Shown one piece after another: positions 1 to 36,103 of a DNA stretch of 36,103 nt. Every line of letters starts with the position of its first letter. Within the stretch, counting starts at the first letter, position 1. The notes beneath the pieces are model-generated. The model was not told where the DNA came from. It worked only from the letters and a program-made list of their open reading frames with translations, and did not search any database. The stretch is from positions 1-36,103 of the forward strand of contig JALWFE010000067.1 of assembly GCA_027039975.1 (NCBI GenBank). The letters run 5' to 3'. The DNA is from Flavobacteriales bacterium. GTDB taxonomy: Bacteria > Bacteroidota > Bacteroidia > Flavobacteriales > Flavobacteriaceae. The position numbers were made by a program, and so were the translations under genes.

Positions 1-10
1 GGGCAAATCG

Positions 11-53
11 GACACTGAGTGTCCCGATGCTAATCGGGATGTACCGAAGTGTC
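11..53. repeat. Hairpin element with long interior hairpin
   Basis: GACACT / AGTGTC outer stem, GAG...CGA, inner TCCCGAT-GCTA-ATCGGGA. Confidence 0.7.
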
Positions 54-76
54 AGATTTTCGATTTCAGATTCGGT

Positions 77-124
77 CGCCGAGTGATACACCCTACTTTT
101 GTCGGGGGGGGTTGTATCGAGGCG
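77..124. repeat. Hairpin element with covarying outer stem
   Basis: CGCC / GGCG outer stem, GAG...CGA, inner GATACA / TGTATC. Confidence 0.65.
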
Positions 125-427
125 CAGATTTGCGATATCTGATTTTCTAATTGAAGTTAAGTTTCCGGTCTCATAACATTTTATTTTAAGTGTTTAACAT
201 AAGTATTTTAATTACCTAAATTAAGGATAAAATAAAACTATGCATAAAGTTAATAAAAAATTTTTTATGTTTTTGTGTTAAATGTTAGTTTTTAGTGGAA
301 AGTGTCAAGCTACAAAGTGTAAAGTGTTGCAGGCAGGACAAGGCGGTTGGACTGGGACGATAAAAACTGTTACTTAACCTCCGTTGATAATATATATTAT
401 TGTAAATTTAATAAAACACAAAAAAAA

Positions 428-451
428 ACGGCATCGATTTTTCGGTGCCGT
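428..451 (-). terminator. Rho-independent terminator of trxB
   Basis: Inverted repeat ACGGCATCGA / TCGGTGCCGT followed on the minus strand by an 8-T run (plus-strand a-run ending at 428). Confidence 0.75.
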
Positions 452-475
452 TTTTTAGATATAGAACACACATTT

Positions 476-1426
476 TTATTCATCTAAGGAAATAATATAT
501 TTCTCGGCATCCAATGCCGCTTTACAACCCGAAGCGGCTGCTGTCACCGCTTGCCTGTATACCGGATCCATTACATCACCGGCAGCGAATACTCCGGGCT
601 TATTGGTCTTGGTATTATCACATTGGGTTTTGATATAGCTGTTTTCATCTAAATCTATTTGTCCGCCCAAAAAGTCAGTATTGGGTTGATGACCGATAGC
701 TATAAACAAACCTTCTAATTTGATATCTTCTTTTTCACCGGTTTTGTTATTAACCACCCTGACGCCTTCTACTACTTTATCACCCAAAACTTCTTCGACT
801 TCGGTATTCCATTTGATTTCGATATTTTCTATACGCTTAACCCTTTCTTGCATCGCTTTTGATGCCCGCATTTGGTCGCGTCGAACAAACATATAAACTT
901 TTTTAGCCAAGCCGGCCAGATAACTGGCTTCTTCGGCGGCTGTATCGCCACCTCCGACTACCCCGACCGTCAAGCCTCTGTAAAAGAAACCGTCACAAGT
1001 AGCACAAGCAGACACACCACCACCACGTAAACGTTGCTCACTCTCCAGCCCGAGATATTTGGCCGTGGCACCTGTGGCTATAATCACTGCATCCGCTGTT
1101 ATTTCTTTATTGTTGTCTATCGTTACGATATGTTTTTCACCGGGTTTGTCTGCAAAGTTTACGGCAGTAGCCATACCGAAACGCACTTCCGTACCGAAAC
1201 GCTCGGCTTGTTTTTGCATATTTTCCATCAATTTCGGGCCTTGTAAGCCGTTGGGAAAACCGGGATAATTTTCAACGTCAGTAGTAGTTGTCAATTGACC
1301 ACCCATTTCCATTCCGGTATAAATAACCGGCTTTAATCCGGCTCTGGCTGCATAAATGCCCGCCGTATATCCGGCAGGTCCCGAACCTAAAATCAAAACT
1401 TGTATGTGTTCTCTTCCGTCACTCAT
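476..1426 (-). CDS. trxB: thioredoxin-disulfide reductase
   Basis: ORF with GSGPAGYTAGIYAARA FAD motif, CATCDG redox CxxC, GGGDTAAEEA NADPH motif and C-terminal AAGDV motif. Confidence 0.95.
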   Translation of the reverse strand: MSDGREHIQVLILGSGPAGYTAGIYAARAGLKPVIYTGMEMGGQLTTTTDVENYPGFPNGLQGPKLMENMQKQAERFGTEVRFGMATAVNFADKPGEKHIVTIDNNKEITADAVIIATGATAKYLGLESEQRLRGGGVSACATCDGFFYRGLTVGVVGGGDTAAEEASYLAGLAKKVYMFVRRDQMRASKAMQERVKRIENIEIKWNTEVEEVLGDKVVEGVRVVNNKTGEKEDIKLEGLFIAIGHQPNTDFLGGQIDLDENSYIKTQCDNTKTNKPGVFAAGDVMDPVYRQAVTAAASGCKAALDAEKYIISLDE

Positions 1427-1451
1427 AATTTTTATATTTTTTTAATTTCCG

Positions 1452-1459
1452 CAAAGATA
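1452..1459 (-). promoter_or_regulatory. Bacteroidota -7 box (TATCTTTG) upstream of trxB
   Basis: CAAAGATA on plus = TATCTTTG on minus, matching the TAnnTTTG consensus, about 26 nt from the trxB start; -33 box not clear. Confidence 0.45.
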
Positions 1460-1549
1460 CATCTTTTTTAGAGCTGATTTTTAAAAATTCAATCAATCGT
1501 TTTTATATTCAAATAATGATATCTTATATTGTATTCTACCAAGATGTTT

Positions 1550-1782
1550 CCGACGCTTGTCGGGGCTCAATGGTATTTTTTATTGTTTCAATATCAGCTC
1601 CGTAGGAGCAACCCATTACAAACAGGATTAAAAAAAATATAAGCCCCGACGTACGTCGGGGTCAACCCGAAAACTAGTTAAATGATATATTTTAATATAC
1701 ATTAAACGGGTCACCCCTACGGGGTTTTATTGTTCTAATATGATATTTTATACTACTACTAACAGGTCGCCCCTAACGGGGC
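1550..1782. repeat. Cluster of five short hairpin (REP-like) units
   Basis: CCGAC-GCTT-GTCGG (1550-1563), GCTCC-GTA-GGAGC (1597-1609), CCCCGAC-GTAC-GTCGGGG (1644-1661), ACCCC-TAC-GGGGT (1713-1725), GCCCC-TAAC-GGGGC (1769-1782); CGGGGCTCAATGG / CGGGGCTTAATGG direct repeat at both ends. Confidence 0.7.
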
Positions 1783-1820
1783 TTAATGGATTTCTTTATC
1801 GTTTATACCTGGAAAATGTG

Positions 1821-1847
1821 CCGTCGGGGTCGGGAGACCCACGACGG
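1821..1847. repeat. Long hairpin, 11-bp stem with one bulge
   Basis: CCGTCG GGGTC ggga GACCC a CGACGG. Confidence 0.65.
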
Positions 1848-1859
1848 AGCGGTTAAAAA

Positions 1860-1887
1860 AATCTGAAATCTGAAATCGAAAATCTGC
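1860..1887. repeat. AATCNNN heptad array
   Basis: AATCTGA AATCTGA AATCGAA AATCTGC, exact 7-bp period. Confidence 0.75.
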
Positions 1888-1908
1888 ACTTCGACAGGCT
1901 CAGTGACC
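1887..1908 (+). repeat. CACTTCGACAGGCTCAGTGACC interspersed hairpin element
   Basis: CACT/AGTG outer stem; related copies at 13612-13632 and 13658-13679 and structural variants at 11-53 and 77-124. Confidence 0.75.
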
Positions 1909-1930
1909 GTTTCTGAAATCAATAAAAATT

Positions 1931-1986
1931 CCTCAATTCCTCAATTCATCACTTCATCATTTCATCAACTCCTCGGCTCCTCGGCT
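1931..1986. repeat. Octamer array, seven units
   Basis: CCTCAATT x2, CATCACTT, CATCATTT, CATCAACT, CCTCGGCT x2; consensus C[CA]TC[AG]NNT with exact 8-bp period. Confidence 0.8.
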
Positions 1987-2003
1987 CTGTATGAGCCACA
2001 CTT

Positions 2004-3377
2004 TTATTTTTTTGATTTCACAATCTCTATCATCTCTTCCAAATCAACTTCACGCTGGCTGCCGTCCGTCATATTTTTAAGTGTAAAAGTATTGTTTACC
2101 ATTTCGTTGCTACCGGCAAGGGCTACGAAGGGTATTTGACGTTTATTGGCGTAGGTCATTTGTTTTTTCATCTTGACGGTATCGGGATAGAGTTCAGCTT
2201 TAATGCCTGTCCGACGCAATTTTTGAACGGCTTTTAAACTGTAAAGGGCTTCTTTTTCTCCGAAATTGATAAAAAGCACATCCGGTTTGGGAATACTGAC
2301 GTTTTCAAACAGACCGAGCTCCTCCATTACGAGATAAATCCGGTCCAAACCGAATGAAATACCGATACCGCTCATGTTTTTCAGTCCGAATATACCGGTC
2401 AAATCGTCATATCTGCCGCCACCGCCAATGGAACCCATTTGCACGTTTTTGGCACTAACTTCGAAAATACTGCCTGTATAATAATTTAAACCGCGGGCTA
2501 AGGTTATATCAAATTCAATTCCGGCGGATTGTAAGCCGGTTTCCGACAAGCTGTTTAAGACAAATTCCAATTCTTCCAAACCTTTTTGACCGGTTTCGGA
2601 ATCAGCCAATAAAGTTTTGAGCAAGTCAATCTTGGCTTTATTATCGCCTTTGAAATTAAAAATCGGTGTGATATTATCTATAGATTGTTGCGAAATGCCT
2701 TTGCTTGCCATTTCTTTGACAACGCCTTCCTCTCCTATTTTATCCAGTTTGTCGAGTGCTACGACAAAATCGGTAAATTTATCTTTTTCTTCCAGCAAAT
2801 CCGCCAAGCCGGAAAGGATTTTACGGTTGTTTATTTTAATGGTAACCGGTAATTTTAACGCTGTAAAAACGGCATCGTAAAGGAGAACAAATTCCACATC
2901 TTGCCAAAGCGAACGGCTACCGACCACATCGGCATCGCATTGATAAAATTCTCTAAAACGACCTTTTTGCGGACGGTCGGCACGCCAAACCGGTTGAATT
3001 TGGTATCGTTTAAAAGGAAAAATCAATTCGTTTTGATGTTGCACTACATAACGGGCAAACGGCACGGTTAAATCATAACGGAGGGCTTTTTCCGAAATTT
3101 TTGTTGTCAATTTTTTCGCATCTTTTTCAGTTAATAAATTGTCATCAACTTTGCGTAAAAAATCACCGGAATTTAAAATTTTAAAAATCAAGCGGTCGCC
3201 TTCGTCACCATATTTTCCCATCAAGGTTGACAGGTTTTCAAACGAAGGTGTTTCAATAGGTGCAAAGCCAAACAATTCAAATTGGTTTTTGATATGGTTG
3301 ATGATAAAATTGCGTTTGGCTATTTGTTCCGCCGAAAAATCTCTGGTGCCTTTGGGAATACCCGGTTTTTGTGCCAT
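2004..3377 (-). CDS. hisS: histidyl-tRNA synthetase
   Basis: 457-aa ORF; PKGTRDF N-terminus, DLTVPFARY class II motif, GGGGRYDDL and GISFGLDR motifs. Confidence 0.95.
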   Translation of the reverse strand: MAQKPGIPKGTRDFSAEQIAKRNFIINHIKNQFELFGFAPIETPSFENLSTLMGKYGDEGDRLIFKILNSGDFLRKVDDNLLTEKDAKKLTTKISEKALRYDLTVPFARYVVQHQNELIFPFKRYQIQPVWRADRPQKGRFREFYQCDADVVGSRSLWQDVEFVLLYDAVFTALKLPVTIKINNRKILSGLADLLEEKDKFTDFVVALDKLDKIGEEGVVKEMASKGISQQSIDNITPIFNFKGDNKAKIDLLKTLLADSETGQKGLEELEFVLNSLSETGLQSAGIEFDITLARGLNYYTGSIFEVSAKNVQMGSIGGGGRYDDLTGIFGLKNMSGIGISFGLDRIYLVMEELGLFENVSIPKPDVLFINFGEKEALYSLKAVQKLRRTGIKAELYPDTVKMKKQMTYANKRQIPFVALAGSNEMVNNTFTLKNMTDGSQREVDLEEMIEIVKSKK

Positions 3378-3481
3378 GTCAATTGTAGTTTAAATTCCTT
3401 GCAAATATCGTTGTTTTTGTGACAAGGTGCAAATTCGTAATAACAAGGTTGTAGGAAAATATTTTATACCAAATATTTAAA

Positions 3482-4639
3482 TTAAGGATGACTGATATCC
3501 GTTATGATACCGCCGGATATGAGAATTTCTTTCGGTTTATCTTGCAAATTATAAACCGAACTCATCGAAAAACCGTAAGCCCCGGCATTTTTAATCATCA
3601 ATATATCGTCTTTAGTTACAGTCGGTAGTAAACGGTTATGAGCAAAAGTGTCTTCTTCGCATAAAACACCGACTACATCATATTTTTCAGTAGCAGATCC
3701 GGTGTTTGACAAATTGACTATTTCGTGATAAGCATCATAATACATCGGTCTTATCAAATGATGAAAACCGGAATTAACACCTACAAATTTTTTGTCAAAA
3801 CCTTGTTTGACCACATTGACTTTGACCAATAAAACTCCGGCATCGCTCACCAGAAATTTTCCGGGTTCAAATTTGATACGGACAGGGTAGGGGAGTGCAT
3901 CGATTTTCTTTTTAATATAAAAGGCATAGGCTTTTAAGTCAATTGTTTTGTCCTCAGGATGATATTTTACTTTGAACCCGCTTCCCAAATCAATATATTT
4001 TAACCCTTCGAAGTATTTGGCAAAGTCGAAAATGACATCCACAGATCGGGCTAAATCTTGCCAAGTGCCGACATCCGAACCAGTGTGCAAATGTAAAGAA
4101 TCAACTTTTAAACCTTTACGGATGTATCGTTTGATAACGTCCAATTGATTTATGGGAATACCGAATTTTGAGTCGTTGTGTCCCGTGGCAATTTTTTGAT
4201 TACCACCTATTTGATTACCCGGATTGATACGTAATCCAATGCTTGTAGCAGGATAATTTTTTAATATAAAATCAAAATATTCCGTGGCACCTATATGGGT
4301 ATGAATTTTATGGTCAAAGGCAAATTTCAAATCATTTACGGAAGGACAACTGGGCGTATATATGATTTTTTCTTTTTCAAATCCTAGTGATAAAGCTCTT
4401 TTGATTTCATTTACCGATACGGCATCAACCCCTAGACCGTTTTTAAGCATAATTTTAAGGATTTCAGGATTTTCATTGGCTTTCATAGCGTAATGAATGT
4501 CAAAAGGTAAATCCTTAAAATCCTTTTGTAATTTTTGTATTTGCCGGTTTATCACGGCTTCGGAATAGACATAAACGGGTGTACCGTATTTTTTGGCTAT
4601 TTTAAGAAGTAAACGGTTGTCATTCAGTGGATTTGTCAT
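3482..4639 (-). CDS. lysA: diaminopimelate decarboxylase-type PLP enzyme
   Basis: YGTPVYVYSE, HYAMKANENPEIL (PLP lysine), HLHTGSDVG, EPGKFLVSDAG and CEEDTFA motifs. Confidence 0.85.
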   Translation of the reverse strand: MTNPLNDNRLLLKIAKKYGTPVYVYSEAVINRQIQKLQKDFKDLPFDIHYAMKANENPEILKIMLKNGLGVDAVSVNEIKRALSLGFEKEKIIYTPSCPSVNDLKFAFDHKIHTHIGATEYFDFILKNYPATSIGLRINPGNQIGGNQKIATGHNDSKFGIPINQLDVIKRYIRKGLKVDSLHLHTGSDVGTWQDLARSVDVIFDFAKYFEGLKYIDLGSGFKVKYHPEDKTIDLKAYAFYIKKKIDALPYPVRIKFEPGKFLVSDAGVLLVKVNVVKQGFDKKFVGVNSGFHHLIRPMYYDAYHEIVNLSNTGSATEKYDVVGVLCEEDTFAHNRLLPTVTKDDILMIKNAGAYGFSMSSVYNLQDKPKEILISGGIITDISHP

Positions 4640-4662
4640 TTTTTGTTATATTGGATAAAATT

Positions 4663-4700
4663 TAAGATTATTAAGATTATATAAGATTATTAAGATTATA
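4663..4700. repeat. TAAGATTAT(A) array, 19-bp double unit x2
   Basis: TAAGATTAT TAAGATTATA TAAGATTAT TAAGATTATA between thiI stop and lysA start. Confidence 0.75.
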
Positions 4701-4719
4701 ATAAAATGCTTAAAAAATT

Positions 4720-5919
4720 TTACACGATATTGTCAGCATCGGAAATAACCATTGTTTCCGTTTTTTGCAAAGCATTTTCAATCAATGATGCAACATCCAA
4801 TTTGGCGTATTGTTCTTTGACATAATCCAGCCGGGCTTTGGTTTCGGGAGATTTTGGGGTAAACAAACTGCAAGCGTCGTCGTGTGGCAAAATGGAGATA
4901 TCAAATGTGCCGATTTTTTTAGCGGTTTCGATGATAAATTTTTTATCCAAAGTCACTAACGGGCGAATGACCAACATTCCGGTTGCGTCCTCCGTTGCCT
5001 TCATATTTTCAAGTGTTTGCGAAGCAACTTGTCCCAAAGAATCACCGGTGACCAAAGCTTTGGCTTTTTCTTCCGTTGCCAATCTCTCTCCGATTTGCAG
5101 CATGACACGTCGCAGTAAAATTAAACGTAAACGGGGATCTGTATGCTTGGCAATGGCTTGTTGAATTTCTAAAACCGGAATCACATAGAGTTTGATTTGT
5201 CCTTGAAAATCTGTCAATTTTTTGACCAGCATTTTAACTTTGTCAATGGATTGCGGTGATGTTTTCGGGACCGAATGAAAATGTGCCGCCGTAATATGCA
5301 AGCCGCGATTCATAGCCATAAAAGTGGCTACGGGAGAATCGATACCTCCGGATAGCATGGCAATAGCTTTGCCCGAAGTGCCGACCGGTAACCCGCCTAT
5401 ACCGGGTATAATCTTGGAATATATCAATGTATAGTCGCCCCGGACTTTGATATACAATTTAAAATCTGGATGTGTCAAATCCACTTTTTTGTTCAATTTT
5501 TCATGGATAGCACTTCCTACACGGCGGGCAATATCCATAGAACTAAAAGGAACAGCTTTGTTGATACGTTTGGCAATCACGGCAAAACTGTCAAAACCAT
5601 CCGAATACCGTTTGGCGTGTGCTACCGATTTTTCTGTAATTTCCTCTAATGTTACCCCTGCTTTATCAGCTACATAAAATCCTGTTATTCCGGGGGTGTT
5701 TTTTATTTTGTCAATAATTTTCTCAAAAGACTCTCCGGGAATCTCTTTGACAATTTCTATAAAATAGGAACCGCCATGAGCTTTGGAAAAATTGAGATAA
5801 TTTTTATAATTTGCCAATTTCCGTTTCAGATTTCTAATCAGTTGCTTGATAAAAATTCTTTGATTTTTGCCTTTTAAATAAATTTCTTCAAAATTGATGA
5901 TGAGTATTTTGTCAGTCAT
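4720..5919 (-). CDS. thiI: tRNA 4-thiouridine synthetase ThiI (start trimmed to internal Met)
   Basis: THUMP region plus SGGIDSPVA PP-loop; ORF track starts at 5979 but MTDKILIINFEEIYLKGKN at 5919 fits family starts better. Confidence 0.9.
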   Translation of the reverse strand: MTDKILIINFEEIYLKGKNQRIFIKQLIRNLKRKLANYKNYLNFSKAHGGSYFIEIVKEIPGESFEKIIDKIKNTPGITGFYVADKAGVTLEEITEKSVAHAKRYSDGFDSFAVIAKRINKAVPFSSMDIARRVGSAIHEKLNKKVDLTHPDFKLYIKVRGDYTLIYSKIIPGIGGLPVGTSGKAIAMLSGGIDSPVATFMAMNRGLHITAAHFHSVPKTSPQSIDKVKMLVKKLTDFQGQIKLYVIPVLEIQQAIAKHTDPRLRLILLRRVMLQIGERLATEEKAKALVTGDSLGQVASQTLENMKATEDATGMLVIRPLVTLDKKFIIETAKKIGTFDISILPHDDACSLFTPKSPETKARLDYVKEQYAKLDVASLIENALQKTETMVISDADNIV

Positions 5920-6121
5920 TTTTATTAAATAAATTTTATTGCGCAAATATGCTAAATTTTGCAAGCTAAAACTAAACAAATTTTATAGATTTTATAAGCT
6001 AAAAGTAAGATTTTTTTAAAGTAAAAAATTTTGCAAAAAGATTATTCTAACTAATTAAAAAAGTTTAGTATTTTTGGCACTATTATTGTAAAAGTTAAAA
6101 AAAAATAAAAAACAGAATAAA

Positions 6122-6583
6122 ATGAAAAAAATAATTGTATTGACTTTAATGTTGGCTTGGTATTTAGTACCGGCACAAGAACACAAAACGGAATTGAATT
6201 GGTTGACCGATTTTGAAAAAGCCAAAGTGATTGCTAAAAAGGAACATAAACCTATTTTAATGTTATTTACCGGTTCCGATTGGTGTCCGCCGTGTAAAGC
6301 CATGCACAACGAGTTGTTTCATAATCCGGAATTTATCGAACTTTCCAAACAAGTGGTATTGGTAATGGTGGATTTTCCCAGACGTAAACCAATGAGCATG
6401 GAGCAACGTAAGAAAAATCAAATGTTAGCCTCCAAATTTCATCGTGGGGGTGTCCCGACTTTTGTTGCTGTTACTCCAGATGAAAAAGTTTTAGGGAAAA
6501 TGACCGGGTATATGTTTGGACATCCCGAACGTGATATTAATTTCTTTAAAGAAATTATTGAGAAAAATAAGAAAAGAAAATAA
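6122..6583 (+). CDS. secreted thioredoxin-like protein (DsbD-gamma type fold)
   Basis: Signal peptide MKKIIVLTLMLAWYLVPAQ; GSDWCPPCK active site. Confidence 0.85.
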   Translation: MKKIIVLTLMLAWYLVPAQEHKTELNWLTDFEKAKVIAKKEHKPILMLFTGSDWCPPCKAMHNELFHNPEFIELSKQVVLVMVDFPRRKPMSMEQRKKNQMLASKFHRGGVPTFVAVTPDEKVLGKMTGYMFGHPERDINFFKEIIEKNKKRK

Positions 6584-6624
6584 AATCTAAATAACAGTCT
6601 CAAAAACAAAATTTGTTATAAAAA

Positions 6625-6654
6625 TTAAGGCTGCCTTGAAAAAGACAACCTTAA
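6625..6654. terminator. Bidirectional terminator between convergent genes
   Basis: TTAAGGCTGCCTT / AAGACAACCTTAA 13-bp inverted repeat with two mismatches that are G-U wobbles in minus-strand RNA. Confidence 0.6.
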
Positions 6655-6659
6655 TAAAT

Positions 6660-7016
6660 TTATTGTTCAATTTTTTTAGTTACATCATCTTCCGGAGGTC
6701 CAAGATATTTAGCATCACCAAATGCTAAGACAGGGAAGAAAATTATTCCCAAGAAAACCAAACCAATTGCAAATAATACACTTTTTCCAAAGCTTTTAGC
6801 CAATAAATAACAGAGGTAGAAAGCGAAAATAACGCCAACGTAAGGAATGTAAACCAATAAACCGAACCACCCCGGTTTTCCTACTATTTCAGCTAATACC
6901 CACAGATTGTAAAAAGGAATGATTGATTTCCAGCCGGGAACTCCGGCTTTTTCATAAATTTTCCAAAGGGAAACAATCATCAAAATAATGATGAGAAAAA
7001 TTATTATAAATACCAT
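6660..7016 (-). CDS. small membrane protein (DUF5684-like)
   Basis: MVFIIIFLIIILMIVSLWKIYEKAGVPGWKSIIPFYNLW; start trimmed from 7085 to the Met before the TM helix. Confidence 0.65.
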   Translation of the reverse strand: MVFIIIFLIIILMIVSLWKIYEKAGVPGWKSIIPFYNLWVLAEIVGKPGWFGLLVYIPYVGVIFAFYLCYLLAKSFGKSVLFAIGLVFLGIIFFPVLAFGDAKYLGPPEDDVTKKIEQ

Positions 7017-7112
7017 AGTTGAATATATTTTAGTTATGCCTACTCTAAACAGTTTTCGGCTTCCCTGATGCAACAAATATAACAAAAATTTTAATTTTCA
7101 ATTACGGGATTT

Positions 7113-7931
7113 TTATGGAAATTTCGGAAATTTTTTAAAATCCGGTTTTCTTTTTTCCAAAAAAGCCTGTTTACCTTCCTGTGCTTCATCCATCAAATAG
7201 AACATCAAAGTCGCATCACCGGCAAATTCCATCAAGCCGCGTTGTCCGTCAAGTTCGGCATTTAAAGCCCGCTTAATCATCCGGATAGCCATTGGACTTT
7301 TTTCTTGTATTTTTTGACACCATTCAACCGTTGTATCTTCTAATTGTTCCAAAGGAACAACTTTGTTCACCATACCCATCTGTTCAGCTTCTTTGGCAGT
7401 ATATTGGTCGCATAAAAACCAAATTTCCCGGGCTTTTTTTTGTCCTACGTGTCGTGCCAGATAAGACGAACCGAAACCACCGTCAAAACTGCCGACTTTC
7501 GGTCCCGTTTGTCCGAAACGGGCGTTTTCACTGGCAATGGTTAAATCACAGACTACATGTAAAACGTGTCCGCCGCCTATGGCATAACCATTCACCATAG
7601 CAATAACCGGCTTGGGAATGGAACGGATTTTTTTGTGTACATCCAAGACATTTAATCGCGGTACACCGTCTTCACCGATATAACCGCCTTTACCTTTGAC
7701 ATTCTGGTCCCCACCACTGCAAAATGCCTTATCACCGGCTCCTGTCAGTACAACAACATCAATATCGGGATCGCGGTGACTGATTTCCAATGCATCCAAA
7801 ATTTCATCATTGGTTTTAGGGCGAAATGCATTGTAAACATGTGGACGGTTTATCGTTATCTTTGCAATGCCTTCAAAATATTCAAACAAAATATCTTCAT
7901 ATTCTTTAATGGTTTGCCAATTTCTTTTCAT
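7113..7931 (-). CDS. menB: 1,4-dihydroxy-2-naphthoyl-CoA synthase
   Basis: Crotonase fold; [50 protein letters not shown], ending in [13 protein letters not shown]. Confidence 0.93.
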
Positions 7932-8051
7932 TTTTATTTTATGTTTTTTTGTTTAACTGCAAATTTAATGATTATTGAGGAATTGATGATTTGTTCCGGT
8001 TCATAGTATATTGCTTTCTTTGATGTTATTTATTACTTCATACTTTATGCT

Positions 8052-8091
8052 CCTCATTTCCTCATTTCCTCATTTCCTCATTTCCTCAAAA
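8052..8091. repeat. Octamer array CCTCATTT x4 + CCTCAAAA
   Basis: Exact 8-bp period in manC-menB gap. Confidence 0.8.
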
Positions 8092-8095
8092 ATTT

Positions 8096-8116
8096 GCCAC
8101 TTGCTACTTGTTACTT
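8096..8116 (-). repeat. AAGTNNN heptads overlapping the manC stop codon
   Basis: Minus strand AAGTAAC AAGTAGC AAGTGGC; manC stop TAG (8104-8106) lies inside AAGTAGC. Confidence 0.75.
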
Positions 8117-9159
8117 ATTGTCCGCGCGTATTCTTTCACCTTTTGATCGTCTTTTCGGGGAATAATCATTAATGTATCTTTGCTGTCCACAACAATATAA
8201 TCCCGTAAATCTTTTAAAACTACATTTTTACCGTTTGTTTTGATTAAATTTCCTTGACTGTTGTCAGCCAGCAGATTGCTGTTGATAGTGACATTGTCTT
8301 TTCCGGTTTGTTTCAATTGTTCGTAAACGGCATTCCAAGCCCCTAAATCATTCCATACAAATTTCGCCGGCAACACATAAACATTGTCAGCTTTTTCCAA
8401 AATACCGTAATCAATGGATATGTTTTGCAACTGTGGAAAATTTTCCCTGATAAATGCCGCTTCTTTATCCGTATTATATAATGCATCACCGGTTGACATT
8501 TTGGCAAACATACCGGGCAGATATTTTTGAAAAGCATCTAAAATAACCGAAGCGCGCCAAATAAAAATACCGGCATTCCACAAATAATTACCGGCATTTA
8601 AAAATTTGATGGCTGTATCCAAATCCGGTTTTTCGGTAAATTTCAAAACTTTTTTTATGTGGTTTTCCGTCGTATTATCATATTGAATATAGCCGTATCC
8701 GGTATTGGGGCTATGCGGAATGATACCTAATGTCATCAAAATATTTTTCCGGGCGGTTGCCTTAAAAGCCGTTTGCACATTGGCTATAAACTTGTCTTCA
8801 TCCGCAATATAATGGTCAGAAGGGGCTATCAATAAATTGGCACCGGGATTTAATTTGTAAATTTTCTTGGCCGCATATAAGATAGCCGGAGCGGTATTCC
8901 GCATAACAGGTTCTGCAATAATTTGTGTATCAGATATTTGTGGTAATTGTTCCTTTATCAATTTACGATATCTTTCATTGGTCAAAAGATATATTTGACC
9001 GGCGGGAATTAGTTTGTTTAACCGCTCGAAAGTTTGTTGGATAAACGATTTGCCGGTCCCTAATAAATCCAAAAATTGTTTAGGCATATCCGTCGTGCTT
9101 TCCGGCCAAAACCGGCTACCGATACCACCGGCCATTATCATTCCATAATGATTGTTCAT
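8104..9159 (-). CDS. manC: mannose-1-phosphate guanylyltransferase
   Basis: MAGGIGSRFWPESTTDMPKQFLDL, LIAPSDHYI, FTEKPD, WNAGIFIW, WNDLGAW motifs. Confidence 0.9.
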   Translation of the reverse strand: MNNHYGMIMAGGIGSRFWPESTTDMPKQFLDLLGTGKSFIQQTFERLNKLIPAGQIYLLTNERYRKLIKEQLPQISDTQIIAEPVMRNTAPAILYAAKKIYKLNPGANLLIAPSDHYIADEDKFIANVQTAFKATARKNILMTLGIIPHSPNTGYGYIQYDNTTENHIKKVLKFTEKPDLDTAIKFLNAGNYLWNAGIFIWRASVILDAFQKYLPGMFAKMSTGDALYNTDKEAAFIRENFPQLQNISIDYGILEKADNVYVLPAKFVWNDLGAWNAVYEQLKQTGKDNVTINSNLLADNSQGNLIKTNGKNVVLKDLRDYIVVDSKDTLMIIPRKDDQKVKEYARTISNK

Positions 9160-9355
9160 AATTGAAACAGGTTTTCAAACAAAAATACAATAAAATTGTA
9201 TTGAATGGTCTAAAATTTATAAAGTTTATAATCTTTGTGAAGTTTATAATGTTTTTTGGCTTTTTAAAAATTTTTGCAATAAACCATTATCATTCATTGA
9301 GTTTTCGGTTTTACGAAACAGATTTTTTTTGATTACATTTGCAAAAAAATAAAAT

Positions 9356-9784
9356 ATGAAAGCAAAAGTAGTGGTAACCACCAACAAAAACGGTGATAAA
9401 ATAGCCGGACATGCCGGACATGTCAGATATTTTAAAATTTATGAAATAGACCAAAACGAAGGTTTGACCGGTTCAAAATTAATCAAAGTCGATAAAGAAC
9501 ATACATTACATAATTTATTGCACAATCCGGATATAAATCCCGATGAACATGAAGTGTTAACCGGTCAAATTTTATTGACAGGCAGTATCGGTATGGGTGC
9601 TATTCAAAAATTAGCTATGCTAGGGGTTCGTGCATATATAGTGGAAGAAAAAAATCCCGATGAAGCGGTTGAAAAATTGATAGCAGGTACGCTGCGAGCC
9701 GTTGATCCGAGAACAATACAGCATTCGCATCACCATCATCACCACGATCATAAAGATCACGATTGTGACGGACATCATCATTAA
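9356..9784 (+). CDS. dinitrogenase iron-molybdenum cofactor (NifX/NifB-type) domain protein with His-rich C-terminus
   Basis: NifX-like N-terminal pattern (GHAGHVRYFKIYE, LLTGSIGMGAIQKLAMLGVRAY) and tail HSHHHHHHDHKDHDCDGHHH. Confidence 0.7.
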   Translation: MKAKVVVTTNKNGDKIAGHAGHVRYFKIYEIDQNEGLTGSKLIKVDKEHTLHNLLHNPDINPDEHEVLTGQILLTGSIGMGAIQKLAMLGVRAYIVEEKNPDEAVEKLIAGTLRAVDPRTIQHSHHHHHHDHKDHDCDGHHH

Positions 9785-9910
9785 AACGTACGGAATCATT
9801 ACAAATATTGTTTACAACTGATGTTATGATTTTTTTGTAATAAATTTGTCTGATATTCGTTAAAATAAACAAAAAGCATTGATAAACCTAACAATTAAAA
9901 AAGTATTTTT

Positions 9911-10501
9911 ATGAAAAAGTCTTATGGAATAATTATTGGTATTGTTGTAATCGTATTTGTTTTATACCGTTTTTTTGCAGGATTTTACAACACGGCAGTT
10001 ACTTATCAAGAAAATGCTAAAACCGCTTGGTCGAAAGTGGAGAGTGCTTATCAGCGACGTGCGGATTTGATTCCAAATCTGGTAAACACCGTCAAGGGTT
10101 ATGCGGCACATGAAAAAGAAACTTTGGAAGCCGTTATCAAAGCCAGAGCGTCGGCTACTCAAACCAAAATAGACCCTTCCAATATTACTCCCGAACAATT
10201 GGCAAAATTCCAACAGGCTCAACAAGGATTAAGCGGTGCATTGAGCCGTTTATTGGTAACGGTCGAAAAATATCCCGACCTTAAAGCCGACAAGCATTTT
10301 TTGGAATTGCAAAGTCAATTGGAAGGCACTGAAAACCGCATCAAAGTGGAGCGGGACCGTTTTAATGATGCTGTCAATAAGTACAATATCCATATCAAGC
10401 GGTTTCCCGGTAATTTGTTAGCCGGTATGTTCGGTTTTAAAGAAATGGCAAGATTTCAAAGTGAAAAAGGTGCCGAAAAAGCACCAAAAGTTCAGTTTTA
10501 A
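9911..10501 (+). CDS. lemA: LemA family protein
   Basis: N-terminal TM, AWSKVESAYQRRADLIPNLVNTVKGYAAHEKETLEAVIKAR. Confidence 0.93.
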   Translation: MKKSYGIIIGIVVIVFVLYRFFAGFYNTAVTYQENAKTAWSKVESAYQRRADLIPNLVNTVKGYAAHEKETLEAVIKARASATQTKIDPSNITPEQLAKFQQAQQGLSGALSRLLVTVEKYPDLKADKHFLELQSQLEGTENRIKVERDRFNDAVNKYNIHIKRFPGNLLAGMFGFKEMARFQSEKGAEKAPKVQF

Positions 10502-10504
10502 TCG

Positions 10505-10942
10505 ATGAAACCGGAAGATTTTTTTACACCGGAAGAAGAACAACGGATCGTTGCCGCTATCAAACAAGCCGAAAAAAATACATCCGGAGAGATACGGGTG
10601 CATTTGGAATCCAAAAGCAAGGAAAAACCGACTTTGGAATACGTTTGGAAAATTTTTGAAGCTATTGGCATGCGGCAAACCGCACAAGCCAACGGTGTAT
10701 TGTTTTATATCGATATCAATCACCGGACTTTTGTAATTGTTGCCGACGAAGGTATCAATAAGGTCGTGCCGGAGAATTTTTGGGAGGAAATAACGAAAAT
10801 TGTTACCAACGGTTTTAAACAAGGAAAATATGTCGAAGCTTTGGAACAGGGTATTTTAAAAGTCGGGGAACAACTCAAACAATATTTTCCCTATCAAGAC
10901 GATGATGTCAATGAGTTACCCGATGAAATCTCTAAACACTAG
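10505..10942 (+). CDS. TPM-domain protein, no signal peptide
   Basis: FTPEEEQRIVAAIKQAEKNTSGEIRVHLE; FYIDINHRTFVIVADEGI; directly follows lemA. Confidence 0.85.
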   Translation: MKPEDFFTPEEEQRIVAAIKQAEKNTSGEIRVHLESKSKEKPTLEYVWKIFEAIGMRQTAQANGVLFYIDINHRTFVIVADEGINKVVPENFWEEITKIVTNGFKQGKYVEALEQGILKVGEQLKQYFPYQDDDVNELPDEISKH

Positions 10943-10950
10943 TATCATCA

Positions 10951-11802
10951 GTGAAACCTTTTTTATCCAAATTTTTTACTTTACTTTTTCTAACGCTTGC
11001 ATTTAATGTAAGCGGTCAGGATATACCGCCTTTAAAAATCGAAGAAGACGGCTTGCCAGCCAAACCGCCTTTATCTGTCCAACAAACGCATTCGGTTTAC
11101 GATTACGCCAAAATGTTATCGCCCGAAGAACGCCGGATGCTCGAAACCAAAATCAGTAAATATTACGATTCAACTTCCACGCAGATTGTTATCGCTACGA
11201 TAATCAAAGTGAATGATGATATTTCGCTTTATGGAACCGAGTGGGCGCACAAATGGGGTATCGGACAGAAAGGCAAGGATAACGGCGTTTTTATTTTGGT
11301 ATCGAAAGACGACAGGAAGATAACTATCCGTACCGGTTATGGCGTGGAACATTTATTGACAGATGCTCTATCACGTTTTGTTATCGAAAAAGATATTATT
11401 CCGAATTTTAAGAAAGGTCAATACTATGAAGGCTTGTCAGGAGCGGTGGACACTATTATGAAAATTTTGACCGGGGCATTTAAAAATGATAATGTTTTCG
11501 AGGAAGTTCCTGAACAATCGGGAGATGTTTTTTGGTTAGTGGTTGCCATATTACTTATAATTTTTATGTATGTTTTTATTGTTAAAGGAGGTGGTTCCGG
11601 TGGCAGTAGTGGTGGTGGTAGTCCGTGGCGCACGTCAGGACCTATTATATTTACCGGTAGTGGCAAAAGTTCTTCGGGTAGCAGTTCCTGGGGCGGTGGT
11701 TCTTGGGGCGGCAGTTCAGGAGGCGGCTCTTGGGGCGGCGGATTTAGCGGTGGCTTCGGTGGCGGTGGATTCGGCGGCGGCGGTGCAACCGGTAGCTGGT
11801 AG
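10951..11802 (+). CDS. TPM-domain membrane protein with Gly/Ser-rich tail
   Basis: Signal peptide, VYDYAKMLSPEERRMLETKIS, DRKITIRTGYGVEHLLTDA, TM helix, glycine-rich C-terminus. Confidence 0.88.
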   Translation: MKPFLSKFFTLLFLTLAFNVSGQDIPPLKIEEDGLPAKPPLSVQQTHSVYDYAKMLSPEERRMLETKISKYYDSTSTQIVIATIIKVNDDISLYGTEWAHKWGIGQKGKDNGVFILVSKDDRKITIRTGYGVEHLLTDALSRFVIEKDIIPNFKKGQYYEGLSGAVDTIMKILTGAFKNDNVFEEVPEQSGDVFWLVVAILLIIFMYVFIVKGGGSGGSSGGGSPWRTSGPIIFTGSGKSSSGSSSWGGGSWGGSSGGGSWGGGFSGGFGGGGFGGGGATGSW

Positions 11803-11855
11803 TTTCTAGTAACAAGTATCAAGTAGCAAGTATCAAGTATCAAGTAGCAAGCGGA
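11800..11855 (+). repeat. AAGTNNN heptad array overlapping the TPM gene stop
   Basis: TAGTTTC TAGTAAC AAGTATC AAGTAGC AAGTATC AAGTATC AAGTAGC AAGCGGA; the stop TAG (11800-11802) is the first three bases. Confidence 0.75.
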
Positions 11856-11866
11856 GCGTAGCGACG

Positions 11867-11978
11867 TCCCGTGCCTCCGACGTAAGTCGGGGGAGCGGGA
11901 TAGATACGTTGCATGCAACGTCTTAATTGAAAAATGAAACAAAGTGACATTCCGTCTCCATTGTAAGCGGGATTGAAA
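11867..11978 (+). repeat. Modular palindrome/hairpin element, copy 1
   Basis: Nested hairpin TCCCG..CCGAC-GTAA-GTCGG..CGGGA, 16-bp palindrome ACGTTGCATGCAACGT (11906-11921), then CTTAATTGAAAAATGAAAC; inverted copy at 34571-34676. Confidence 0.75.
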
Positions 11979-11988
11979 ATGAAAAAAA

Positions 11989-12016
11989 AATCTAAAATCT
12001 AAAATCTAGCTTCTAA
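11989..12016. repeat. AATCNNN-type heptad array
   Basis: AATCTAA AATCTAA AATCTAG CTTCTAA. Confidence 0.65.
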
Positions 12017-12055
12017 AATTTATTAAGTTCGTATCTTTACGGCAAAATATTTGAA

Positions 12056-13360
12056 ATGCTCCGGAAACTTCAACAAAATTTTCAAAAAATCCCCGGTTGG
12101 CAAAATAAAAAATATTTACTGGCTGTTTCCGGTGGCATTGACAGTATGGTATTGGCTGATATTTTGCTAAAACTTGAATTACGTTTTGAATTGGCACACT
12201 GTAATTTCAAACTTCGCGGACCGGAAAGTGATGCCGATCAAGAATTTGTTGAAAAATATGCCTCTGAACACCAAATTCCCGTCCATATTAAAGTTTGCAC
12301 AATTTCAGATACAGAAAACATTCAAATTGCCGCCCGTAATGCCCGGTATCAATGGTTTGACAGTCTGGTTGATCACTACGGTTTTGATTACATCTTGACA
12401 GCTCATCATCTCGATGACAGTATAGAAACTTTTTTTATCAATTTACTGCGGGCTACCGGTTTGAAAGGTTTGTCGGGCATCGTTAATCATCACAAATTAT
12501 TCCGTCCTTTGTCGGATATCAGCCGTGAAGAAATTGTGAAATATGCCACACAAAATCATTTGTCTTGGCGGGAGGACAGCAGTAATTTATCAGACAAATA
12601 CCGCCGGAATTTTATCCGGCACCATATTATTCCGGAATTAAAAAAATTACAACCCGGATTTTACAAAAGTTTTTCCAAGACCTTTACTTATTTGCAACAA
12701 AGTCAATCGGTTATAGACGAATGGTTTGAAACGGTCAAAAACCGCGTAGTGATAAAGGAAAACGCGGTCTTAAAATTAGATTTGAAACAATTTGATACCG
12801 TCATTCAAAAAGATTTGTTTTTGTATCAATGGCTATCGCTCTATGGTTTTTCGGATATGGAAGGGATAAACCGGTTGTTGACCGGTCAAACCGGTAAAGA
12901 AATATTCAGTAAAGAATTCCGTTTAACCAAACACGGGGATTTTTTATTATTGCAAAAATCCGGTCCGGTTGATGTGCAAACGTACAAGTTAGATAAACAT
13001 ACCAAGGAAATAAACGAGCCGTTACCATTAAAATTAGAGATTATTGACAGAAATGAGTTGAATGAGGAAGTTTTTAAAACAGCCGGTTTGCATGAAATTT
13101 ATATCGATTACGCTTTGATAAAATTTCCTTTGATATTACGAAAATGGCAGCCGGGTGATTATTTTTATCCGTTTGGCATGTCAGGAAAAAAGAAATTAAG
13201 CGACTATTTTACGGATATTAAATTGTCAAAACCTGATAAAGAAAAAATTTGGCTACTATGCAATGGTGTTGATGTTGTGTGGGTTATAGGTAAACGTATG
13301 GATGAACGGTATAAAATTACATCAAAAACTAAAAAAATATTACATTTGCGGTTAATTTAG
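12056..13360 (+). CDS. tilS: tRNA(Ile)-lysidine synthetase
   Basis: YLLAVSGGIDSMVLADIL PP-loop, AHHLDDSIETFFINLLR, C-terminal domain with WQPGDYFYPFGMSGKKKLSDYF. Confidence 0.93.
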   Translation: MLRKLQQNFQKIPGWQNKKYLLAVSGGIDSMVLADILLKLELRFELAHCNFKLRGPESDADQEFVEKYASEHQIPVHIKVCTISDTENIQIAARNARYQWFDSLVDHYGFDYILTAHHLDDSIETFFINLLRATGLKGLSGIVNHHKLFRPLSDISREEIVKYATQNHLSWREDSSNLSDKYRRNFIRHHIIPELKKLQPGFYKSFSKTFTYLQQSQSVIDEWFETVKNRVVIKENAVLKLDLKQFDTVIQKDLFLYQWLSLYGFSDMEGINRLLTGQTGKEIFSKEFRLTKHGDFLLLQKSGPVDVQTYKLDKHTKEINEPLPLKLEIIDRNELNEEVFKTAGLHEIYIDYALIKFPLILRKWQPGDYFYPFGMSGKKKLSDYFTDIKLSKPDKEKIWLLCNGVDVVWVIGKRMDERYKITSKTKKILHLRLI

Positions 13361-13392
13361 TATCAAGTATCAAGTATCAAGTAGCAAGTTGG
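13358..13392 (+). repeat. AAGTNNN heptad array overlapping the tilS stop
   Basis: tAGTATC AAGTATC AAGTATC AAGTAGC AAGTTGG; the stop TAG (13358-13360) is the start of unit 1. Confidence 0.75.
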
Positions 13393-13421
13393 ATAAGAGA
13401 TGAGTGATGAGGGATAATTTA

Positions 13422-13582
13422 GTTGAAAGTGCGAAGTGCCAAGTGGAAAGTGCGGTTTTGTTAGTTGAAAGTGCGAAGTGCCAAGTGGAAAGTGCGGTTT
13501 TGTTAGTTGAAAGTGCGAAGTGCCAAGTGGAAAGTGCGGTTTTGTTAGTTGAAAGTGCGAAGTGCCAAGTGGAAAGTGCGAA
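13422..13582. repeat. 42-bp tandem repeat (6 heptads), 3 full copies plus partial fourth
   Basis: GTTGAAAGTGCGAAGTGCCAAGTGGAAAGTGCGGTTTTGTTA at 13422, 13464, 13506; partial at 13548. Confidence 0.95.
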
Positions 13583-13583
13583 T

Positions 13584-13611
13584 GAGTTGAAAGTTGAAAG
13601 TTAAAAGTTAT
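13584..13611. repeat. AAGTTNA heptad array
   Basis: GAGTTGA AAGTTGA AAGTTAA AAGTTAT. Confidence 0.75.
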
Positions 13612-13632
13612 ACTTCGACAAGCTCAGTGACC
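13612..13632 (+). repeat. ACTTCGACAAGCTCAGTGACC element
   Basis: Near-identical to 1887-1908 and 13658-13679. Confidence 0.75.
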
Positions 13633-13657
13633 TATTAAATGGAGAATTGAAAATGGA

Positions 13658-13679
13658 CACTTCGACAAGCTCAGTGACC
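13658..13679 (+). repeat. CACTTCGACAAGCTCAGTGACC element
   Basis: Direct repeat of 13612-13632. Confidence 0.75.
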
Positions 13680-13688
13680 AGATTTCTC

Positions 13689-13706
13689 TCCCGACTTTCG
13701 TCGGGA
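13689..13706. repeat. TCCCGAC-TTTC-GTCGGGA hairpin
   Basis: Perfect 7-bp stem with 4-nt loop. Confidence 0.7.
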
Positions 13707-13723
13707 TCGAAATGACACCGGCA

Positions 13724-13835
13724 CCTGACACCCGACATCGGACATCCAACATCCGACACCCGACACCGGACATCGGACATCCGACATCCAACATCCGACA
13801 CCCGACATCGGACATCGGACATCCGACATCCGACA
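13724..13835. repeat. YCNRACA heptad array, 16 units
   Basis: 112 bp = 16 x 7; units are TCCGACA, TCGGACA, CCCGACA, TCCAACA, CCGGACA, CCTGACA; ACA fixed. Confidence 0.9.
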
Positions 13836-13837
13836 TC

Positions 13838-13902
13838 AAATAACCGATTAACCAAATAACCAGATAACCAACATCATCAAATAACCAAATAACCGATTAA
13901 AC
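13838..13902. repeat. NNNTAACC octamer array, ends 9 bp before dsbD start
   Basis: AAATAACC GATTAACC AAATAACC AGATAACC (AACATCATC) AAATAACC AAATAACC GATTAAAC. Confidence 0.8.
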
Positions 13903-13911
13903 AATAAAATC

Positions 13912-16143
13912 ATGAAAAAACTGTGGCTTATATTTTTCTGGATATCTTTTACGGCTGTTGCACAATTAGGACAGCAAAAAATTGTCAATCCTCTTAAATG
14001 GCATACAAGTGTTGAAAAAACCGGAGATGACACATACAATTTGATTTTTGAGGCGGATATTGAAGACGGTTGGCATTTGTATTCACAATTTAACGATCCG
14101 AGGGGTTCTTTGCCTATCGAATTTGAATGGCTTGACGCCAAAGGCAATTATGAAGTCATTGGTAAAGCCAAAGAAATCAATACGCATAAAGCTTATAATA
14201 AAGTTTTTAAAGTTACCGAAACTTTCTTTTCAAAACATGCCAAACTGATTCAACCGGTCAAGGTTCTGAAAAAAGATTTGAAAAAAATCGCTGTCACACT
14301 TTACGGGCAAGCTTGTAAGGAGTCGTGTATTCAAATTAAAGAAAATTTTACTTTTGATTTGACCAAAGCCAAAACCGTAAAACCGGAAAAATCCGATAAA
14401 AGCACAAAAAGCGTAAATGCAATAAAACAATCCGGTGAAACAAATAGTAGTGTTTCTCAAACGGCTGATGTTCCAAAAGATAAACAACAAAAACAATCCG
14501 TTGAAACCAAAGCGAAAACTACCGGAGACGAAGCCGGGACAAACGCAACCGATAGTACCAAGCAAGAAAAAGATTTGACGGAAGGTGGCAAATACACACC
14601 AATCCCCGTGCCGAAAGACGAAATTGAAACAGGGGAGAAAGTGGAGCAAGCCGGTGATGTGCCTGTTCAACCAAAAAAGCGAACCGATTGGAGTATTTTC
14701 TGGACGGCTTTTATTGCCGGTTTGTTGGTATTGTTAACACCTTGTGTATTCCCGATGATTCCTTTAACGATTAGTTTTTTCACCAAACAAAATGAAAAAA
14801 GTACCGGTGAAGGCAGACGCAATGCATTGGTATATGCCATTTCAATCGTTTTGATTTACGTGGCGTTCAGTTTACCGTTTCATTTGTTGGAAAAGGTTGA
14901 CAGTTCGATGTTTAACGCTATGGCAACCAATACTTGGGTTAATTTGTTTTTCTTTATCATTTTTGTTTTGTTTGCTTTAAATTTATTCGGTGTCGAAAAA
15001 CTTGATCCGGTTCGTATTATTCCGCAATCGTGGGTGAGTTCCGCCGATAAGCAATCCAACAAAGGCGGTATATTAGCCGGTTTTTTTATGGCGTTAACCT
15101 TGGTGATAGTTTCGTTTTCCTGTACCGGTCCGGCTTTGGGATTTATTTTAGGAAATGTTGCTAACAGTGCCGGTGGTGCCGTTTCGCTAACTTATGCTAT
15201 GCTCGGTTTCGGACTGGGAATTGCTATTCCGTTCGGTATTTTGGCCTTTTTTCCGGTCTTACTCAACAAATTACCGCGTTCGGGCGCTTGGCTCAACAGT
15301 GTTAAGGTAATTTTCGGTTTTATAGAATTGGCATTTGCTTTCAAATTTTTATCCAATGCCGATTTGGTCAATCAATGGCATTTTTTGGAACGCGAAGTTT
15401 TTATTGCTATTTGGATAGCTATTACGGTAAGTATGGCCATGTATTTATTCGGTAAAATCCGTCTACCTCACGATGCGCCTGTTGAAAATTTAAGTGTTTT
15501 CAGATTTTTACTCGGTTTGTTTACATTGTCATTTGCTTTTTATTTGATACCCGGATTGTGGGGAGCACCCTTGAATATCATCAGCGGATTTCCACCACCT
15601 ATGAAATATGCCGAATCTAAATTTGGTGTCGGTTATTCCAAAACCATATCTGCGGCACAAACACATCATCAGGATTTGCCCGAAGGAGCGGAATACGGTC
15701 CTCATAATATTATTGCTTTTGAAGATTATGATGTGGCTATGGCTTATGCCAAAAAAGTCAACAAACCTTTATTGATAGATTTTACGGGAAGGGCTTGCCA
15801 AAATTGCCGTTTGATGGAAGAAAATGTGTGGAGTAAAGATAAAATTTTACCGATTTTTAAAAATGAAGTGGTTTTGGTCTCACTCTATGTCGATGAACGC
15901 ACCAAGTTGCCCGAAGACAAACAATATATTTCAAAATATACCGGAGATAAAGTCACTACGGTTGGTCAAAAATGGAGTGAATTTGAAACTTATAAATATA
16001 AAAATAATTCGCAACCGCTGTATGTTATTGAAAATCACGAAGGTAAAAATATGAATGAACCGATAGGTTATACGCCAGAAGTTGATGTGTATTACAAGTG
16101 GCTGAAAAAAGGTATTGAAAATTTCAAAAAACAACAAAAATAA
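13912..16143 (+). CDS. dsbD: DsbD-family thiol:disulfide interchange protein
   Basis: Signal peptide, N-terminal DsbD domain, polytopic core with LTPCVFPMIPLT, C-terminal thioredoxin domain DFTGRACQNCRLMEENVW. Confidence 0.9.
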   Translation: MKKLWLIFFWISFTAVAQLGQQKIVNPLKWHTSVEKTGDDTYNLIFEADIEDGWHLYSQFNDPRGSLPIEFEWLDAKGNYEVIGKAKEINTHKAYNKVFKVTETFFSKHAKLIQPVKVLKKDLKKIAVTLYGQACKESCIQIKENFTFDLTKAKTVKPEKSDKSTKSVNAIKQSGETNSSVSQTADVPKDKQQKQSVETKAKTTGDEAGTNATDSTKQEKDLTEGGKYTPIPVPKDEIETGEKVEQAGDVPVQPKKRTDWSIFWTAFIAGLLVLLTPCVFPMIPLTISFFTKQNEKSTGEGRRNALVYAISIVLIYVAFSLPFHLLEKVDSSMFNAMATNTWVNLFFFIIFVLFALNLFGVEKLDPVRIIPQSWVSSADKQSNKGGILAGFFMALTLVIVSFSCTGPALGFILGNVANSAGGAVSLTYAMLGFGLGIAIPFGILAFFPVLLNKLPRSGAWLNSVKVIFGFIELAFAFKFLSNADLVNQWHFLEREVFIAIWIAITVSMAMYLFGKIRLPHDAPVENLSVFRFLLGLFTLSFAFYLIPGLWGAPLNIISGFPPPMKYAESKFGVGYSKTISAAQTHHQDLPEGAEYGPHNIIAFEDYDVAMAYAKKVNKPLLIDFTGRACQNCRLMEENVWSKDKILPIFKNEVVLVSLYVDERTKLPEDKQYISKYTGDKVTTVGQKWSEFETYKYKNNSQPLYVIENHEGKNMNEPIGYTPEVDVYYKWLKKGIENFKKQQK

Positions 16144-16149
16144 GCGAAG

Positions 16150-16176
16150 CCGGTTGCAAAAAGCAACCGGTTTTTT
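16150..16176 (+). terminator. Rho-independent terminator of dsbD
   Basis: CCGGTTGC-AAAAA-GCAACCGG followed by TTTTTT. Confidence 0.85.
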
Positions 16177-16209
16177 CGTTTTGTAGCGCTTCGGCTCATT
16201 TAAAAATTG

Positions 16210-16217
16210 TAAATTTG
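16210..16217 (+). promoter_or_regulatory. -7 box TAAATTTG upstream of porin
   Basis: Matches TAnnTTTG; 16 nt upstream of GTG start; -33 box not evident. Confidence 0.4.
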
Positions 16218-16233
16218 TCCAAAAACCGATTTA

Positions 16234-18174
16234 GTGCAAAAAGTTTTTTTTACCATATTATTATTGTTGATTCACTTGGTTGCTTCCGGTCAAATTATCA
16301 AAGAAAAAAGAAATAAAGGCGGAAAAGGTAATGAAAGAATCATTTTTCCTAATGATAATTTTGAAAGAGCCAAAGCTAAAAAAGACAGTTTGACCCGCAT
16401 CAAAATCAGAAAGTTACCGGCTACCGACTATAAAATTTTTACCATAAAAAACGATACCGTAGCCGTTGATACAACTTTGACTATCAGAGATTATTACCGG
16501 TTTAATCCTTTGTTTAAAGACGATTTTGAGTATCTGTCTTTTCAAAATACAGGTCAACCTGTGATGTCATTGACTTTTGATGTGACAACGGAAGATATTC
16601 GTCCCGGATTTGTGGCGGATACCAAATTGACGGACTATTGGAAACATTCACAAATACCTTTTTTTAAAACCCCGACACCTTATTCCGATTTAAATTTCAT
16701 CAACGGTATCAAACAAGGTCAAGTGGTTAATTCCGTTTTTGCAACCAACATTATTCCGCAACTTAATGTGGCGGCAGGTTACCGGGGATTGAGTTCGCTC
16801 GGGTTTTACCAACGGAGTGTCGCAGAAAGTGACAGAATTTTCTTCAATTTGAATTATATTTCAAAAAATAAACGTTACCAACTTAAAACTTACTATTTGG
16901 TTTATAACAAAACAAACGAAGAAAACGGCGGAATTAAAAATGTGATGCAATTTGAACACCCCGGTGATGATTTTAAAGATAAAGGCAGGATTGATGTAAA
17001 TTTGACCGATGCTCAAAACGAACTTAAAAAAAACCGTTTTTATATAGGACAATCATACGGGATTTTAAAAAACAAATTTTTGTTGGTTGATCGGATAACT
17101 TATCGTTACAATATGTACAAGTTTATCGAAAACAATCCGAATGAATTATTTGGAAATTCGCAAGAAACAAATCATATAAAAGACAGTTTAAATTTAAAAT
17201 CCTTTGAAAATTTTTCGGGTTTACAATTTAAAATTAAACAATTCAAACTCGAAAGCGGTATACGTTTTTTATACCGGTTTTACAGTTTTGAACAATCCAA
17301 GACTTTAAACGGACAATCTTACCCTAAATTTCTGGAATACAATGATTTATTATGGGATAATCAATTACGGGTAAAGTTTGGAAAATTGTCTTTAAACGGA
17401 CAACTTAAAATCGGATTTACCAACAATATCGCCGGTTATTATCTCAATGCCGGAATGACTTACAGACTACCCAAAAAATTTGTTTTATCTGCCCGTCTCA
17501 AAAGTATCTCCAAAAGACCGGATTTCAAATTTATTTTATATCAAAGCGGTTACGACAGGTTCAATTGGTATCATCCGGAATTTAAAAACGAATTGAGTCA
17601 AAAATTGGAAGCGGAATTGTCTCATAAAAAATTCGGAACACTTTCTCTCAATCAGATAATTGTCAATAATTATACTTATTTTGCACAAGATTCTTTACCG
17701 TACCAAAGCACTTCCGGTGTCAAATATACCGCTTTAAAATATCAAAACGATTATCAGTATAAACATTGGGGAATTTCGGGAGATATTTTATTGCAAAAAG
17801 TATTGGGAGGTAACCGGATTTTATCGCTTCCTTCTTATGTGGTTAGGGGAAGTTTGTTTTATTCTCATTTTTATTATCAACACAATTTGTATGTTCAAGG
17901 CGGTTTAACCGCTAAATATTTTGAAGCTTTTTATGCCAAGGCATATAATCCCGTTTTAGCGGATTTTGTATTACAAAATTACCGGAAAATTGGCGGTTAT
18001 CCTCTTGTGGACTTTTTTATCAATTTCAAAATCAAGCGTTTCAAACTATATTTTAAATTACAACACCTTAATGCCTTACTTAAACAAGAGCATCCCGATT
18101 ATTATGTAGCACCGTTACATCCGTATCGTGATTTTAATATCCGGTTCGGTGTACGTTGGATATTTTTTAATTAG
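16234..18174 (+). CDS. putative outer-membrane porin (Bacteroidota), GTG start
   Basis: Signal peptide MQKVFFTILLLLIHLVASGQ, beta-strand-rich, C-terminal NIRFGVRWIFFN with aromatic end. Confidence 0.75.
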   Translation: MQKVFFTILLLLIHLVASGQIIKEKRNKGGKGNERIIFPNDNFERAKAKKDSLTRIKIRKLPATDYKIFTIKNDTVAVDTTLTIRDYYRFNPLFKDDFEYLSFQNTGQPVMSLTFDVTTEDIRPGFVADTKLTDYWKHSQIPFFKTPTPYSDLNFINGIKQGQVVNSVFATNIIPQLNVAAGYRGLSSLGFYQRSVAESDRIFFNLNYISKNKRYQLKTYYLVYNKTNEENGGIKNVMQFEHPGDDFKDKGRIDVNLTDAQNELKKNRFYIGQSYGILKNKFLLVDRITYRYNMYKFIENNPNELFGNSQETNHIKDSLNLKSFENFSGLQFKIKQFKLESGIRFLYRFYSFEQSKTLNGQSYPKFLEYNDLLWDNQLRVKFGKLSLNGQLKIGFTNNIAGYYLNAGMTYRLPKKFVLSARLKSISKRPDFKFILYQSGYDRFNWYHPEFKNELSQKLEAELSHKKFGTLSLNQIIVNNYTYFAQDSLPYQSTSGVKYTALKYQNDYQYKHWGISGDILLQKVLGGNRILSLPSYVVRGSLFYSHFYYQHNLYVQGGLTAKYFEAFYAKAYNPVLADFVLQNYRKIGGYPLVDFFINFKIKRFKLYFKLQHLNALLKQEHPDYYVAPLHPYRDFNIRFGVRWIFFN

Positions 18175-18180
18175 AAAAAA

Positions 18181-18207
18181 AAACGGTCGCATTTTTTACG
18201 ACCGTTT
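18181..18207. terminator. Bidirectional terminator between porin and tsf
   Basis: AAACGGTCG / CGACCGTTT with flanking A and T tracts. Confidence 0.85.
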
Positions 18208-18236
18208 TTAAACTATTATGAAAAAAACCGTTTCTT

Positions 18237-19211
18237 TTAATCGCCAACCGATACTCGTTGGAAACCGGTTATTTCGAGTTCAGTATCAATACTTTTGATA
18301 TAATCGTTTACGGTCATATTACCGTCTTTGATATAATCTTGATCCAGCAAGCAAGCTTCTTTATCCAAAGTAGTATTGTCATCTATGAAGCGCTGCAATT
18401 TACCCGGAATGATACGATCCCATATTTTTTCCGGTTTGCCTTGGGCTTTCAATTCCGCTTCAATTTCCGCTTTGGCTTGTGCGATAACTTCATCTGGCAA
18501 TTGGGCTTTTGAAATGTATTTTGGAACATGTTTCAAAGTTTTGCCCAAACGTGCCAATTCTTCATTTTCTTTTTCGATAGCGGCAATACGTGCTTCGGTT
18601 TCGGCTTCCAAAAATTCGGGTGTAAAATCTTTGTAGCTCAAAACCAAAGGTTTCATAGCCGCTACTTGCATAGCAATATTTCTGGCAACATCTTCAGCTT
18701 TGTCAAATGTTTTTGACAAACCGGCCAAAGCGGCTATTTTTTTGTTGGCGTGCACATAAGCACCGACATAAGGTGCATCCAAAGATTTAAAATCACCGAT
18801 CTCGATTTTTTCACCGATAACACCGGTTTGTTCCACAACTTTATCGGCGATAGTACCATCTTCAAACGGAGCGGCTAAAAATTCCTCTTTGGTATTGTAA
18901 TTCAAAGCGATATCAGCCATTTTATCGGCTAATTTGACAAAATCGTCGTTTTTAGCCACAAAATCCGTTTCACAGTTCAAAGTAAAAATAACGCCTCTGG
19001 TTTTATCGTCGTTAATTCTAGCCACTGCTACACCTTCCGATGATTCGCGGTCGGCACGTTTAGCGGCAACTTTTTGTCCTTTTTTGCGCAAAATGGCAAT
19101 CGCTTCGTCAAAATCACCGTTTGCTTCGACCAATGCCTTTTTGCAGTCCATCATACCGGCACCGGTCATATCTCTTAATTTTTTTACATCTGCGGCTTTA
19201 ATATCTGCCAT
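18237..19211 (-). CDS. tsf: elongation factor Ts
   Basis: KAADVKKLRDMTGAGMMDCKKALVEANGD. Confidence 0.96.
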   Translation of the reverse strand: MADIKAADVKKLRDMTGAGMMDCKKALVEANGDFDEAIAILRKKGQKVAAKRADRESSEGVAVARINDDKTRGVIFTLNCETDFVAKNDDFVKLADKMADIALNYNTKEEFLAAPFEDGTIADKVVEQTGVIGEKIEIGDFKSLDAPYVGAYVHANKKIAALAGLSKTFDKAEDVARNIAMQVAAMKPLVLSYKDFTPEFLEAETEARIAAIEKENEELARLGKTLKHVPKYISKAQLPDEVIAQAKAEIEAELKAQGKPEKIWDRIIPGKLQRFIDDNTTLDKEACLLDQDYIKDGNMTVNDYIKSIDTELEITGFQRVSVGD

Positions 19212-19242
19212 AACTTTATATTTTTTATTGATTAATTGATGT

Positions 19243-20046
19243 TTATTTTTCTTCTTTAACTTCTGTTGTTTCTTCTTTTCCGGCTTTTGCTTCCGCTTCT
19301 TGTTTTTCAGCCATCAATTTGGCAGCTTCTTTTTCGGCTTTGGCTCTTTCTTTTTCTTGTTTCCTGATTGTCAAGCCTTCTTCAATAGCGTCTGTCAAGT
19401 ATTCCAATATCAAATCAATGGATTTGGAAGCATCATCGTTAGCCGGAATGGGAAATGTTACTTTGCGAGGGTCGGTATTAGTATCGACAATGGCAAAGAC
19501 CGGAATACCCAGTTTGTTGGCTTCCGCTACGGCAACGTGTTCTTTGTTGATGTCCACAACGATTAAAGCGGCCGGCAAACGGGTCATATCGGCTATGGAG
19601 CCTAAGTTTTTCTCCAATTTGGCTCTCATACGGTCGGTTCGCAATTTTTCTTTTTTAGAAAGCGTGTCGTAAGTACCGTCTTTTTTCATTTTATCGATCG
19701 CAGCCATTTTTTTAACGGCTTTGCGAATGGTTACGAAATTGGTCAACATACCACCCGGCCATCTTTCGGCTATATAAGGCATTTTGACTCTTTCGGCTTT
19801 ATCTTTAATGATATGTTTGGCTTGTTTTTTGGTAGAAACATATAAAATTTTTCTACCTGCGGAAGCTATTTGTCTCAAAGCTTTTTGGGCTTCTTCTAGT
19901 TTAGCTGCCGTTTTGTATAAATTGATGATGTGAATACCGTTTTTTTTGCCATATATATATGGCGCCATATTCGGATTCCACTTTCTGGTAAGATGTCCGA
20001 AGTGGGCTCCTGCATTTAATAATTCTTGAATATCTACTTTTTTCAT
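19243..20046 (-). CDS. rpsB: 30S ribosomal protein S2
   Basis: LLNAGAHFGHLTRKWNPNMAPYIYGKKNGIHIINL. Confidence 0.97.
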   Translation of the reverse strand: MKKVDIQELLNAGAHFGHLTRKWNPNMAPYIYGKKNGIHIINLYKTAAKLEEAQKALRQIASAGRKILYVSTKKQAKHIIKDKAERVKMPYIAERWPGGMLTNFVTIRKAVKKMAAIDKMKKDGTYDTLSKKEKLRTDRMRAKLEKNLGSIADMTRLPAALIVVDINKEHVAVAEANKLGIPVFAIVDTNTDPRKVTFPIPANDDASKSIDLILEYLTDAIEEGLTIRKQEKERAKAEKEAAKLMAEKQEAEAKAGKEETTEVKEEK

Positions 20047-20082
20047 TTTTTGTTTTTTTAGTTTACGTTCCGTGAAATTAGC

Positions 20083-20117
20083 AATGCATCAATGCGTAAC
20101 AGCATACGGGATGCATT
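20083..20117 (-). promoter_or_regulatory. Candidate structured leader upstream of rpsB-tsf
   Basis: 8-bp stem AATGCATC / GATGCATT enclosing ATGC / GCAT, in the rpsI-rpsB gap. Confidence 0.4.
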
Positions 20118-20153
20118 TGGATGCTAAACTAAGAACAGATAGGTTGATAATGA

Positions 20154-20540
20154 TTAACGTTTAGAGAATTGGAATTTCTTACGGGCTTTGGGTTGTCCGT
20201 ATTTTTTACGTTCAACCATACGCGGATCCCTAGTCAAAAGTTTTTCTTTCTTTAACAAAGGTCTGAATTCGGGATTGACTTCAACCAAAGCACGGGCAAT
20301 ACCTAAACGTAAGGCTTCGGCTTGTCCGGTAATACCGCCTCCTTTCAGGGTTGCTTTTACATCGAATTTACCTTCCGTATCCGTAACGGCAAATGCTTGT
20401 CTTACCGTTTTCTTGTGTGTCGGTATGGTAAAATACTCTTCTACATTTCTGCCGTTAACGGTAATTTTTCCCGTGCCTTCTTTCAAGAAAACCCTTGCAA
20501 CGGATGTTTTTCTTCTTCCTATGGTATGAATTGTATCCAT
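20154..20540 (-). CDS. rpsI: 30S ribosomal protein S9
   Basis: [26 protein letters not shown]...[17 protein letters not shown]. Confidence 0.97.
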
Positions 20541-21001
20541 TAGTTAAATTTGTTTAAATCGATTTTTTTAGGTTTTTGTGCTTCGTGCTTGTGTTCTGCA
20601 CCGGCATATACATAAAGATTGTGATAAATCTTACGCCCCAATCTGTTTTTGGGTAACATTCCTTTAACAGCCATTTCCACTAAACGAACAGGATGTTTAG
20701 CCATCAATTTTTCAGCTGTTATTTCGCGTCTTCCTCCGGGATAACCCGTGTGTTTGACATAAACCTTCTCTTTCCATTTGTTACCGGTCAATACGATTTT
20801 GTCCGCATTGATAACTACAACATTGTCACCACAGTCCACGTGTGGGGTGAAATTAGGTTTATGTTTCCCTCTGATCAATTTGGCTACCTTGGAAGCCAAT
20901 CGACCTAATGTCTGTCCTTCTGCATCAACAAGTACCCATTCTTTATTAACGGTCTTGTTGTTTGCCGAAATTGTTTTGTAACTTAAAGTATTCACAGTCA
21001 T
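20540..21001 (-). CDS. rplM: 50S ribosomal protein L13
   Basis: [45 protein letters not shown]. Confidence 0.97.
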
Positions 21002-21041
21002 TCAATTTAATTGATATTAAATACGTCTTTAAAACGGTTTG

Positions 21042-21073
21042 CAAATTTATGAATATTTTTTTGATTGACAAAA
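21042..21073 (-). promoter_or_regulatory. Bacteroidota-type promoter of rplM-rpsI-rpsB-tsf
   Basis: Minus strand TTTTG-N19-TAAATTTG matches -33 TTG / -7 TAnnTTTG consensus and spacing. Confidence 0.65.
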
Positions 21074-21138
21074 CATTATAAAATGATGATTTTTTATTGG
21101 CTAAAAGTTTTTTCTTTACTAAATTGCAGCAAAAAAAT

Positions 21139-21897
21139 ATGAGAACAAAAATTGTAGCCGGTAACTGGAAAATGAACAAAACGCTTCAAGAGACAGTTAC
21201 CTTGATAAATGAGTTGAAAAATTTGTTAAATCCGCATAATAATGTTGAAGTTATTATTGCGCCTCCATTCGTAAATTTGCCGAAAGCCGTAGAATTGTTG
21301 CAAGATTTTCCCATAAAAGTTGCCGCTCAAAATATGCATTTTGCCGACAGCGGTGCTTATACAGGTGAAGTGTCGGCCGGTATGTTGAAAGCTATCGGTG
21401 TCGATACTGTAATTTTGGGGCATAGTGAACGGCGGGCTTATTTCAATGAAACCGCTGACATGCTTCAAAAAAAAGCTCATAAAGCTTATGAAAAATCTAT
21501 GACAAATATTTTTTGTGTCGGGGAAAAATTGAAAGAACGCGAAGCCGGTAAACACTTTGATGTGGTTGAATCTCAAATAGCGGATGCTCTTTTTCAATTA
21601 CCTTTGCAAGCTTATAAAAAAATTGTGATTGCTTACGAACCGGTTTGGGCAATTGGAACCGGACAAACGGCTACGCCGGACCAAGCCCAGGAAATGCACC
21701 GGTTTATCCGGGAAACCTTGGCAAAAAAATACGGACGTGATTTGGCCAATGCCATTCGTATTCTCTATGGTGGAAGTGTTAAACCCGGAAATGCCGCTGA
21801 AATTTTTTCAAAACCCGATGTGGATGGCGGTTTAATCGGAGGCGCATCATTAAAAGCACAAGATTTTAATGCTATTGTTGAAGCGGCAAAATCTTGA
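21139..21897 (+). CDS. tpiA: triosephosphate isomerase (start trimmed)
   Basis: MRTKIVAGNWKMNKT; GHSERRAYFNE; VIAYEPVWAIGTG; ILYGGSVKPGNA. Confidence 0.97.
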   Translation: MRTKIVAGNWKMNKTLQETVTLINELKNLLNPHNNVEVIIAPPFVNLPKAVELLQDFPIKVAAQNMHFADSGAYTGEVSAGMLKAIGVDTVILGHSERRAYFNETADMLQKKAHKAYEKSMTNIFCVGEKLKEREAGKHFDVVESQIADALFQLPLQAYKKIVIAYEPVWAIGTGQTATPDQAQEMHRFIRETLAKKYGRDLANAIRILYGGSVKPGNAAEIFSKPDVDGGLIGGASLKAQDFNAIVEAAKS

Positions 21898-21980
21898 TTT
21901 TTGTCAGTTTATATTGCACAACAAATTATTACATTTGCCGGCGTTGAAATAAAAATTGAAATTGGTAAAAATTCAAAATT

Positions 21981-22011
21981 ACTTTCAACTTTTAACTTTC
22001 AACTTTCAACT
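21981..22011. repeat. ACTTTYA heptad array in sucC leader
   Basis: ACTTTCA ACTTTTA ACTTTCA ACTTTCA ACT. Confidence 0.75.
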
Positions 22012-22040
22012 ATATACCAACTAACCAAAAAAAATAAATT

Positions 22041-23234
22041 ATGAACCTACATGAATATCAAGGAAAAGAAATATTGAGCAAATCCGGGGTGAGAGTGCAA
22101 CGTGGTATTGTTGCCGATACTCCGGAGAAAGCCGTTGAAGCTGCCAAGAAGTTAACCGAAGAAACCGGTACGAAATGGTATGTCATAAAAGCACAAGTAC
22201 ATGCCGGTGGACGTGGAAAAGGCGGTGGCGTTAAATTGGCTAAAAATCTCGACGAAGTAAAAGAATTGGCTTCTCAAATTATAGGAATGCGGTTGGTGAC
22301 ACCCCAAACACCCCCGGAAGGCAAAAAAGTAAATCAAGTTTTAGTGGCCGAAGATGTTTATTACCCCGGGGAAACCGAACCGGAAGAATATTATATGAGT
22401 GTTATGCTCAACCGTGATAAGGGGCAAAATATGATAATGTATTCACCCGAAGGCGGTATGAACATCGAAGAAGTTGCCGAAAAATCACCGGATAAAATTT
22501 TTATCGAATACATCGATCCGGCTCACGGCTTGCAAGATTTCCAAGCCCGTCGTATTGCATTTAATTTGGGATTAAGCGGCCAAGCTTTTAAAGAAATGGT
22601 GAAGTTTGTAAAAGCTTTGTATGACGCTTATACTAAAAATGATGCATCTTTGTTTGAAATCAATCCGGTTTTAAAAACTTCCGATAATAAAATTTTGGCG
22701 GTTGATTCCAAGGTAGTTATTGATGATAATGCTTTGTTTAGACACAAAGATATAGCCGCAATGCGTGATATCAGGGAAGAAAATCCCGTTGAAGTGGAAG
22801 CCAAACAGGCCGGTTTGAGTTATGTAGCGTTGGACGGTAATGTCGGCTGTATGGTAAATGGCGCCGGTTTGGCAATGGCAACAATGGATTTAATCAAACA
22901 AGCCGGTGGTGAACCCGCCAATTTCCTCGATGTCGGTGGCACAGCCGATGCCGAACGCGTTGAAAAAGGTTTCCGCATTATCTTGAAAGACCCGAAAGTT
23001 AAAGCTATCTTGGTGAATATCTTCGGTGGGATAGTCCGTGCCGACAGGGTTGCACAAGGTATTGTTGATGCTTATAACAAGATGAAAGGTGAAATTCATG
23101 TGCCGATTATTGTCCGTTTGCAAGGAACCAATGCCGATAAAGCCAAAGAATTGATTGAAAAATCAGGTATTCCGGTACATTTTGTAACCGAATTCCAAGA
23201 AGCGGCTAATAAGGTCCAAGAAGTGTTACAGTAG
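22041..23234 (+). CDS. sucC: succinyl-CoA synthetase beta subunit
   Basis: MNLHEYQGKEILSKSGV, VHAGGRGKGGGVKLA, GCMVNGAGLAMATMDLIK; the last base of the stop codon belongs to the inserted element. Confidence 0.96.
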   Translation: MNLHEYQGKEILSKSGVRVQRGIVADTPEKAVEAAKKLTEETGTKWYVIKAQVHAGGRGKGGGVKLAKNLDEVKELASQIIGMRLVTPQTPPEGKKVNQVLVAEDVYYPGETEPEEYYMSVMLNRDKGQNMIMYSPEGGMNIEEVAEKSPDKIFIEYIDPAHGLQDFQARRIAFNLGLSGQAFKEMVKFVKALYDAYTKNDASLFEINPVLKTSDNKILAVDSKVVIDDNALFRHKDIAAMRDIREENPVEVEAKQAGLSYVALDGNVGCMVNGAGLAMATMDLIKQAGGEPANFLDVGGTADAERVEKGFRIILKDPKVKAILVNIFGGIVRADRVAQGIVDAYNKMKGEIHVPIIVRLQGTNADKAKELIEKSGIPVHFVTEFQEAANKVQEVLQ

Positions 23235-23477
23235 GGTCTGCTGAAAAACACATAAAATACTAATATTCAACCTATTATCTACGCATTAAAGGCTGTAAGT
23301 GCAAGGTTTTTACTACATTTCTTTCAAAAGGTATGCATTTTTTTGATTTATTATGGAGTATTTTATTGTTGCTCAGAAGCACGCCCCTTTTTTAACTTCT
23401 TCACATCGAAGTATTTATATACGTCTTCTATTCAGAAATTAAAAAATTGACGCACTTCTGAGCTTTTCAGCAGACCC
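23234..23477. mobile_element. 244-bp MITE-like non-coding element
   Basis: 14-bp perfect TIRs GGGTCTGCTGAAAA/TTTTCAGCAGACCC; direct repeat TACAGTA at 23227-23233 and 23478-23484; no long ORF inside. Confidence 0.85.
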
Positions 23478-23504
23478 TACAGTAATAGATTTATTAAAAC
23501 GAAA

Positions 23505-23541
23505 CGGGCTGTCTCAAAAGTCATTGAGACAGCCCGGTTTT
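23505..23541 (+). terminator. Terminator of sucC, displaced by the element
   Basis: Perfect 13-bp stem CGGGCTGTCTCAA / TTGAGACAGCCCG then GTTTTT. Confidence 0.8.
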
Positions 23542-23596
23542 TATGCAAAAAATTATTTCTTATTCCTTCACTCCTTCACTCCTCATTTCTCATTCC

Positions 23597-24853
23597 TCAT
23601 TTCTTATCAAACTTCTTCAATACCTCTTTAACCGCATCTTTATGAATGATAAAATCCATCATTTTCAGTTTGATATAATCTTGCGAAAAGAAATAATAAC
23701 CGAATTCCGGAGCATTAGGGTCACCATTGCGGGAACCAGAACTACTGTCTTTTATTAAAAACCAATATTTACCGTCCTTTTTGTTTTTATACCAACCGAC
23801 CAGATGCATACCGTGGTCGTCAGTAGTGGCACCATTTGAAAAACGCAATTGACGGGCATCATCGTTTATATAATCTGACGGAATATCAAAATCAGGGATG
23901 ATAGCAACTTGCGGTTCACCCGGACCGTTTAAAAAACCCGGTTCGGAAACATCGCCACCGATACCCATTGTATATCCTTTTTTGATACTTTTGATGATAA
24001 TATTCATAAAAACATCCAGCGGTACATTATAATAATCTTCCGAATGCCACCAATTATCCGGCACATCATAAGAACATTTTGTATAGTAAGGTGCTTGCTT
24101 GTATGATAGAATATCTACGTAATCATCCGGATTGATTTTCAGATAATCCCGCAAATAAGTTTTAGGTGTGTATGTTTTTCCGTCAACCGTAAATTGTTCA
24201 GGCGGTGTGCCGATATAGTAATCCATAATGGATTTGATGGTATTGACAACAGTTTTTTCATTCCAAGCGTTGCTTTTCTTGACGGATTCCAAATAAGCTT
24301 TCATTTCTTTATACATTTTTTCGTGGGTGTGAAACTTACGCCCTTTCAAGCCGTTGTATACCGACCAAGGCATAGCCCCGAACAATTTATAGTTGCGGGT
24401 AACGGCATTGGCTTCCGAACCTTGTGCAAAAAGCGATTTTCCACGGGTGCGAACATATTCTTTTGCCCGTAAAATGTATTCGTGGTAAAAAACAAAAGCT
24501 TCCGATAATTTAACTTTTTTTCCAGTCAAACGGTAAACTTCACTTTCATAAAATGAAGTAGTGGAAAAATCCCAACAAGTTCCTGTATTTCCTTGCGAGA
24601 TAGGCGGATTGTGCCATGCCGAACGGTATAGTTTGACTTTATTGGGAAATTTTTTACCGTTAACGGTAACTTTGAAGCGTTTATAAGGCTTAGGTTTGTT
24701 TTTATGGGATTCTTCGGCTTTAATATCTTTTAAAATAGTATTGTAGTAATAAATTTTGCCTTTGTCATAAATTTTAAAAGTTCCTTTGTCTTTGTTTTGA
24801 GCCAATCCGGTATTTAAAATCAAGCTTGCCAAAAGTAAGAACAGATGTTTCAT
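23597..24853 (-). CDS. secreted C1-family (papain/bleomycin hydrolase-like) cysteine peptidase
   Basis: Signal peptide; QGNTGTCWDFSTTSFYESE (Cys) and DDHGMHLVGWY (His). Confidence 0.8.
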   Translation of the reverse strand: MKHLFLLLASLILNTGLAQNKDKGTFKIYDKGKIYYYNTILKDIKAEESHKNKPKPYKRFKVTVNGKKFPNKVKLYRSAWHNPPISQGNTGTCWDFSTTSFYESEVYRLTGKKVKLSEAFVFYHEYILRAKEYVRTRGKSLFAQGSEANAVTRNYKLFGAMPWSVYNGLKGRKFHTHEKMYKEMKAYLESVKKSNAWNEKTVVNTIKSIMDYYIGTPPEQFTVDGKTYTPKTYLRDYLKINPDDYVDILSYKQAPYYTKCSYDVPDNWWHSEDYYNVPLDVFMNIIIKSIKKGYTMGIGGDVSEPGFLNGPGEPQVAIIPDFDIPSDYINDDARQLRFSNGATTDDHGMHLVGWYKNKKDGKYWFLIKDSSSGSRNGDPNAPEFGYYFFSQDYIKLKMMDFIIHKDAVKEVLKKFDKK

Positions 24854-25041
24854 TTTTTTATAATTTTAAATATTATCCGCTAAATTAAGAAATATATTTG
24901 AATAACATATTTTAAGTTTTATACCGAGTTAAAAGTATTCATTCCGGACTTGCCGGTTTTCATATAGAGATACAGATTCCTGCTTTTTGAAGTCCTCGAT
25001 TATCAGATAAAAAATTTTATCCGTAAAATATGAAATACAAC

Positions 25042-25071
25042 TTGATTTATAATGATATTTTTATATTTTTG
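25042..25071 (+). promoter_or_regulatory. Candidate promoter of relA/spoT
   Basis: TTG-N19-TATTTTTG matches Bacteroidota consensus; 23 nt before ATG. Confidence 0.5.
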
Positions 25072-25093
25072 TTAGCTTAAATCCGCCGCCGTT

Positions 25094-27313
25094 ATGAAAA
25101 AGCCAACCGATTATTCTCCCGGAGAACAAGAGCAGATACAAGCCGCTTTTGACGACTTGATGACATCCACTTATCAAAAAATTGATAAGAACGGCAGGGC
25201 TTTGGTAAAAAAAGCTTTTGAAGTGGCACGCGATGCTCATGACGGACAACGTCGCAAATCGGGTGAACCTTATATTTTTCATCCGTTGGCGGTGGCTAAA
25301 ATAGTGGCAAAAGATATCGGCTTGGGAGCTATTTCCATTGCTGCCGCTTTGTTGCATGATACGGTTGAAGATACCGAATTGACACACGATGATATTTATG
25401 AAATGTTCGGTGAAAAAATCAGCCGGATTGTTCGCGGACTTACCAAAATCAAACGGCTCAAACACGAAAAAGACATTTCACTTCAAGCCGAAAATTTCCG
25501 GAAGATGATTTTGACGCTCAACGAAGATGTACGTGTCATCCTTATCAAAATAGCCGATCGCTTGCATAATATGCAAACTATGGACAGTATGCCACGGCAC
25601 AAACAAGAAAAAATCGCTTCCGAAACATTATATATTTACGCCCCTCTGGCACACAAACTCGGTCTTTACAATATTAAAAGCGAACTGGAAGATTTAGGAC
25701 TAAAATATACCGAACCGGAAATTTACAAAGAAATCGAAAATAAAATCGAAGAATCAAAAGAAGAACAAGAACGTTATATCAAAACCTTTACAAGCATTAT
25801 TGAAGATTCGTTAAAAAAAGAACGCTTGAATTTTAAAATCGTCGGTCGTTTTAAATCGGTTTATTCCATTTACCGCAAAATGCGGGATAAAAAAGTCAGT
25901 TTTGAAGAAGTTTACGATAAATTTGCTATCCGTATTATTTACAAAGCCGACAGGGAAAACGAAAAATTTTTGGCTTGGAAAATTTATACCACCGTTACCG
26001 ATCATTTTAAACCTAATCCGAGCCGGTTGCGCGATTGGATTTCTTATCCCAAATCAACCGGTTACGAAGCTTTGCATATCACTGTGGTAGGACCTGAAAA
26101 AAAATGGGTTGAAGTACAAATCCGTTCCGAACGTATGAATGAAATTGCCGAAAAAGGTTATGCCGCTCATTACAAATACAAGCACGGCACAAATGAAGAA
26201 GTCGGTATTGAAGGCTGGCTCAACAAATTAAAAGATTTACTCGAAAACCAAGATGAAAATGCCGTTGATTTTATCGAAGATTTTAAACTCAATCTATACG
26301 CCAAAGAAATTTTTGTCTTGACACCTGATGGTGATATTATTTCGTTGCCCAAAAATGCCACGCCTTTGGATTTTGCTTATGCCATTCATACCGAAGTAGG
26401 TTCGCATTGCCGCGGAGCTATTGTTAATGGAAAACTTGTGCAACTCAATCATAAATTACGCAGTGGCGATGTGGTCAAAATCATCACGTCGCCTAATCAA
26501 AAACCGAAACCCAATTGGCTCAATTTTGTGGTTACAGGTAGAGCCAAATCCAAAATAAAAGCATCCCTCAAACTGGAACAAAAAGAAATTATTGAAGAAG
26601 GTAAAGAAATCTTGCAACGCAAACTCAAACAGTTAAAAATAAAATATAATGATAATACAATCAATAATTTAGTCAGATTTTTCAACCTTAAAACCAGTCA
26701 AGATTTATTTTACAATGTTGGCGCAGGCATTATTGACAATAAGATGTTAAAAAACTTTGCCAATGCCCGTTCCAATGTTTTATTTGATTTTTTTAAAAAG
26801 AAATTACGCAGAAAACCGGCTGATTTTCAATCCGCTAAGGATGAAATTACCTATAATTACGATACGATAGTTTTCGGTCCTGACGAACAACGGTTGGATT
26901 ATACGTTGGCTAATTGTTGCAACCCGATTCCCGGTGATGAAATTTTCGGTTTTACTACAATCAACGAAGGTATTAAGGTGCATAAAAAAAGCTGTCCGAA
27001 TGCATTGAGTTTGTATTCCAATTATGCTTATCGTATCATTCCCGCCCGGTGGATTGATTCATCAAAACACGATTTTATCGTTTATCTCAAAATATCCGGT
27101 TTTAACCGTAAAGGTATGGCCAAAGACATCACACGGATGATAACCGACGATGAACAACTTGATATGAAAAACATCAATCTAGACTCACAAGGCGGTTTAT
27201 TTGAAGGTATTATTTCTTTGTATATCAAAAATACCGAACATCTTAAACAAGTCATTAAAGACCTCAAAAGCATTGATGGTGTTGAAAGTGTCACCCGTAT
27301 TGAAAAACCTTAA
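25094..27313 (+). CDS. RelA/SpoT bifunctional (p)ppGpp synthetase/hydrolase
   Basis: HD domain AALLHDTVEDTELT, RLHNMQTM, synthetase YPKSTGYEALHITV, TGS domain, C-terminal ACT. Confidence 0.95.
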   Translation: MKKPTDYSPGEQEQIQAAFDDLMTSTYQKIDKNGRALVKKAFEVARDAHDGQRRKSGEPYIFHPLAVAKIVAKDIGLGAISIAAALLHDTVEDTELTHDDIYEMFGEKISRIVRGLTKIKRLKHEKDISLQAENFRKMILTLNEDVRVILIKIADRLHNMQTMDSMPRHKQEKIASETLYIYAPLAHKLGLYNIKSELEDLGLKYTEPEIYKEIENKIEESKEEQERYIKTFTSIIEDSLKKERLNFKIVGRFKSVYSIYRKMRDKKVSFEEVYDKFAIRIIYKADRENEKFLAWKIYTTVTDHFKPNPSRLRDWISYPKSTGYEALHITVVGPEKKWVEVQIRSERMNEIAEKGYAAHYKYKHGTNEEVGIEGWLNKLKDLLENQDENAVDFIEDFKLNLYAKEIFVLTPDGDIISLPKNATPLDFAYAIHTEVGSHCRGAIVNGKLVQLNHKLRSGDVVKIITSPNQKPKPNWLNFVVTGRAKSKIKASLKLEQKEIIEEGKEILQRKLKQLKIKYNDNTINNLVRFFNLKTSQDLFYNVGAGIIDNKMLKNFANARSNVLFDFFKKKLRRKPADFQSAKDEITYNYDTIVFGPDEQRLDYTLANCCNPIPGDEIFGFTTINEGIKVHKKSCPNALSLYSNYAYRIIPARWIDSSKHDFIVYLKISGFNRKGMAKDITRMITDDEQLDMKNINLDSQGGLFEGIISLYIKNTEHLKQVIKDLKSIDGVESVTRIEKP

Positions 27314-27344
27314 AATAAAAAGCTGTTTTTGTCGTTTTAATTAA

Positions 27345-28382
27345 ATGAATGCTATGAAACGTATTATAATTATTTTTTTGATTTTTTCTAAAATATCAAT
27401 ATATGCTCAAACGGGTGGTAACGCTACGTTCAAATTTTTGGATTTATCTGTTTCGGCCAAACAAGCGGCTCTCGGCGGTAAAGTTTATACCGGATTGAAA
27501 AACGATATTTTTCAACCGGCCTTCAATCCCGCTACTTTGGATTCTACAATGAACAATAAATTAGGTGTTAATTATACCGCTTATTTAAGTGATATCAATT
27601 ACGGTAATTTTGCCTATGCACGCCGTTTCAAGAAAATAGGTTTGGTTTATGCCGCTGTGTCATATATAAATTACGGCCGTTTTGATTATGCCGATGCCAA
27701 TGGCGACAGGCATGGCACATTCGGGGCTTCCGAAGGAGCGTTAATTCTCGGATATACCTACCGGATACCGCATTCCAACTGGCATATCGGCGCTAATACA
27801 AAATTTATCTTATCGGCTCTTGAAAATTATTCCGCTACGGGTCTTGCTTTTGACATAGGATTTTTATATCAAAATGATAAAAACGGTATTGCCACCGGTA
27901 TAACTGCCCGCAATTTCGGGTTGCAACTCACTACTTACCAGGGTACCAGGGAACCCTTGCCTTTTGAAGTGGATTTGACCTTTGCCAAAACTTTTTTACA
28001 CGCTCCTTTTAAGTGGTTTGTAACCGTTGAAAATCTTCAAAAACCTGATATCGCTTTTGTCAATACTGCACACAATACACAAGATCCGAACGGCAATGTT
28101 ATAAAAGAAAATATTAAATTTACCGACCACCTTTTCAGGCATTTTATCGTAGGGGTTGAATTATTTCCAAGAAAAAGATTTAATGTAAGAGCCGGGTACA
28201 ATTTTCGTCGCGGTGCCGAATTGTCACAAAAAGACGAGCGGTTCGGCAGCGGTTTTAATTTCGGTTTCGGTTTACGGCTCAACAAATTTGAAGTCAATTA
28301 TGCTTATGGTAATTACCATTACGCTTCCGGAACCAATTTTATCAGTATTACGGTTGATTTGAATGCATTTTTTAAGAAATGA
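27345..28382 (+). CDS. porQ: type IX secretion system-associated protein PorQ
   Basis: Signal peptide then GGNATFKFLDLSVSAKQAALGGK; beta-barrel-like; immediately upstream of cmk. Confidence 0.8.
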   Translation: MNAMKRIIIIFLIFSKISIYAQTGGNATFKFLDLSVSAKQAALGGKVYTGLKNDIFQPAFNPATLDSTMNNKLGVNYTAYLSDINYGNFAYARRFKKIGLVYAAVSYINYGRFDYADANGDRHGTFGASEGALILGYTYRIPHSNWHIGANTKFILSALENYSATGLAFDIGFLYQNDKNGIATGITARNFGLQLTTYQGTREPLPFEVDLTFAKTFLHAPFKWFVTVENLQKPDIAFVNTAHNTQDPNGNVIKENIKFTDHLFRHFIVGVELFPRKRFNVRAGYNFRRGAELSQKDERFGSGFNFGFGLRLNKFEVNYAYGNYHYASGTNFISITVDLNAFFKK

Positions 28383-29074
28383 AAAGAGATATCATCATAG
28401 CCATTGACGGACATTCCTCTACCGGAAAAAGTACGCTTGCCAAAGATTTGGCCAAAGCACTCGGTTATGTTTACATTGATACCGGAGCTATGTATAGAGC
28501 CGTGACTTATTATGCTTTACAACACGGTTTAATTTCCAATAATCACATTGATAAAGAGCGGTTAATCAGAGAATTGGACAATATTCAAATTGATTTTAAA
28601 TACAATCCCGTTAAAGGCTTCGCCGAAGTTTATCTCAACGGACAAAATATTGAAAAAGAAATCCGGCAAATGCAAGTGTCAAATTTTGTAAGTCAAATAG
28701 CCGCAATACCGGAAGTACGTGAAAAATTAGTCGCACAACAACGTAAAATAGGTAAGAACAAAGGCATTGTTATGGACGGAAGGGATATCGGTTCGGTGGT
28801 TTTTCCCGGTGCCGAGCTTAAAATTTTTATGACCGCTTCACCGGAAGTCCGAGCCAAAAGACGCTATCTCGAACTATTGGACAAGGGCGAAGATGTCAGT
28901 TACAATGATGTTTTGACCAATGTTTTAAAAAGAGATAAAATTGATTCCGAACGCAGTGCTTCACCTTTAATCAAAACAAAAGATGCTATTGAAATTGACA
29001 ACAGTCATCTCACACGTGAAGCACAATTGGATATGGTTTTGGATTTGGCAAAAAAAAGAATTAATCGAAGTTAA
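28379..29074 (+). CDS. cmk: cytidylate kinase
   Basis: IAIDGHSSTGKSTLAKDLAKALGYVYIDTGAMYRAVTYYAL; DGRDIGSVVFP; ATGA overlap with porQ. Confidence 0.96.
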   Translation: MKRDIIIAIDGHSSTGKSTLAKDLAKALGYVYIDTGAMYRAVTYYALQHGLISNNHIDKERLIRELDNIQIDFKYNPVKGFAEVYLNGQNIEKEIRQMQVSNFVSQIAAIPEVREKLVAQQRKIGKNKGIVMDGRDIGSVVFPGAELKIFMTASPEVRAKRRYLELLDKGEDVSYNDVLTNVLKRDKIDSERSASPLIKTKDAIEIDNSHLTREAQLDMVLDLAKKRINRS

Positions 29075-29088
29075 TACTCTCTATTAAA

Positions 29089-29119
29089 ACTTTCAACATT
29101 TAACTTTCAACTTTCAACT
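29089..29119. repeat. ACTTTCA heptad array in cmk-prs gap
   Basis: ACTTTCA ACATTTA ACTTTCA ACTTTCA ACT. Confidence 0.75.
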
Positions 29120-29128
29120 AAAAAGATT

Positions 29129-29136
29129 TATCTTTG
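29129..29136 (+). promoter_or_regulatory. -7 box TATCTTTG upstream of prs
   Basis: Matches TAnnTTTG; its -33 region falls inside the heptad array. Confidence 0.45.
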
Positions 29137-29156
29137 TAACGTCATAATTTACAAAG

Positions 29157-30101
29157 ATGTCTTCAAAAAAAATAAAAGAAGCAAAAGTTTTTGCTGCCAG
29201 TCAAAGTAAAGATTTAGCCAAAAAAATTGCCAAAGCCTTGGAACTTCATCTCGGCAAAATGGAATTGCAACGTTTTAAAGATGGCGAATTTAAACCTTCC
29301 TTCAAAGAATCAATTCGTGGAAAACGGGTTTTTATCATCGGTTCAACTTTTGCTCCGGCAGACAATTTAATGGAAGTTTTATTGATGATCGATGCCGCCA
29401 AACGGGCATCAGCCGAATTTGTCGATGTGGTTATTCCTTATTTCGGATGGGCGCGTCAAGAACGCAAGGATGAACCCCGTGTACCTATTGCCGCCAAATT
29501 GGTGGCTAATATGTTACAAGCCGCAGGTGCTTCACGAGTTATCACAATGGATTTGCATGCCGATCCGATTCAAGGTTTTTTTGAAATTCCCGTTGACCAC
29601 CTTTATTCCAGTACCATTTTTATTCCTTATATTCAAAATCTGGATTTGGACAATTTGGTGATTGCCTCGCCGGACATGGGCGGTTCCAAACGGGCTTATG
29701 CTTATTCCAAATTTTTAAACAGTGATGTGGTTATATGCTACAAACAGCGCAAACGTGCCAATGTTGTAGGCAAAATGGAATTGATAGGAGATGTAAAAGG
29801 TAAAAATGTTGTTTTGGTCGATGATATTATCGATACGGGCGGTACTTTGGTCAAAGCGGCACAGTTGATGAAAGACAGGGGTGCCAAAAGTGTCCGGGCG
29901 GTTTGTACACATGCCTTACTTTCGGACAATGCACAAGAACGTATCGCAAAGTCACAATTAAAAGAATTGGTCGTTACCGATTCAATTCCAAGAAAAATTT
30001 TGTCAAAGAAAATAAAAGTGCTATCTTGCGCCCCTCTTTTTGCCGATGTTATGTATAATGTACACGTGCATAAATCAATCAGTTCAAAATTTATTATGTA
30101 A
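29157..30101 (+). CDS. prs: ribose-phosphate pyrophosphokinase
   Basis: RFKDGEFKPSFKESIRGKRVFIIGSTFAPADNLMEVLLMIDAAKRA; VVLVDDIIDTGGTLVKAA. Confidence 0.95.
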   Translation: MSSKKIKEAKVFAASQSKDLAKKIAKALELHLGKMELQRFKDGEFKPSFKESIRGKRVFIIGSTFAPADNLMEVLLMIDAAKRASAEFVDVVIPYFGWARQERKDEPRVPIAAKLVANMLQAAGASRVITMDLHADPIQGFFEIPVDHLYSSTIFIPYIQNLDLDNLVIASPDMGGSKRAYAYSKFLNSDVVICYKQRKRANVVGKMELIGDVKGKNVVLVDDIIDTGGTLVKAAQLMKDRGAKSVRAVCTHALLSDNAQERIAKSQLKELVVTDSIPRKILSKKIKVLSCAPLFADVMYNVHVHKSISSKFIM

Positions 30102-30170
30102 CGGACAAGTATTTTACAAAGGCATAAAGCGGAAAATTTAAATTGATAAAAACATAAAAACGAAAACGAA

Positions 30171-30767
30171 ATGAAATCATTAACAATCAAAGGCTCTAAA
30201 AGAGAAAGCGTGGGCAAATCGGCAACCAAAGCCTTACGTAATGCTGGAAGAGTCCCGTGCGTTTTATACGGCGGTGGCGACCCCATGCACTTCTCGGCAG
30301 ATGAACGCGAGTTCAAAAAGTTGGTTTACACTCCGGAAACGCACACCGTAGTGATTGAATTGGAAGACGGCTCTAAACACGAAGCCATTATGCAGGATAT
30401 TCAATTTCATCCTGTTACAGACAAAATTTTACATGTTGACTTTTTCCGGTTATTCCCTGACAAAGAAGTAACTTTAACCGTTCCGGTAAAAACAACCGGT
30501 GTGGCACCGGGGGTTATCAAAGGGGGAACGTTGACTTTGACGATGAAAAAACTCAAAATCAGAGCCATTCCCGAAAATTTACCCGATGCAGTTGTTGTTG
30601 ATATCAGCAAATTGGATATCGGTGATAAAGTCTATGTTTCCGAATTACGCAACGACAAATACAAACTTTTACATCCCGACAATGTCGTTGCCGTACAAGT
30701 GAAGATGTCAAGAGCCGCTATGAAAGCCGTGCAAGAAGCCAAAGCGGCTGCGGCCAAAGAATCATAA
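30171..30767 (+). CDS. rplY: 50S ribosomal protein L25/general stress protein Ctc
   Basis: [29 protein letters not shown]; downstream of prs as commonly found. Confidence 0.93.
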
Positions 30768-30785
30768 TTTTTTTTAAAATTAATT

Positions 30786-30817
30786 AAAAGGGGCTGTCTC
30801 AAAAGGCAGCCTTTTTT
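30786..30817 (+). terminator. Terminator of rplY
   Basis: AAAAGGGGCTG...CAGCCTTTTTT hairpin with T tract. Confidence 0.7.
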
Positions 30818-30939
30818 AATTTGCAAACTTCAATAAATACCAAAGCTGCGTAACAACAAGTCCGGACTATGAAACAGTTTCTTTTTGTTATAAAATTATT
30901 TTACTAAACAAATTTTGTATTTTTACAAAAATATTTGTC

Positions 30940-31818
30940 ATGCCGACCAAGAAAAAAAAATCAGACGGATTTTTAAAAAATTTATTGAAAAAACTGACTT
31001 ATCATTATCGTATTTTGATTATCAACGATGATACGTATGAAGAAAAATTCAGCTTCAGATTAAACCGGCTCAATGTCTTTGTCTTTACAGGATTGTTTGC
31101 ATTTTTTTTGATAATCATTACAACGGTATTAATCGCTTTTACACCGCTTAAAACCTATATTCCGGGTTATAATGATGCAACTTATTTGCGAAAAAAAGCC
31201 ATTCACCTGCAATTGAAAACGGATTCGTTAAAAAAAGCTTTGATGATCAATACTTTTTATGTCAACCAACTGAGAAAAGTGCTTAATAATGAAATTACAA
31301 TGGAAGAATTTAACAAAACATATCAAACTAAAAACTTTGACCCTGATACATTAAAATTATATCCCGGCAAAATGGACTCCGTGCTACGCAAAGAAGTTGC
31401 CGAAAGGGAACGTTTTGAAATTAACCATCAAAAAAATACACTGACTTATGATTTTATTGCTCCTGTAAAAGGTATTATCGTCAATAAATTTGATGCCGGC
31501 AAACATCATTATGCCGTTGATATCGCTTTAAAAAGAGGTACGCCGGTCAAAAGTATTGACAAGGGCCGTGTTATCTTTGCCGATTGGTCGCCCGATACCG
31601 GCAACACGATTATTATCAAACATCCTCATAATGTGATTTCCATTTACAAACACAATCAAAAATTGCTGCGTAAGACCGGTGATATTGTCAATCAAGGTGA
31701 AGTCATAGCCTTGTCGGGGAATACCGGAGAAAAAACTACCGGTCCGCATCTGCATTTTGAACTTTGGATTAAAGACACACCTGTCAACCCGGTTGATTTT
31801 ATCAATTTTAATCCTTAA
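30940..31818 (+). CDS. M23-family (LytM) metallopeptidase
   Basis: Single TM; HHYAVDIALKRGTPVKSIDKGRVIFADW and GPHLHFELW. Confidence 0.92.
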   Translation: MPTKKKKSDGFLKNLLKKLTYHYRILIINDDTYEEKFSFRLNRLNVFVFTGLFAFFLIIITTVLIAFTPLKTYIPGYNDATYLRKKAIHLQLKTDSLKKALMINTFYVNQLRKVLNNEITMEEFNKTYQTKNFDPDTLKLYPGKMDSVLRKEVAERERFEINHQKNTLTYDFIAPVKGIIVNKFDAGKHHYAVDIALKRGTPVKSIDKGRVIFADWSPDTGNTIIIKHPHNVISIYKHNQKLLRKTGDIVNQGEVIALSGNTGEKTTGPHLHFELWIKDTPVNPVDFINFNP

Positions 31819-31821
31819 AAT

Positions 31822-33324
31822 ATGAGCTTAAAAACTAAATTAGCAAAAATTTATGCTTCTGTTGTCGTCCGTCATAACCGGAAATGGATACAACAGCCGG
31901 TTGCCGCACAACAAAAAATGTTCCGGTATTTAATTTCGCAATCCGAACATACGGCTTTTGGTAAAGACCATCAATTTGAACAAATTACAACTTACGATGA
32001 CTATAAAAAAGCTGTCCCCATCCGAACTTATGAAGAAATTAAACATTATGTAGAGCGTATTATCAATGGCGAAAACAATGTCTTGTGGAAAGGACGCCCT
32101 TTGTATTTTGCCAAAACTTCCGGTACCACATCAGGCACTAAATATATCCCTATCAGTAAAGAATCAATGCCTTATCACGTTATGGCAGCCAAACATGCTT
32201 TACTACATTATATTCATGAAACCGGAAAAGCATATTTTGTCAATGGTAAAATGATTTTCCTGCAAGGCGACCCGGTTTTGGACGAAGTAGGCGGTATCAA
32301 AACAGGTCGTTTGTCGGGTATTGTAGCGCATTACGTTCCTAAATACCTACAAAAAAACAGGATGCCAAGCTGGGAAACCAATACTATCAAAGACTGGGAA
32401 ACCAAAGTAAACGCTATTGTAGATGAAACTATCAACGAAGATATGCGGCTTATTAGCGGTATTCCGTCTTGGGTGCAAACTTATTTTGAAAAACTCATCG
32501 ATAAAGCCGGTAAACCGGTGGGTGAAATTTTCCCGAATTTCAATCTATTTGTCTATGGCGGATTAAATTTTGAACCTTACCGGCAAAAATTCAAGCAACT
32601 TATCGGGCGGGATATCGATAGTATTGAGCTCTATCCGGCCTCGGAAGGTTTTTTTGCTTATCAAGACAAACCTGATCGCGATGATTTACTACTATTGACC
32701 AATCACGGCATGTTTTACGAGTTTGTCCCCGCAAACGAAATTTTTGACGAAAACCCCACCCGTTTGTCACTTAAAGATGTACAAACCGGTGTCAATTATG
32801 CTCTTATCATCAGCACCAATGCCGGCTTATGGGCTTACAATATCGGCGATACGGTGATGTTTACTTCTACCACGCCTTACCGCCTGAAAGTTACCGGACG
32901 TATTAAACATTTTATATCGGCTTTCGGCGAGCACGTGATTGCCAAAGAAGTGGAAACCGCCATACAACAAGCTATGATGCAAACCGGTGCCGCTATCAGC
33001 GAATTTACCGTTGCGCCGCAAATCAACCCGGAAAGCGGATTGCCTTACCACGAATGGTTGATCGATTTTGAAAAAATGCCTGATAATCCGGATGAATTTG
33101 CCCGTATCATCGACCAAAGTATGCAAGCACAAAATGTATATTACAAGGACCTGGTTATCGGTAAAATTTTACGTCCTGCCGTTATTACGCCCGTCAAAAA
33201 AGGTGCTTTTGACCGGTATATGAAATCTATCGGTAAACTGGGCGGACAAAATAAACTGCCGCACCTGTCCGACAACCGGAAAATTGCGGATTATTTGTAT
33301 GGTAATGATTTGATTATCAAATAG
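31822..33324 (+). CDS. GH3 auxin-responsive promoter family protein
   Basis: FAKTSGTTSGTKYIPIS; VYGGLNFEPY; YPASEGFFAYQ; TGRIKHFISAFGEHV. Confidence 0.88.
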   Translation: MSLKTKLAKIYASVVVRHNRKWIQQPVAAQQKMFRYLISQSEHTAFGKDHQFEQITTYDDYKKAVPIRTYEEIKHYVERIINGENNVLWKGRPLYFAKTSGTTSGTKYIPISKESMPYHVMAAKHALLHYIHETGKAYFVNGKMIFLQGDPVLDEVGGIKTGRLSGIVAHYVPKYLQKNRMPSWETNTIKDWETKVNAIVDETINEDMRLISGIPSWVQTYFEKLIDKAGKPVGEIFPNFNLFVYGGLNFEPYRQKFKQLIGRDIDSIELYPASEGFFAYQDKPDRDDLLLLTNHGMFYEFVPANEIFDENPTRLSLKDVQTGVNYALIISTNAGLWAYNIGDTVMFTSTTPYRLKVTGRIKHFISAFGEHVIAKEVETAIQQAMMQTGAAISEFTVAPQINPESGLPYHEWLIDFEKMPDNPDEFARIIDQSMQAQNVYYKDLVIGKILRPAVITPVKKGAFDRYMKSIGKLGGQNKLPHLSDNRKIADYLYGNDLIIK

Positions 33325-33372
33325 TAAAAAATCATAAGTAAATTATAATCCAAAACGTATTGTTGTTTTCGT

Positions 33373-34074
33373 ATGAGGCCATTTTATATAATTTCCGCTT
33401 CAATATTAATAACCTTAACATTTTTGTGTTATTATTTACCTTACAAGAGTAATAGAAAAAACACAGGTTTTTTGGTAAGTGTAATTCTCGGTATAATCAT
33501 TACTTGGTCATTAATTGGCGAATTAGATTTTCTTGTAATTTTTATTTGGCCAGTTATCTTTGCTTTTCAAATCATTTTTATCACATATTGGGCATTTAGA
33601 TTATTCGGAAAAAGGAAATTAGGAACAATATTTTCTTCTATTCTAACCATTGGATTTATCCTGATTGTTATGCAACCTTGGATAACGGATTGGACTTTCA
33701 GTAAAAAAGATGCCCGGAAAATACTCTCTTGGCATCATATTGAATTGAAAAAAGACTTTAAAATACTGAAAAATGAAAGCGGTGGATTTTCTGATTATTC
33801 GCACACTTTTATATTGAAAATATCCGATTCCGATTTTAATTCGATTTCCAATCAAATAAGACAATCAAAATCTTTTAAAAGAATTTTTTCTGACCTTCAA
33901 AAAGACTATCCGGAAGCAGGATATAAAGTATATGATACAATTAATTTTGAAACCGACAGGTTTTTGAAAAGAGAATATTATACAAAAACCTCAAAAGAAG
34001 ACGGGACATTTCATTTTATAATTACATTATTAAAAAAGGAAAAACAGCTGGAATATTTTGGTATAAACGAATGA
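33373..34074 (+). CDS. hypothetical membrane protein
   Basis: 233-aa ORF, several hydrophobic N-terminal segments, soluble C-terminus; no family recognised. Confidence 0.65.
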   Translation: MRPFYIISASILITLTFLCYYLPYKSNRKNTGFLVSVILGIIITWSLIGELDFLVIFIWPVIFAFQIIFITYWAFRLFGKRKLGTIFSSILTIGFILIVMQPWITDWTFSKKDARKILSWHHIELKKDFKILKNESGGFSDYSHTFILKISDSDFNSISNQIRQSKSFKRIFSDLQKDYPEAGYKVYDTINFETDRFLKREYYTKTSKEDGTFHFIITLLKKEKQLEYFGINE

Positions 34075-34095
34075 ATAATAATTGAAATCAATAAT

Positions 34096-34410
34096 ATGTA
34101 CATCTACAACATCACATTCAACGTCGAACAATCCATTGAAAAAGAATGGCTGGATTATATCAAAAAGCAATTTATCCCTAAAATGCTCGATAGCGGCTTG
34201 CTCAAATCGTCTTTAACGAGTAAAATTATGGTCGATGAAGACCGGGGCAACTCGTATTCCATTCAATTTACCGCTGACAATCAAGCCGATTTAAAACAAT
34301 TTATCGACAATGAATTATATCCTATTTTAAACGAATTACACCTCAAATTCAGCCCTAAAATGGTCTATTTTGCCACGGAACTCGATGTGATTGACAGGCA
34401 GGGGAAATAA
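34096..34410 (+). CDS. DUF4286-like small protein
   Basis: MYIYNITFNVEQSIEKEWLDYIKKQFIPKML pattern. Confidence 0.7.
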   Translation: MYIYNITFNVEQSIEKEWLDYIKKQFIPKMLDSGLLKSSLTSKIMVDEDRGNSYSIQFTADNQADLKQFIDNELYPILNELHLKFSPKMVYFATELDVIDRQGK

Positions 34411-34412
34411 AT

Positions 34413-34447
34413 GAGTTGAAAGTTAAAAGTTGAATGTTGAAAGTTAC
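34413..34447. repeat. AAGTTNA heptad array directly after stop codon
   Basis: GAGTTGA AAGTTAA AAGTTGA ATGTTGA AAGTTAC; stop ends at 34410. Confidence 0.75.
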
Positions 34448-34516
34448 ACTTCACAGAATACTTTTACTAACGATAAGAAATGATATAATAAATAGAAAAA
34501 TATAGATTGCTAAACG

Positions 34517-34545
34517 ACCTGCCAGGTTTTGGATACCTGGTAGGT
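34517..34545. repeat. Hairpin with 11-bp stem (one wobble)
   Basis: ACCTGCCAGGT-tttggat-ACCTGGTAGGT. Confidence 0.75.
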
Positions 34546-34570
34546 TTGATAAAAATAACGTTTTCCTGTC

Positions 34571-34676
34571 ATTTCGTTCTTTTCTTCATTTTCAATCCCG
34601 CTCCCCCAACGTACGTCGGATGCACGGGATGTCACTTCGTTTCATTTTTCAATTAAGACGTTGCATGCAACGTCTC
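34571..34676 (-). repeat. Modular palindrome/hairpin element, copy 2 (inverted)
   Basis: 20-bp palindrome AGACGTTGCATGCAACGTCT (34656-34675), ATTGAAAAATGAAAC block and GCGGGATTGAAAATGAA block as reverse complement of 11904-11978. Confidence 0.75.
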
Positions 34677-34775
34677 TTGCTACTAACAAAGGATTGTTAA
34701 TAAATTCCTATCTCCTTACGTCAAACACGTTTTATTCTTTATTATCTTGCGAGCTGATAAAATCCGGATTTTTTT

Positions 34776-36103
34776 ATGGCAAAAAAACAAACGGCATATA
34801 CCGAAGAACACATTCAATCACTGGACTGGAAACAGCATATCCGTATGCGTCCCGGTATGTATATCGGAAAAGTCGGTGACGGCTCTTCTCCTGATGATGG
34901 CATCTACATTCTGGTCAAAGAAGTAATGGATAATTCCATCGACGAATTTGTTATGGGAGCCGGCAAAACCATAACGGTTCAGCTCAATGACAATATGGTT
35001 TCCGTACGTGATTACGGTCGCGGGATTCCCTTGGGCAAACTTGTGGATGTGGTCTCTAAAATGAATACAGGCGGTAAATATGATACCCGTGCTTTTAAAA
35101 AAACCGTCGGTTTGAACGGTGTCGGCACCAAGGCGGTCAATGCGTTGTCGGTACATTTTAAAGTGCAAGCTTTCAGGGATGGACAAACCAAATGGGCGGT
35201 ATTCAGTCGCGGTGAACTGATTGAAGAATCCGGTTTGGAAGCTACTACACAAAAAAACGGTACGTATGTCGAATTTATTCCCGACCCGGAGATTTTTCCC
35301 AAATACAGATTCCGTAACGAATATCTCGTGCGGATGTTCAAAAACTATATTTATCTCAATACCGGACTGACTATCAGGTTTAACGGCGAAAAATTTTACA
35401 GTGAAAACGGGCTTAAAGATTTGTTGAGTGAAAATATTCCCGAACAGGACCGTCGCTATCCGATTATTCATCTCAAAGGGCAAGATATTGAAATAGCGAT
35501 GACACACAGCAAAACCCAATACAGTGAAGTATATTATTCGTTTGTCAACGGACAACACACTACACAAGGTGGCACCCATCAAGCGGCATTTAGAGAAGCC
35601 GTCGTTAAAACCATTCGTGATTTTTTCGGCAAAAATTACGATGCTTCGGATATTCGAAAATCCATAGTGGCGGCTATCAGTATCAAAGTGATTGAACCGG
35701 TATTTGAATCACAGACCAAAACTAAACTCGGCTCAACGGAGATGGGTGACGGTTTGCCAACCGTACGGACGTATGTCAATGATTTTGTCAAGCGCGAATT
35801 GGACAATTATCTGCATAAACATCCTGAAACAGCCGAAGCCATTTTGCAAAAAATCATTCAAGCCGAACGCGAACGCAAGGAATTGTCAGGTATCAGAAAA
35901 TTAGCTCGCGAACGGGCTAAAAAAGTCAGTTTACACAACAAAAAATTACGGGATTGCCGGGTGCATTACAACGACCTGAAAAAAGAAAACCGCCTCGAAA
36001 GCACTTTGTTTATCACAGAAGGGGATTCGGCGAGTGGTTCCATTACCAAATCGCGGGATGTCAATACGCAAGCCGTGTTTAGTTTGCGTGGAAAGCCGGT
36101 TAA
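34776..36103 (+). CDS. parE: type IIA topoisomerase subunit B (ParE/GyrB family, ParE-like), partial, runs off window end
   Basis: [71 protein letters not shown]; no stop before 36103, so absent from ORF track. Confidence 0.88.

Follow-up and report, generated by a model that had tools for sequence, protein, structure and literature searches.

Repeat modules between tilS and dsbD

The DNA analysed here, a 36,103-bp stretch hereafter called the window, comes from the draft genome of an uncultured flavobacterium (2.16 Mb in 140 contigs, 97% complete). Its plus strand carries tilS (12056–13360; a 434-aa ORF, supported by synteny), followed by dsbD (13912–16143; a 743-aa ORF), and the 554-bp gap between the two genes is filled with short repeats, all described here as read on the plus strand. 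The gap opens with AAGTNNN heptads (module A; 13358–13392) in the order TAGTATC, AAGTATC, AAGTATC, AAGTAGC, AAGTTGG, and the TAG stop codon of tilS (13358–13360) is the start of the first unit. RGATRAG-type heptads (module B; 13391–13418) follow as GGATAAG, AGATGAG, TGATGAG and GGATAAT. Module A then resumes as a 42-bp higher-order repeat (13419–13580), for which TRF reported 3.9 copies at 100%; its unit is a TTAGT-led block of AAGTNNN heptads with a GTTTTG linker, and the identical copies represent a recent block duplication. A further stretch of module A consists of AAGTTGA and AAGTTAA heptads (13585–13611).

The second half of the gap starts with two copies of module C, the first being a ACTTCGACAAGCTCAGTGACC element (13612–13632, with CTTCGACAAGCTCAGTGACC at 13613–13632) and the second a CACTTCGACAAGCTCAGTGACC element (13658–13679, with CTTCGACAAGCTCAGTGACC at 13660–13679). 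Between them lies a non-periodic connector (13633–13657; part of TTAAATGGAGAATTGAAAATGGACACTTCGAC...). Module D (13680–13717) has an outer stem, AGATTTC...GAAATGAC, that encloses an interchangeable inner hairpin, here TCCCGAC-TTTC-GTCGGGA. It is followed by module E, 16 RACAYSN heptads with a 35/42-bp higher-order structure (13727–13838) that contain no start codon in the sense orientation, and by module F, an array of TAACCNNN octamers (13841–13905) that adjoins the dsbD start and includes six exact TAACC units. The F array is poor in G and free of start codons and, by direct reading, provides TAA in all frames.

A sequence-only reading of the window had listed these arrays, and each was present where it had been placed, at counts far above those in shuffled sequence; this includes the 42-bp repeat, read as three full copies and a partial one, and the 16 heptads preceding the octamers. 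Its estimate that about 550 bp are almost wholly repetitive was borne out in full, as 554 of the 554 bp had matches at other places in the genome sample, while five shuffled versions of the gap matched 0 bp in the same sample. Its count of at least six repeat families needs revision, because the AAGTATC, 42-bp and AAGTTGA blocks belong to a single AAGTNNN family and the families are therefore fewer than listed; what remains is three families of heptads, one of octamers and two elements of hairpin type. Likewise, the octamers had been said to end 9 bp before the dsbD ATG, but 17 bp separate that codon from the last exact TAACC, and what lies nearer is a degenerate TTAAACAA unit.

The gap as a whole folded no better than its shuffles (z = 0.46), and comparison with Rfam yielded only sub-threshold chance matches, none reaching a gathering score. 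A CRISPR array was rejected, since the 7- and 8-bp units have no spacers and the 42-bp copies are directly adjacent.

Module order, orientation and gene boundaries

Used as a DNA query, the gap matched 93 places in its own genome. We scanned for the six modules in 35 stretches plus the window, together 663 kb or about a third of the genome; the stretches were a non-random sample, some having been picked because they held matches to the gap, and gene calls came from a crude ORF rule. Modules A to F occurred 110, 27, 36, 23, 25 and 37 times, respectively, against 2.0, 0.3, 0, 3.3, 0 and 0 times after dinucleotide shuffling of the same 663 kb. In gaps between genes of the same direction, the sense sequence of modules was AAGTNNN heptads, RGATRAG heptads, the CTTCGACAAGCTCAG element, the AGATTTC..GAAATGAC hairpin, RACAYSN heptads and TAACCNNN octamers, and the sense orientation prevailed for every module (sense to antisense, A 60:18, B 20:1, C 26:2, D 15:4, E 21:1 and F 32:1).

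Among the 30 gaps holding at least two kinds of module, the order A-B-C-D-E-F was kept by 204 module pairs and broken by 12; 2000 permutations of the order gave a mean of 108 and a maximum of 141 pairs, a comparison in which copies related by descent are non-independent events. Four sister species showed the same order, with 17:1 pairs in G107, 35:3 in G110, 9:0 in G109 and 4:0 in G106 (65:4 in total). The exceptions included at least one antisense copy of the mosaic (L120:10130–10368) and two module F arrays in divergent gaps, at L112. Two further candidates for convergent or divergent exceptions (L102 and L105) were rejected as gene-call errors, spurious reading frames inside the repeats. 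Individual copies vary in unit number and in which of the middle modules they hold. About 30 same-direction gaps here, and gaps in four sister species, thus share one set of modules with a common order and orientation. We therefore conclude with high confidence that the tilS-dsbD gap represents a single copy of an ordered mosaic dispersed among intergenic regions. This replaces the idea of a local hotspot at which unlike arrays accumulate.

Additional elements were seen within some mosaics. A non-periodic element of about 50–60 bp (AACGAAAACAATCATTATTAACAAAACACGCTATGAACCTAAAACGCACT...) lies near the E-F junction in the L110 gap (7199–7508) and in L101, L103, L116, L154 and L008; it is a seventh module, standing outside the tests of order and counts. 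An AGACGT..ACGTCT-type palindrome (AGACGTTGC...GCAACGTCT) occupies the middle of several mosaics (L103:2690–3026, L105, L133 and L146).

The mosaic is anchored at both ends to codons. Module A begins at the upstream stop codon or within a few bases of it, and TAG was the stop codon of 23 of the 36 genes followed by A arrays as compared with 49 of 412 other genes (p = 9e-12), an excess that arises because the leading unit is TAGTNNN. An A-only array, a partial mosaic of the same word family, is found at 11808–11851 (plus strand), just downstream of the stop codon of the preceding gene. At the other end, module F terminated −2 to 15 bp from a start codon in 27–28 of 35 cases. Of the 330 same-direction gaps, 32 contained it, whereas none of the 67 convergent gaps did (p = 0.003); among divergent start codons it was rare, lying at 2 of about 146 (p = 0.0007). 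After correction of one miscalled gene, no convergent gap contained a full mosaic.

The words themselves are widespread in the class, AAGTNNA arrays occurring in 44 and ACAYC heptads in 17 of 198 genomes, and TAACC octamers were found in 11 of 251 genomes of the family. The position bias is weak outside the genus (E at ATG, 10 sense and 3 antisense; A at stop codons, 10 sense and 6 antisense), so that a strict positional rule for the whole class was rejected. The strict grammar is shown in this genus only.

The -7 promoter motif of Bacteroidota is TAnnTTTG. We found it in 1 of the 31 gaps that contain module F (F gaps) and in 67 of the 134 same-direction gaps without F (p = 3e-7). In total, the F gaps had one sense TAnnTTTG in 11.8 kb, where shuffles had 2.7 ± 1.5, whereas the same-direction gaps without F had 84 compared with 26.7 in shuffles. 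Within the tilS-dsbD gap there were 0 terminator-like sites, and a sigma-70-type scan returned four weak matches as against 1.6 ± 1.4 expected by chance; the notion that the gap is an intrinsic terminator or promoter region was rejected on the terminator count and the scarcity of TAnnTTTG. The last 60 nt of the F leaders contained 4.9% G and 0.03 ATG, compared with 10.6% and 0.52 in other same-direction gaps. In sister genomes, tilS and dsbD are adjacent, and the gaps, about 15–150 bp long, show no more than a trace of a single module: L039 has a GATGA-like run, L040 a few TAACC-like units and L042 a hairpin. Because F gaps lack the -7 motif and the gaps of relatives are tight, dsbD is most likely transcribed by read-through from tilS. 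The earlier proposition that any dsbD promoter must lie within the repeats is thereby answered in part.

The outer stem of module D is kept among copies, and its inner stems vary through compensatory base changes (TCCCGAC/GTCGGGA, TCCCTAC/GTAGGGA and CCCCGAC/GTCGGGG). Selection for folding of the E arrays was rejected, as shuffling the order of their units left the folding equally good.

Turnover and probable copying among loci

We compared the mosaic loci with those of relatives, which were metagenome genomes of Flavobacteriales/Flavobacteriaceae and also drafts. The number of gap matches dropped with dsbD distance, from 48 in G107, 41 in G106 and 20 in G102 to 0–4 in farther species. Because the sister gaps are short and the matches fall with distance, the expansion at tilS-dsbD looks lineage-specific. 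Comparison of orthologous gaps, as the sequence-only reading had proposed, indeed showed this gap to vary between species. Among 147 orthologous adjacent gene pairs, counted as pair-wise rows in several of which the window gap recurs, modules were present in both genomes in 18, only here in 12, only in the relative in 3 and in neither in 114. One gene pair carried different module strings here (L110:7199–7508) and in L164, L160 and L170. As most sister orthologous gaps have no mosaic, it is dispensable at any one locus.

Non-orthologous gaps shared identical blocks that run across module junctions. The longest blocks were 98 bp (L099/L100), 77 bp and 61 bp elsewhere. The connector at 13633–13657 in the window gap has an exact match in the non-orthologous L099, the identity extending to 54 bp when module C is counted. 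Copies have therefore probably been rewritten from one another. This genome and G107 share a near-identical tract in which the mosaic's E/F half differs by 1 bp and its A half has been replaced, being about 94 bp longer in G107; the typical divergence of the two genomes at fourfold sites is 0.53. Tracts of 93–100% DNA identity (L122:8366–11239 versus L136; L110:12830–19805 versus L146) are, despite this divergence of about 0.53, consistent with either recent exchange between the species or shared contig binning. A tie between recombination breakpoints and mosaics was rejected, since near-identical tracts with G107 end inside genes too.

The arrangement of units within arrays bears on how they grow. 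Units of F matched at lag 2 more often than expected (49 versus 32.7 ± 3.8) and avoided matching at lag 1 (27 versus 39.9 ± 4.2), and units of E matched at lags 5–6, not at lag 1. Neighbouring units are thus unlike, so that slippage of single units is not the mode of growth. We infer growth by duplication of multi-unit blocks, the 42-bp repeat being the same kind of event. Block copying is also the probable means by which the mosaic spread.

Proposed explanation, rivals and precedents

The explanation that best covers the whole, and towards which we lean, is that of an ordered stop-to-start mosaic that is copied between loci and acts as a promoterless spacer in operons. The mosaic takes up the gap between one stop codon and the start codon that follows. 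Its copies would spread and be rewritten via recombination or gene conversion among about one hundred homologous places, and unit number would be altered by duplication of multi-unit blocks of 16, 35 or 42 bp, not by slippage of single heptads. Inside an operon, it would provide a spacer without promoter that ends the first reading frame and sets small hairpins between the cistrons; the second gene would receive a G-poor leader free of start codons, making its translation start separate from tilS. That such a spacer function has been selected is a tentative suggestion; the module order could come from duplication of whole copies without selection. We are doubtful about the more ambitious version, in which a genome-wide intercistronic grammar with a fixed slot for each family would be a selected device that uncouples and sets downstream translation in operons, its unit number being rewritten by recombination as an expression dial.

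A serious rival holds that the mosaic is neutral, grown by slippage and copied by recombination without any role, and persists where it does the least harm, that is, in the promoterless gaps of operons and in whichever orientation introduces no start codons ahead of a gene. Rapid turnover, dispensability, block copying and variable unit numbers all agree with it, and the clean leaders might reflect the purging of harmful versions. However, convergent gaps should be the least harmful sites, yet they hold neither module F nor a full mosaic; moreover, the dissimilarity of adjacent units argues against single-unit slippage, and four other species retain the order and anchoring despite turnover at the locus level. 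Neutral origin with purging is quite possible, though the lack of F in convergent gaps weighs against it. Improbable, in our view, is a Rho-loading leader, in which the C-rich and G-poor E/F arrays, with a pyrimidine-C step every 7–8 nt, would attenuate the second gene unless ribosomes follow closely. Their composition and spacing resemble the known preferences of Rho sites, the F leaders have 23% C and 5% G, and TAA in every frame would uncouple the ribosomes. Against this reading, terminators are needed in convergent gaps, yet E and F do not occur there after stop codons; E arrays are also capable of self-folding, and both modules lie close up against start codons. A Rho terminator serving the upstream gene was rejected by the absence of E/F from convergent gaps.

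Mobility as a non-autonomous transposon of the REPIN or MITE type, moved by a REP-associated tyrosine transposase, would account for the dispersal and high copy number of the palindromic parts C and D, and Y1 transposases do occur in some relatives. We nevertheless consider it very unlikely. Among the draft genomes, this one holds a single transposase fragment with a stop codon and the mosaic-rich G110 holds none, and the transposase loci examined in relatives contain no modules; no link between transposase and modules was seen in these drafts, and RAYT-driven mobility was set aside. The fragment itself (L220; G000:C115:699–875), left over from a Y1 (RAYT-type) transposase and interrupted by a stop codon, lies in a 2.4-kb locus devoid of modules. 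Neighbouring C elements were in the same orientation in 10 cases and in opposite orientation in 0. Reading filled and empty orthologous sites side by side showed no terminal inverted repeats or target-site duplications, and the mosaic ends coincide with stop and start codons; classification as a MITE or transposon was rejected accordingly. Lastly, misassembly of repetitive DNA might be suspected in a 140-contig draft, and the copy number of arrays near the read length may be off. An artefact is nonetheless scarcely tenable, and largely refuted, as the same grammar appears in five separately assembled genomes, the gaps are flanked by syntenic orthologs, and shared blocks differ in detail between copies. 

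Among known kinds, BIME mosaics and heptamer arrays come nearest, and one defining feature of each is missing here; in the literature searched, we found no named element of exactly this composition, in keeping with the sequence-only reading, and no match to the CTTCGACAAGCTCAG string. BIMEs and REP clusters are high-copy intergenic mosaics of distinct motifs, including palindromes, with a composition that varies by copy (PMC2817692, PMC3733652). Our mosaic resembles them in being dispersed, high-copy and intergenic, with copies differing in composition. Unlike BIMEs, with their paired and alternating palindromes, it consists mainly of heptad and octamer tandem arrays, lacks alternation of the C elements and is anchored to stop and start codons. 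No linked RAYT (Y1 transposase), another mark of BIMEs, was found in the draft genomes.

The nearest precedent is the TAACTGA heptamer, described as direct repeats upstream of start codons in Beggiatoaceae, cyanobacteria and some Bacteroidota (MacGregor 2015, PMC4679880). For Gramella, Aequorivita and Elizabethkingia, the paper reports mixed heptamer repeats that occur together in one gap, and close relatives of some of these have none. Like the TAACTGA repeats, module F is TAAC-led, sense-oriented and mostly within 15 bp of the start. Unlike them, it has an 8-bp unit, TAACCNNN, with three variable bases and is the last of six ordered modules; the supply of a stop codon by the AAGTNNN array is not described in the part available (PMC4679880). 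The TAACTGA doublet TAACTGATAACTGA was absent from 288 loci. Two further kinds are the STRR heptanucleotide repeats found in heterocystous cyanobacteria and long simple sequence repeats whose unit is 7 bp (Mrazek et al. 2007, cited in PMC4679880). The mosaic shares with these the 7-bp tandem units in gene gaps. To our knowledge, no ordered multi-family grammar or anchoring to gene boundaries is known for such repeats. Neisserial intergenic mosaic elements (NIME) are built of 50–150 bp repeats between dRS3 inverted repeats; they are likewise gap-filling mosaics made from a small parts list, but the parts here are heptad and octamer arrays in gene-oriented order.

Heptamer gap repeats are usually described family by family, as loose junk or as individual binding sites. 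Here, six families obey one rule of order, orientation and gene boundaries over many loci and in several species, with fast turnover at each locus. The mosaic offers a testable case of intergenic DNA assembled from parts that rewrites gene ends by supplying stop codons. At tilS-dsbD, the spacer has been lengthened from the 15–150 bp of relatives to about 550 bp without an added promoter consensus, and closely related species, some carrying the mosaic at a given gene pair and others lacking it, are natural controls for an effect on expression.

Related repeats were noted at two other places in the window. A 577-bp gap (1427–2003), about 77% of which matches other places in the genome, contains one C element (1890–1908, one mismatch) and short AAATCTG/AATTCATC arrays. 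At 8051–8116, just upstream of the end of a minus-strand gene (8104–9159), AATGAGGA octamers adjoin AAGTNNN heptads; this is a different octamer family beside a stop codon.
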